Of a stretch of 64,000 nucleotides of DNA, positions 1 through 64,000 are shown one piece after another. The notes beneath the pieces were generated by a model. The model was not told the DNA's origin. It made no database searches and worked only from the letters and a program-made list of their open reading frames with translations. Position numbers and translations under genes: made by a program. Origin of the DNA: Spiroplasma sp. SV19 (GTDB taxonomy: Bacteria > Bacillota_I > Bacilli_A > Mycoplasmatales > Mycoplasmataceae); the NCBI RefSeq assembly GCF_030060925.1, contig NZ_CP045455.1, forward strand, positions 1,302,001-1,366,000, in the 5' to 3' direction. The stretch's first letter is position 1. Each line of letters opens with the position of its first letter.

Positions 1-1
1 A

Positions 2-1051
2 CAAAAAGATATTCAAGCATCAAAAGACATTTTGGAAAAACAAGTAACAATGTTACAAACACAACTTACAGAGCAAAAACGAGAATTATCAACTTTAATT
101 ACTGAATTTCAGCGTACTGCTACTAGTAGTGATAATGAGTTTAACCGTAATATTACCGCTTTAAATGAGGGTTTAAATAGTTTTAAAAGTAATTTATCAA
201 AGCAAGACAGTGATTTAAAAAATAACTTAGAGCATCAGGGACAATTTATTTCAAAATCATTTAGTGATGTTTTATCAAATTTAACTGTTTTAAAAGAATC
301 AACTGGAACCTTAAAAGAAGTGCAAGATAAAGTTAAGTCACTAAATGATATTTTTTTAAATAATAAAAAACGTGGTAATCTTGGCGAATATTTATTAGAA
401 AAAGTATTGAGTGATATGTATGGTGAAAGTCACCAAGGATGAGAACGCCAGTATCGTTTGCCAACAGGCACAATGGTTGATGCATTAGTTAAAACTGGTG
501 GGGCAAAGGAAAACATTGCGATTGATGCAAAGTTTCCGTTAACAAATTATAATAAATATTTAGAAGCCAGTGAAAAAACAATTAAAGATAAATTTTTAAC
601 TTTATTTAAACAAGACTTAAAAGAACGTATTAATGAAGTTGCAAAATATATTACCTTAGAAAATGAAATTTCAAGTGCTATTATGTTTGTCCCTTCAGAA
701 GATTTATTTGCTTTTATTTATGGACAATTCCCCGAAGAAGTTATTACCTTTGCTTTTCAAAAAAAAGTATGAATTACTTCACCAACAACTTTATCTGCTA
801 TTTTATTTGTGTTAGAAAAACATATGCGAGAAGTTGCTTTTAATAAAAACTTAGAAATTATTAAAAAAAATTTATTACAAATAAAAAGTGAATTTGATCG
901 TTGAGTTGAACGATGAGAAGAATTTACCAAAAACTTTACGAAATTAAATAGTAATGTTAAGGACTTAAATACTACTCACGATAAAATTCACAATAAATAT
1001 GAGAAAATTTTAAATGATCAACAATTAGAACAGTCTCTTGATGAGACTTAA
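2..1051 (+). CDS. rmuC: DNA recombination protein RmuC, 5' end cut by the window
   Basis: The frame is open from the left edge to TAA at 1049-1051 when UGA is Trp, giving 349 residues without a start. The N-terminal part is heptad-like coiled coil. The core holds the RmuC signatures GNLGEYLLEKVL (about residues 122-133) and DAKFPLTNYNKYL (about 178-190), followed by a second helical tail. RmuC proteins are nuclease-fold proteins that limit recombination at inverted repeats; the fold is family knowledge, not visible here. The TTG at 32 is internal, not the start. The racemase gene begins 24 nt downstream, so the two may be co-transcribed. Confidence 0.9.
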
Positions 1052-1074
1052 AATATAAAGAGAAAGAAGAAACT

Positions 1075-2136
1075 ATGTATCCAAAACTAATATGAAATTT
1101 AGCCCGGATTAAAACAAATTGTCAAATAATGGTGCAAGAATGTGCCACCAGAAATTTGGACCTTGTTGGTGTTGTTAAATTAGGAGCGGGCCAAGAAAAA
1201 ATTGTATCAACATTAATAGCAAGTGGAATTACAACAATTGCTGATTTACGAATTTTAAATTTGCAACAATTTGCGCATTTGCCAGGTAAAAAAATGTTGC
1301 TCCGATTACCAATGTTAAGTGAAGTTCCAACAGTGGTGCAATATGCTGATTGTGCTTTGATTTCTGAACTTGCAACAATTAAAGCCTTGAATCAGGCAGC
1401 ACAAATTATTAATAAGAAATTTGAAATAATTTTGATGATTGAAACTGGTGATATTCGCGAAGGGTTATGAGATGAAACATTAATTTTTCAAACCGTGGCA
1501 GATGTTTTATCCTTATCACATCTTAAAATAATGGGTTTAGGAACTAATTTTGCTTGCTTTGGAGCAACAGTTCCCACTGTGGCAAAACTAAACCAATTAG
1601 CACTTTTAAAACGACAATTAGAACAACATTTTAATATAACATTACCAATTATTAGTTGTGGTAACTCAAGTCATATTACAATTTGAGATAGTCCACAATT
1701 AGATCCAGCAATTAATCAAATTCGAAGTGGGACTGCTTTATTAATGGGTTTAGGTTTAAATGATGAACCAATTCCTTTTTTGATGCAAGATAATCTTTGA
1801 TTAGAAGCAGAAATCATTGAGTTGCAAACAAAACCAAGTGCATCAATTGGCGAACGGGGATTAGATGCTTTTGGGCGGATAAAAGAATTTGATGATATTG
1901 GGAACCGAATGAAGGCAATAATTGCGGTAGGACGCCAAGATTGTCCTTATGAAGAATTAACGCCGTTTGAAAAAGGAATTACGATTTTAGGGCAATCAAG
2001 TGATCATACTATTTTAGATGTTACAGATTATCCCGGAAAATTAGCGGTTGGAAGTATTGTTAAATTTAAAACAACATATTTAGCGAACTTAATGTTAGGA
2101 ACGAGTTGTTATGTTAAAAAAGAATTTTTAGACTAA
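1075..2136 (+). CDS. PLP-dependent alanine/ornithine-type racemase
   Basis: A 353-residue protein starting MYPKLIWNL. It resembles the alanine racemase N-terminal TIM-barrel family of the YhfX/ornithine racemase (Orr) type: the PLP lysine is expected in GVVKLGAG (about residue 35), and GLGTNFACFG and the later IRSGTALLMG segment are typical phosphate-binding and C-terminal motifs. The length fits single-domain Orr-like racemases rather than Alr, which has a second domain. In a wall-less cell a cell-wall D-Ala role is unlikely; amino-acid racemisation for another purpose is an inference. An AAGAAGAAACT stretch just upstream supplies a weak ribosome site. Confidence 0.8.
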
Positions 2137-2175
2137 GCAGCATTTAGTTTGTTTTTTTTAAAATAACATTTACAA

Positions 2176-2181
2176 TATAAT
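2176..2181 (+). promoter_or_regulatory. -10 element of the aldo/keto reductase promoter
   Basis: A perfect TATAAT lies 36 nt upstream of the ATG, after a T-rich run at 2148-2159. No good -35 is spaced at 16-18 nt. The downstream AGGAAAGG tracts provide ribosome binding. Confidence 0.5.
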
Positions 2182-2217
2182 TAAAGGAAAGGCCCAGGAA
2201 AAGAGGAAAAGAAACAA

Positions 2218-3039
2218 ATGAAATTAATTGATACAAAATTAAAACTTTTAAATGGGGTTGAAATACCTTTAATTGGATTAGGAACTTATAAGATAACTGA
2301 TGAAAATGAAGTTTATCAAACTGTTTTAACAGCACTACAAAATGGTTATCGTCATATTGATACAGCCCAGTATTATGGCAATGAAACATTTATTGGAAAA
2401 GCAGTTAAGGATAGCGGGATTCCCCGAACTGAAATTTTTATTACAAGTAAAATTTGAAATGCTAATCATAAATATGATGCTGCTTTACAAGAAATTGATA
2501 ATATTTTAAAAAGATTAGATACTGATTACTTAGATTTATGTTTAGTCCATTGGCCAACTGTTGATCGTAACGAGTGTTTTCAGGCATTAGAAACTGCTTA
2601 TAAAGCAAAAAAAGTTCGTGCAATTGGTGTTAGTAATTTTGAAGTTAGTCATTTAGAAGAATTAATGGCAACACATGAAGTTAAACCAATGGTTAACCAA
2701 GTTGAATTACATCCGGGTTTAAATAATACTGCTGTTGTTGAATTCTGTCAACAAAATGGGATTATTGTTGAATCATGAGCAACATTAATGCGCGGACAAT
2801 GTGCAACAAATCCAATCATCTTAAAAATTGCAACAAAACATCAAAAAAGTCCCGCGCAAATTTGTTTAAAATGAGCAGTGCAACAAAATATTGTTGTTAT
2901 TCCTAAATCAACGCATAAAGACCGTCTGATTGCTAATACTGAGTTAGATGATTTTATGTTAGATGAAGAAGATATGACAACTTTGTTTGCTCTTCCACAA
3001 GAAAGATTAGGACCTGATCCAAACCATGTTGATTTTTAA
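2218..3039 (+). CDS. Aldo/keto reductase (2,5-diketo-D-gluconate reductase type)
   Basis: A 273-residue NAD(P)H-dependent carbonyl reductase. The AKR tetrad is visible: Asp in GYRHIDTAQYYGNE (about residues 42-55, with Tyr at the catalytic position), Lys in FITSKIW (about 76-82) and His in LVHWP (about 106-110). IPKSTHKDRL near residue 233 is the C-terminal cofactor-binding signature. It is full length for the single-domain AKR family. The physiological substrate cannot be told; detoxification of aldehydes such as methylglyoxal is common for these enzymes. It stands alone between a T-rich promoter and a hairpin terminator that begins inside its stop codon. Confidence 0.9.
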
Positions 3040-3060
3040 AATTATTTATTGAATAATTTT
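3038..3060 (+). terminator. Hairpin at the end of the aldo/keto reductase gene
   Basis: A perfect 9-bp stem (AAAATTATT/AATAATTTT) with a 5-nt loop starts in the stop codon. A run of 19 T follows after seven bases. Confidence 0.6.
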
Positions 3061-3067
3061 AAAAATC

Positions 3068-3094
3068 TTTTTTTTTTTTTTTTTTTGTTATAAT
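3068..3094 (+). promoter_or_regulatory. T19 tract joined to an extended -10 (TGTTATAAT)
   Basis: Nineteen consecutive T (3068-3086) are followed by G and TATAAT at 3089-3094, in the position where a -35 and spacer would be. It lies 32 nt before the lipoprotein ATG. The tract may be a terminator U-run, a promoter element, or both. Variation in its length would change promoter spacing. Confidence 0.5.
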
Positions 3095-3126
3095 TTATAG
3101 TATAACTTAACAAAAGGAATGATACA

Positions 3127-3999
3127 ATGAAAAAAATAATAAGTTTATTAGGGACAATTACTATTATTATGGGGCCTACAATGGCAATAATTAGTTGTCA
3201 CCAAGAAGTGTGACATTATGTTCCATATCGAAACACTGATATGGAAGCAGATGTTAGTCATTTTTTATCGCAATTTACTTTGCAGGCATTTAATGATGAA
3301 GGTGATTATTGAGTAAAACATGGTAATGATGATTCAATTTTTACAACTTTTAATAAAAATAAAGAAGCACATACATTAGCACCAATTATTAATTATGATT
3401 TTAATAATTCTGGAACAGTTGCAGCTTTTGAATTACCAAAACAAAATATTTTATTTAAGACATATCTTGCTGTAGTACCATCAAAATTACCACCGCCAGA
3501 ACAATTGTATCGTGATTTTCAATTATTTCCTTTAATTAGAGATACTACTGCGTATAGTTATACTAAGAGTGAAACAACAATGTCCGAAATTACAATTGAT
3601 GGGAAGCATTTAGCAACTAAAATTTATTATTTAACAATTAATTTAAATAGTAATGTTTTTTGGAATTATGAAATTAATAAAGATTTATCAAGTTATTTAA
3701 TTAATTATATTCAAACTCATCCAAGCTTTATTTTTACACAAAATATGAGTAACGAAGCAATTATCACAAAGTGGTTAACAGATGTTTATACTGATTCTAA
3801 TAATTTTAAGATTAGTAATATTAAAATAATTAAAAATATTCCTGATTTAGTTACTTATTTAACAGATAAAATTAATTTTCAATTTAATAACTTAGATACA
3901 AAACAAATTGGTAACGAAGGTGAATTTGATTTTAATGTTAGTGATCAAAAAAACAATTATCCTTGACAATTGCAGAAGTTAAAATATCAAATTCGGTAA
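3127..3999 (+). CDS. Spiroplasma lipoprotein, function unknown
   Basis: A 290-residue protein with a basic start (MKK), a hydrophobic signal of about 20 residues and the lipobox AIISC, so Cys24 should be lipidated and the rest exposed on the membrane surface. The body is rich in Asn, Thr and Tyr with no recognised domain. UGA codons encode several Trp, including the one just before the C-terminus. It stands alone behind the T19/extended -10 element, which makes variable expression possible but unproven. Confidence 0.8.
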
Positions 4000-4061
4000 G
4001 AATAATTGTTGTGTTTTTTGGAAGGTGCAATAAGGTAAAAAATATTAGACGTAAGAGAACC

Positions 4062-5084
4062 TTATTTTCTTTTATAATTTAATCCAATAGCATTTTTAAT
4101 TTTTACTAATTTTTTATTAGCTAAATAACGTGCTTTTTCAGCACCGGCGTCAATTAATTGATCAATAGTGTCATCTTTAATTAACTGGTGATATCTTGCT
4201 TGCATTGGTTCTAAGACCGCAATAATGGCTGTTGCCACGTGCTCTTTTAACTGCCCATAATCATAGTGGTTTAACTCTTTAACAGCAGTTTCAATTGGAA
4301 TGTTTTTTAAAACAGCATAAATTGTTAACAGATTACTTACCCCCGGTTTATGTTCAGGATCATAACTAATTTTTCCCTCAGAATCAGTTATTGCTGAACG
4401 AATTTTTTTTCGAATAACATCTGGTGTGTCTAGTAACCCAATAAAAGATTTGGGGTCATTTGAAGACTTACTCATTTTTTTCGTTGGGTTTTGTAAATCC
4501 ATAATTTTTCCGCCAACAGGGGGAATAAAATCATTGGGGATTTTAAAAAGGTCTTGTTGATAACGATTATTCATCCGTTCGGCAATATTGCGGGTTAATT
4601 CAATATGTTGTTTTTGGTCTTTTCCAACCGGAACTAAATCAGCATCATATAATAAAATATCAGCAGCCATTAAGGTTGGATAAGTTAACAGACCAGTTGG
4701 AATGAATTCAGTGCCATTTTCTGCTTTCATTTTAATTGATTTATCTTTAAATTGGGTCATTCGTGATAATTCCCCGACAGTAGTATTACACAATAAAATA
4801 TGCCCTAATTGGGTTAATTCTAAGACATCTGATTGAACATAAATAATTGTCTTTTTCGGATCTAAGCCACAAGCATAATATAATGCAATCATATTTTTAA
4901 TGTTGCTGCTTAATTCTTCTTTTCCAATAGGAATTGTAATTGCATGTAAGTTGGCAACAAAAATAATTAAGTTATTATCTTTTTGTAATTCAATAAAATT
5001 TCTAATTGCACCAATATAATTTCCTAGCGTTAATTGGCCAGTTGCAGTAATTCCTGAAACAATTGTTGGTTTTTTTTCTTCCAT
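4062..5084 (-). CDS. trpS: Tryptophan--tRNA ligase
   Basis: A class I aminoacyl-tRNA synthetase of 340 residues, usual length for bacterial TrpRS. It shows the HIGH-type motif as TLGNYIGA near the N-terminus, the TrpRS-typical GELSRMTQFKDK, and KKMSKSSND as the KMSKS loop. It charges tRNA-Trp, in this lineage including the tRNA that reads UGA. The ATG at 5084 is preferred because AGGGTGG lies 8 nt before it; an in-frame GTG at 5096 would overlap that Shine-Dalgarno sequence. The gene is divergent from eno. Confidence 0.93.
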   Translation of the reverse strand: MEEKKPTIVSGITATGQLTLGNYIGAIRNFIELQKDNNLIIFVANLHAITIPIGKEELSSNIKNMIALYYACGLDPKKTIIYVQSDVLELTQLGHILLCNTTVGELSRMTQFKDKSIKMKAENGTEFIPTGLLTYPTLMAADILLYDADLVPVGKDQKQHIELTRNIAERMNNRYQQDLFKIPNDFIPPVGGKIMDLQNPTKKMSKSSNDPKSFIGLLDTPDVIRKKIRSAITDSEGKISYDPEHKPGVSNLLTIYAVLKNIPIETAVKELNHYDYGQLKEHVATAIIAVLEPMQARYHQLIKDDTIDQLIDAGAEKARYLANKKLVKIKNAIGLNYKRK

Positions 5085-5127
5085 CTTTTTTTCCACCCTG
5101 TTCTAAATTTAATCGTATATTAGTAAT

Positions 5128-5133
5128 ATCATA
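5128..5133 (-). promoter_or_regulatory. -10 element for trpS (extended, TGC-TATGAT)
   Basis: On the minus strand TGCTATGAT lies about 43 nt before the trpS start. The TG of the extended -10 is in place; no convincing -35 is seen. Confidence 0.4.
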
Positions 5134-5205
5134 GCAAATAATTTTAGCTTTACTATCAAAAACAAAGAAAAATGATGTTTTTTTGTGAATATTTATTAGA
5201 ATTTA

Positions 5206-5234
5206 TTTACTATTCTGAGAACAAATAATATAAT
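5206..5234 (+). promoter_or_regulatory. eno promoter
   Basis: TTTACT at 5206-5211 and TATAAT at 5229-5234 are separated by 17 nt, 33 nt before the eno ATG. An AAGGAG ribosome site follows at about 5250. Confidence 0.65.
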
Positions 5235-5267
5235 AACCTTATAGGCTTAGAAGGAGAGTATAAAATT

Positions 5268-8172
<2,905 letters not shown>

Positions 8173-8190
8173 TATCAAAGTTTCCTTTCG

Positions 8191-9381
8191 TTAAATTATT
8201 GGAATAATTTCAGTTTGGATAGGATCAAAATGCGGGTTTGTGATTAATTCACAACCAGCAGCGGTTAGTAAACGACAAATATATTTGGCAATTGCAGGGG
8301 CACTACTTAATCCCGGTGATTTTGTTCCAGCAACATTAATAAATTTTGGATTATGATGGGCTGGTTTTAGGTAAAAATCTTTGGAAAGGGGTTCAATTGG
8401 ACGTGATCCCGCAAAAGTTTGACATGTTTTTTCCATTTTAAGGTTTGGAATAATTTTAGTTCCAATCTGACCAATTTTTTCATACATGGCTGGAGTTACT
8501 AGGCGTGTTTCTGCTTTTGGAATATTATCTTCAGCAGTTGGTCCAACTAAAAGGTGGCCATCTAGCATTGGTGCCACAATGACTCCTTTTCCATGAATTG
8601 TTGGAACCATAAAAATAATGCTTTTTACTAAGTTACCTTCGCTTTTTTCTAAAACACGATATTCTCCTCGTTTAGTAACTAATTCATAATCGGGATAACC
8701 CGCTTTTGCTGCAAGGATATCACAGTAGTGCCCAGCAGCATTAATTAAATATTTTGCAAAATAAGTAATTTCTTGGTCTTGATGCAGCGTTGTAATTTCA
8801 AAGTGCTTTTGTTCAGAGTGATATTGAATATTTGTTACGAGATGATCGAGTTTTAATTGTTGATTATTTTTAATACTATTTGAAAAAAGACTTTGTGTTA
8901 AAACCACTGGGTCAACAACATATGAAGAAGTGCATAATAGTGCTCCTTGTACATTGGGACTTAAATTTGGTTCTAACGCATGTACTTCTGCTTGATTAAT
9001 AAGACGCAGATGATTTGGATCAACATTATTTGTAATTCCCCGGTGATATAACATCTCTAAGTGTTTTTGTTCTTCCTTGTTAAAAGCAATGACAAGGGAA
9101 TTAACTTGCTGGTGGGGAATTGTTAGTTCCTTAAAAATTGTTTGATAAAGCTGATGTCCTGCTAAATTTAATTCGGCGGTTAATTTTCCGGGGGTTGGAT
9201 CAAAACCACCATGAATAACGCCAGAATTACCAGCAGAAGTTTCCATTGCTACTTTTTTATTTTTTTCAATTGTAATAGTTGCTAATTGATAACGACTTAA
9301 CTCACGACTAATTGCTGCGCCAATAACACCACCACCAATAATACAAACATCATAAGTAGGATTCTTTTCCATGTTTTTCAC
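8191..9381 (-). CDS. glpO: Glycerol-3-phosphate oxidase
   Basis: A 396-residue FAD-dependent oxidase producing dihydroxyacetone phosphate and H2O2. The dinucleotide fold GGGVIGAAISREL lies at about residues 16-28 with the typical AGNSGVIHGGFD downstream and AGSRPIEPLS plus GTKSPGLSSAPA near the C-terminus. The short type without a long C-terminal cap is the mollicute oxidase form rather than GlpD. Start choice is open: GTG at 9381 has AGAAAGGAT 5 nt upstream, while ATG at 9372 is 14 nt away; GTG is chosen. It lies between glpF and glpK. Confidence 0.9.
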   Translation of the reverse strand: MKNMEKNPTYDVCIIGGGVIGAAISRELSRYQLATITIEKNKKVAMETSAGNSGVIHGGFDPTPGKLTAELNLAGHQLYQTIFKELTIPHQQVNSLVIAFNKEEQKHLEMLYHRGITNNVDPNHLRLINQAEVHALEPNLSPNVQGALLCTSSYVVDPVVLTQSLFSNSIKNNQQLKLDHLVTNIQYHSEQKHFEITTLHQDQEITYFAKYLINAAGHYCDILAAKAGYPDYELVTKRGEYRVLEKSEGNLVKSIIFMVPTIHGKGVIVAPMLDGHLLVGPTAEDNIPKAETRLVTPAMYEKIGQIGTKIIPNLKMEKTCQTFAGSRPIEPLSKDFYLKPAHHNPKFINVAGTKSPGLSSAPAIAKYICRLLTAAGCELITNPHFDPIQTEIIPII

Positions 9382-9403
9382 AATATCCTTTCTACTAAAC
9401 TAA

Positions 9404-10153
9404 TTAAAATAGTAAGAAAATCCCTCCCGTAGCAAGACCAGCACATGTTGGTGCTACAACTGGAATTCAACTATAACTTCAATCTGATTGTCTTTTATTT
9501 TTTAATGGTAAAACAAAATGAACAATTCGTGGAATTAAATCACGAACAGGGTTAATTGCATAACCAGTTGTCCCACCTAATGATATTCCAATTCCAAAAA
9601 CAGTTAAACCAACAAAGAGTGGTCCTCATGCTCCTAAACTAAATGTTCCATATTTACCAATTGCTAAAATTGTTGCAATTAGGACAAATGTTCCAATAAA
9701 TTCGGCAAAGAAGTTAAAGAAGGCTGGACGATAAGTTGGTTCTGTGGCATGCATTGCTAGAATAAATTCAGGATTATCACTTACAGTATCTTTAATATGT
9801 TTTCAATAAAAGATATTAACAATAATTTGGCCAATTAAAGCACCAACAACTTGTCCCAATAGTAATGCTGGTAATAAGAATCAACCATTGTTAATAAATC
9901 AAGTTTGTTGAACAACCATTGCAAAAGTGACTGCGGGATTTAAATGAGCAACGCCTTTTAAAGCACTACTAACCATTGCCCCAACAAGTACCGCAAAACC
10001 TCATCCGGCGGTTATTGCAAAAAAACCTTGTCCATTTCCTTTTGTATTTTTTAGTAGAATATTAGCAACGACACCATTTCCTAAAATAATTAAAAGCATT
10101 GTTCCAAATAGTTCTAAACCAAAATGTTGAAAAAATAATTCGGTATTTGTCAT
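9404..10153 (-). CDS. glpF: Glycerol facilitator (aquaglyceroporin)
   Basis: A 249-residue MIP-family channel for glycerol uptake. The two half-helix pore motifs are present: HLNPAVTFA (NPA) and a second box written NPVRDLIPR, where Val replaces the usual Ala of NPARD. Six membrane helices are expected and hydrophobic stretches fit. UGA codes Trp several times, so it has no long frame in the standard code. First gene of the glpF-glpO-glpK operon, with AGAAAGGAA before its ATG. Confidence 0.93.
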
Positions 10154-10269
10154 TTTTATTTTCCTTTCTGATTTGGAAAGTTTGATGTTTCCATAAGATT
10201 TTATTATATTTTAAACTGATAATAAATTCCTCCTTTCAAAATAATTTAAATAAAAGAATTATGAATAAA

Positions 10270-10289
10270 TTGCTAAAAATTATTAGCAA
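10270..10289 (-). terminator. Hairpin after the 100-residue hypothetical gene
   Basis: TTGCTAA and TTAGCAA form a 7-bp stem with a 6-nt loop directly after the minus-strand stop codon. The following bases are T-rich but not a clean T-run. Confidence 0.45.
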
Positions 10290-10290
10290 C

Positions 10291-10593
10291 TTACTGAAAA
10301 GTAATTAATTTTTGGTAATATTTGGTAAAACAGGATTTAATTTCCATAATTATTAAAGAAGCTCTTTTTTTTCATAAATCGTAATTTTCTAAATTATATA
10401 GAATCGTTGCCAAAATGTGGACTACATCAAGTTTAACATAAGTTTTATTTTTATTAGTATCTTTTGCAATCGCAAGGCGATAGCCTTCTCGGGTGAAGGA
10501 AAAATATGCTGCAAATTTTAACTGACTTAATTTTAAATGCATCCGAATGTTTTCTAAGCAATTAATAATTCCATGATAAATTTCAATTTTCAT
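10291..10593 (-). CDS. Hypothetical protein, 100 residues
   Basis: Starts MKIEIYHGIIN and reads through one UGA (Trp74) to TAA at 10291-10293, so the standard-code frame of 73 residues is too short. TAGGAGAA lies 9 nt before the ATG. It looks soluble and largely helical, with a basic C-terminus; the N-terminal part (LKLSQLKFAAYFSFTREGYR) is faintly reminiscent of a small helix-turn-helix protein, but I do not recognise a family. It is divergent from hpt and lies behind an A/T homopolymer. Confidence 0.6.
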
Positions 10594-10640
10594 TCTAAAA
10601 TTCTCCTATTAACTTTGTTCCTACCCTTATTTTAACCAAG

Positions 10641-10658
10641 TTTTTTTTTTTTTTTTTT
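10641..10658. repeat. Homopolymer of 18 T
   Basis: An uninterrupted T18 (A18 on the minus strand) in the divergent region between the 100-residue gene and hpt. Such tracts are prone to length change and can alter promoter spacing; here no terminator hairpin explains it. Confidence 0.6.
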
Positions 10659-10694
10659 GTAAAAAATTTTAGAAAATGTAAAAAAATTTTAGAA
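10659..10694. repeat. Tandem near-identical 16-17 nt direct repeats
   Basis: Two copies of GTAAAAAATTTTAGAA, at 10659-10674 and 10678-10694 (the second with one extra A), follow the T18 tract upstream of hpt. Each contains the self-complementary AAAATTTT. Either bent DNA or a paired protein-binding site is possible. Confidence 0.4.
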
Positions 10695-10740
10695 GGAAAT
10701 AACTACTTTTAAAACTAAGACCTTTTAATTAAGGCTTGAT

Positions 10741-10746
10741 TATAAT
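10741..10746 (+). promoter_or_regulatory. -10 element of the hpt promoter
   Basis: TATAAT at 10741-10746, 35 nt before the ATG, with TTGA just upstream but no good -35. GTGAGGT gives the ribosome site. Confidence 0.5.
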
Positions 10747-10781
10747 ATAATTAAATTATTAATATTAAGTGAGGTAAAAAA

Positions 10782-11369
10782 ATGAAATTACATCCACTCG
10801 TCAAGGAAGTTTTAATTACTGCAGAGGAAATTGAGCAAAAATGCTTAGAATTGGGACAACAAATTAGTAGCTATTATCTTAATGAATATCCGGTCCAAGA
10901 TAATACCGTTTTATGTTTAGGATTACTAAAAGGTTGTATTCCTTTTATGGCAAAGTTCATTCCTCATTTAGTTGGTGTTGAATGTGAAACTGAATACATG
11001 GTTGTTTCATCATATTTTGGGGGGATAAAAAGTAACGGTGTTCCCCAAATTTTATTGGATCTGCCAATTCCAGTCACAAATCGGGATATTTTGTTAGTAG
11101 AAGATATTATTGATAGTGGGAAAACAGTTAAAATGATTAAAGAATATTTATATTTAAAAGGAGCTCGTAGTGTTAAAGTTGTTACATTATTAGATAAAAA
11201 AGCGGGGCGAGAAGTGGATTTAGTCGCTGATTGATATGGTTTTGATGTTCCCCATGCTTTTCTAATTGGTTTTGGCTTAGATTATGAAGAACGTTTACGA
11301 AACTTACCATACATTGCGATTGCTGATACGGAAAAATTAAAAACATGACAATGAGGAAAAAATAGTTAA
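10782..11369 (+). CDS. hpt: Hypoxanthine phosphoribosyltransferase
   Basis: A 195-residue type I phosphoribosyltransferase salvaging hypoxanthine/guanine with PRPP. The PRPP loop is [12 protein letters not shown] (about residues 105-116), preceded by [15 protein letters not shown] (PPi loop) and followed by [22 protein letters not shown], the usual purine-binding end. The Trp in this segment is UGA, as are others near the C-terminus. Full length. The ECF S-component gene starts 42 nt downstream and could be co-transcribed, suggesting a nucleobase or vitamin link that is not proven. Confidence 0.93.
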
Positions 11370-11411
11370 ATAACAATAATAATAAAAGGGAAGTTATTAT
11401 TGGAGGCATAA

Positions 11412-12062
11412 ATGAAAAAAATTACAACAAGAATGATTACAATTAATAGCATTATTATTGCCATTTTTTTATTGTTTGCATTAGTTCCCCAATTAGGATA
11501 CATTGCGGTGGGTCCAGTTAATTTAACTTTAATGCATATTTTATTTTTAATTGGAATGTATGCCTTATATGTTACTATGAATCTAAATTTAATTTGGGCG
11601 GGTTTAATTTATGGTCTTGTTTTTGGTTTGTCTTCGTTAGTTCAAACCCTTATTTCACCGGGAATAACCAGTTTTATTTTTATTAATCCACTATTTTCAG
11701 TTGTTCCTCGTGTTTTAATGGGCCTTTGTGTTGGTCTTTTAGCTTATTTTTTAACAAAGACTTCAGATAAAATTGAAGCAAAAATTTATACTAATCAATT
11801 AACTACCTTAACATGATATCAACGCCATTATTTAAAAATTTATAATGTTATTATTGCTTTTACAACAGCAACTTTAAATACTATTTTTGTTTTAGTTTTT
11901 ATGTATTTTATTGGTCCGTTAATTTATACTAATCCTGATCAACAAGTTATTTTTCGCGCTTTTACGTGGCTTATTTTAGCAACAAATTATTTGCCTGAGA
12001 TGGCATTAGCTGTTGCAATTTTTCCTCCGATTGCATATGCTTTACGAAAAATTTACTTATAA
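11412..12062 (+). CDS. ECF transporter S component-like membrane protein
   Basis: A 216-residue protein with five or six hydrophobic segments. The start MKKITTRMITINSIIIAIFLLF and the segment VGPVNLTLMHILFLIG resemble ECF S components, whose first helices carry a similar pattern before the ligand site. It would give specificity to an energy-coupling-factor importer whose EcfA/T parts are elsewhere. The ligand cannot be read from the sequence; proximity to hpt is only a hint. GGAGG lies 7 nt before the ATG. Confidence 0.65.
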
Positions 12063-12205
12063 TTTTTGAATGAAAAACAATTAATTTGATTTTACTTTAT
12101 CACAGTTAATAATACTAAAAAGTTATTGAGAGTGTTATTAAGGTAAATTCGTTATTTTTGAAAAATAATCGATATTGCATTCTCACTCAGAACATTATAA
12201 AATTA

Positions 12206-12586
12206 ATGACAAGAAGAAGGAAGCGAGAAATAGTGAAACAACCACCAGGACTTATTTTTGCAAAAGTAATTTTATTTCTTTTGTTATCACCACTGTTATA
12301 TATTTGATATTTTTTGGTATGACCATTAGGATATTTTTTAGCTCGGTTTCGTACAACAGATGAGCTTTCTAACCAATTGGAAAACAATAGTACGGAATGA
12401 GTAAATATCATGGTTGTAATGTTATTATGAATTTTTTGTTCTTTCATTATTGCACTGTTATTTTTAGTTTATACTTTAGTTCAATATTTACGTGTGCATC
12501 AGAATTTAAATAATGCTTTACGAAGTTTATTTGGGTTAGCATGAATCATTTTCTTTTTTCAAAAAGTTTTGAAAATTAAGGCATAA
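12206..12586 (+). CDS. Small membrane protein, unknown function
   Basis: A 126-residue frame visible only with UGA as Trp. It has a basic N-terminus (MTRRRKREI) and two long hydrophobic stretches at about 20-45 and 70-98, then a third weaker one at the C-terminus. Other frames here are shadows. An alternative start is the GTG at 12233, which has AAGGAAG at a usable distance; the ATG at 12206 lacks a clear ribosome site. No family is recognised. The SGNH hydrolase gene follows after 48 nt. Confidence 0.6.
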
Positions 12587-12634
12587 TAATTATAAGTAAG
12601 ATAAAATAAGAATATAGAGGAGAGAGTGATTTTA

Positions 12635-13321
12635 ATGAAGAAAAAAATTGCAATTTTAGGAGATTCATTAACATTTGGTTATTTACCAATGGGGATTGGT
12701 AAAATGCAAGAAACGGATAATTGACCGGCAAAATTAGCCAATTTATTAACACAACATTATCAAACAGAAGATATTGAAATTGAAACAGATGCACAACCAG
12801 GGCGAACAATTATTAAACCATTAATTGATTTTGGGTTTCCACAAGATAACGGGATGGATAATTTATTAGCGTTATATCAAAAAGCAAGTCCGTTTGATTT
12901 ATTTATTGTTTTTTTAGGAACAAATGATTATTTTGGTTATGATGCATATGCAAAATTAAAAGAGATTCCAAACTATCCAATTGAGGAAAAAATTGTTAGT
13001 TCATTAGGACAATTAATTAATCAAATGAAAAATTTTCACCGTGATAATCATGAAGAAATTAATTATCAAGTTTTAGTTGTTTGTCCGCCAAAAGCAGTAA
13101 CAATGCATGATGGTGAATTATTAACTTCATTACCAACAGCTTATCAAAAATATTTTGCTGATTTAAAGATTCCAGTTGTTAATTTGCAACTAACTGCTAA
13201 TCCCCATCCAGAGGATCAAACAACATATGATGGCATTCACTATACACCAGCGGAAACTGCCGCGGTAGCGCAAACGATTTTTGATGTTATTGTTGATGAA
13301 AATTTATTAGCGATAAATTAA
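12635..13321 (+). CDS. SGNH/GDSL hydrolase (esterase)
   Basis: A 228-residue SGNH-fold hydrolase with all blocks visible: GDSLTFGY with nucleophile Ser at residue 11 (block I), the Gly-containing PGRT near residue 53 (II), FLGTND (III, Asn) near residue 95, and DGIHYTP near the C-terminus carrying the catalytic Asp and His (V). No signal peptide, so it acts in the cytosol on a short ester or acetyl group; the substrate is unknown. GAGGAGAGA precedes the ATG. Confidence 0.88.
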
Positions 13322-13358
13322 CTTCTTTTGTATAAAATTTGAAAGGAATAAATGGAAA

Positions 13359-13934
13359 ATGATTATTGGTGTTTATGGCTATATTGGTGCTGGTAAAACT
13401 AGTGCTTGTAAATATTTACAAGATAAATATCATTTAACTTATTTAAATGCTGATCAAATTGCGAAAGAAATTATGCAAGAGAAAGAAACTTTAATGTTTT
13501 TAGACAATACTTTTCCAGGGGTTATTAAAAATGGTGTTGTAGATCGTCCTTATTTACGAACAATTATTTTTACTGATCAAACAGCTAATAGTAAGTTAAA
13601 TAGTTACTTGTGACCAAAAGTAAGCCAAAAAATATTATCAATAATTAACAATAATTCAAAGCAAAATTTTTTAATTGAGGCGGTAGGTCTTAATATTTTA
13701 CCTTTAACTTTTAAAGCTAAGATTTTAATTACAGCTAGCGAAGAAACAATTTTAACTCGGATTGCTACTCGTGATCAGCAACCAACATCGCAAACAAAAC
13801 AATTATTAGAAATTCAAAAAACCTTATTTAAAGATATTAAACCGGATTATGAAATTACAACCACTGCCTCATTACAATTTTTATATAATGAATTAGACGA
13901 AATAATGAAAGAAATATTAGGAGATGAACAGTAA
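13359..13934 (+). CDS. coaE: Dephospho-CoA kinase
   Basis: A 191-residue P-loop kinase for the last step of CoA synthesis. The Walker A loop is GYIGAGKTSA at residues 6-15, followed by LNADQIAKEI (the substrate Asp region) and ILITASEETILTRIATRDQ, typical of CoaE. Identity to family consensus is loose in the middle but the order of motifs fits. AAAGGA lies 11 nt before the ATG. The stop codon overlaps the ATG of rsmE by one base (TAATG), indicating translational coupling. Confidence 0.85.
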
Positions 13935-14653
13935 TGCATCGTTTTTTTGCGACAACATTAGAACATAATTATTTTATTTTAACAGCAGATGATATTAAAC
14001 AAATTAAACAAGTTTTACGCTTACGAGATAATGAACAAATTATTTGTATTTATCAAGCAGAACATTATTTGACAACAATTGAAGTTGTTCCGCCCCAAAA
14101 ATATTTGTTTAAATTAACAAAAAAGTTAGAGCAAAACCATGAAAGTCCCATTAAGATTCGCTTAATTGCGGGTTTAATTCGCAATACAAAATGAGATTAT
14201 TTATTGCAAAAAGCTACTGAATTAGGGGTTAATGAAATCGTTCCCTTTCAGTTTAAACGTTGTGTGGTACAATTAAAAGGTGAAAATAACACTAAAAAAC
14301 TTGAACGTTGAACAAAAATTTGTAAAGAAGCTAGTGAACAAGCATATCGTAATCAAATCCCAGTATTAAGAGATGTGGAAAGTGATTTAAGAGTTTTGTC
14401 AAAATATCAAAGTGATGTGAATCTTGTTTGTTATGAGAAAGCTGCTCAGAATTCACAATTAAAAGATTTTTTGCACCAAGATTTTACAACAATGACCATT
14501 GTCATTGGCCCAGAAGGCGGTTTTACCGAAGAAGAAATTGCTGTTTTAACAACTAATGGCTATAAAACAATTTCATTGGGGCAGCGAATTTTACGAGCAG
14601 AAACAGCACCTCTTGCTATTTTAGCAATGGTTATGTATGAAAAAGAATTATAG
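13934..14653 (+). CDS. rsmE: 16S rRNA (uracil(1498)-N3)-methyltransferase
   Basis: A 239-residue SPOUT-family methyltransferase. It starts MHRFFA, the usual RsmE beginning, has LLQKATELGVNEIVPF (about 95-110), and the SAM-binding trefoil-knot motifs VIGPEGGFTEEEI and LGQRILRAETAPLAILAM at the C-terminus. Methylates U1498 of 16S rRNA in the 30S subunit. Full length with Trp encoded by UGA in RNTKWDY. Coupled to coaE by a one-base overlap; a membrane-protein gene follows after 11 nt. Confidence 0.93.
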
Positions 14654-14664
14654 GAGAGAAAAGA

Positions 14665-15240
14665 ATGACAAAATTAGTATCGATTAAAGGATTAGTTAGT
14701 GTCGCAAATGTAATATTATATACTGCTTTAGTATTAATTTTTTTAATTTTAGGATTGCAAAAATGAAATATTGCGGCAATAACAGGGTATAAAATTGGTT
14801 ATGTCTTAATTGGTTTTGCAACTGTTATTTTTATTATTTATCACTTAGTACGAATTCATGAATTGAAAAAAACTTCCTTTCAATTATTACGAAAACATAT
14901 TATTTTTATGCAAGTTTTTTATATTGGTCAGTATTTAATTTTTGCTATTAGTTTGTTCTTTTTAATTTTGACTAATACAAAAGTTTTAAATCCAACCCAA
15001 ATTTGTATTTTTTGATATGTTTGGTTTCCATTTGTTTTTGTTGGGACAATTGTTTTTTCAGTTTTAGAATCAATTGTACGAGTTGAAGAACGGATTTTTA
15101 TTGTGAAGAAAAATTGACAAGATTCTGAATTATGAGAAAAAGAGCAACAAGAAACTAGTGATAAAGTAACACTAGAAAAAAATAATTTATCAAAAAAATC
15201 ACAAAATCCTTTTTTTGATGATGATAAAAATAGTAATTAG
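14665..15240 (+). CDS. Four-helix membrane protein, unknown function
   Basis: A 191-residue protein with four hydrophobic segments (about 10-33, 44-63, 82-104, 117-140), each separated by short basic loops, then a charged cytosolic tail ending in FFDDDKNSN. No conserved domain is recognised. AGGAGAGAA precedes the ATG, which lies 11 nt after rsmE, so it probably belongs to the coaE-rsmE operon. Confidence 0.65.
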
Positions 15241-15284
15241 TTTATAATTAATAAAAAGGATAATTAATAAAGGAGTATGAAAAA

Positions 15285-15944
15285 ATGAAGAAATTTTTAG
15301 TTCTACTAACTAGCATTTCATTAGCAACAGTAGTTAGTACAAATGTTATGGCATGTTTACCCCCACCAAAAGATAATGGGAATGATATTATTGGTGACAA
15401 ATTAGATTTAAGTTTATTTGCTTTTGATAAAATAAGTAGTAAATTTCATTTGCAAAAAAATAATGTCCTTGTAAATAATCAAGTTGACTTAAAATCAGGA
15501 ATAACAAAAGGGATTCAAAGTATTGTCTCAATTTATTTACCTTGAGATGAAGTTGAAGTTACCGTTGCAACTAATAAGTCAGAAATAACTTTTAAACAAG
15601 TATATGTTAAAATGGAAGCAAAAGACGGTGCTAAATCAGTTAAAGGCTCAGTAATGTGAGGAAACTTACAAGCAACACCGCCAGAATATAAAGATCTTCG
15701 TCCCAATTTAGAAGATTGGTTACCAAAAGGAGAAAGAACATTGAAAGTTGATGATCAAAGTAAATTAGAAGCAGCCGCTTTTGCTGCTTTAGGTGGAGTT
15801 GCATTAGGAGAAAATGATTTAGCAGGACTTGGTTTATCGGGGAGTTATGATCCAGGAAGTAATTCTTATACTGTTTCAGCTGATGGTTTAAAGAGTAAAT
15901 TCTTTAGAACTAGTGATCTTGTGTTTACTGTAGATATTAACTAA
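15285..15944 (+). CDS. Lipoprotein, unknown function
   Basis: A 219-residue protein with a signal peptide MKKFLVLLTS... and lipobox VMAC (Cys24). After the Cys comes a Pro/Asn-rich linker and a beta-rich region with segments such as VYVKMEAKDG and SYTVSADGLKS. The sequence style, short Thr/Val/Lys strands after a Cys24 lipobox, recalls spiralin-type spiroplasma surface lipoproteins, but similarity is too weak for that name. AGGAG lies 11 nt before the ATG. It stands between a membrane protein and the oxidoreductase operon. Confidence 0.75.
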
Positions 15945-15996
15945 TAATTTTATCAACCACTTAACAAAAATGAAAGGTACATAGTGAGGTGCTTTT

Positions 15997-16992
15997 ATGT
16001 TAAAGATTGGCACAATTGGAACGGGTAATATTGTTAGTGAATTTATTGAAGCTTGTCGGGAAGTAACGGGAGTTGAAGTTAGCTGTCTTTATTCACGTAC
16101 TTTAGAAAAAGCGAAAATTTTTGCGTTAAAAAATAATTTGTCAGTCCGAATGGTTGATAATTTTGAAGATATGTTAGATCATATTGATCTTATTTATATT
16201 GCTTCACCCAATGGGTTACATTACCAACAAGCAAAATATTTTTTACAACAACAAAAGCATGTTTTAATTGAAAAACCAGTGACTTTTTTAGCCCAAGAGT
16301 TAATTGAATTAAGAGAAATTGCAATTATTAACAATGTTTTTTTAATGGAAGCTTTTAAACCACTGCATTTACCAGCATATCAAGTTTTACAAGAAAATGT
16401 TAACAAAATGCATCCTTTCTTAGCAACATTTCATTGTAACCAATATTCAAGTCGAATGAAAGAAGTTTTACTTGATGATTATAATTCTGTTTTTGATGAA
16501 ACTTTAGGAAAAGGTTCGTTGTATGATATGTTAATTTATCCTGTTGAATTAGCAGTTGCTTTATTTGGACCAGTTAAAGATGTTAAAGCAATGAGTCATA
16601 AGTTGAAAAATGGCGTTGATATTAACAATGTTGTGCTTTTACGTCATCATAGTAATATTTTAACAAATATTGTTTGTTCAAAAGCGGCAACTGGTATTAG
16701 TGCTAGTGAAATTTTAAGTTATGATACAACAATTAATTTTACTAACTTAACAAAATTAGAAACAATTAGTATATATAACCGGTTAACAAATAAATCAACG
16801 CCGATTCCCTTAGCAACTGAACATCATAATAAAATGTATTATGAATTACAACATTTTGTGAATATAATAAATACAGGAAATTATTCTGAAATGCAACGCT
16901 TGTTGGATTATTCCATTGCAGCAATCCGTATTTTAGAAGCAGTACAAGTTAATGAAGAACAACAGGGAGAACTATTAAATGAAATTAAATAA
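15997..16992 (+). CDS. Gfo/Idh/MocA-family oxidoreductase
   Basis: A 331-residue NAD(P)-dependent oxidoreductase. It begins MLKIGTIGTGNIVSEFI, a Rossmann GxGxxx motif, has YIASPNGLHYQQAKYFL (about 67-83) and the EKP motif in HVLIEKPVTF (about 88-97), where the Lys binds cofactor and substrate. The C-terminal beta-sheet domain is present; length is normal. Members act on sugars or inositols; the neighbours deoC and an aldose-1-epimerase suggest a sugar substrate. Its last 14 nt overlap the start of deoC. Confidence 0.88.
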   Translation: MLKIGTIGTGNIVSEFIEACREVTGVEVSCLYSRTLEKAKIFALKNNLSVRMVDNFEDMLDHIDLIYIASPNGLHYQQAKYFLQQQKHVLIEKPVTFLAQELIELREIAIINNVFLMEAFKPLHLPAYQVLQENVNKMHPFLATFHCNQYSSRMKEVLLDDYNSVFDETLGKGSLYDMLIYPVELAVALFGPVKDVKAMSHKLKNGVDINNVVLLRHHSNILTNIVCSKAATGISASEILSYDTTINFTNLTKLETISIYNRLTNKSTPIPLATEHHNKMYYELQHFVNIINTGNYSEMQRLLDYSIAAIRILEAVQVNEEQQGELLNEIK

Positions 16993-17641
16993 ATATATTG
17001 ATCATACTTTATTAAAACCAGATGCCACAACTGCTGACATTGAACAGTTATGTCTTGAAGCAAAACAATATGATTTTGTTTCAGTTTGTATTAATCCAAC
17101 ATTTGTGCCCTTAGCTTGTGAATTACTACAAGATAGTGATGTTAATGTCTGTGTTGTTGTTGGTTTTCCATTAGGAGCAAATACAACAGTGACAAAAGTA
17201 ACAGAAATTACTAATGCTTTACAAGATGGGGCAAATGAAATTGATATGGTAATGAATATTAGTCAGTTTAAATCAAATAATTATGATTTAGTAGCAGCTG
17301 ATATGAGAGCATGTAAAAAGGCGGCGGGCACCGCTGTTGTTAAAGTTATTTTAGAAACATGTTTATTATCAGAAGCAGAAATTATTAAGGCATGTCAGTT
17401 AGCTGAACAAGCAGGACTTGATTTTGTTAAAACGTCAACTGGTTTTAGTAAAGCAGGTGCAACAATAACAAATGTAAAATTAATGAAAGAAACTGTTGGT
17501 GATCGTTTACAAGTTAAAGCAGCAGGGGGAGTTCGCACCAAGGCCGATGTTTTAGCAATGATTGCGGCGGGTGCAACACGAATTGGAACAAGTGGTGGTG
17601 TTGCTATTATGCAAGATAAAACACACTTAACAGGTTATTAG
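16979..17641 (+). CDS. deoC: Deoxyribose-phosphate aldolase
   Basis: A 220-residue TIM-barrel aldolase cleaving 2-deoxyribose-5-phosphate to glyceraldehyde-3-phosphate and acetaldehyde. It starts with the DeoC signature KYIDHTLLKPDA; ANEIDMVMNI carries the conserved Asp, VKVILETCLL the activating Lys, and Lys151 in DFVKTSTGFS forms the Schiff base; the final AAGGVRTKADVL is the phosphate site. Full length. The ATG overlaps the preceding oxidoreductase by 14 nt and AGGGAG upstream gives the ribosome site. Confidence 0.96.
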   Translation: MKLNKYIDHTLLKPDATTADIEQLCLEAKQYDFVSVCINPTFVPLACELLQDSDVNVCVVVGFPLGANTTVTKVTEITNALQDGANEIDMVMNISQFKSNNYDLVAADMRACKKAAGTAVVKVILETCLLSEAEIIKACQLAEQAGLDFVKTSTGFSKAGATITNVKLMKETVGDRLQVKAAGGVRTKADVLAMIAAGATRIGTSGGVAIMQDKTHLTGY

Positions 17642-17670
17642 GCAAAACAAATAGAAAAGCAGGACAAATA

Positions 17671-18509
17671 ATGTATATTTTAAAAAATAAAAATTTAGTA
17701 GCACAAATTAGTAAAAATCCTTTTGAATTAATCTCGTTGAAAAAAGATGGGAAGGAATATGTTTATCAACAAGATAGTACGTGAAAAAAATCCTGACCAA
17801 TTTGTTTTCCAATTACAGGAAAATTAATTAATGATCAATATCAACTTGAAGGAAAAACATATCACATGACAGGGCATGGTTTTTTCGAGTTATTACTGAT
17901 TGAAAGATTGTTACCTATACAACTGATGTGTTAATTGTTGAGTATGTTGCAACAAAAACTTTTTATGAACAATATCCTTTTGTCTTTAAGTTAGAAGTGA
18001 CATACCAATTAGTAGAAAGCGAATTGGTTAATAAGGTTAAAATTACTAATCTTGATTCAAAAATGTTGCCGTATAATTTTGGTTGACATCCAGCGTTTAT
18101 TTGTGATGATCATTTAGGAAAAATTATCTTTGATCAGTTACAAACAGTTACGCATATTCCCGGTGGTGCTTTTTTAGGAACAACAATGCCAACGGAAGTT
18201 AAAAATGAAATTAAACTAGACGAATATGATTTTACAACAGGACAATGTTATGCTTTATTAAATCAATCGACAGAACAAGTATTAATTGTGGATCCAAGTC
18301 GTGTTATTCGTTTAATAACAAAGGGATATCCAAATGTTCTAATTTGAAAATGTCAAAATGATGCAAAATATATTTGTGTTGAGCCATGAGATGGGCATCA
18401 AGATGATGTTAATTATGAAACAGCACCATTTGATCAAAAGCCATGAATCAATCATCTAGCCCCGCGCGAGACAAAAGAATACGTACTACAAATTGAATTA
18501 AAAAAATAA
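17671..18509 (+). pseudogene. Aldose 1-epimerase (LacX-like), frameshifted
   Basis: Two frames together make a complete galactose-mutarotase-like protein. The first runs from ATG 17671 to about 17881 (…CFPITGKLIND…HMTGHGFF) and the second from about 17886 to TAA 18507-18509 (RVITDWKIV…FGWHPAF…VEPWDGHQDD). The family motif HGFxR is split: GG followed by six T and C would need seven T to stay in frame. The catalytic His of GWHPAF and acidic residues are otherwise kept. Either a recent single-base loss, a sequencing error in the homopolymer, or slippage. Third gene of the oxidoreductase-deoC group, closed by a strong terminator. Confidence 0.8.
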
Positions 18510-18536
18510 AACCTCTTAAGTTCTTTAAGAGGTTTT
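18508..18536 (+). terminator. Rho-independent terminator after the epimerase
   Basis: A perfect 12-bp stem (AAAACCTCTTAA/TTAAGAGGTTTT) with a 5-nt loop, overlapping the stop codon and ending in TTTT. Confidence 0.88.
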
Positions 18537-19002
18537 AATCAATTAAATGAATATTATGTAAAGGTTACAATAATCAAGCAGGGGGATTGCTTGTGATCTA
18601 AAGCGGATATTAGGTAGGAAAATATCAGCAATAGCTTTTTATTGTAAAAGTTTCTACTTTTAATACGGTACTTTATAATTTTTAGCAGCATAATATTTAT
18701 TATAAAGTATCAAGCATTTTTTCTTCATTCTTGTAACATCATCAGAATGAATAGGTGTCACATTATTACTTAATAAATATTTTAGGATTTAAAGTTTAAT
18801 GTTTAAAGTAACAAAAGGTAACAAGAATGCATTATGTTTTGTAAGCAGTTATTTATCATTAATTTTAAATAATAATGTTCTGATCACCACTGTTATTATC
18901 TCGCAAAAAGGTAAAAAATTATTTTCATTTTTAAAAGATTTTGGAATTATCAGTTAATTATATTAATTAAATTTAGGAAATTATTTTCATTTTAAGAAAA
19001 AT
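18537..19002. other. Intergenic stretch without a supported gene
   Basis: About 465 bases between two terminators. The base composition is more mixed than neighbouring spacers, and the minus strand has a 38-codon run at about 18755-18642 (…HSDDVTRMKKKC…) ended by TAA with no start context. I take it as decayed coding DNA or spacer; no RNA fold or origin is evident. Confidence 0.4.
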
Positions 19003-19026
19003 AAAAACCATCTTATGATGGTTTTT
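19003..19026 (-). terminator. Terminator of the minus-strand membrane protein
   Basis: AAAAACCATC/GATGGTTTTT form a 10-bp stem with loop TTAT, overlapping the stop codon at 19013-19015; runs of A or T flank both sides, so it could work in both directions. Confidence 0.8.
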
Positions 19027-19816
19027 TTGTTAAACTGATTTTTTGCATAGTTTGGTAAAATTTTGTTTTAATGATTTTATTATTACAATAATTATATAAA
19101 TACATACTGCCAATTAAAATTCCTAAAATTGCGATAAAAGCAATAATGAATCACACATATCCTGGCAGACTAAAAAAGGTCCCGTGGACATTTAAAAAGA
19201 AATATGGATATCAACGGTTTTCAATTACCCCAGGTGTACTTCCTGGTCAAGTAAAATGATCGCCAGAAAGGCGACGTAATTCACCTCTAATCATTGCATA
19301 AGCACAATATCCTAGTAAAACAACGATATATTTTCAAAAATTTGTACGAAAAAATTGTTTTAACTTAATTTCTTGTTTGTTCTCCATAAAGAATAAAACA
19401 TAAACAACAAATGCAATTGGATTTGTCATATGATCAATGACGGTGGTAAATCACCCTAAGACGCTTCCTGGTAGGGGTTGAGTTGGTAATAATAAACAAT
19501 TATATATGATAAAAGTAATAGTAATATAGCAAGCTGCAGCTAATGCAACTGGATATGATTGAATTTTATTTTTGTTTTCTTGATGATGGCGAATTCCACT
19601 AATTAGGAATCAGAATAAGATTCCTAAGTTTGATAAACAAGTAAAGGTTGTAAAAAAATCTAATGTATATACTGTGTAATCACCATGATAACGATTAATA
19701 ATATCATCTTGATTGAGAATTCCAGTGATAAATGCCCATATTAAAATGGTAATTCCAACTATTGCAAAAAATAGTTTATAAATTTGTTTTCAAATTAATT
19801 TTATTTTTAAAGTCAT
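19013..19816 (-). CDS. Pr6Pr-like multi-span membrane protein
   Basis: A 267-residue protein readable only with UGA as Trp. About seven hydrophobic helices. The motifs TLDFFTTFTCLSNLGIL, a middle TVIDHMTNPIAF, and RWYPYFFLN near the C-terminus match the pattern of the Pr6Pr family (integral membrane proteins with an F-TxQSN motif, a HxxxP helix and a YPFF helix). A longer relative lies at 58179-59366 with FFTTQTNY and FPYFFLNYF. Function unknown. A terminator overlaps its stop codon. Confidence 0.65.
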
Positions 19817-20042
19817 TTATAACTATTTCTCCTTGATTCTTGGTTAATTTGTAGTAATTGTTATAATTTTGCAATTACTACTATAATATTTTAGCATTGT
19901 TCAGTTTCAAAGATGGATAAATTAGTTAAAATGAGAGGGGTTTTGCAAAATTAATGTTTTTTTTGAAAAAGAGATACATTTTAAATAAAATTTGGTAAGA
20001 TAATATAAACCTAAATTATAAGGTTTAATTAGAAGAGGTGTA

Positions 20043-20318
20043 ATGATGTCAAAAAAAGAACTAGCAGAGTTAATTGCAGGACAATTTAATTTATCAAAGT
20101 CACAAGCGGGAGAAGTTGTTGATTTTGTTTTTGATAAAATTAAAGAAACTTTAGTTAAAGGAAACGAAGTCGCAATTGCAGGATTTGGTAAATTTGCTGT
20201 ATCGGCAAGAGCAGCAAGAGAAGGAAGAAATCCAGCTACTGGTGAAACAATTAAGATTCCAGCTTCTAAAGCAGCTAAATTCAAAGCAGCTAAACAATTA
20301 AAAGATGCATTAAACTAA
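20043..20318 (+). CDS. hup: HU-family DNA-binding protein
   Basis: A 91-residue histone-like protein that bends DNA. It has the HU core KKELAELIAGQFNLSKSQAGE, the saddle VAIAGFGKF and the arm tip GRNPATGETIKIPASK, ending in KFKAAKQLKDALN. Two ATG codons are adjacent at 20043 and 20046, and AGAGGTG precedes them by 5-8 nt. Usual length (90). A minus-strand frame over it is a shadow. dnaD follows 25 nt later. Confidence 0.95.
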   Translation: MMSKKELAELIAGQFNLSKSQAGEVVDFVFDKIKETLVKGNEVAIAGFGKFAVSARAAREGRNPATGETIKIPASKAAKFKAAKQLKDALN

Positions 20319-20343
20319 TTAAGTTAGTTAAGATCTAATTGTT

Positions 20344-20904
20344 ATGTTAAATACTTTATTTAACAAGGGTAGTATTAATAAGTGGCGCTTTTTATTGAGC
20401 CATTATAAATTAATAAATTTGTCAGAAGAACAGTTAGTGTTAATCATGTTGATTATGAACTGTTCTTCTTCTGATAAAAGGTTCATCACGCCGTTAGAAA
20501 TTGCTAACCATTCCAATTTTACTGAAGCAAAAGCAAAAAGTATGTTAGATCAATTAAAACAAGAAGGTTTTATTGATATTAAGATGAAAAAAGATGTTTT
20601 GGAAATGGATTTATCACCAATTTTTAACAAAATTATTATTGTGATTGAAAATTTAGAGCTAAATGTTGAGAAAAAGTTTTTGTATGATCAAGTCAATCAA
20701 ATTTTGCAAGAACCTTTAGCTGAACATGAAAAAGCTACTTTAAATACTTACTTAGAAAATAAAATTTCTGATTTTCAATTAACCCTAATTGTTACTAATC
20801 ATCAAGAAACAAAAATGACATTTAAAGAACTTATTAAGTTTATTGATAATTATCTTAAAAATAAACCAAAATCATTAACTAAATACAATTGATTAATTGA
20901 TTAA
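20344..20904 (+). CDS. dnaD: DnaD-domain replication/primosome protein
   Basis: A 186-residue protein with the DnaD-type winged-helix N-terminus (LFNKGSINKWRFLLSHYKLI, then INLSEEQLVLIMLIM and a wing with LKQEGFIDIKM), and a short C-terminal helical bundle. In Firmicutes DnaD helps load the replicative helicase. Assignment is supported by context: it sits next to recU as in Bacillus. It reads one UGA (Trp) five codons from the end and its last 26 nt overlap the end of convergent recU. No clear Shine-Dalgarno is seen before its ATG. Confidence 0.72.
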
Positions 20905-21388
20905 GAATTGGTTTAAAGTCAAGAAAATTAGGAAGGGTCAGAAAAAGTTCATAACCATTTTCTTCAAAAAAAGAAATTGGAATTTGTTTTGTTGGCATTA
21001 GTTTTATTCATATTGTTAATTTTTGATATGATAAGATAAAATAACGATCATAATAATGAAAATAAATAATAATAAAACTAATGCCATGATGCTTTTTAAC
21101 TAAAGCTAATTGTTTTAACTGATGTGCTTTAATATTGTTTAAGTTGAATTTTTGCTGGTTGGTTTCTTTTGCTTCAAATTTGATATAATGGCCTTGATAA
21201 AGGCCATAATAATCACAGCCAGTTTTTTCTTTAAAATAACCTTTGGTAATTATATGCTGATTTTTTTCCAATGGAATAATATTGACTGCTCGTTTAAAAA
21301 AGAGACCAATATTATCATCATAATATTTTTGAATAGTATAATTAAGTAGAGATTCTAAAAACATTCCACGATTATTGGGCAGGTGCAT
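20879..21388 (-). CDS. recU: Holliday junction resolvase RecU
   Basis: A 169-residue PD-(D/E)XK nuclease resolving four-way junctions. The start MHLPNNRGMFLESLLNYT corresponds to the RecU N-terminus (NRG and the helix after it), GCDYYGLYQGHYIKFEAKET carries the catalytic D…E-x-K, and FIIIYF…RYF is the next strand. The start at 21388 is chosen because AGGAGG lies 8 nt upstream; a longer upstream frame lacks this. UGA Trp near residue 130 extends the frame to TAG at 20879. Divergent from gpsB as in Firmicutes. Confidence 0.88.
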
Positions 21389-21458
21389 GATTGTTTCCTC
21401 CTTTAATAATATAATTAACAAAAAAGGACCTTTGTTCCTTGCAAAAAGAGGTGTGAAA

Positions 21459-21785
21459 ATGAAAACAATTAAATTGCGAGCAGTCGATATCATTAATAAG
21501 GAATTTCAAGTTGATTATCAAGGTTATGATCCAAACGAAGTTGATATGTTTTTAGATATGATTGCCACTGATTATCGCGTTTTTGAAGGCATTACCAATG
21601 ATTTTAATAAAGAAATTAAGTATTTACGTCAACAAATAAATGATTTACAAGATAAGAATGACGTTTTAAAAGCGCAACTGGATGAAACAAAGGCGCAAAA
21701 AGCCCGGTTAGAAGAAGAAGGTTTTTCAAAAGCTGATCTAATAAAACGAATCCATAATTTAGAAGGTAAGATTAATAATGACTAA
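21459..21785 (+). CDS. gpsB: GpsB/DivIVA-domain cell division protein
   Basis: A 108-residue protein with the DivIVA N-terminal domain (DIINKEFQVDYQGYDPNEVDMFLDMIATDY, residues about 10-40) and a coiled coil to about residue 90. The YDPNEVDxFLD motif is the membrane-curvature and partner-binding part. In walled bacteria GpsB links division and peptidoglycan enzymes; here, without a wall, a scaffold role is an inference. AGAGGTG lies 7 nt before the ATG. It directly precedes rnpB, as in Bacillus subtilis. Confidence 0.88.
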   Translation: MKTIKLRAVDIINKEFQVDYQGYDPNEVDMFLDMIATDYRVFEGITNDFNKEIKYLRQQINDLQDKNDVLKAQLDETKAQKARLEEEGFSKADLIKRIHNLEGKINND

Positions 21786-21836
21786 ATTTTAAGAAATGGT
21801 TATTAGTAAAGTTAGCATTTTAGGCTTAAGATATAG

Positions 21837-21842
21837 TATAAT
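21837..21842 (+). promoter_or_regulatory. -10 element of rnpB
   Basis: TATAAT lies 7 nt before the paired start of the RNase P RNA; a weak TTAGCA at 21812 is 19 nt upstream. Confidence 0.6.
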
Positions 21843-21847
21843 TATTA

Positions 21848-22233
21848 TGAGTTATGACAGAACTAGTTGCTATTAACGACAGTTAATAGAGGAAACTCCA
21901 CGCTCGCACAATCTGCGATGATTGTAGTGTTTGTGCTAATTTAATCCATAAGGTTAGGCATAAGGGATCCTTATGACGGCTGAAAAAAATCCTAAGTTAT
22001 TCATAATATGGAATTTTTTCTATAAAAGTGCCACAGAAACGAGTTTTTAAAGAAATTTAAAAAATGGAACGGGTAAACCCCACAAGCGAGAAACCTAAAT
22101 TTTGGTAAGGGAACTTCTTTTTTTCAAAGCAGAAGAGAATTAGAAGATCAATTTTAAAAAATTGATAGATAAATAACTAGTGTTTTATTTTATTAAATAA
22201 AAAACAGAACGTGGGTTATGATGTTATAACTTT
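21848..22233 (+). ncRNA. rnpB: RNase P RNA, B type
   Basis: The catalytic RNA that trims tRNA 5' ends. Conserved blocks are visible in order: GAGGAAACTCCACGCTCGC (21889 onward), GTGCCACAGAAACGAG (about 22028), GAACGGGTAAACCCCACAAGCGAGAAACC (22068-22095, read in parts) and ACAGAACGTGGGTTATG near the 3' end. The end helix P1 pairs AGTTATGAC at 21850-21858 with GTTATAACT at 22223-22231 (one G-U). Length about 386 nt. The first block reads GAAACTCC where most RNAs have GAAAGTCC. It follows gpsB, the ancestral order. Confidence 0.95.
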
Positions 22234-22235
22234 GT

Positions 22236-22271
22236 AAATAAAAATAGATGTTTCTATGTCTATTTTTATTT
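22236..22271 (+). terminator. Terminator of rnpB
   Basis: A perfect 13-bp stem (AAATAAAAATAGA/TCTATTTTTATTT) with a 10-nt loop followed by more T. Confidence 0.85.
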
Positions 22272-22321
22272 TTTATTAGAATAAATTATCATTTATTTTG
22301 TTAAAAATTTTATTGTGATGC

Positions 22322-22349
22322 TTGACTTTTTAAAAGAATAAATTATAAT
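22322..22349 (+). promoter_or_regulatory. Promoter of the His-rich membrane protein
   Basis: TTGACT at 22322-22327 and TATAAT at 22344-22349 with a 16-nt spacer; the best consensus promoter in the window, 28 nt upstream of the ATG. Confidence 0.8.
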
Positions 22350-22376
22350 TTTTATAAATAAGAAAGGAAAAAGAGA

Positions 22377-23303
22377 ATGGAAAAAAGTAGTAACAAGGAA
22401 TTAGTTGTGAAAAATGATAAGATTTGAGTTCGAATTAAAAAATCATTATTTCACAAAGAATTATATAATCAAAGGTCGATTACCTTTAAGATTACAGCCG
22501 CCGCAATCTTTTTAGCAGTCGCTGTTGGTTTAAGTTTATTAGAAATTTTTAATATTCCAACGCCATGAGGAGCAACCTTTGGTTTACGTTTTTTTGATAC
22601 ATTAGTTATCATTTATTCAATTTCAATTGTTGGTTTAGGATTTGCTTTATTGGAGGGAATAGCTTTACCCTGAATTCATAATTTAATTGATGGTCACCAC
22701 ACATGAATTGAAATGGCATTCTTTATGATTTCAAACATTTTGGTTGTTTTTATTACCTGGTTTGTTTACTATATTTTGTTTAATGCTTATTATAAAGTAA
22801 AGGTCCCAGAAGATGTTGCCGACCATACAATTCATGAGTATCACCATGTTAAAAAGGCCCATGATCATCATCATAAAATTATTAGTATTAATTGGACTAA
22901 AAAAATTTTAGCGTTTGTAATTATTGTTCCATTGTGTGCTTTAGTTGAAGCGTTGTCATTTCTAATTGTTGCAAAAATTTTAGTCAACACCGGTCATAGC
23001 AATTTAGAAGCTGAACACGTTCATATGATTAAACATGGAACTAATATGTTAGCATCGACAGTTAATACTCCAAATGAGGTTGTTAATTGATCAAATAGTC
23101 TTAGTCATGCCCATGCTGGACATGATCATGACCATGATAATAGTGGAATGGCTTCTATTTTTGAATCATGGCAACACACTTTAATTTTTATTGGGATTTT
23201 CTTTGGAATATTTACCGCAAAATATATTGTTAATGCCACATTATTTTTGTTATTAGAACGACGAACAAGACAGTTAGTTGATCGATATGGAATATATGTC
23301 TAA
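22377..23303 (+). CDS. His-rich ECF S-component-like membrane protein
   Basis: A 308-residue protein with about five or six membrane segments. The segment ITFKITAAAIFLAVAVGLSL followed by GLRFFDTLVIIYSISIVGLG has the look of an ECF S component. Unusual features are two His clusters: one in a cytosolic or outer loop (HEYHHVKKAHDHHH, about 149-162) and one near HAHAGHDHDHD (about 243-253), so metal binding is plausible. Substrate unknown; a metal or metal-ligand role is inference. It has a strong promoter of its own and AAAGGAAAAAG before the ATG. Confidence 0.6.
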
Positions 23304-23333
23304 AAAACTTTTTTAAAACATTAAAAAAGTTTT
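23304..23333 (+). terminator. Terminator after the His-rich membrane protein
   Basis: A 13-bp stem (AAAACTTTTTTAA/TTAAAAAAGTTTT) with a 4-nt loop and a T-run; it starts just after the stop codon. Confidence 0.75.
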
Positions 23334-23401
23334 ATTTTTTGTTATAATATACAGATAAGAGAGTTTATTGATAAACCTTAGTTAGAATAAGAGGTGAGTT
23401 T

Positions 23402-25309
23402 ATGGGTAAAATTAAAGAGTTAATTGATATTAATAAAATTGAAAAAGACTTAGAGTATAATGAATTAAACCACAAAAATCACGCTCGTAAGCAACAAACG
23501 CCGTTAGAAATGATGAAGGAGATTAAAGCACCGCGCATCGGTTTTTTTAAGTTGGTTGCTATTTATTATCGCCGTTATTTGTTACGATCATTTACAATCT
23601 TATTTACTTTAGTTTTAAGTTCAACATCAATTGTAACAATTACCCTTTTAATTAATAAGTTAATGACCCAAATTTTATTTGAATTTGGAAATGATCCCAA
23701 TGCTGTAACAACGGGATTAGACTGATGAATTTGATTGATTATTATTGGTGTTGTGTTGGTAATTGGAGTTGTCACAACAAACATTCGTGAATGTGTTGGA
23801 GGAATGTTAGGACGGAATATTGAAATTGATGTTCGGAATGCTGTTCTAAATAACTTAGTTAATTTAAACATTGGTTATTATTCTGATAAAAAAATTGGAG
23901 AAACAATGACAAAATTAATTAATGATACGCAAATTATTGGGGATGAATCGCAATTAACGCCAGCTAACTTAATTAGTATTCCGATTATTTTTATTGGAAG
24001 TGCAGTGGTGTTACTAAATATTGATTGAAAATTAGCCTTAATTTGTTTAGGGGCAACTGCTTTATTTATGACAGCAGTTGCTGTAACATTCCGTTCACAA
24101 GCATCAGAAACAGAAAATGTTCGTGCTAAAATTACGGATGTTAATGGTGATGTAACTGACCGAATTGCTTCTATTGCTTTAATTAAAGCAACAGGAACAG
24201 AAGAATATGAACGTGTTCGTTTTGAACAAATTCATAAAGAATACTACCGCATTAATCGTCGCTTAAACCGAATTCAAGCTCGAATGACAACAATTATTAT
24301 TCTTTGTGCCTTAAGTTTAACTGTGATTGTTGTGTTATCAAGTATTATTTTATATGGTAATAAGGGAACAGAAAGTACCAACCACATTATGAAGGTTTTA
24401 CCAGCTTTTATTACTGGGGTTAATACTTTAGCCTTTCCAATTTGAACATTAACTGGATTAGTACCAGGATTAGCACGAGCAACAGCATCAACAAAAAGAA
24501 TTGTGCAATTAATTCGTGTTGATACAACAATTGATCCAAACCGTGCGGCACCAAGTGTTGATGAAATTACGGGAGATATTGTTTTAAAAGACATTATTTT
24601 TGAATATCCAGAAAAACCAGGAGTTGTTATTTTGCCAAAAACAACTGTAAAATTTGAAAAAGGCAAAAGTTATGCTTTTGTTGGAGAAACGGGAAGTGGA
24701 AAATCAACCATTTCAAAATTGTTGTTACGCTTTTATGATCCAACGAGTGGTAAAGTAATTGTTAATAATACTAATTTAAAAGACTTAAATCTAGCAAGTT
24801 ACTTAACACACGTTGGTTATGTTGAACAAGAACCAAAAATTTTATTTGGTGATGTTATTTACAATGTTCGGTACGGAATGTTTAATGCCACTGAAGAAGA
24901 AGTTATTGAAGCTTGTAAGAAAGCAAACTTACATGATTTAGTAATGGGTTGAAAAGATGGTTATAATACCATTTTAGGTGAACGTGGATTTATGTTATCA
25001 GGAGGCCAAAAACAACGGTTAGTTATTGCGCGGATGATTTTAAAAAATCCCCAAATCTTGATTCTAGATGAGGCAACAAGTGCGCTAGATAATATTGTGG
25101 AAAAAGAAATTCAAGCTGAATTAGAAAAAATTATGGTTGGGAAAACAACAATTTCAATTGCACACCGCCTAAGTACCATTAAAAATGTGGATAAAATTTT
25201 TGTATTAGGAAAAGGACAAGGTATTATTCAAAGTGGAAAATATGATGAATTAATTACCATTGATGGTCCGTTCCGTGATCTTCATCGTGCCGGAAATCAG
25301 GGCCGCTAA
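23402..25309 (+). CDS. ABC transporter, fused membrane and ATPase half-transporter
   Basis: A 635-residue type I ABC exporter half-transporter. Residues 1-60 are cytosolic and charged; six helices lie at about 61-360; the nucleotide-binding domain follows with Walker A GETGSGKST at 428-436, the Q-loop near VEQEPKILF, signature LSGGQ at 532-536, Walker B ILILDE ending at Glu557 and the H-loop in IAHRLST. It works as a dimer; substrate (lipid, drug or peptide) cannot be told. It has an extended -10 promoter TGTTATAAT at 23340-23348 and GAGGTGAG before the ATG. Confidence 0.93.
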
Positions 25310-25314
25310 AAAAG

Positions 25315-25345
25315 AAAGTGTTAAATGACACTTTTTCTTTTTGTT
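25315..25345 (+). terminator. Terminator after the ABC exporter
   Basis: AAAGTGT/ACACTTT stem of 7 bp with a 6-nt loop and T-rich tail, just after the stop codon. Confidence 0.7.
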
Positions 25346-25440
25346 TAATTAGCGGATTATTTTTAAATAAAGTACTTTTAATAGGATAATGAAAATGGTA
25401 AAATAGAGCAAGTTTATTTTTAATTGAAGGGAAGATAGAA

Positions 25441-26382
25441 ATGATGAAATTCAAAGAGTGAAGACAGCCATTACGGGATGGCTCAGAATTGCAAATGTAT
25501 GAATGAAAACCAGCAAACGAGAAAGAAATTAAAGGAGTTGTGCAATTAGTCCATGGGAGTGCGGAACATTCTTTACGCTATGAAGATTTTGCCAAGTTTT
25601 TAGTTGCCAACAATTATGTTGTTGTTGCCGAAGACCATCGTGGCCATGGCAAAACTGCCACTTGTCCAGAAGATTTGGGTTTTTTTGCAGAAGAAGAAGG
25701 ATGAGAAAAAATTATTGATGATTTGTATGAAGTAACAATTTATATTAAATATTGCTATCCTAACATACCAATTGTAATGTTTGGGCACTCAATGGGATCA
25801 TTTATGGTTCGGCATTATGCAATTAAATATGGAACCAATATTGCGGCGTTGGTTATTTGTGGGACTGCACATTATCCAAAACGGTTATTAAAATTTTCGG
25901 TTAAAATGGCTAAACTTGGCCAAAAAATTAAAGGCCCCAAGTCAAAAGACAATTTTATTTATAAATTTTCTTATGCACCGTTAAATGTGCGTTATAAGGA
26001 TGAAGGTAATTTGGGAACAGAGTGATTGTCAACAGATAAAACTGTGCAAGCAGCATTTGCAGATGATCCGTTAACAGGACAAGTTTTTTCAACAAGTGCT
26101 TTTAAAGATATGTTTACGGGTTTATTATTTATTACTAATAAGAAAAATATTAAATTAACTCCTGACACATTACCGTTATTATTTATTGCGGGACAAGATG
26201 ATCCGGTTGGAAAATATGGTGAAACAGTATTAAAAACCGTTGAATTGTATAAGAAAGCAGGGAAAAAAGTTAAGGTTAAACTATATCCAAATGCTCGTCA
26301 TGAAATTTTAAATGAACCAATTAAACAAGAAATTTATCAAGATATCTTAAACTTTTATAATAAAAGTCTTTTCGATAATTAA
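25441..26382 (+). CDS. Alpha/beta hydrolase (monoacylglycerol lipase type)
   Basis: A 313-residue serine hydrolase with no signal peptide. VQLVHGSAEHSLRY gives the oxyanion site, DHRGHGKT is the usual strand-4 turn, GHSMG carries nucleophile Ser117, FIAGQDDPVG the acid and NARHEILNE the base His. This pattern is that of bacterial monoacylglycerol lipase or lysophospholipase, so a role in membrane lipid turnover is likely. Two adjacent ATG codons start it. It stands alone and ends at a hairpin with a very long T-run. Confidence 0.9.
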
Positions 26383-26400
26383 AAGTCTAATTTTTACAAA

Positions 26401-26442
26401 AAAACAAAGAGTACCCTCTTGTTTTTTTTTTTTTTTTTTTTT
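26401..26442 (+). terminator. Terminator with a 21-T tail, next to an extended -10
   Basis: A stem AAAACAAAGAG/CTCTTGTTTT with one bulged A and loop TACC is followed by T21 (26422-26442). Immediately after comes TGCTTTAAT, a possible extended -10 for the next gene, so the tract may affect both. Confidence 0.7.
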
Positions 26443-26499
26443 GCTTTAATATATTCAATAAGCAACATCGGATTATTTAAAATTTGTGAGGAGAAGAAA

Positions 26500-27405
26500 A
26501 TGAATTTATGAAATCAATTGTCAAATTTTAATATCCCAAATTCAATTCAATTTTTCTTTAATTCCTCATTAGAACGTGTTGCGATATTTTTTCTGGCAAG
26601 TATCATCTTATTTTATACTATTTTAAAAGTTGTTACTTATTTTTTCAAAATTTATTCTATTAAATTAAAATTAGGAGCATTAGCCACAAAATATTTTTTC
26701 AATGTAATATTAATTATTAGTGAGTTTATTATGGCTATAATTTTACAAATTGTTTTTGTCAAAATTTATGTGTCAAACGATGATATTACTACCCATATTG
26801 CAATTAAAACAGTCTTAGTCTTACAATTTGTGATTGGAATTATTATTTTAATGAACAAACAATTCTTAAATTATATTTTTAAATTAATTATGTTAATTTT
26901 TACTTCATTGTTATTTTCATTTTTAATGGGAAAACAATTATTGATTTGATTTCATAACATTAATAATAATGAGTTAATCTTATGATTAACATGAGGTATT
27001 TTACTTGTTTTTATTATTACATTTTTTTACTTATTTGATCTAAAAACAACATTTTTACATGAATTTGCTTTTCATTTGTTAATTTTTTTAATAACAATTA
27101 GCAGTTTTGAAAGTCGTTCAAATGATTTGAAAGTTTTACGACATTCGTTATTTTTAAAAATTTTATTGAAACTAATTAAAGTTCTATGTTTATTAGATTT
27201 GTTTTTTCTGATGAAAACTGTCAAAAAAACAATGAAAAATTTATGAGAAATTACTAGTGATGAAGCAATTGAACTAATTGAACTTTCATTATTATTGAAT
27301 GCCCTTCATTTTTTTAATATTAGCCAAAAAAATGGATTAGAAAGTTTACCAAATAAATTTCTGAAAAATGAAATTAATGGCTGAATGGGGTCTTTACAAG
27401 AATAA
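26500..27405 (+). CDS. Multi-span membrane protein, unknown function
   Basis: A 301-residue hydrophobic protein with seven or so helices and few charged residues, extended by UGA Trp codons in its middle and end. The C-terminal third (WEITSDEAIELIELSLLLN) is more hydrophilic and helical. No family recognised. GAGGAGAAG lies just before the ATG. It lies upstream of the large lipoprotein but with a 97-nt gap, so it may or may not be in the same transcript. Confidence 0.65.
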
Positions 27406-27502
27406 AATAATGCTTAAATTAACTAATTCAATGTTTTTGAGCAAACTATTTATTAACTAAAACAACTTAACTTATTAACAAAAAAGAAAAGAGGGAGCAA
27501 AA

Positions 27503-29698
27503 ATGCGTAAATTACTTAATATTTTGGCTGCTACAGTTTTAGTGGCGACTCCAGCTATTACTGTTGTTAGTTGTAGAAACAAAGGAAATAAACAAACCAG
27601 TGATAAATACAAAGATCCAGAGGTTGAAAAAATGCCGAATGGACCATTAAAACAAAAGATTTTACAGACAACATTATTTTCTAAAATGGCAATTGCTAAT
27701 CGGCATGAAAATTTAAATAGCTATACACCATCAATTTTACAAATGTTAACACGATTACCAGATTCATATAAAGATAAAGATGGTAATTTAGTTGATGTTG
27801 ATTATTATCGTGGCCGTTATTTAAATCAAAAAGATGGAATGCCATTAAAAAATTTAACCTCAACTTATGACTATATGAATATCTTAAACAATAACCTATA
27901 TAATACTGAAAATCAGACAAAATCAAAAATTCCAGGATATTCAGAACATGATAAATTGCCAACAATGCCAACATTTGCGGCAAATAATAATATGTTAAAT
28001 TACTGATATGATGGTGGCGCACTATCAAATTATTCAATTGCAAAGGAAATTTTACCAACACAAGCAGGTGATGCACGGGTAAATTCAACAATTACTGATG
28101 CTTATAATAAAGCAATGTTTGAAATGCCACGAACAACCTATTTTTATGATTTAAATATGAATTATAATCCATTAGCAACAAAAGACATTAAATTTGATAC
28201 TGAAACAAACTCAAACTTTGTTATTAATGGAAAAAAATTTGCGACAGGTCAATCATTTATAACTGCGGAAAAATCAGAAGAACAAGATAAATTAATGGTA
28301 ATTTTACAATTAATTTCAATGGCCGATATGTTTACGGACCGTTCACAATCAAAAACATATATTAATCAATTAAACAAATTTTTACCATTATCAAGCGATG
28401 GAGATGGGACCTTTTTCGGAAGTATTTTGGGACAAATTTATTATAATATTTTTGGAACCCCAACAATGCCTAATAATGAAAAAAATCCAAATTATGACAT
28501 GGCAAAAAAAGGTGTTTCAGTCGGATTAACTAGTTTAGGTGCTACAGGTAATGAAAAAGCAGCAATTGAAAAGAAAGTTAATCAGTTTTTTGATGAGCAA
28601 GCACAAATTTTTAGTGACTTATTATTAGCAAAACCAATGGCAGATGATTTAGATTTATCAAAACCAGAAGATCAAATGAAAAATCGTGATGCAATGTGAA
28701 ATGGTAAAACACCAAAATTACAGTTAGCTGATTTATTATATAAAAAAGATAGTTCATCAAAATCGTTAGCCGAATTATTTGTTGAATTTGGAAACGAAGT
28801 TGATGGTTGATATACAAAGGCAACAGTTGAACAACAAGGGATGGCAAATGATGCTGTTGGAGCATTTTTAGCAATTGCAGCTCAACAGGTTACACCAGGA
28901 TTTAAAGTAGTCTTACAATCAATGGCCAAAATGATGAAGTCACCAGCAATTGGTGGGTTAGGAACGCTAACAATTAATGATATGAATAAGTTTGTTGTTA
29001 GTTTATCACAAGGAATTTTAGATAATAAGGAGGCACTAACAAAAGCTAGTCAAATTCCTTGGTCTGATCCAAAAAAACAAGAGCAAAATCAAACTGAAAT
29101 TGCAAAATTATTAACTGGTAGTGAAGATCCAACCAAACCAGCACCAGGTTCATTTATGGATGTGGTGTTTACATGGTTTAATGATGACACAAAACCAGTT
29201 CGATCATTATTAAATAAATTATATTTTGACCCTAATTCAGAAACTCGTAAGGATTTATTAGCAATTAATAATGCATTATATGACTATACGAACACATTAT
29301 TATTGGGGGAAAATTGGTTTATTAATAATGGCAAGTTTTTAAATGAAAATAATATGTCATATGACCTTGAATACAAGGGAATGGGTGATGCGGATGTTGC
29401 TGCAAACTTAAATCTGCATGAAAAATGATATGTACCCAAAGCAGGTATTAATACATATCAAGATTTAAATGCTGCTTATTTAAAAGCCTTAGGGAATTAT
29501 GATTTAGATTGATTTGCAAAATATGATGGTCTAGGAAATAACTATCAAAAGGTTAATTATAAATATACTGTTACTTGAACTAATGTTAATCCCGGGGATG
29601 ATAGTCATCAATACTGAGTAATTTCTAATATTCAATGATTTGCAAAAGATGGTAACGGACAATGAAAACGTCATTATGATGTTGTACAAAACGATTAG
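27503..29698 (+). CDS. Large lipoprotein adjacent to a large permease (MOLPALP type)
   Basis: A 731-residue lipoprotein with signal MRKLLNILAATVLVATP and lipobox VVSC (Cys24). The body is rich in Asn, Lys and Asp with no catalytic motif that I can see. Directly next to it, 21 nt downstream, is a 1450-residue permease; this pairing is the defining feature of the mollicute 'MOLPALP' lipoprotein family. It is probably a surface component of the same ABC system; substrate unknown. GAGGGAGC precedes the ATG. Many Trp are UGA. Confidence 0.82.
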
Positions 29699-29719
29699 AA
29701 TAACGGTATAGAATTAAAC

Positions 29720-32700
29720 ATGAAAAAAACATTGTTAATGAAGCAAGGAATTTTAGGAATAATCAAAGCAAAAGGGCAATTTATTTCATTGCTCCTTTTA
29801 ATTTTTATTTGCTCAATTATTACTGCTTCTTTATTTACAACGGTAACTAGTTTACAAGCAGCAAACCGGCAAATGGGATATGGTAGTTTTGATTATAATT
29901 ATTCTTTTCACTATTCAGCAATGGATTTTGAAAATTCAAATATGCAAACAATTACGCCCAGTTTTGCTTTTGATTCAGAATATGTTATTGTTGAAAACAA
30001 TGATAATAAATTAACCTATCCAAAAATTACAATTGGGGATGCAAAGACCGATGTTTTTTATGCTTTAACCAAGCAAGATATTACGTTTACATTAACTTCT
30101 GGTGAAATAACTGATTTGGGGCTGGCATTAAAAATTCGATTATCAGCACCTAATTATCAAAATACTTTAATTGCTAAGTTGCGGGCTATGGGACATAATA
30201 CTTTAGCTGATGAATATTTGACTGCTTTTAAAACAACACAAATTTATAAAAACTTTTTAGGAATTATTACAGATTATATTAATAAAGATTTTTTACCAAA
30301 AAATCCAGCTGCAACCGTAGCTGAAATTCAAACTGCAATTGTTTTGTTTACGAATGGTGAAGCAGATCAAAACCAAAAGGCAATTAATCGTTGAGACTGA
30401 GAATTAAAAACGACAAATAATGATTTTCAACATTTTGATATGCCCGATATTGATGTAACATTAGGAAAAGACAATAAAACAATAAATGTTATTACTGCTA
30501 ATACTTTGTTTGATAATGGTTTGCGTGGTAGTTTTGGGGTTGCAGCACGTTATACAGTAACAGATAGTGCTGGTAATATCGAAAAACAAATTCAATATAT
30601 AGCGCAATCACCATATCAATATATTAATAAATTAAATCAAACCGGAATTAATGAAGGACGAATGGTTATTGGTGATTTATTTAACAAGGTTACTTTTTTT
30701 GGGAATTATAGTGAACGAAGTGCGTTTATTAATTTTGTTCAAAATTATTATAAGATGTTAGGAATTGTTAGTAATTTTGCTATTTCAATGCGTCAGGAAC
30801 TGACAACATGAGATATTGTTAATAATTTAAAATATAAAGTAATTGGTTGACATGATTTATTAAAAGATAATCAATTAAGAATCTTTGATAAGGTTTCAGA
30901 ATGAGAAGGGCCATCTCTGAATGAAACAACTTTTAACAATTATTATGCTGTTGTTAGTCCAAATTATTTAAAAGTTCAGCACAAAAATTTACGTGATGAT
31001 ATTAAAATTGGCCAACAAACTTTTACCGTTGGAGCAACAGGGGGAGATACTTTAAACATTTATCCAACAATTTATGAAACGGACTTTATTCCTAATTTTA
31101 AAACAGATACGGTTGTTTATTTATCTTCATATGGAATGTCATTATTATCAGAAGATAATAATAAAGGATTAATTAGTTTAAAGGATAATTCACGGGTTTT
31201 CTTAAAAAGTTTAGCTGGAGAACCAGCTGCTAATTTAGCCCTTTTTAAAACATATTATGCTAATAATCCTAATCAATTAGATACTTATGCAAAAGCATTA
31301 CAAAAGGGCAATCCTCAAAAAGCAACTGATTTTTCAATCGGTAATTTTGAAGTTAAAAAAGACACAAATCAAATCACATGACGTTATAGTTTGCTAGCAA
31401 AAACCATTAATGTCTATATTTATATTGGGTTGTTCTTTATTATTATCTTTGCAATAACATTATTTGTTGTATCATATATTATCATTAAAGAAATGATCAA
31501 ACGAGAATCATCGCAAATTGGAATGTTAAAAGCAGGAGGATATCACCTTCGTGAAATTGCATTATCCTATTGAAGCATTTTAATGGTTAGTATTTTAATT
31601 GCTGTTCCGACCGGATGGTTGGTCGGTATTACACTGCAACTCTTTGTTGCAAAATTATTTAATCTATTCTTTATTATTAACTGAAGTTTTACTTGAAACT
31701 GAATGATTTTAGTCTTTCTAATTGGATTTTTTGTTGCTTTTCTCTCGTTGATTACTTTTGCAACTTGCTATTTTTCAATTAGTAAAACAGAAGTTTTAAC
31801 TTTAATTTACCCAACTCGTGAACTAAATGTTGATAATAAATTAGCACGTTCTGTTCGTAGTTTACACTTTAAATCCTTTGTTGGTCGCTTCCGAATGGTG
31901 GTGTTATCAACTTCCTTAAAACAGGCCTTTACCTATTTAGGGATTTTTGCTTTAGTTACTTTTACTTTAACGGTATCATTATTAGCGCCAGTTTATGCAA
32001 AAAACTTTAATACAAACTATTATAAAAGTATTAAGTATGGCAGTGAAGTTAAATATAGTAATGTAATTAGTAATAGTCCCTTGTCATATTATAAAACATA
32101 TGCATGAAACGGAATTAATAATGTTCCATCGACCGGGGACCCTGCCGATAAATACTTATATCCGATTGGGGGAATGACCCCACTAGCTAATTATTATAGT
32201 ATTGATGGTGGAAGAACAATTAAATCATTAAAAACAGTTAACCAAGAACCGACTGTGGCCGGAATTTTAAAAGATATGTTGTCGTATAACTTTGTTACTT
32301 TATCGGGAACTAATTTGTCATTAGGAATTTTCAATTATTTAAATGAGTTAGTAAAAAATTCTCCCAAAGGTGATAGTGTTCGTGCATTAATTTCTGAAAT
32401 TTTATGTACTGTCTTGCCAAAAGCCCTTGGCATTGGGGCGATTCCATATCCACCGTTTCCTGATCAAGGTGACTATGTTGCTTTGTGAAACACTTGCTTT
32501 AGTAAAGCAACAAACGGGATTATTCCTGCTTCGGTAAAAGAAGATTGAAGCAAAAATCCTGAGCGTGCAAATCACTTTGCGTTGGGGATTGGAACAATGA
32601 GTTATAACAACACGACTGATGATGTTTTCACTACTTTTGAAACAGCATATAATGATAAAAAATTACCAGTTTATGGCATTAATGCTAATACAAAAATGTT

Positions 32701-34072
32701 AAAATTATCAGATGATGATCGTGCTATTTTAGGAAATGATGATAACCAAGTTGTTAAAGCAATTGCCAATGTGACCGCCCTCTCACGGTTGAACTTGCAC
32801 GTTGGGCAAGAAATTACTTTAACCCCGCAATTATCGACTTTACAATATAATGTTGGTCCAGACCAATGAACGGAGTTTACTAACAATAATACGGCATTGG
32901 TGCGTCAAAACTGAAAATATAACCTAAGTGGTAATCCAGGACCGTGAGATCCAAAGAATTATCAAAGTTTATATTCTACTGATAAAAGTTATTTTACTTA
33001 TAATACAAGCCCTAATACAAAGTATTATGCCTCGGCAAATCCAAATAGTGAATATTATAATTTAAATAATGTCGAATTATGGATTCCATCTAATTCTGAA
33101 ATGGAACAAATTTGAACGAAAAAAGTAATTACTTTAAGCAATGGTCAACAACGGAAATTATTAGAAGTATCACCAGGAGCTAATAAAATCGTGCGAAAAG
33201 AAACTGTTAATAATCAGGAGTATTGAGTTATTAGACCATATGATTTTAATTTTGATGGATCGTATAATGGTGACTTTGTAAATGGGATTCCAACAACATG
33301 GTATCAAGCGGCAGTTGACAATAATTTTATTAAAGTTGCCCCATCATTAACAGTAACGCCTGTTAAGGTTAAAATTGTAAAAAGTATTGCCACGTATAAT
33401 ACGCCACGATTATTTGTTAGTATGCAAAATGCCAATAAAATTAATTTATTTCCAACAACAACATTAAAGGGAAATCTTAATATTATGCAATGGTATAACG
33501 GAAAATATACAACAGAATTACAACCATCTGATCAAATTAATCGGTATGCTTTATCATCAATAAATGGTGATTTATCATTAAATAACTTTACAAGTTCTTA
33601 TACCACATCTGTTTTGTCAGCAGATTATGTTGGAATTAAAGCACAAGTGATGAATCGTGTTATTATTATTGCCTTATCGGTGGCCTTAATTTTTATTATT
33701 ATTATTATGGTCTCTGTTATTACAATCTACTTTGCAATTGATTTATTTATTAAGAAGTTTATTAAGATTATTGCCACAATGAAAGTGCAAGGTTATAGTA
33801 GGTGGGAAATTAATAATTTAACATTAGGAATCTTTATTCCATTTGCCATTGTTGGTTGGCTAATTGGTTACTTCCTAACATGAGGCTTAGCATGATCAAT
33901 TACCCAGAAAGTTTTAATGTTCTTTAACTTGTATGTTCCAATTGGAACAGGATTAATTACCTTACCTATTATTTTAGGAGGAATTATTATTTTATATGTT
34001 TTTTCTTACTTTGTTTCAATGAAAAAAATTAATCAATTAAATATTCAACAAATTGTAATGATGGAAAGTTAG
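29720..34072 (+). CDS. Large FtsX-type ABC transporter permease
   Basis: A 1450-residue membrane protein, one continuous frame in code 4. One helix lies at about 18-40, then a roughly 500-residue extracellular domain; helices at about 565-590, 620-645 and 662-685 form the first FtsX-like bundle; another at 735-760 starts a second large extracellular domain; helices at about 1312-1340, 1370-1392 and 1412-1435 close the protein. The layout 1+3 then 1+3 is that of MacB/LolC-type permeases in duplicate. No ATPase gene is adjacent. Partner of the preceding lipoprotein. Confidence 0.87.
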
Positions 34073-34094
34073 TTGGCTAATTTTAAGCAGAGAA

Positions 34095-34133
34095 AATTAA
34101 GAAAAAGTATTAATATAATACTTTTTCTTAATT
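34095..34133 (+). terminator. Terminator after the large permease
   Basis: A perfect 18-bp stem (AATTAAGAAAAAGTATTA and its complement) with a 3-nt loop; the T-run is inside the stem. Confidence 0.8.
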
Positions 34134-34146
34134 ATACGAAATAATT

Positions 34147-34171
34147 TTAGTAAAATAATACTAATTATAGT
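34147..34171 (+). promoter_or_regulatory. Inverted repeat and -10 upstream of the RpiR-type regulator
   Basis: TTAGTA (34147) and TACTAA (34159) are an inverted repeat with a 6-nt spacer, followed by TATAGT at 34166-34171. This could be an operator for the regulator encoded just downstream. Confidence 0.35.
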
Positions 34172-34243
34172 TTATAAATAAATAGAAATAATTTTATTAA
34201 GGGTTATTCTTATGTTAAGTTGCAACAACAGGAGATATTATTT

Positions 34244-35044
34244 ATGCTTTGGAATGAATTAATTATTAAATTAGAAAACTTAAAAAATAATGATCATAAA
34301 TTTAGTCATATCAGCATTTTTATTTTAAAAAATTTAGGAAGTATCGGTAAATATACAATTTATCAGGTTGCTTTTGCCACATATTCTTCCCCAGCTTCTG
34401 TCACTAGAATGTGTCAAGAAATTGGGTTAAAAGGTTATAAGGAATTAATTAATATCTTAACTTCTGTTTATCAAAAACCAGTCTTAAAAGAAGATACTTT
34501 AGCTAATAATTTATTACAAAAGAGTAAAATTAATTTAGATGAAACTGCAAGTTTATTACAACCAAAAGTAATTACCACTTTTGTGCAGCAAATTAATCAA
34601 AATAAAAAGTTGTTTTTATATGCATATGGCGAATCTGCATTGTGGTTGGAAAGTTTTTATTCACGTCTTTTACGAATTGGGATTAATGCTTTTTTAGGTC
34701 GTGATCATGAAAATGCGCGTGTTTCTTCGCAAATTATTGATTGTGACACAGTTATTTTGGTTTTATCATTATCTGGTGAAACAAAAACTGTTTTAGAATT
34801 AGTGAAACAAGCACGGAAAAAAAAGGCGGTTATTTTTAGTATTACCAAATATTTACAAAACCATTTAAAAAAAATTAGCGACTATAATATTGCTTTAAGT
34901 TATAATCCAAATGAAAATCAGTTGATTACTAAATCAGCACGTTATTCTATGTTATATATTTTAGATTTAATTTATGAAGAAATTATTGAATCAGATAAAA
35001 CACGCTATCTTGATATTTTAGAAAACACCGTTCTTAAAAAGTAA
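34244..35044 (+). CDS. MurR/RpiR-family regulator of the amino-sugar-acid cluster
   Basis: A 266-residue protein with an N-terminal HTH_6 domain (KYTIYQVAFATYSSPASVTRMCQEIGLKGY, read about 40-70) and a C-terminal SIS domain (LFLYAYGESALW and ILVLSLSGETKTVLELV, phosphosugar binding). Its gene lies upstream of the EF_0829-like cluster and is separated from it by a terminator, so it is likely its regulator, sensing a phosphosugar. The ATG at 34244 is chosen because AGGAG lies 9 nt before it; an upstream in-frame TTG has no such site. Confidence 0.88.
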   Translation: MLWNELIIKLENLKNNDHKFSHISIFILKNLGSIGKYTIYQVAFATYSSPASVTRMCQEIGLKGYKELINILTSVYQKPVLKEDTLANNLLQKSKINLDETASLLQPKVITTFVQQINQNKKLFLYAYGESALWLESFYSRLLRIGINAFLGRDHENARVSSQIIDCDTVILVLSLSGETKTVLELVKQARKKKAVIFSITKYLQNHLKKISDYNIALSYNPNENQLITKSARYSMLYILDLIYEEIIESDKTRYLDILENTVLKK

Positions 35045-35077
35045 AGTTTCAATTTTAAAAATAAAAATTGAAACTTT
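35043..35077 (+). terminator. Terminator after the RpiR-type regulator
   Basis: A perfect 14-bp stem (AAAGTTTCAATTTT and its complement) with a 7-nt loop and a T tail. Confidence 0.85.
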
Positions 35078-35131
35078 TTTGTTTAGGTTTAATTATACAA
35101 TGGTGCTAAAGAATAGAAAGGAAGTGAAAAA

Positions 35132-35437
35132 TTGGTTGATAATAATATTGTTAAAACAAAGATTAAAGCATTAAGTAAGAGTTATCATTTTAATTTTTCA
35201 AATGTTAAATATCAAGTTTTTGAGAATCATATTTTATCTTTTTTAGAGCGATACCATCGACAAGAAGAGTTACAGTTTGAATTAACTACTGATTTATATT
35301 CACAAATTAATATTAATTACATTAACCAAGCAGAAGATTATTTAAAGGCATTGTTAAAAGAGTTGGGAGAAATTAATCAAACACCAATTAATTCAAAAGA
35401 GGTTTTTTTAGTTGCAACTCATTTTGCAAATTGTTAA
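35132..35437 (+). CDS. PRD-domain protein (EF_0829 type)
   Basis: A 101-residue single PTS-regulation-domain-like protein: an all-helical protein ending KEVFLVATHFANC, where VATHF matches the PRD His region. Its place as first gene of the SFCGS-DUF4312-DUF4311-DUF4310 set matches the Enterococcus EF_0829 family. It starts with TTG, supported by AAAGGAAG 9 nt upstream. A single PRD without a DNA-binding domain suggests a regulatory or sensor partner; this is inference. A 16-nt gap separates it from the next gene. Confidence 0.7.
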   Translation: MVDNNIVKTKIKALSKSYHFNFSNVKYQVFENHILSFLERYHRQEELQFELTTDLYSQININYINQAEDYLKALLKELGEINQTPINSKEVFLVATHFANC

Positions 35438-35453
35438 AAGGAGGGATTTATTT

Positions 35454-35819
35454 ATGACAAAACCACTAGTTGTTATCGGTCATCGAATGGGGCAAGGTAA
35501 TAAAGTTAAAACAGGCGTTGAAAATGCTGGGGGAACAGCAATTGTGATTGAAGGTATGCTTGCTGATATGAAATTAGGAGAAGTAATGAACGAACATAAT
35601 GCTGATTTAGGTATTAGTTTTTGTGGTTCTGGTGGAGCTGGTGCTATTACAGCTGCTAATGATTTTGGCTATGAGGCAGTTGATCATTTACGAAGTGTTG
35701 ATGAAGGAGTTAGTGCCATCAAAAATGGCAAACAAGTATTAGGATTTGGTTTTATGGACACTGAAGAATTAGGGGAACAATTAACAAAAACATGATTGGA
35801 GGTTCATAGTGATGAATAA
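35454..35819 (+). CDS. Glycine-rich SFCGS family protein (EF_0830 type)
   Basis: A 121-residue soluble protein with the naming motif LGISFCGSGGAGAIT (residues about 56-70) and HRMGQGNKVKTG near the start. Function is not established; it occurs only with DUF4312/4311/4310 proteins, and I would guess a role like a soluble PTS-type component. UGA encodes Trp near the C-terminus (KTWLEV), so the frame extends to TAA at 35817-35819 and overlaps the next gene by 8 nt. GGAGG precedes the ATG. Confidence 0.85.
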
Positions 35820-36153
35820 AATAATGAAAATAAATGTTGAAAAACAACATCTTAATGTTGAACATAATGAACAATCAATTTTAAAAATTGAAGAAGCTGA
35901 AATTATTGTGATGGGAAAAGGAAATAATATGCGTGAAGCATATAACGCTGCTTTTGATGAAATGAAAAAAGCGGCGTATAAAAAATTTAATAATTTTATT
36001 ATTCATTTAGAACCATTGAATGTTATTAGTATCGCTGATGATACTTATCTTAATTCAAAACGCTTACTAGGGGTCTTTTTACCGTATAAAAAAATTAAAT
36101 ATCAACTTAAGTTAAAAATTATTGTTCGTGCAAAATACATTGAAATTGTTTAA
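35812..36153 (+). CDS. DUF4312 family protein (EF_0831 type)
   Basis: A 113-residue small soluble protein with alpha-beta pattern (VEKQHLNVEHNEQ, IVMGKGNNMREAYNAAFDEM, then strands to KIIVRAKYIEIV). Named by position and general likeness in the EF_0829-EF_0839 set. The ATG at 35812 has GGAGG 9 nt upstream, within the end of the SFCGS gene; a GTG one codon earlier is an alternative start. The DUF4311 gene begins 3 nt after its stop. Confidence 0.75.
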   Translation: MNKIMKINVEKQHLNVEHNEQSILKIEEAEIIVMGKGNNMREAYNAAFDEMKKAAYKKFNNFIIHLEPLNVISIADDTYLNSKRLLGVFLPYKKIKYQLKLKIIVRAKYIEIV

Positions 36154-36156
36154 GTA

Positions 36157-37002
36157 ATGAGTATTATTGTTGCAGTTATTATTTCAATAATAATTGGTGC
36201 CTTAGTAGGATTAGCAATTGGAATTGGAACAGCACGAATGTTTCATGCTCCCGAAAAACAAGCGTTAGGAGCATTCCGTACCCTTGGTGAAATTAATGCT
36301 TGTAATGGTGATCCTGTTTCGCATTTTGCTTTTGGGTTAGGATTTTTCTTTAATTCAACAGCATCAGCGATTGGAACGGGTGCTTTAACTCAAGATGTTA
36401 TTCACCGTATTATTCCCAACTGGGGAATTGGTCTTGCTAAAATATGCACGCGGAAAAAAGATGTTTTTCAAGTAATGCGTTCACCATTAATGGTTGGATT
36501 AGGTTCAATGGTTGTTGGCATTATTGTAATGCCATTAATGATTACAATTTATAATTATATTCCAAAACAGTTATCTTCAATTGCCAGTGGAATTTTAACT
36601 CCTGCCGCAAATTATTTATTTAATTATATTATGCCAGTATTATTCTTAATTGCTGCTTTAGATGCGGGTAAAAAAATTGGATTACCAGCAATTCTCTTTG
36701 GTGTTTTATCACAATTTATTTCTGGAAATGCCATCCCAGGGATTGTCTTAGGAATTTTGGTTGGTTCATCATGAGATCAAAAAGGGTTGTTATCACTACA
36801 GTTTTGATTGTTATTAATTTTAGCACTTGTTTTATTTGTTTTAATTGCTTATTTTCGAAAAATTACATGAGATGATATTATTCATTTAAAAAATGTTAAA
36901 GCATTGGCTTACAGGATGAGTACTGATTTTCAGATGGTTAGTCACTTAAATGTTGACTATAATATTTTACTCCATCCGGGAATTATCCAAGAGGTGTTAT
37001 AA
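36157..37002 (+). CDS. DUF4311 family membrane protein (EF_0833 type)
   Basis: A 281-residue membrane protein with about six or seven helices. Characteristic segments are GIGTARMFHAPEKQALGAFRTLGE, read from about 23 to 46, the FGLGFFFNSTASAIGTGALTQD loop around 68-89 and PNWGIGLA. With DUF4310 it is likely to form the transmembrane part of an uncharacterised carrier for the sugar acid used by the downstream enzymes. The stop overlaps the next ATG by one base (TAATG), so translation is coupled. Confidence 0.82.
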
Positions 37003-38684
37003 TGATAAATAATCCACAATTAAAAAATACTAAATTAACAAAAGCTTTTAAAAGAAACGAAAAGATTGCAACTCAATTAGCAAGTTATCAAACTAATATT
37101 TTGCAATTACAAACAAAGTTACAACAAGATTTAGTAGTTAATGAACGATTCAAAATTCGAAAACAAATTAAAATGATACAAACAAAAGAACGAAAATTAA
37201 AAACAAACATTTTATATTGAGCGGAAGTTTTAAAAACAGAATATAGTTTTTATACTATTTCAATTAATAATGCTGAAAAAAATAAGGAAAAAGTTGCGAA
37301 TCATTTGAATAAGATAACGGTGAAATATGAAAAGTTAGAGCCGTTATATCTTATTGCCCAAGCAGATATTAAAAGTTATCGTCAACAACGAACAACATTA
37401 AAGAAAAATTATCAATATGTTCGCCAGTACAATAAAACATTAAAACAAAATCAAAAAAATGAAGCTCTCATTAATCGTTATCAAATCAAAATTGATCAGA
37501 ACCAAATTTTGTTAGATGAAATTAAATTAGAGCATGATACTTTTCTTACTGAACATGTAAAACCACTTAGCACTGAATTTGATAATTTAATTGTAAAAGC
37601 AACCACTGAAAATGATGATGCTACATTAGCTGCTATTGAATTAGAGCAAACAAAAAGTACCACTTATAATCAAAAAATTATTAATAAATTTTTAGTCAAA
37701 ATACAGCACTTGAAAGATAAAAGTAATTTATATCAGGGTAAAATAGATTTTTTAAAAACCAAAATAATTAGTGATCAACAAATTTTAACTAAAATCAACG
37801 ATGTTAACCAAGAAACAGTTCAGAAAATTGCAAATTATCAAAAAAGCAAAAAAACATTGGTTGATTACATGAAGTTAAATTGAGAGTACAAAAAAGTAAA
37901 AGTTTTATATCAAAAAGCCGTTAAAAATTATCAGCAAAAAATATTTGAACAAGAATTAATTAAGGAAAAAATAAATCTTTTTATAGGTCATCTTAATTTA
38001 ACATTTGAACAAATTCAAGACCGTGAGTCAAAATTATTACGTGTCTTTAACCGTGTTGAACGGATTTTATTAAAGGATTGGTTTTTTATTGTTATTTGTG
38101 CAATGTTAAGCGCCGGCGTTGTTTTAGCAACATATTTATTTATTGTGAAAGGAATTGGAGCGCTAAATGAGATTTTTGTTGTTGCCATGTTGAAAAACGG
38201 GCTTGATACTGGTGATTATACTGCAGCGATGGGCTTTGCTGTTGGATTTCTAATTGCTCGTGTTTTAGAAGGACCGTTGGTTGGAATTTTAGATGTTGGT
38301 GGTTCAATTTTAACTGGTGTTGGGATTGGTGTTCCGGCGGTCTTTCTGTCTTCACAAAAGTTAGCCTTTGTGATGTATAATCCGCTGTTAGCAGCCTTAC
38401 TTGGGGCTGGCTTAGGGTTAGTAATTGGTTTGGTGATTTTTGTCATTCGTGTTTTAAAACCAAAAGAAGCTGCCGGATTAGGAACTGATATTATGATTGG
38501 GGCCGGGAATGCCACTGGAAAATTTTTAGGACCATTAGTAATCTTTTCTGCCGCAACTTTTAATCCAATCGCGGGAATTGGTGCGGGAATTGGTGCAGGA
38601 ATTTTTATGTGAATTAAGAAACCATTAGTTGGTGGTGCCATTCTAGGAGCGATGATCTTAGGGATGATTCCAGCGTTTATTTAA
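37002..38684 (+). CDS. DUF4310 membrane protein with a long N-terminal coiled coil
   Basis: A 560-residue protein, one open frame in code 4. Residues 1 to about 350 are Lys/Gln/Asn/Leu-rich coiled coil without membrane segments. From about 355 a helix WFFIVICAMLSAGVVLA begins the DUF4310 domain, with GIGALNEIFVVAMLKNGLDTG, ARVLEGPLVGILDVGGS and MIGAGNATGKFLGPL, ending LGAMILGMIPAFI. The family is normally about 210-220 residues, so the coiled coil is an extra domain. It is coupled to DUF4311 by a one-base overlap. Confidence 0.85.
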
Positions 38685-38703
38685 TAGATAATGAGGTGAA
38701 ATT

Positions 38704-39849
38704 ATTAAATACTTATTTTATAATGTTTTAAATTTACAAGAAGAACAAATTTACATAAGTTGTGAGGATAATAAGATTACTACTGTTGATAAGGTTAGTA
38801 ACTTAAATCTTAATAATTTTAGTAACTATCAGCAATATGATTTACATAATGAATGTTATGTTAGCCCTGGTTGAATTGATATTCATACCCATTGTTATGA
38901 AAAACATTCGTTGTATACTGATGACCCCGATGCGATTGGGGTGAAACAAGGCGTCACCACAATAATTGATGCTGGTAGTTGTGGGGCCAACGACATTGAT
39001 GATTTTTATCGTTTGGCACAAACTTATCAAACTAATGTTTATAGTTTAATTAATGTAGCAAAAATTGGGATTCCTTTTCAAGGGGAATTACTTGATCGAA
39101 CAAATTTGGATTTACCATTAGTAACAAAAAAGTTACAGCAATATTCTGATTTTATTTTAGGAATTAAAATTCGAATGTCTTCTAGTGTGGTTGGGGATAA
39201 TGGTTTATGAGCGCTACAAAAAACAGTTGCTTGGCAAGAAACTACGAAAATTCCAATGATGGTTCATATTGGAAATGCCCCCCCTGATATTACTTCAATT
39301 CTTGCTACTTGTGGCCAACAAGTTATTATTTCGCATGCTTATCATGGCAAAGCAAATCGGATTTTTAACCGAAGCGATGATGTCATAAAAGTGTTACTTT
39401 TAGCGCAAAAGCGCGGTGTAAAATTAGATGTTGGTCATGGCAGTGAAAGTTTTAGTTTTAAAACTTTTACTGCCGCAATTAAAGCAGGCTTTTATCCTGA
39501 CTTTATTAGTAGTGATCTTTATCAACGAAATCGCTTGCAAGGACCAGTTTTTTCATTAGCTGCTGTTTTAAGCAAAATGTTATCATTTGGTTTACCATTA
39601 GCAAGCATTATTGAGAAGGTTACAATTACTCCAACTAATTTCTTTAATTTAAAAAAAATCGGAAAATTAGAGCAAGATTATATTGCTGACTTAACCTTTT
39701 TTCAAGTTAAGCCGGTTGAAATTACTGTTTTTGATAATAACAATGAAAAAAATCCTCGAACTTTATCCAAAATAATTGAACCACAAATGTGTTTTACAAA
39801 AAACAAATTAATTGATTTAAGGAGACGAAAAGATGAAAACACAAAGTAA
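38704..39849 (+). CDS. Amidohydrolase/deacetylase family metallohydrolase (EF_0837 type)
   Basis: A 381-residue TIM-barrel amidohydrolase. Metal ligands are visible: HTH at 61-63 in IDIHTHC, the GVTTIIDAGSCG strand, MVHIGNAP (His188), ISHAYHG and DVGHGSESF near residue 240. It may remove an acyl group from an amino-sugar acid before the DgaE-like enzyme. No ATG, GTG or TTG fits: GAGGTG is followed by AAATTATTAAA, so ATT at 38704 (or 38701) is the probable start, and the N-terminal residues after it match the family. It overlaps the next gene by 17 nt. Confidence 0.82.
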
Positions 39850-40957
39850 AAATATTTATCAACAATTAGGATTAAAAAAAGTTATTAATGCTGCTGGAAA
39901 AATGTCAATTATTGGTGTCTCAACCATTTCTGATACAGTTGGTCAAGCAATTGCTACTGCTGGGAAAGAATATGTTGTTATTAAAGATTTGTTACAAGCA
40001 GCTAGTAAGCATTTAGCAACTTTGTTAAAAGTGGAAGATGTTCATATTGTAAATTGTGCCGCGGGGGGAATTGTGCAAGCGGTTGCGGGGGTGATTGCCA
40101 AGGACAATTATTTATTACAAATGAATATTAATAAAAATGTTTTAGCTCCAAATGAAATTATTCTCCCGAAAGGACATAATGTTAATTTTGGCGGTGCAAT
40201 TGAAACAATGGTTAATCTTGGGGGGGGAATTGTGCAAGAGGCTGGTTATGCTAATCTTTGTAGTCAAGATGATCTTAAGGCGCAGATTAATTCACAAACT
40301 GCCGCTATTTTATACATTAAATCTCATCATAGCGTTCAGAAATCAATTTTATCTGTTCCTGAAGCAATTGCAGTTGCAAAAGCAGCCCAAATTCCGTTTA
40401 TTATTGACTGTGCTGCGGAAGAGGATTTACAAAAGTATTATCAAATGGGGGCTGATATTATTATTTATAGTGGTTCAAAAGCGATTTCAGGACCAACTAG
40501 TGGTCTTATTTTAGGGAAAAAAAGATATTTGGATTTTATTCGGGGTCAAAGTAACGGAATTGGTCGTGCGATGAAAATTGGGAAAGAAAATATTGCTGGT
40601 CTTATTTTAGCTATTGAAGAATACTTAAATAATGTGGTTGATAAAAATCAACAAGTAAAATTATTAAATATTTTACAACGGAAATTAAGTGATATTCCGG
40701 GAATAAAAGGAAAGCTTGAACCTGATGACGCGGGGCGCGAATTATTCCGGTTAAAACTAACAATTGATACCGCAATAACAAAGTATCATGCAATAGACCT
40801 TGTTAATTTTTTAGAGCAGTCTAATCCCCAAATTATTACCCGTAATAATTTTGTTAATAAGAATATTATTTATTTTGACTCACGAGTTTTGACTCGTGCT
40901 GATCTTGAAATTATTTCAGAAACAATTCATAGTTTTACCAATAAAGGAGGGAACTAA
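39833..40957 (+). CDS. dgaE: DgaE-like PLP enzyme (D-glucosaminate-6-phosphate ammonia-lyase family)
   Basis: A 374-residue fold-type I PLP enzyme of the SelA-like/EF_0838 group. The segment IIYSGSKAISGPTSGLILG (about 215-233) holds the PLP Lys; the N-terminus LGLKKVINAAGKMSIIGVS is typical. In Salmonella the relative DgaE deaminates D-glucosaminate-6-phosphate to 2-keto-3-deoxygluconate-6-phosphate; the exact substrate here is not shown. GGAGACG precedes the ATG, inside the amidohydrolase gene. It abuts the aldolase gene with no gap. Confidence 0.82.
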   Translation: MKTQSKNIYQQLGLKKVINAAGKMSIIGVSTISDTVGQAIATAGKEYVVIKDLLQAASKHLATLLKVEDVHIVNCAAGGIVQAVAGVIAKDNYLLQMNINKNVLAPNEIILPKGHNVNFGGAIETMVNLGGGIVQEAGYANLCSQDDLKAQINSQTAAILYIKSHHSVQKSILSVPEAIAVAKAAQIPFIIDCAAEEDLQKYYQMGADIIIYSGSKAISGPTSGLILGKKRYLDFIRGQSNGIGRAMKIGKENIAGLILAIEEYLNNVVDKNQQVKLLNILQRKLSDIPGIKGKLEPDDAGRELFRLKLTIDTAITKYHAIDLVNFLEQSNPQIITRNNFVNKNIIYFDSRVLTRADLEIISETIHSFTNKGGN

Positions 40958-41686
40958 ATGTTATTTATTAAAGATCGTGTTTGTATTAATGTTTTAGCAA
41001 AAGATATTCAAAATGCCCAAGCAATTCATCAAGCTAGTGGTGGGCATGCTTTGATTGGTGTTTTAGCAAAGGATTTTGCTACACCTCAATTGGCAATTAC
41101 CTATTTAGAACAATTCCAAGCAGTGGTTGGTGATGTTGCAAGTGTTGGACTGGGAGCTGGTGATCCCCAACAATGTTATCATGTTGTTAAAATTGCGAGT
41201 CACATTAATCCCCAACATGTTAATCAAGTCTTTCCTGTTGTTGGTTATACCCGGGGAAAAGTTGTACGCGAAAATTGTATTATTAATTGCTTAATTTCCC
41301 CAACAGGTCAACCAGGAATGGTTAAAATTTCAACCGGACCAATGAGTAGCAATGAAGCGGTGGCAATTGTTCCAGTACGAACAGCTCTGATTATGGCACA
41401 AGAAATGAAAGCGACATCAATTAAGTTTTTTCCAATGGAAGGATTAAAGTATCGTGATGAATATCAAATTGTTGCGACAGAATGTGCTAAAATAGGAATG
41501 TGATTAGAACCAACAGGGGGCATTACATTAGAAAATTATCAAGAGATTTTACAAATTGCGTTACAAGCAAATGTTAAGAAAGTTATTCCGCATATTTATT
41601 CTTCAATTATGGATCAAGATGGTTATACTAAAGTGGAAGATGTTAAAAAAATAATTGCAATAACAAAAGAATTATTAGAAGTTTAA
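40958..41686 (+). CDS. dgaF: KDGP aldolase family protein (DgaF-like)
   Basis: A 242-residue class I aldolase of the EF_0839/DgaF family, expected to cleave 2-keto-3-deoxy-6-phosphogluconate to pyruvate and glyceraldehyde-3-phosphate. SIKFFPMEGLKYRDE carries the Schiff-base Lys; VVGYTRGKVV and EPTGGITLENY are other family segments. Two UGA Trp codons or fewer; intact. It finishes the operon before a terminator. Together with the DgaE-like enzyme it feeds carbon to glycolysis. Confidence 0.85.
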
Positions 41687-41688
41687 TT

Positions 41689-41712
41689 AGTAATCGGAAG
41701 ATTACTTTTTTA
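41689..41712 (+). terminator. Terminator of the amino-sugar-acid operon
   Basis: AGTAATC/GATTACT stem with a GGAA tetraloop and a T-run directly after; the stop codon lies 2 nt upstream. Confidence 0.85.
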
Positions 41713-41824
41713 ATTGTTGTGATTTATTAAGTCATAATTCTTTGCAAAACTAGCGAAATAAGGTATAGTTAAAAAGAAGATATTGTTTGAAATAATATTA
41801 TTTATCTTTTAATGAGGGTTTTAA

Positions 41825-42028
41825 ATGTTTAATTTTACAACAAAACAAAAATGAATTATTAATGGTGGTCTTTTAGGGTCAACCTTAGTGGCTTTAATTG
41901 GGTTATTACTTTATTTATTAAAATTAATAGTTCCGGCCATTGTTTTATTATCAATTGCGGGAATTGGTTTTTTTGTGTTAATGATTGTTTGATTTGTGTT
42001 TGAAAGATATAATAAGAAAAAAGGGTAA
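41825..42028 (+). CDS. Small two-helix membrane protein
   Basis: A 67-residue frame visible with UGA as Trp: MFNFTTKQKW, then two hydrophobic helices (about 12-32 and 35-58) and a basic tail YNKKKG. AATGAGGGT is 8-14 nt before the ATG. Too short for family recognition. It lies 14 nt before the MurR-like regulator gene and so is probably co-transcribed with it. Confidence 0.55.
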
Positions 42029-42042
42029 GGAGAACGAAAATA

Positions 42043-42879
42043 ATGACGGAAAATGAAGTAATTCGTAAAATCAAAGCGATTAGTACTGATGCTGACCATC
42101 GCTTTTCTTTTATTGCAAAATATATTTTACAAAATCTAATGCTTGTTCCTGACATTACAATCAAAGAAATGGCGGAATATACTTATACATCAGTGGCGAC
42201 AATTAATCGTTTTACTAAGTTTTTAGATTTAGATGGGTATAAAGAATTAATTCATATTATTAAATATTTTAATCATAATCTTGCTGGCGAAGAAAGTATT
42301 ATGGCAAGCGAAAGTAATAATGCATTAATGTTTAATACTTATCATAATATTATTCGTAGTTTACATGAAACGTTTCGGTTAGGATTAAAACAAAAAGAGA
42401 CCATTAATAAAGTAATTACTAATTTAAAAACAGCCCACCGAATTGTTATTTTTGCTGTTGGGGGAACTTATAATGTGGCTAAGGATTTTCAAGAAAAACT
42501 CCTTCGAGTTGGATTTAACATTATTGCTGTGAATGATTTTCATAATGGTTATTTTTTAGCGCAGCAGTTAAATGCTGATGATTTAGCGTTGTTTGTTTCA
42601 TATTCTGGTGAAACATTGGATTTAATTAAATTAGCAAAAATTTGTCACCAAAATCAAACCCCAATTGTTATTGTTTGTCGTCAATCAAATAATACCTTAT
42701 CTAATTTAGCTAATTATGAAATTACAATTAGTAGTAATGAATCAATTGAACGCTTAATTTCAACAACAAGTCGGTTTGCCTTGTTATTTGGGTTAGATAT
42801 GATTTATTTTTCGTTGTTAGCAACTGATTTAGAACATTATCGGCATGTTTTAGAACAAACATTAGTTCCAAAATTTTAA
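42043..42879 (+). CDS. murR: MurR/RpiR-family regulator of the MurNAc operon
   Basis: A 278-residue regulator with HTH_6 (ITIKEMAEYTYTSVATINRF, about 45-64) and SIS domain (RIVIFAVGGTYNVAKDF, then LFVSYSGETLDLIKLA). In Staphylococcus and E. coli, MurR-type proteins repress MurNAc genes and respond to MurNAc-6-phosphate. The genes downstream are murP, murQ and mupG, which makes this function likely. AAGGAGAACG precedes the ATG. It is 30% or so like the other regulator at 34244 by eye in domain layout, not measured. Confidence 0.82.
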   Translation: MTENEVIRKIKAISTDADHRFSFIAKYILQNLMLVPDITIKEMAEYTYTSVATINRFTKFLDLDGYKELIHIIKYFNHNLAGEESIMASESNNALMFNTYHNIIRSLHETFRLGLKQKETINKVITNLKTAHRIVIFAVGGTYNVAKDFQEKLLRVGFNIIAVNDFHNGYFLAQQLNADDLALFVSYSGETLDLIKLAKICHQNQTPIVIVCRQSNNTLSNLANYEITISSNESIERLISTTSRFALLFGLDMIYFSLLATDLEHYRHVLEQTLVPKF

Positions 42880-43007
42880 AATTTACAAATTTTGAGATTA
42901 AATTACAGATGATAAGATTTTTCTTGTAATTATGCTGCTTTCTTTTATGATAAAGATATGTATTAAAAATAATTAATATTTTTTAATGAGAAAGAGAGGA
43001 AATTAAA

Positions 43008-44729
43008 ATGGCAAAAGATCCGAAAAAGACAGCGAAAGACATTGCTGATATTGTCAAAGCGGATAATGTTGTCTCGTATACAAATTGTTTAACAAGATTA
43101 CGACTTAATTTAAAGCCAGGAGCAAATGTTGATTTAGAAAAACTAAAAACAACACCGAATGTGATGGGAATCTTAACACCCTCACCAACGGAGTTACAAA
43201 TTGTTTTAGGACCAGGTTTTGTTGCAAATGTGACTCAAGCATTTGGGAAACTAGTTAATGCTAATAAAACAGCTTATAGTGACAAAGATGGTTCTGGTTC
43301 ATTTGTAACAGCAGCCGAAGCAGCGCAAGCTGTTAAAGGGGAAATGAAAGCAAAACAAAATTGAGTACAAACTTTTTTTACTAAATTTTCAAGAATCTTT
43401 TCACCAATGATTATTGGGTTTATTGGGGCTGGGATTTTATCAGGAATTGCTGGAATTATGCAGTCAGTATATGGGGGTGTAATGGACACAAGTCATGCCC
43501 CAGCCGACGCAGTGTCATGATTTAATGCCTTAAATTTAATTTTAAATATTTGAAAAAATGCCTTCATTATTATTGTTGGTTGAAGAACTTGTGAAGTATG
43601 AGGCGGTAGTGGTGTTTTAGGAGCAATGACGGCTGCCATTTATTCACCCGTATTTGTAAGTAGTGTCATTCCAATGTTAGTTGTTGGTGATGCGAACCAT
43701 GTTAATTATTTAGGAATTAACATTAGTAACCCATTAACAAACTGATTAACAGTTGGATTCCGTCCGGAACTAGATAACGGGAAATTAGTGTTTGGTTATC
43801 CATCAGGAAATATTTTAGGAGCATTATTAACAGCAACAGCCGCGTTATGAATGGAACGTGGAGTTCGTAAGTTTATGCCCGGGGTTTTAGATACTATTGG
43901 GACACCAACCTTAGTGTTATTTGGTCTATTATTATTAAATATTTTCTTATTGATTCCAATTTCAGGATATTTATATGCGGCAGTGGCATGATTCTTTGCC
44001 CATTTATATACTAATCCGTTTGGAGCATTTGTTTTAGCAGCGATTTTCTTATTAGCTGTTGCCTTTGGTGTCCACCAAGGATTTGTTCCAATTTATGGTA
44101 TTTTAATTAAAGAAACTGGGGTTAATGGTTTATTCCCAATTTTAGGAATGGCCGGAATGGCGCAAGTTGGAACAGGGATTGCCTTATGAATTTTAGCAAC
44201 AAAAGGTAGTTTATTACGTCGTCAAATTCAAGGGGCGTTAATTCCAGCTATCTTTGGAATTGGTGAACCAATGATTTATGGGGTAACATTACCACGAATT
44301 CGTCCGTTTGTTACCGCATCAATTGCTGCTGGATTTGGTGGATTCTTTATTGGTGCAGTTTATATGTGAGGACATGTCACATTTGGATTAAATGCAATGT
44401 TTGGTCCATCGGGGATTTTAGCAACCTTTATGATGACAACAGATACCGGTAACATTCCGTTAGCTGTTGGAATTTATTTAGTGGGATGTGTTATTTCTGT
44501 TGTTGCCGGATGGCTTGTGACAATGTTTGGTTATTCGCGGATTGTCAAAGCCGGTGGTAATGATATGAAAGAATTATATCGTAAAGATGGAAAATACAAA
44601 TTATATCAAAAAATTTTATGAACATTAGCTTTTATTACTATTATTGGAATTTTTATTTACTGAACAATAGCATATTATCAATTACCAAAAGCAGAACGTA
44701 GTAAAATGGCCCATGTTAAAGTTGAATAA
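43008..44729 (+). CDS. murP: PTS EIIBC component, N-acetylmuramic acid type
   Basis: A 573-residue PTS permease of the glucose superfamily. The EIIB domain comes first, with the phospho-Cys27 in [10 protein letters not shown]; a linker with [10 protein letters not shown] follows, then the EIIC domain of about ten helices with [11 protein letters not shown] and the substrate loop near. No EIIA domain, so it depends on a shared EIIA. Substrate is inferred from murQ and mupG downstream: MurNAc or MurNAc-GlcNAc, phosphorylated on entry. AGAGAGGAAA precedes the ATG. Confidence 0.87.
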
Positions 44730-44752
44730 GAGATATATAGGGGAGAAATATT

Positions 44753-45658
44753 ATGCAAAAAATTGATTTATCAAAAATAGATACTGAACAACGAAATAAA
44801 AATAGTATGGAACTTGATCAAGCTGATACAATGGGAATTTTAACAATCATTAATAATGAAGATGCGAAAATTGCAACAGCAGCCCAAGCACAATTACCAA
44901 CAATCGCAAAAGTCATTGATTTAATTTTTGCTCGTTTTAACCAGGGTGGAAGATTAATTTATATGGGAGCTGGAACATCAGGACGGCTTGGAATTCTTGA
45001 TGCGTCAGAAATGGTGCCAACTTATGGTCTTAACCCTGATCAAATTATTGGAATTATTGCCGGTGGCGATGATGCCATTAGGATCCCGGCTGAAGGAGCC
45101 GAAGATGACCGTGACTTGGGGATGAATGATTTAAAAGCACTAAATTTGCAATCATTAGATACTGTGGTTGGGATTGGTGCTTCAGGACGAACTCCTTACG
45201 TTTTAGCTGGTTTAGAATATGCAAAAACAATTGGTGCTTTAGCAGTTGGGTTATGTATGACAAAAAATTCAGAAATGTTAACAGTTGCTGATGAAGTTAT
45301 TGCAATTGAAACAGGAGCGGAAGTTGTAACTGGTAGTACTAGAATGAAAGCAGGAACAGCAACAAAATTAGTATGTAATATGATTTCAACAACTTTAATG
45401 GTGAAATGAGGAAAAGTATATCAAAATTTAATGGTTGATTTGTTGGCGACAAATGAAAAATTAAAAGTACGAACAGCACGCATCGTTAAAGCTGTCACAA
45501 ATGCTAGTGATGAAGTTGTTGCTGAAACTTTAATTGCCGCAAACTATGCATGTAAAAATGCAATTATTATGATTTTAAAAAACGTTTCTTATGCTGAAAG
45601 TGAAACATTATTAGCAGAATATGATAATTTAGTAACAAAAGTAATTAATGATAAGTAA
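44753..45658 (+). CDS. murQ: N-acetylmuramic acid 6-phosphate etherase
   Basis: A 301-residue SIS-domain lyase cleaving the lactyl ether of MurNAc-6-phosphate to GlcNAc-6-phosphate and D-lactate. GAGTSGRLGILDASE (72-86) contains the catalytic Glu86 equivalent to E. coli Glu83, and VGIGASGRTPYV and VVTGSTRMKAGTATK are further signatures. One UGA Trp (VKWGKVYQNL) joins the two halves. It lies 23 nt after murP with GGGGAGAAA as ribosome site. Confidence 0.95.
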
Positions 45659-45670
45659 CAAATCTTTTTT

Positions 45671-45696
45671 AACATCTTAAAAATTAAGACGTTTTT
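45671..45696 (+). terminator. Hairpin between murQ and mupG
   Basis: AACATCTTAA/TTAAGACGTT stem with one mismatch, AAA loop and T-run; may give partial termination inside the operon. Confidence 0.6.
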
Positions 45697-45722
45697 TATT
45701 TTTTAAAAAGGGGAAAAAGAAA

Positions 45723-46763
45723 ATGCTAGGAATCTCAATTTATACAAACCAAGGTATTACAGTTGAAAAAAATAAAGAATACTTACAAAAAGCAGCGCAA
45801 GCTGGCTTTAAAACGGTTTTTTATAGTGGTCATTATTTTGAAAAGGATCATAGTACTGCTGATTTAAAAGTACTAATTAAATATGCTCGTGACTTGGGAC
45901 TATATACAATTTTAGATATTAGTAAAACTTATTTTAGTTATGATTTAGTTAATGATTATGCACCTGATGCCTTACGATTAGATTTTGGCTTTTCAACTTC
46001 AGAGGTTTTTGATCTTATTGATAACTTAAAATGTGATATCCATTTAAATGGCAGTGATAATCGGTTAAAAGATTTATTAGAAATTATTCAAAAACGAGGT
46101 TCGCAGCGATTGGCGATTTCTTATAATTTTTATCCTAAACCATATACGGGAATGGACATTAGTGAGTTTATTGTTCGGACAAAAGCATTCCAAGAATATG
46201 GTCTTCCAATCTTTACTTTTCTTGCTGCTTTAGAATATCCGCGTGGTCCCTTATTTCAAGGTTTACCAACTATTGAAAAATTCCGGCAAATGGCACCATA
46301 TTTACAATTACAATGATATCGTCATTTTGGGGTTGAAAATTGTATTATTAGTGATACAATGATTAGTGATTCTGACTTAAAGTTCTTAGTAGAAATTAAT
46401 AACAGTCCAGAATTGACAATTAGATTAGACTATAATAATTTACCAGAGCAAATTATTGCATTATTAAAAAACAAGGTTTATCACATTCGCAATGATGCTA
46501 ATAGCCAAGTTTTACGATTTGTGGAAAGCCGCGGATTGAATAGCAATAATGCAAATATTAAGCCATGGAATAATCAACATTTGATGGTTCCACGCTATAG
46601 TTTATTAATTGATAATTATTTGTATCCGCGTTATAATGGTGAAATTTATTTAACAAAAAGGAAATTATTACTTAATGGAAAAACAAATTTCATAACAAAT
46701 TTGAAAAAGGAAGGAATTTTAATTGATTTATTAGAACCTTCAAAAGCATTTAAGTTTATTTAA
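45723..46763 (+). CDS. mupG: MupG-type 6-phospho-N-acetylmuramidase (DUF871)
   Basis: A 346-residue TIM-barrel protein of the DUF871 family. It starts MLGISIYTNQG, with NFYPKPYTGMD (about 140-150) and a C-terminal subdomain with PRYSLLIDNYLYPRYNGEIYL. In Staphylococcus aureus MupG hydrolyses MurNAc-6-phosphate-GlcNAc and is encoded with murQ, murP and murR, the same set as here. So this cell likely takes up and breaks down the disaccharide of bacterial peptidoglycan. AAAAGGGGA precedes the ATG. Confidence 0.87.
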
Positions 46764-46766
46764 GAT

Positions 46767-46805
46767 AAAAAAAGACAAAACAAGCTATTGTTAGCGTCTT
46801 TTTTT
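46767..46805 (+). terminator. Terminator of the mur operon
   Basis: Nested stems: AAAAAAAGAC with GTCTTTTTTT outside and AACAA with TTGTT inside, loop GCTA, then more T. Confidence 0.85.
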
Positions 46806-46898
46806 TTCCAAAAAATAAAACTATTTTGTGTCTATTTTTTAAAATTATGCTTAAATTATCGTTACTATTTGAAAAGATATTAATTTGCTAATAAAGTT

Positions 46899-46907
46899 TG
46901 GTATACT
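46899..46907 (+). promoter_or_regulatory. Extended -10 of nrdJ
   Basis: TGGTATACT, 52 nt before the nrdJ ATG. No convincing -35 is spaced correctly. GTAAGGAGGAGA provides the ribosome site. No riboswitch is visible in this leader. Confidence 0.5.
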
Positions 46908-46958
46908 TATTTTATGTTTATGATAAAGGAAATGGAATGAGTAAGGAGGAGAAACAAG

Positions 46959-49493
46959 ATGTACTCAAAAGAATTAATTAATAGTTTAAATAAGGATATT
47001 AGAGAACATTTTCCCCATTTAAAAGAGATTGAAGAAGATTATAATATGGTTTTTGATGGGGTTTCAAGAATGGTGGTGCTTGATCGTTATGCTCAAAAAG
47101 ATAATGAGTTAAAAACATTAAAAGCAAATGATTTAGTATTGACCGTAATTAAAGATGACGGTTGGTTTCCAACCCGAGGAATTGGGAATGTGGTTGCTGT
47201 TGATCGTAAGAACGATACTGTTGATATCCAAATTGAAGCGAATTATGCCCATAGCATTGATCCAGATTTATTAATTAATAATTCAAATAATATAATTCGA
47301 AAAAACTTACATATGGTTGAAAAACCATTAGAAATCTTTTACGAACAAATTGCCTGAAGGGTTGGGAATGCACTTAGTAAAAATGAACAAAAACATAATA
47401 TTTATCGTGACCAGTTTTTTAATGAATTAAAAGATTTAAATATTATTCCTGCCGGACGTGTGTTATATGGTGCTGGAAGTAATAGTGATGTTACCTTTTT
47501 TAATTGTTTTGTAATGCCATTTATTAAAGATTCACGGGAAGGAATCTCAATCCATCGGAAAGAAGTTATGGAAATTATGTCGCATGGGGGTGGTGTTGGA
47601 ACAAATGGTTCAACATTACGTCCGCGCGGAACAGTGGCAAAAAGTGTTGGGGGTCGTTCGTCAGGAGCAGTCTCATGATTAAATGATTTATCAACATTAA
47701 CACATTTAGTTGAACAAGGGGGATCACGTCGTGGTGCTCAAATGATTATGATGGCTGATTGACATCCTGATGTGATTGAATTTATTATTTCGAAAATGCA
47801 AAACCCAAAAATTTTACGTTGATTAAAAGAAAATTCAAAAGATAAATTAATTCGTGATGAAGCAAGTCGCAAAATTAAATTTGTGCCATTATCAGAATTA
47901 GATCGCAATTTGTATGAATATGCTTTAAATAATGAAACTGAAATTGGGAATGACCGTGTTATTAATGAAACACGAATTAAGTTAGAAGAAGGTGGTGCTT
48001 GAGAAGTTAATAATCCTTCATTTTTATCAGGAGCAAACATTTCGGTAACTTTAACGCATAAATTTATGAAAGCAGTTGAAGATGATGCCGAATGAGAACT
48101 TCAATTCCCTGATTTAGATAACTATACTAAAGAAGAGAAAGCCTTGTATGATGAAAAATGAGCCGAAATTGGTGATATTAATGAATGACAAGCACTGGGA
48201 TATAAAGTTAAAACATATTACCGTATGCGTGCTCGTGATTTATGAGATTTAATTAATTTCTGTGCTAATTACTCAGCGGAACCAGGAATCTTCTTCTTAG
48301 ATACCGCAAATGATATGACAAATGCCAAAGCTTATGGAATGAAAGTTGTTGCGACAAATCCTTGTGGTGAACAACCATTAGCACCGTATTCGGTATGTAA
48401 TTTAGCAGCAATTAACTTAGCTAATTTTGTTAATAAAGCAACAAAAGAAATCTTATATGACAAATTAAAAACAACCGTTCAAACTTGTGTTCGCATGCAA
48501 GATGATGTAATTGATGCAACACCATATTTCTTAGAAGCTAACCAAAAACAAGCGTTAGGAGAACGAAGAGTTGGATTAGGAGTTATGGGATTACATGACT
48601 TGTTAATTTTCCATGGTGTGCGTTATGGAAGTAAACTTGGTAATGAAGTTGTTGATAAGATTTTTGAATTAATTGCTACTGAAGCATATCGAACATCAAT
48701 TGCTTTAGCGCAAGAAAAAGGATCATTCCCATTCTTAACATCACGGGAAAAATTTATTGAAACAGGATATATGAAAAAAATGTCAGCAGATATTCGTCAA
48801 GAAATCCTAAAGCATGGAATTCGTAATTCACACTTGTTAACAATTGCTCCAACTGGTTCAACAGGAACAATGGTTGGTGTTTCAACTGGGTTAGAACCAT
48901 ACTTTGGCTTTAAGTTTTATCGTTCAGGACGTTTAGGAAAAAACATTGAAGTTAATGCTAAAATTGTTGATGAATGATTAAAGTATAATCCGGAATATAC
49001 CGCTGAAACATTACCTGATATTTTTGTTGCCGCAATGGATTTAGCACCAGAAGATCATGCTGATACCCAATGTATTATTCAACGCTGAGTTGACTCGTCA
49101 ATTTCAAAAACTGTTAATGCACCACGTGGGTATTCGGTAAAAGATGTTGAAAAAATTTATACTCGTTTATATAAAGGTGGTGCTAAAGGGGGAACGGTTT
49201 ATGTTGATGGTTCACGTGATTCACAAGTATTGTCATTAACAACTGATGAAAATCATCCAGCATTAGAACAATTAAACTTAGATGATTTAGGTGTGGAAGT
49301 TGATAATCGCCCCAATAAAAAAGTAACCGAAAATGTTAAAACAGTTGGAAAATTACGTGGAATTAATCAAGACCGTAATATCGGAGCTGAAGTTGGTGAT
49401 GTTTGTCCAATTTGTAAAGAAGGAACTATGATTGATGCCGGGGGATGTGTTACATGTAATAATTGTAACGTCCAATTAAAATGTGGTTTATAA
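46959..49493 (+). CDS. nrdJ: Class II (adenosylcobalamin-dependent) ribonucleotide reductase
   Basis: An 844-residue reductase making dNTP precursors, one intact frame in code 4. Active-site residues are visible: redox Cys183 in FNCFV, the N-P-C-G-E motif with Asn467, radical Cys469 and Glu471, and second redox Cys480 in YSVCNLAAINL; TIAPTGSTGTMVG is the phosphate-binding loop. The C-terminus is a Cys-rich zinc-ribbon (Cys816, 819, 830, 833, 836, 842) typical of NrdJ. No small radical subunit gene is adjacent, so the radical source is coenzyme B12. A cobalamin riboswitch operon lies just downstream on the other strand. Confidence 0.92.
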
Positions 49494-49505
49494 TATTTAA
49501 TAGTA

Positions 49506-49537
49506 TTTAAAAAAGCAATTAACATTGCTTTTTTAAA
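49506..49537 (+). terminator. Terminator of nrdJ
   Basis: A perfect 14-bp stem (TTTAAAAAAGCAAT and its complement) with loop TAAC; 12 nt after the stop codon. Confidence 0.88.
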
Positions 49538-49641
49538 TTAAATCAACAATAACAAGCGTTACTTAGTGAAGTAAAGGGAATACAGTAGTAAAAAATTCTT
49601 CTTTTTACGAAAAAAGTATTTTATTTTACAGAAAAAAAGAG

Positions 49642-49897
49642 TATAATATATGTAATAATTATAAATTTATTTTAAAGAAGGATAAATGTTATAGTTTAAT
49701 AAGGTATCCTTTTTATTAAACCTCTATTTTTGATCAATAAAGATGATAAAACTATATATTAATGTAATAAATGTTTACTACCTGTTGATTATTTTGGATA
49801 AAAATAAATTGATATTAATTAGTTAGTTAGATTTAAAATAAATTTGTGATTATTGTGCAATAATGAAAAAATACCAGTTATTCAGCTGGTATTTTTT
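49642..49897 (+). ncRNA. Candidate orphan non-coding RNA
   Basis: A 340-nt gene-free stretch contains TATAAT at 49642-49647, a hairpin GTTTAATAA/TTATTAAAC (49694-49702 with 49713-49721) whose loop contains TATCCTT (49705-49711), and the complementary AAGGATA just upstream (49678-49684). The two pairings together make a pseudoknot. The plus strand then runs without a reading frame to a terminator hairpin with a T-run ending at 49897. No plus-strand gene follows for more than 1.6 kb, so it would not be a leader. Confidence 0.35.
49866..49897. terminator. Bidirectional terminator of the ECF gene
   Basis: A perfect 12-bp stem (AAAAAATACCAG/CTGGTATTTTTT) with an 8-nt loop that contains the minus-strand stop codon; T-runs on both strands. 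Confidence 0.85.
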
Positions 49898-50534
49898 CAT
49901 TATTAGCATCAGAATCAAGGTGGGTGAGTGGTGATGCTTCTAACTGTGGTTTGTTTTTATGAACGTATTTAATAAATTTTTTGTTAAATAAATAAGGTCA
50001 TTTGGGATATAATGTTTGCATTAATTTATAAATGATTGGATATAGCACGGCACAAATAACGGCGTTACCGGTTCCGTGAATCGCATCAAAGACAAGACCA
50101 TTAATTCAATATGCTAGTCCCACACTGGGGCTATATAAGACTGCTGTTTGGATTGCATACAATGATCCAAATAGATAGCCCATTAAGCCACAAATAATTA
50201 TCATCATTCATCATCATCAATAAACAAATTGTTTACAAAGAAACATAATAATGCCGTATAAGTTAAAAATAATAAAGTACATAATACTTCAATCAGCAAC
50301 GCCAAAGTAAACCATATTTAATGCACAATAAACATTGATAATCCCAAACCCAACTTCAAGGGTAAAGAAAATAATACTAAACATTAAAATGAAAGTAACA
50401 AATTCAATGTTTGGTAAAAAAGCAAAGGCAATTTTCAAAGCGAGAGCTAAACCACTGAAAAGGGCAATGACGGTCATTTTTAAGGTTACTTTTAGAGTTG
50501 AGGGTCAAATATCTTCTTTCTTAATTTTTTTCAC
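49878..50534 (-). CDS. ECF transporter S component, probably for cobalamin
   Basis: A 218-residue membrane protein with five or six helices. FLPNIEFVTFILMFSIIF (about 40-57) and VFDAIHGTGNAVICAVLY are typical of S components that end in a helix with an FDxxHxxGN pattern. The frame starts at GTG 50534 with no closer ATG. Ligand assignment is from context: it is the second gene behind a cobalamin riboswitch, following a DUF4430 protein, so cobalamin is likely, as for CbrT-like S components. Ends in a poly-acidic tail before a bidirectional terminator. Confidence 0.75.
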
Positions 50535-50550
50535 ATTTATTCACTCATTT

Positions 50551-51042
50551 CTAAGGGTTGGTTACATTATTAATAACAAAGCGAAAGACATTATCCGTGT
50601 TTGGGGTTAATCAAAGTAAATCAATTCCAACATTACAAGAATTGTTTGAACCATGACAATCCTTATTAATGTGTTCTGCATCGGGCTGATTGTTATCACC
50701 ACTTTGAATGTTAAAGTATTTTACTTTAGGGTCTAATTCAACCGTCCCAACTCGTTTGACAAAAGTACCAATTGTGCTAGAAGATAAACCAAAATCATTT
50801 GGATAGTTAACTAAAACATCAGCTAGATTAGCAGCATGTTGAACATTTAATCCTTTTGTAAAGTAAACACTATAATCTTCTTTTTGACCAAGAATAGTTA
50901 CGGTATAAGTACTTTGAGAATTGTTTTTACGATGTTCTTGATAGTATTTTGGAATATAATACAAGTTTAAAACAATAGCCGTTAAAAGAATTAACGCTAA
51001 GGGTAGATAACGTAAATATTTTTTTCATGAAAAATTTTTCAT
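50551..51042 (-). CDS. Membrane-anchored DUF4430/transcobalamin-like protein
   Basis: A 163-residue protein with one N-terminal membrane helix (KYLRYLPLALILLTAIVLNL, about 8-27) and an extracellular domain. YTVTILGQKEDYSVYF, then NLADVLVNY, GTFVKRVGTV and KYFNIQ resemble the DUF4430 beta-grasp fold that in transcobalamin and bacterial relatives contacts cobalamin. It is thus a candidate surface B12-capture protein. A pair of Cys near the C-terminus (KDCHGSNNSCN) could form a disulfide. AAGGAATT precedes the ATG. First gene after the riboswitch; the S component starts 17 nt later. Confidence 0.68.
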
Positions 51043-51143
51043 TTTTAATAATTCCTTTTAAAAATAGTGGTAATAAAAACCCATTCTTGAGGAAAACATT
51101 ATTATATTTATGAGAGGCAAAGTATTATTTAACGATAATAAAT

Positions 51144-51269
51144 TATTTACTCACAAATACCACAATCCCAGGGATATTTATTTTTACCAAGAGTTAACGG
51201 CAGGTCTACTGGCTTAGAATCATTTTACTAATTGTCTCTTCCCAAAAAAAGTTTTTCAGTGAGTAAATA
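51144..51269 (-). repeat. 11-bp inverted repeat linking the aptamer and its downstream leader
   Basis: On the minus strand TATTTACTCAC (51269-51259, in the riboswitch core) and GTGAGTAAATA (51154-51144, downstream of the B12 box) are perfectly complementary. Pairing would compete with the aptamer's CACUG region. Confidence 0.6.
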
Positions 51270-51360
51270 CAATGTTCATCATCATTACAGTTGCTGGGAC
51301 AGCTTGAGAATATTAACTCAATTCCCTTTTCAAAACATTCCTTAATGTTTACCGCTAATT
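51185..51360 (-). promoter_or_regulatory. Cobalamin (AdoCbl) riboswitch
   Basis: On the minus strand the conserved elements of the cobalamin aptamer occur in order: AGCGGT, AAAAGGGAA, the ATTGAG…CTCAAG hairpin, GCTGTCCCAGCAACTGTAA, CACTG, GGGAAG and the B12 box AAGCCAGTAGACCTGCC (51215-51199). It lies about 140 nt before the DUF4430 gene. In known cases the ligand turns transport genes off by termination or by hiding the ribosome site; which applies here cannot be read. A TTTATAAT -10 for its transcript is at 51395-51390. Confidence 0.93.
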
Positions 51361-51555
51361 CAAATGAAAGCGTGGTGCTTTACGGTTTAATTATAAACTA
51401 AAATTTTTCTTGCGGAAAGGGTTTTGAGGTCTCTTTTTCTTTTCTACTAGGAACAGCGGAATTAAAACTAACAAATAATTATTGTAACTTTAACAATATC
51501 TTTTACAAGTAATAAAAAATAGATTAAAATTATTTTATATAGGAGAATAATGATT

Positions 51556-52398
51556 ATGACAGATATTAAGTTAATTGCTGTTGATTTAGATGGAACAGCC
51601 TTAAATTCAACTGGTGAAATGTCACCGTATACATTACAAGTTTTAAAAGGCTTAGCTACTAAAGATATTAAGTTAGTAATTGCGACCGGGCGACCACTAT
51701 ATCAAACAAAACATATTGTAACAAAGTTAGGCTTAACTGATGCGAATGATTTTACTGTCAGTTTAAATGGTTCAGTTGTGGCAAATAATGCGACAGAAGA
51801 AATTTTATTTTGTGATTATTTTGATCCGCAATTATTACGAGAGCTTTATACTGATGTCTTAGCATTTGACTTAGACACATTAATTATGTTTGACGCTGAT
51901 CATTCTTCGTTTAATAAAATGTTGTTACATTGTAAAGGGTTTGAAGATAAAATGACAAAACACTATTTATCATCTTTTACAGAAGTTCAAGACGAAGTAA
52001 CGGCATGTTTATATACAAATAATTTTAATGTTAATGTTAATAAAATTTATATTAGTAGTTATACTTCTGATATTAATCGTCTTGTTGCAAAGTGAAAAGA
52101 TAAAATTGAAATTTCACAAGAAATCCGTGGTGATCGTTCGGCGTTAGAGGTTACTAGTCGTCATATTAATAAAGCGAGTGGTATTGCACAAATTTGTCAA
52201 AAATACCAGTTAAAAGCTAAGAATGTGATGGCGTTTGGTAATGAACATAATGATGTTGCAATGTTACAGTGAGCTGGCATTGGTGTGGCAATGGGGAATG
52301 CTCCGGATGATGTTAAAGGAATTGCTAATTTGGTAGCTGAAGATAATGACCATGATGGAATTGCCAAAGTAATTGAAACGATAGTTTTTGGAGCATAA
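51556..52398 (+). CDS. Cof-type HAD-IIB phosphatase
   Basis: A 280-residue HAD-family phosphatase. Motif I is AVDLDGTALN (about 8-17), motif II VIATGRPLYQ, motif III and IV are in FGNEHNDVAML (about 220-230), with the Cof cap domain between. Such enzymes act on sugar phosphates, FMN or PLP; the substrate is not known. The second ATG (51556) is chosen since AGGAG is 10 nt before it and too close to the ATG at 51550. Several Trp are UGA. Divergent from the riboswitch operon. Confidence 0.88.
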
Positions 52399-52416
52399 TA
52401 AGAAATCGTTGCTATT

Positions 52417-52453
52417 AAAGTTAGCAATAAATTTCATTATGCTAACTTTTTTT
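52417..52453 (+). terminator. Terminator after the HAD phosphatase
   Basis: AAAGTTAGCA/TGCTAACTTT stem of 10 bp with a 13-nt loop and T-run. Confidence 0.75.
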
Positions 52454-52536
52454 CAGCAAAAAATGATATTTTAAATTGTTTTTGCGCAAAACTTTTGTTA
52501 CAGTAAGAATATTATTTCAAAAAAAGGATTAAAAAA

Positions 52537-53598
52537 ATGAAAGTAATTGAAAAAACCCCGCATAAAAAAACGTTAAATGATGGTTATCATAAATTTTGTT
52601 TTAATTGATGACGTCTCTTGGGGATGATAGTATTATTTCCGTTAGTTTATTTCTGATCAAAAAAATATGTTAAAGATTTTTTTACATTTACTCAAACATA
52701 TCAACGTAGTGGGTTAATGACAATTGACGCAACAACATTTGATTTTAATAGTTTTGCGGTATATCAGCAAGATGTTATTGCCAAAAAATTAGATCAATTT
52801 AATTTTAGTTTTAGTACAGAAGAAATAGCAGCCATGAAAACTGCAACAATTTTAAATCAGCATCAAGACCCAATTAGTATCCTTTATTTACAACATTCTA
52901 ATTCAAACAAATGGGTAATTGGTTTACACGGTTGAACAGAAAACAAGTATTTAGGGCTGCGACAAGTATTTTATTTTTATCAGCAAGGTTATAATGTCTT
53001 AACTTTTGACAGTGTTGCTCATGGTTTAAGTGGGGGGAATTATACTGGGATTGGTTACTTGAATGCACAAAACTTAAGTGATGTTATTCAATGACTTCAA
53101 GCTAATTATCATCCGCAAGAAATTGGGTTAATTGGAAATAGTATGGGTGCTGCTTGTTTAACAAAATATTTAATTGATGAAGGTTATCAAAATCCACTTG
53201 TGCATTGAGCAGTTAGTGATTGTGGTTTTAGCAATTTATTAGTGCAATTTCGATATGTGATGCAATATCGTTATCAACATCCGTGGTGGTTAATTAGTTT
53301 TGGTTTAACAAAGAAATTTAAGAACGAAATTGGTTTTAAGTTACGAAAATATAATTTATTAAAACAAGCGAAACGATTAAAAGATTTTCCAATGTTAATT
53401 TTCCATGGTGATCATGATGATTTTGTTCCTTATTTTATGAGTAAAGAATTTTTTACAAGAAAAGTCAAATATGAACGACCCGGACAAAGTCAACTATTAT
53501 CATTATTAAACGTTAACCATGTTGAAGCAATTTCAAAGGGGCATCAAGTTTATATTGCGGCAATTAAAGCATTTTTAATCCAACAAGAAAGGAAATAA
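52537..53598 (+). CDS. Membrane-anchored alpha/beta hydrolase
   Basis: A 353-residue protein with one N-terminal membrane helix (about 29-45) and an alpha/beta-hydrolase domain. WVIGLHGWTENK is the oxyanion loop; the nucleophile Ser is in GLIGNSMGAACL (about 203), the acid is in FHGDHDDFVP and the base His in NVNHVEAIS. The type is that of the large YqkD-like serine hydrolase group of Firmicutes, with an N-terminal anchor that places the catalytic domain outside. Substrate unknown. The permease gene follows after 2 nt, so they form an operon. Confidence 0.87.
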
Positions 53599-53600
53599 GA

Positions 53601-54998
53601 ATGAAATTACAAAAAAAATATGGCTTTTGACAAATTTTAGCGTTAGCAATTTCAGCAACATTAGGTTCTTCAATTTTAGTTTCGTTTGGGCAAGTTGCTT
53701 TTCAAGCTCAGTTTAACCCTATCTTAATTATTGTTGCTTGAATTTTAGGGGGCTTATTAGTTTTACCAGAAATGTTATTACTATCTGAAGGAGCTACTTC
53801 TTATCCTGAAAACGGTACAAGTTATTATTGAATTAAGCGTGCAAAGTGAAATGCTTGTTCATTTTGATTTGGTTGAATTATGGTGTTGTTTGTTAGTGCG
53901 ACAGCTGTTGCGACAGCTTGCTTAGCATTGGGTAATATTTTAATTACATTATTAAAGTTAGATAACGAATGATATGGTAAATTGTTTGGAATTATAATTT
54001 TATTAGTGTTAGTTATTATGCAGGTTTTTGTTAAAAAAAGCAGTGGTTATTCACAAATTATTTTTGCTTTATTAAAAGGATTGCCCATTGCTTTAGTGCT
54101 AGTTATTGCGATGGTTTATGGTAATACTGCTAGTTTTACAGATGATACAATCCAGAAAAATTTAAGTCAAATTTATCTTTCATCATTTTTATTATTACCA
54201 GCAACAGCAATGACCATGTTTGCTTATTCTGGTATGGAAGCGATTACTTATGTTAGTGGTGAAGTGATTAATCCTCGCAAAAATATTCCCCGCGCAATGA
54301 TTACTGCCACGATTGCTATTATTTTATTATATATTATTTTAGCAATTGGGTTATTAACAATTAATAAACCACAACAATGGTTAGGCCCAACGGGATTTAA
54401 TAATGTCTGATATTATGCGATTAGTAATAATCCAGCTATTCCACCATTTTTAAATTATTTGTTTTCGATTTTAGCAATTTTTATTTTTGTGGGATCATTA
54501 AATTCATTTTTAGTTTATCACTCACGATTAATTTTTAAAATGAGTGAAGAAAAGGATTTTTTTGGATTTTTTCAAAAAACAACCAAGCGGACTAATATGC
54601 CATATTTAGCCATCCTGTTTTTAGTAAGCTTAGCAATTATTTACATTTTATGAACATCATTGTTTAATGTCACAAATTATTTTATTATTGCGGTTAGTGT
54701 TTTAAAATTTATTACAATGCTTAGTTTAATATATTTACGACAGAAAGATGCTAATTATCAACCACTTTATCAAAAACCACTTTTTATTATTTTGGTTATT
54801 TTAGCTTTAAGTTCTTGTACAATTACTTTTATTGGTTCAATTTTAGCAATGTACTATTATGCAATGGTTACAGCAAATATGTGAGAATTATGGAATTGTC
54901 TTATTGTATTGGGCGTAATGTTAAGTGGTTATCCGCTGTATTATTTAAAAAAATGAATAGCAGATAAAAAAAGAGCTAAAAAACAACATTTTCAATAG
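53601..54998 (+). CDS. APC-family amino acid permease
   Basis: A 465-residue transporter with about twelve helices. The N-terminus LALAISATLGSSILVSFG matches the APC first helix with its unwound Gly motif, TMFAYSGMEAITYVSGE (about 205-221) the sixth helix, and NPRKNIPRAM the loop after it. It imports amino acids or polyamines; specificity unclear. Many UGA Trp codons. It starts only 2 nt after the hydrolase stop (AAGGAAATAAG overlaps), consistent with coupling. Confidence 0.9.
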
Positions 54999-55182
54999 TT
55001 ATTAAACGATGATTTTGCGGAAAAAGATAAACCTTTTGCAAAATAATTTTCTTTAAAATTATTTTAATGATATAATGGTTTTGTTCATATGACAATATAA
55101 TAAATCTTTCTTTTTTTCAATTAAAATATAAGGTATGATTTTTTAAGTATTCATTTGAATAAGAGAAAGGAGGACCGTAAAA

Positions 55183-55506
55183 GTGTATAATAATAGACCG
55201 AATCAAAAATTTACCAAAAGAGCTGATGATATTATTAACGATGAAAAGTTTTTATTGGCGGATAAACAACCTACTTTAAAAACAGTAACTAGTAAAGACG
55301 GCCAAACAAGAGATTTATGTGAATTTTGAGTTTTAGATAATGGTGAAGAAGTGCAATGTGTAGTATGAAACGATTTAGCAGAAAGATTTAATGCTGAATT
55401 TAATCTGGACAATTTTAAATCAGTTATCATTACTTACCGAAAAAATCTTAATGATTTTACTGGGAAAATGCGTTATAGTGTACGTCAGTTCTCATTTACT
55501 AACTAG
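55183..55506 (+). CDS. Small OB-fold-like protein, unknown function
   Basis: A 107-residue frame starting with GTG and supported by AAAGGAGG 9 nt upstream, readable with UGA as Trp. The core TRDLCEFWVLDNGEEVQCVVW and the strand pattern after it resemble an OB-fold of the single-strand nucleic acid binding type; no clear family. Charged N-terminus (NQKFTKRADDI). Followed by a very long hairpin. A minus-strand frame over it is a shadow. Confidence 0.65.
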
Positions 55507-55514
55507 TGTTTACT

Positions 55515-55569
55515 GTTCTCAAATAAAATAAAAATTCGTCTTTGACGGATTTTTATTTTATTTGAGAAC
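55515..55569 (+). terminator. 26-bp hairpin after the OB-fold gene
   Basis: Arms 55515-55540 and 55544-55569 pair over 26 bp with one G-U and a 3-nt TTT loop; much longer than other terminators in this window. A-runs and T-runs are inside the stem, so it would end transcripts in either direction. Confidence 0.75.
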
Positions 55570-55635
55570 AAGACTTTTTCTGGGAAAAATGGTATAATAT
55601 CAAAAGAATAGAATTACGAGGATGAAGGAAGTTTT

Positions 55636-56334
55636 ATGGAGAAAACATATGTAATAAAAGTATTAGCAAAAAAAGACACAAAATTAAATTATAAGGAAGC
55701 AATGGCATTAACACAGCAAACTTTAACAAAAGAAACAGGGGTTGTTGATCCAAAAATTATTTTACGTTTTAAATGATATCGTCCAACACAAGAAGTTTTT
55801 GAGAGCATTTATTTAGCAGCAGTATGAGGCACAAAAATTGGTTTTGACCGTTATCATGATATGGTTCCCAATAATAATGAATTAAAAGATGTTGTTTCTT
55901 TTAAAGCATTATATAAAGGTGTGATGAATGTTTTTGTTAAAATTGATGATGAAATTCAAGCTTATGGTGAAAACATTATTACGATTACTGATTATACTAA
56001 TTTATTATTAACAATTATTTCTGAAGTAATTAAAATTAATTATATCCGCACCACTTTTTATGACAAACATATTGATAATCCTAATGTTAAATCTTTCTTA
56101 AGCCATTTGTTAGGTGGTGCTGCATTAGGGATTGCCCGTTGATTTGGATATCGTCTTGAAAATCAAGATAATGGGCATGAATTATTGCAAAAGTTATATG
56201 TTATGAATATTAGTAAAATTAAAGGCCTAGACCATGATAATATTAATGATGTTTTGTTTTTAATTGAAGATTTATTGAATTATATTGAGAAAAACTCGTA
56301 CTTTATTGAAGAGTTTACCGAAACCGAAGAATAA
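55636..56334 (+). CDS. Hypothetical protein, 232 residues
   Basis: A soluble, largely helical protein with segments LNYKEAMALTQQTL, NIITITDYTNLLL and FLSHLLGGAALGIAR; the C-terminus is acidic. Frame includes UGA Trp. No membrane segments or catalytic motif seen. GAAGGAAG precedes the ATG and the MBL-fold gene follows 18 nt downstream, so it may share its operon. Confidence 0.6.
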
Positions 56335-56352
56335 GACAAAGGAGAACTACTA

Positions 56353-57006
56353 ATGGCAAAAATGAAGAATTTTGTAGATGCAACTTATGATAATCAGAAT
56401 GTTTATTTAATCATTAATGATCAAAATGAAGCAATTATGATTGATGCTTCCAATGCGACAAAAGATGCAATCGAATATATTAAACAAAAAAATCTGACCT
56501 TAAAAGCTTTATTTATTACCCATGGTCATATTGATCACTATGATGGAATTGATGAAGTATTACGACAATGTCCAGATTTAAAAATTTATATTCAAAAAAT
56601 TGATTTACGATTATTATCACAACATAAAGTTGATGACGCAACTGGTGAAATTCTAGGACCAGGAATTGTCTATCCATTAACAAATCTTGTTCCATTAAGT
56701 GGCGACACAGTTGTGGAAGAAATTGGTTATCAAATTGAAATCTTCCATATTCCTGGTCATACTGCGGGAACACAAATGTTACGAATTAAAGCATTAAACT
56801 TAGTAACAACAGGGGCCAGTTTAATGCCTGATAAAACAAGTCCTGGGTATACGGGAGCAATGTGTAATGATAATTATTTTGTAACAGAATTACGTCGCAT
56901 CACAAATTTAGAACCAATATGACAGGTTTTACCTGGGCATAATAAACCATTTCTAATGCGTGATGCGCTGGAACAAAATTTAATTCCAACTGAAAATCAT
57001 TTTTAA
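56353..57006 (+). CDS. MBL-fold metallohydrolase (glyoxalase II-like)
   Basis: A 217-residue metallo-beta-lactamase-fold protein. The metal motif THGHIDH gives His57, His59, Asp61 and His62; HIPGHTAG carries the next His and VLPGHNKPF the last. Short hydrolases of this type are usually hydroxyacylglutathione hydrolase-like thioesterases or unassigned. AAAGGAGAACT precedes the ATG. Ends at a palindromic terminator. Confidence 0.9.
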
Positions 57007-57012
57007 AATAAG

Positions 57013-57042
57013 AAGTAAACGCTAATTAGCGTTTACTTTTTT
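57013..57042 (+). terminator. Palindromic terminator after the MBL-fold gene
   Basis: AAGTAAACGCTAA/TTAGCGTTTACTT, a 26-nt perfect palindrome followed by TTTT; it also faces the convergent GNAT gene. Confidence 0.88.
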
Positions 57043-57060
57043 AGTGTAAATAAAAATGCA

Positions 57061-57894
57061 TTATTTTGAGTAATGCATAACATAAGTGTTGAAATATAAA
57101 TCTTGTGGTTTAAAACCAAGTTCTTGGTATAGAGGTACTTTATCAATTGGGGCAACAATCCCAACGCTTTGATATTTTGCTTTTTGTGCTTGGCTTAATA
57201 AATGGTTTAACATTTTTTTCTCATCATTAGGATGCTCATCATCATAACTTACAATTTCACCAATGACAGCAATTGCTGCTTCAAAATAAATAATACCAGT
57301 TACAACAGGGATATCATCTTTGGTTAATGTGGCAATATAACAAAGGTTATAAGTTTGATCTAGGGCTGCTGTGCTTGTCGGTGTTGGTAGATCTTTTAAT
57401 GGTAACTCATCATCATTAACAATTTTAAGATTATTAGCACTAGTAAGTTTAGTATCATTAATTTCTTTTAGGGCTGTTAAATCGGTTGCTGCAATGAATT
57501 TTTCATTTTCTAATAGTTGCACTGTTGTGGTAAAGGTTGTTAAATCAAGTAACATCCCATTTCCAGTGCGGAAATGACTTAATCCGCTTTTTTCAAAAAA
57601 TGATCGTTCCCCTTGATTATTATCAATTGTAACGGTGCATCAGATGAATGGTGTTTTTTCTGAATAAAATTCATCAATAATTTCCCCCGCTTTGGCGAAT
57701 TGTTCTGATGTTGCTAAATGGAAACTAACAACACCATTAGTACTATTTTTTAATTGACGAGTATCAATTTGGTAAAATAAATTACTGTTATCAAACTTTG
57801 TTATTTGTAAATCATTATCATGCTTAGGGTCAATGTTGTAATTTATATAACTCACAATTAACTGGTTTAATTTTTCATTGTTAAAATTAAACAT
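57061..57894 (-). CDS. GNAT-family acetyltransferase-like protein
   Basis: A 277-residue protein, one frame with UGA Trp in FIWCTVT. The C-terminal half (VVTGIIYFEAAIAVIGEIV, LNHLLSQAQKAKYQSVGIVAP, YQELGFKP) has the GNAT pattern with the acetyl-CoA-binding motif and the Y-x-x-LGF end; the N-terminal half seems a degenerate second GNAT domain (EKSGLSHFR). Substrate unknown. GAGGAGG lies 6 nt before the ATG. Convergent with the MBL gene. Confidence 0.75.
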
Positions 57895-58079
57895 TTTAAA
57901 TCCTCCTCTTTATTGAATATAATTTTATCACTTTTTACAAACATAAAAAGTTTTTTTGTTAAGATTTATTGTTATTTAGCAATAAAATTAAAAATAAAAA
58001 ACAAGAATTGTTTTTTTCTGTTCTTTTTACATAGTTAATATATTTTTTGACAATTATAAATTATAAATTTATTATTTTG

Positions 58080-58088
58080 TGTTATAAT
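58080..58088 (+). promoter_or_regulatory. Extended -10 of the Pr6Pr-like gene
   Basis: TGTTATAAT, the same form as in front of other genes here; a TTGACA lies at 58047, too far for this -10. The 284 bases between the GNAT start and this gene hold no frame. Confidence 0.5.
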
Positions 58089-58178
58089 TTTTTTTACTTT
58101 TTTAATGATATTTACTTGTGAATTAGGACAAAAGAGACTACAATGTATGTATTATACTGACTATGAAGGAGTCTTGGC

Positions 58179-59366
58179 ATGTTTAAATGGAATCCGCGGG
58201 TACATTTTTATTTACGTTTAGCAGCGTTAATTTTATTGAGTTTGTTTTTACTACTTGATTTAATAATGGCAATTTATTATCCCCAACCAAAATTTGCTCA
58301 TTTAGGTTATGGCGAGCGGGTTTCAAATTATTATTCATTTTTTACAACACAAACAAATTATATTGTTGCCTTATATTTTTTCTTATATTTATTTGAATCA
58401 AAATTTAAAAATACAAAACCACATTATATTATTCAATTAGCAGTTACAACATATATTACTATTACAATGTTAGTTTTTTGAGTTGGAATTGTTGGACAAA
58501 AAGATCAAGCCCAACAATATCGTCCTTATCATTGAATTGCAACAATTATTTTGCACTTAATTATGCCTGTAACGATGATTACTAGTTACGTTTTAACAAC
58601 TGGTGATCATTATTACTATTATGAAGAACATCATAAAAAATATTTATGACTAATTATGTTGTATATGGTATTGTATTTAACAATTATTATTTTACGAGGA
58701 ACTTATCGTCATTTAGATGGAAAAGATCCGAACACATTATTTCCATATTTTTTCTTAAATTACTTCCAGTCTGGCGGTAATATTATGGTTGCAACTGCCT
58801 TAGTTGTCATATGTGTTGTTGCGGTATCATTACAATATTTTTACATTTTTGTTAATAATTTATTGTACTTCCGTTACTATCGAAATAAAAATGTTAAAAT
58901 TGTTCCAATTCAATATGTAATGCGAACTAATAAAGTTACAATTACTGGTTTTATTATTGGTATTGTTGTTTTAAGTTTTAATATTGTTATTAATATTTTG
59001 TATGTTAGTTATTCTACGCTCGTTGAAGATTTTTTTGACGCAGTCACGGGGATTGAAATTATTAATCACTATAGAATTGACGCTCGCGTCTTAATTGCCT
59101 TTATTTTTATTTCCATTTTAGCATTAATTGGTTTTGTTATTTGTTTTATTTATGCTATGCGTGGTCGAATTGGAGCTCGAATTGCTGGGGCGTTATTAAT
59201 GATTGTCTTAATGTTCTTTACTTGAATTTGAATTGTTGGACCAGTCTTTTGTTTAATTACGGGATTAATTATTTTTAATGGGCATGAAAAAGTAACAAAT
59301 ATTACTTTAATTGAAGCTCATAACTTACGGCAATTGAAAAAAACAACAAAGGCCCAAAAAAGTTAG
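58179..59366 (+). CDS. Pr6Pr-like membrane protein, long form
   Basis: A 395-residue protein with about nine to ten helices. FFTTQTNYIVALYFF (about 55-69) and FPYFFLNYFQSGGN (about 190-203) are the Pr6Pr signature helices, with HLIMPVTMITS between; the C-terminal 190 residues add extra helices and a basic tail. It is the longer relative of the protein at 19013-19816. UGA Trp several times. GAAGGAG lies 11 nt before the ATG. Function unknown. Confidence 0.65.
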
Positions 59367-59386
59367 TTAAGTAACCTTTATTTGGA

Positions 59387-59436
59387 AAATAATTTGTTAA
59401 TTATTAAGTAATCTTTAACAAATTATTTGCTATAAT
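59387..59436 (+). promoter_or_regulatory. 14-bp inverted repeat fused to an extended -10
   Basis: AAATAATTTGTTAA (59387-59400) and TTAACAAATTATTT (59415-59428) are perfect complements with a 14-nt loop. The second arm runs into TGC-TATAAT (59431-59436). Either the end of the upstream transcript or an operator of the permease promoter. Confidence 0.5.
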
Positions 59437-59525
59437 TAAAAAAATGATGATTTTGTTAAAAAATAATTGAAAAAACGATATTATATTTTTATATTTTGAA
59501 AAAACTAGGAAAGAGGCTATAAAAA

Positions 59526-61265
59526 ATGAAAGAACAACAGAAGACGGTTGCCCAGAGCAAGAAGTTTAGTCTGTCAGAATTAGTTTGATTAGGATTTAAT
59601 TATACTTGTGGAATTGCTTTTACTTCAGTTTATGCCACAATGATGTTTTCAGAAGCTGACCAAACTGGACAGTTTTTAGGAATGAATATGATTTGAATCT
59701 TTTTAGTCGAAGGTTTAGTAGCGGGAACTTGTGCATGAGCATTTAATAAGTTATCACAAGTGCACCCTGCCGGGAATGGTGCTAGTTATATTTATGTTCG
59801 AACAAACTTTGGGAAATTTTGAGGATGATTAATTTCATTCTTACAATATACAACATTACCAATTATTGTGACTTCACAAATTGTTTCTATGATTCGGTTA
59901 AACTTTGTTGGTTCAGGAACCTTTCTTGATACCAAAGATATGTTAGGGAATTGAGCAAACTTAACTTGAGATGCAATTGGAATTATGGTTTATATGTTAG
60001 TATCATGTACCTTATTTTTAGGAATGCGCTTATTAAAACGTTATTTAAATGCTTCTAGTTATATTAAATGAGGTTCAACAGGATTATTAATTATTGCATT
60101 GATTGCTTTATTTGCGATTAATGGAACTTCAGCGTGAGATGTGAATGCCAGTTCAAAGTATACTACTTTAAATCCAACTAATTTTTCCATTGCTTTTACC
60201 TCGTGTTTCTTTTTCTTTTTAGGATTTGAAACATATGCCACAATTGGGAAAAATGTTCGTAATCCGGAACGTAATATTGGACGTAGTATTATTTGAACGA
60301 TGGCTTTAGCAATTGTCTTTTATGTTATTGTTACAATTTTAATGTTAGGAGCAGTTGCCGGAGCATTTACCAATAATCCAAATTTACAGATTTTTCGATT
60401 ACTAGGTAATCATACTGGGAAATGAATTTATTATGCTGGTGTAATTATTATGTTAATTTGTACCATTTCATTGAAAGCAAATGTGGGAATGCAAAATGCT
60501 TTATATTCAGGAGCAATTTTAGAACCATTTGCTGTCGAAGGTTTAATGCCAAGTAAATATAAAGAATTAAATAAGGATGGAATTCCCTTTAAAGCTTCGT
60601 TTTTAAACTTAGTAATTACTTTCATCTTTGCTATGATTTGGTTATTTATCCCCGATATTATTTAGGGGGCAACGGGTGGGAATGCTGTTTTTTCATATGC
60701 TGCAATTACTGGTGAAGCATCATTAATTATGATTATTATTTATTCGTTTGTAATAATGGTTGCCTTGAAATTAGGATTTACGAAAAAAATGCGCGTAAAA
60801 GTTTGAGAAATGGTTGCCTGGTCATTAGTCTTGGTTTTCTTAATTTGACAATTTGTGCAATTCTTTATTGATTTAGGACATTCATATGATAAAGCGATTA
60901 ATCAGTTAAATACTGATGCGTCAAAAGGAATTGCAACAATTGTTTCAAATACATTAGAAATTGCTTATATTGTTGGAATGATTAGTTTTGCTATTATTTG
61001 GTATTACACATACTATTGAAAAAAATATCAAGCTCGCTTAAAAACAAATCCCCAGTTACAAGCAGAGTTAGATGCTCCTTTTATGGTAACTGATGATTGA
61101 AATTATGTCGTAAAAGAAATTCAAACTGAATTAGATTGTTATTTAATTCGTAATCAAAAAATTTATAATCATCAAGATAATCCAAATTATCAGGATGCTA
61201 AGCATATTCGCCAAGAAGCTTATCAAGCAGAAGGGGATTTACAAGAACCAGATGAAAAAGAATAA
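59526..61265 (+). pseudogene. APC-family permease interrupted by an in-frame TAG
   Basis: A 579-codon frame with TAG at codon 380 (60663-60665). Before it, LGFNYTCGIAFTSVYATM, PAGNGASYIYVRTNFGKFWGW and FFFFLGFETYATIGKNVRNPERNIGRS are APC features; after it, GATGGNAVFSYAAITGE continues the same protein without a shift to a charged tail ending EPDEKE at TAA 61263. A CAG-to-TAG change would explain it. The whole is otherwise well kept, so it is a recent mutation, a sequencing error or a suppressed stop. GAAAGAGG precedes the ATG. Confidence 0.8.
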
Positions 61266-61279
61266 AATAAATGTTATTT

Positions 61280-61311
61280 AATAAAAAGAACTGTTAACAG
61301 TTCTTTTTATT
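61280..61311. terminator. Terminator between the permease and the MFS gene
   Basis: AATAAAAAGAACTG/CAGTTCTTTTTATT, 14 bp with loop TTAA; suited for both convergent genes. Confidence 0.85.
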
Positions 61312-61318
61312 TTTAAAA

Positions 61319-62698
61319 TTAAAGAGTGGCAAGTTGTTCTTGTTGGTTGTAATGTTTTTCTCTTTTTAAGATTAACAATAATAAGATGCCTGCTAATGCA
61401 GCAAACAGGCCAATCGCCGTAATAATTGCTAAACTAATTTGGTTTGCTAATTTATTAGTTAGATAACCAGCTTCTGTTCCATATTTTTTTAATAGGATTG
61501 AATCAATTTGTCAAAACCAAGCATCAGGTGAAAAAGCAATAAATGAAATTAATCCAACAGAAGCGGCGTATTCTTTTTGACTAATATTGATTTCATAAAT
61601 TGTTGCTCAACGGTTTGTAACTAATGATCAACAAATAATTCCTAATGTTAAATAGAGAAGCACAATTAAAACTTGAATAACAATTTTTCAAGTTGATGAC
61701 ATTTGTTCAAATGAGGTTTCATAATAACCAGGTAAACTAATTGCAGTAATGGTAATTATTGATGCTAAACTTAACCCAATTACAATAAATAAAATATATT
61801 TTTGGGTACGATCAGCTAGTTTACCAGCCGGAGCACTGAAGAGAAACCGGAAAAAATATGTTCGTAAAATTCCTGCTACAACAACAATAATCGGTAGAAT
61901 TTTTAAAGCATCTTGCATAAAGGTTACAAAAACACTTAAGCCAGATTGGTACATATATACGCCCATAATTAATAAGGTAACAATTCATAATTTAAAATTT
62001 TTTAGTGTTTTACCTAATTCTTTGATATCAAAATTATTATTTTGATTTGAATTGTGATTTAGATTAGGAACAAACTTTCATAATAAAATACAATTAATAA
62101 AAATTAATCCCGAAAAAATAAAGACAAGAGTACTAAAAGCTCAATGTCCTAATGATTCGGTTCAAACATTTTCAAATAATCAAAAAACTAAATAAGCAAT
62201 TGCAATTAAAACGGTTCCAATTAATCCATTTAAACTGCCATGAATGCCATTTAGTTTGCCGTTTTCAGCTGGGGTTCCTTGTTCTGATAACAATTTTCAT
62301 AGTGCACTTCAGAAAATAAAACAAGTAATAAAACTTCATAAGGAAAAAATAACATAAACTTGAATAATTTTGCCATTAGTAATAAAAGGGATTAAACCAT
62401 ATCAAATACTAACAACACCAATCCCAGCTAAACCAATTAACGTTAATTTTTTTAAATTAAAGCGATCAGCAAAATAACCGCCAACAAAATAACTTAATAA
62501 TGCTACATATCCATAAATAGCATTAGCTTGTGAAAACTGTGATGCGCTAATTCCTAATCCTTGTGAAATTTTTACCGAGGAAATAACGTTTTTTAAGTAA
62601 AATGGCACTGCCATTACTAAGACATCAGCTAGTGCTAAAATGGCAATAATTCATATTACCTTAATACTAATTTTTTGTTGTTGTTCTGATGTTTTCAT
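61319..62698 (-). CDS. MFS transporter, probably for glycerophosphodiesters or organophosphates
   Basis: A 459-residue carrier with about twelve helices, intact in code 4. VGGYFADRFNLKKL is the MFS loop 2-3 motif and SAPAGKLADRTQKY its copy in the second half. The middle FWSALWKLLSEQGTPAENGKLNGIHGSLNG resembles the organophosphate:phosphate antiporter group (read in parts). Its gene follows a GDPD gene by 24 nt, so a glycerophosphodiester substrate is likely but not shown. AAAGGAGAC precedes the ATG. Confidence 0.8.
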
Positions 62699-62722
62699 TT
62701 TGTCTCCTTTCAAAATAAAATA

Positions 62723-63433
62723 TTATTTTAAGGTAGGATTTAAGGTTGCAATGTCACTAATATAACTATGGATAAAATCGGGGGGATATAAATTATTAAT
62801 AATTTTAAGATCCTTTGCATTTTTAAAAGTTCAAATATTTAATGGTAAATTAAGGTTTTTAATAAGAGCAACATTCTTTTTTTGTTTTGCTATTGCAATT
62901 GATGGATGCAAATAATCAAACTTGGTAATTAATGTTTGATCAATATCTTTTAAACTCTCAATTAAATAACCTTTTTTCAAAGGACTGTGCAAATTACTAA
63001 TAAATTTTAAAGCTTCATAGCCAAACGAAGAAACAATAATTTCTGCTTTTGTTTTTGTCTGCAGTAGTAACAATGCTTGTTTAATTAAATTAAATTCTTG
63101 TTCATTATAACGATCTGGTTTGATTTCAACATTAATTATTTGATATTGTTTAGCAATTTTATTAATAAAATCATCAATAAATAAGGGTGGCAAAAATTTC
63201 GGATTTTTTTTAAAAAAATCAAGTTCTTTAATTTCTTGATAGGTAAAATGACGAACAGTTTTATTCACATTGCCAATTCTTTTAAAATTATGGTCATGAA
63301 AAATAATAATTTGACGATCTTTAGTCATACGAATATCAAATTCAACGCCAGGACAAGTTTTTAATGCATTAATAAAATCAACCATACGGTTTTCTCCGGT
63401 GGGACTACGAAAGCCTCGATGTGCAATTAACAT
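62723..63433 (-). CDS. Glycerophosphodiester phosphodiesterase
   Basis: A 236-residue GDPD-family TIM barrel releasing glycerol-3-phosphate from glycerophosphodiesters. IAHRGFRSPTGEN (3-15) holds the first catalytic His and Glu, VEFDIRMTKDRQIIIFHDH (about 30-48) the metal Glu/Asp and the second His, and VEIKPDR the next Glu. UGA Trp in NIWTFKN. The ATG at 63433 is preferred: AGGAAGGAA precedes it, while the upstream extension is not family-like. With glpO and glpK elsewhere, it would feed glycerol-3-phosphate into H2O2-producing metabolism. Confidence 0.9.
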
Positions 63434-63534
63434 AAATAAATTCCTTCCTTTATAAATATTAAATAATATATTTGCAAATAATTTGCTAAGAATTATTAAC
63501 AAACATTTTAATTAATATTATTTTTTGATAATTT

Positions 63535-63563
63535 TTGGTAAGGTTATCTAATTTAATTATAAT
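63535..63563 (+). promoter_or_regulatory. Promoter upstream of the right-edge gene
   Basis: TTGGTA (63535-63540) and TATAAT (63558-63563), 17-nt spacer. Just after lies TAATGCT…AGCATTA, a 7-bp inverted repeat. The next start is about 137 nt away, so a long leader or a separate transcript is possible. Confidence 0.5.
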
Positions 63564-63699
63564 GCTTTTTGAAAATAATTAGCATTAAAATAAATAAATG
63601 ATAGTATTAAATTAAAGACTATGAGAATTTTACATTAATTTAAATAGCACTTATTTATGTATATAAGGTAAATGTTAAAGATAGTTGGAGAATAAGATT

Positions 63700-63957
63700 A
63701 TGGATTATATATGTTTATATAAAAATCTCAAAAAAATAAATCAATTTGATTTTAATTATGAAAAAATGTTAAAAAAATTTAAGAGTATTAAACTTATTTT
63801 GACTAAAAATAATTTTATTTCTGAAGATCAAATAGAATTAAAAGGTTCAATAAAAACAAAAACTGTTTATTTTAAGAAGAACTGGAAAGATAACGATTTA
63901 GACATTCTGATAAAATATAATGAAAGTAAATTGGATATTAAAAATTTAAAAAAATAA
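63700..63957 (+). pseudogene. N-terminal part of a nucleotidyltransferase-like protein, apparently frameshifted
   Basis: 85 residues from ATG 63700 to TAA 63955, with TTGGAG 9 nt upstream. IELKGSIKTKT followed by NDLDILIKYN fits the GS…DxD nucleotide-binding core of minimal or CD-NTase-type nucleotidyltransferases, preceded by a helix (YEKMLKKFKSI) as in CD-NTases. One more A in the seven-A run at 63948-63954 would continue the protein as KIKESIYIFLKKILKK to the window edge. So it is probably broken, mis-sequenced, or a short protein in fact. The rest lies outside the window. Confidence 0.5.
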
Positions 63958-64000
63958 AAGAAAGTATCTATATTTTTTTAAAAAAATATTGAAGAAAACA

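Follow-up and report, generated by a model that had tools for sequence, protein, structure and literature searches.

The window analysed here is a stretch of 64,000 nt (positions 1302001-1366000) of the single-contig genome of Spiroplasma sp. SV19 (1,456,516 bases), read with genetic code 4, in which TGA encodes Trp. It carries a small module in which nrdJ, the gene of a class II ribonucleotide reductase (RNR), lies on the plus strand (46959..49493, 844 aa) and converges with a series of elements on the minus strand. This series begins with a cobalamin riboswitch aptamer of family RF00174 (51182..51371) and continues with a hairpin (51155..51179) that is a candidate for P13/L13 in the expression platform, the gene for a membrane-anchored DUF4430/transcobalamin-beta-domain-like protein of 163 aa (50551..51042) and the gene for an ECF S component of the CbrT family (49878..50534, 218 aa, GTG start). 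A preliminary description had placed a module for the acquisition and use of cobalamin at 46959-51360; read with code 4 all of its parts are real and lie in this range, except that the aptamer extends beyond its end to 51371.

The nrdJ product scored 1313.7 bits against the NCBIfam model for B12-dependent RNR (NF005991, cut-off 854) and 559 bits against TIGR02504. Its translation, one unbroken frame of 844 aa, contains both the NPCGE finger-loop motif and the Cys-rich C-terminus, in agreement with the class II assignment made beforehand. The gene is 86-97% identical in G001, G005, G010 and G013, where the convergent arrangement is kept as well. Throughout the whole genome of the strain we found neither a class I small subunit (nrdF/nrdB, PF00268) nor a class III reductase (nrdD, PF13597), hence NrdJ is the only recognised ribonucleotide reductase in this genome, and the proposal that the supply of DNA precursors depends on B12 is supported at genome scale. 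The B12-binding domain PF02310 was found in none of the genomes of the genus, which leaves NrdJ as the only recognised B12-using enzyme. A PduO-type adenosyltransferase (PF01923) was absent in all 14 genus genomes; adenosylcobalamin must therefore be supplied by the host or made by an enzyme of another type, such as CobA (PF02572).

The covariance model RF00174 matched the minus strand at 51371-51182 over all 189 model positions (1-189) with 110.6 bits (gathering score 31.5, E 7.5e-27), which bears out the cobalamin riboswitch read earlier from the sequence. Directly after aptamers of the window type follows the P13/L13 candidate, conserved in six genomes, with a loop CCCTGGG that by its sequence could pair with aptamer loop L5 (TCCCAG). 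In the window leader this CTGGG hairpin is succeeded by an alternative hairpin using the same 3’ arm; window-type leaders of some relatives have a predicted hairpin over the ribosome-binding site.

The 163-aa protein encoded behind the aptamer matched no Pfam family by itself, DUF4430 (PF14478) included, but four of its 14 aligned homologues do match PF14478 (best 1e-8). The AlphaFold model (pLDDT 87) consists of a long N-terminal helix (6-41) and a beta domain, and Foldseek aligned it with probability 1.00 to 3u7z, 3kq4, 5no0 and 5np4, which include intrinsic factor and the transcobalamin beta domain (TM by target 0.67-0.81, single-domain targets). The description of this protein as a DUF4430/transcobalamin-like anchor agrees with its predicted fold, that of the cobalamin-binding proteins transcobalamin and intrinsic factor, and with the PF14478 matches of its relatives. 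Its suggested role in place of BtuF is plausible.

The 218-aa protein alone had no match in either Pfam or NCBIfam. A family profile built with relatives from riboswitch-led loci gave chain A of 6FNP (ECF-CbrT) as its sole sequence match in the PDB (E 4.9e-16), and CbrT of this complex is a proven cobalamin S component (PMC5997447). Foldseek returned weak S-component matches for the model, and the fold was settled by VIA-align, which listed 16 S-component structures with Z 10-12, CbrT not among them, and the next unrelated fold at 4.7. Profile relation and fold together confirm that the protein is an ECF S component, as had been claimed. Across many genomes of the order, from several genera and families, members of its family lie in loci led by the riboswitch, and the ECF T subunit (PF02361) is present in all 14 genus genomes (E 3.2e-43 in the strain’s own). 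In G155 and G023 the S component carries an additional, probably extracellular domain fused to its C-terminus, and in G155 lipoprotein, fused S component and nrdJ stand in a single run. One might suppose that the true ligand is another vitamin and that the riboswitch stands ahead for some other reason, given that the window protein on its own finds no family and that S-component folds are shared among vitamins. We consider this highly improbable, since the only sequence relative in the PDB is CbrT, the protein sits behind RF00174 across several genera and families, and an intact S component occurs only in genomes with nrdJ, as detailed below. The naming of cobalamin as the ligand rests on the significant RF00174 match, the transcobalamin-like fold of the anchor and the CbrT relationship, and it would tie a so far unnamed S component and its anchored neighbour to one ligand.

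In total we identified four RF00174 sites in the strain’s own genome, with scores from 74.8 to 110.6 bits. The cobalamin module of the window stands as a module, but with three further riboswitches in the genome it is not the whole B12-regulated set. The site at 1083204-1083389 stands before the genes of a 327-aa lipoprotein and of a small membrane protein, and the one at 928285-928451 before those of a second DUF4430-like protein, a lipoprotein and an ABC-ATPase-like protein. The remaining one (377426-377597, 76.5 bits) is followed about 400 nt on by deoD and the genes for deoxynucleoside kinase (dNK), transketolase (TKT), KDPG-type aldolase and nucleoside deoxyribosyltransferase (NDT); the Pfam families matched in this salvage operon are PNP_UDP_1, dNK, Transketolase_N and Aldolase, with Nuc_deoxyrib_tr slightly under the cut-off. 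This riboswitch before the deo operon is more surprising than the window module, which is a known kind of transport module (compare the Lactobacillus nrdJ/CbrT link).

Riboswitches of this family were found in 13 of the 14 genus genomes, 34 sites in total. They precede the DUF4430 and S component genes, the conserved lipoprotein and membrane protein genes, and the DUF4430 and lipoprotein genes. In nine genomes (G000, G002, G004, G005, G007, G008, G009, G010 and G012) an aptamer lies before deoD-dNK-TKT-aldolase-NDT; the operon is complete and constant in its order in seven of these, transketolase is broken in G012 and G008 shows decay. The nine deo riboswitches probably go back to one inherited event, so that their association with the operon counts once. 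Class Ib genes (nrdF-nrdI-nrdE) stand behind the riboswitch in G003, G006 and G013, and class III genes (nrdD-nrdG) do so in G003, with a decayed copy in G006. Among the 14 genomes nrdF and the deoxyribosyltransferase never occur together. Other families of the order also carry the riboswitch before nrdFIE or before the S component. In a tree built from the short aptamer alignment (about 170 positions) the deo aptamers fall together with aptamers that lead the uptake operons of G003 and G006 (support 0.98), which hints that the deo switch may have been recruited from an uptake operon. An origin from the nrdF leader was also considered and rejected, as the same short-alignment tree places the deo aptamers away from those of nrdF.

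By their reductases the genomes sort into three groups: those with nrdJ alone, those with both nrdJ and class Ib, and those in which no reductase was found (G002, G004, G007, G008, G011 and G012). Of the 8 nrdJ-positive genomes, 7 have an intact uptake S component; none of the 6 nrdJ-negative ones does, with only remnants of S component and anchored protein left in G008. The reading frame of the 327-aa lipoprotein is open in all five nrdJ-positive carriers and broken in all three nrdJ-negative carriers (G002, G004 and G007). G009 is an exception, having kept nrdJ with the S component gone and the anchored protein interrupted. Alterations of the aptamer core motifs are confined to the nrdJ-negative genomes G004, G008 and G012. 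Five nrdJ-negative genomes, in which no B12 enzyme was found, keep the aptamer ahead of the salvage operon, so that this aptamer can persist without need. As the genomes share ancestry, these counts of joint loss are not independent of each other.

Alignment of the nine deo leaders showed that the aptamer, a hairpin with a CTGGG loop and a terminator-like hairpin (AAAGACG / CGTTTTTT), the latter derived from folding of the alignment, are largely kept, least so in G008. The CTGGG loop is common to the window leader and the deo leaders, and in the latter it could pair with the aptamer loop CCCAG. The base of this terminator-like hairpin is also part of a further, overlapping hairpin, and downstream of these elements conservation falls off. 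A pattern scan detected no GC-rich terminator in either the window leader or the deo leader. In eight of the nine deo leaders the state of lowest energy is predicted to be the one with P13 and the terminator-like hairpin, and the arrangement of the leader suggests that binding of B12 would favour the first hairpin and termination. About 230 nt of the approximately 400 nt between aptamer and deoD are poorly conserved; this gap contains promoter-like pattern matches at chance level and could hold a second promoter. It is the main weak point of the proposed link between riboswitch and salvage.

If deoD and the following genes were transcribed from a promoter of their own in this variable stretch, the deo aptamer might be a relic or a lone RNA, and regulation by B12 would be limited to the uptake operons and the module of the window. 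The length of the gap, the poor conservation of its second part and the promoter-like matches, at chance level as they are, agree with such a view, as does the persistence of the aptamer in genomes without nrdJ. Against it stands the near letter-identity of aptamer, P13/L13 and terminator-like hairpin in each of the four nrdJ-positive genomes carrying them, with core changes falling in nrdJ-negative genomes, as well as the constant order from aptamer to NDT in the seven full operons and, in relatives, the occurrence of aptamers of this family ahead of other B12-independent enzymes of dNTP supply. We regard a relic as unlikely, though it deserves to be taken seriously. Nearly all cobalamin riboswitches repress. 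An ON switch, by which B12 would turn on salvage and uptake, gains some room from the fact that we only infer the direction and that the platform logic of the window leader is ambiguous, but the joint control of uptake and a B12-independent isozyme fits repression, as for Streptomyces nrdABS, and so does the lowest-energy state predicted for the deo leaders; we give activation very little credence.

We therefore favour, with a probability of roughly three in four, the reading that the window module belongs to a cobalamin-riboswitch regulon extending over the genome, through which B12 would repress its own uptake and the B12-independent routes to dNTPs, in this strain the salvage route. The analysis shows directly the identities of sequence and fold, the four aptamers, the gene orders and which genes are present, absent or decayed in the 14 genomes; ligand binding, transport, the OFF direction and control of the salvage operon are what we infer from sequence comparison. 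In this regulon the anchored transcobalamin-like (CbrS-like) protein would capture cobalamin outside the cell and hand it over to the S component of CbrT type, and the latter would work with the shared ECF module. Once enough adenosylcobalamin is present in the cell, the aptamers would bind it and uptake would be switched off, and the same ligand-bound aptamers would shut down the B12-independent dNTP route, which is the deoxynucleoside salvage operon here and class Ib (nrdFIE) or class III (nrdDG) in relatives. When B12 drops, NrdJ would stall and the riboswitches would free both uptake and the fallback.

With rather less assurance, we lean slightly toward the more specific proposal that the cobalamin riboswitch serves as a change-over between synthesis by NrdJ in the presence of B12 and salvage by deoD, deoxynucleoside kinase and deoxyribosyltransferase, in a mollicute lineage without class Ib, with the recruitment from an uptake operon as a hint; in relatives lacking NrdJ, salvage would be the sole route and the switch would be decaying. 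B12 appears to set the source of the organism’s DNA building blocks. If this is true, nucleoside salvage joins the targets of cobalamin riboswitches, and loss of reductases is linked stepwise to dependence on the host.

A 2009 survey reported that the use of nickel and cobalt has been lost in 88% of the Mollicutes examined (PMC2667541). Among the open-access papers searched, none described a cobalamin riboswitch in Spiroplasma, together with a deoxyribosyltransferase, or ahead of an operon for deoxynucleoside salvage; the nrdJ/CbrT link and the control of a B12-independent reductase by this riboswitch are already known. The closest counterpart of the window module is the nrdJ-cbrS-cbrT-pduO cluster of Lactobacillus delbrueckii (ECF-CbrT, 6FNP; PMC5997447). 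In both cases a class II RNR lies beside a CbrT-type S component that relies on a shared ECF module, and uptake feeds, or here would feed, a B12-dependent RNR. In contrast to that cluster, no pduO was found here, the genes are convergent rather than joined in one operon, RF00174 heads the uptake pair, and the similarity between the S components is distant, at the profile level only. For L. rhamnosus the literature mentions a DUF4430 gene beside rtpR (PMC9963975) and also an “additional lipoprotein component of putative cobalamin ECF transporter”. The anchored protein of the window resembles DUF4430 proteins and the beta domain of transcobalamin and intrinsic factor in its predicted fold (Foldseek probability 1.00), but it comprises one domain on a membrane helix, lacks the alpha-barrel domain, and its binding of cobalamin is predicted only. 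Control of the B12-independent reductase nrdABS by an adenosylcobalamin riboswitch is established in Streptomyces coelicolor (Borovok 2006, as reported in PMC4991794). As far as that report goes, the riboswitch there stands over a B12-independent source of dNTPs in an organism that also possesses NrdJ, and the nrdFIE and nrdDG cases of the order are of the same kind, whereas in the strain described here the fallback is a salvage operon and not a reductase. The 2’-deoxyguanosine riboswitch before an RNR gene of Mesoplasma florum (PMC12268651) is likewise a mollicute riboswitch acting on dNTP supply, but at the RNR step: it senses a deoxynucleoside instead of a cofactor and controls the reductase.

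In six genomes of the genus, G002 (locus L041), G004 (L058), G007 (L049), G008 (L064), G011 (L124) and G012 (L063), none of the three reductase classes (I, II, III) was recognised at a genome completeness of 95-99%, which implies that these spiroplasmas would depend wholly on imported deoxynucleosides. The genus genome G009 retains nrdJ, while the S component is gone and the match to the anchored protein is restricted to 35 residues and adjoins a transposase-like frame (L040 5333-6210). The class III gene nrdD is decayed in G006, where it is found together with a truncated RF00174 match (L065 5001-8014), whereas its counterpart, the pair in G003 (L048), is intact.

Downstream of the third B12-riboswitch locus of the Spiroplasma sp. 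SV19 genome, the ABC-ATPase-like protein (L007 9305-10693, about genome positions 925304-926692) gave a weak ABC_tran match, and inspection by eye revealed no proper Walker A motif in it. In G041, a genome from a different family of the same order, an aptamer stands ahead of membrane proteins that have no assignment, and a 1495-aa frame comes after them (L096 2001-8347).

The window also carries a class B RNase P RNA (RF00011, 21855-22223, plus strand, 264.6 bits). Consecutive genes at window positions 42043-46763 encode an RpiR-type regulator, a PTS EIIBC, a MurQ-like SIS protein and a MupG 6-phospho-N-acetylmuramidase; the bacterium that hosts this row is wall-less. The genes look like a set for the uptake and reuse of sugar from bacterial cell walls.
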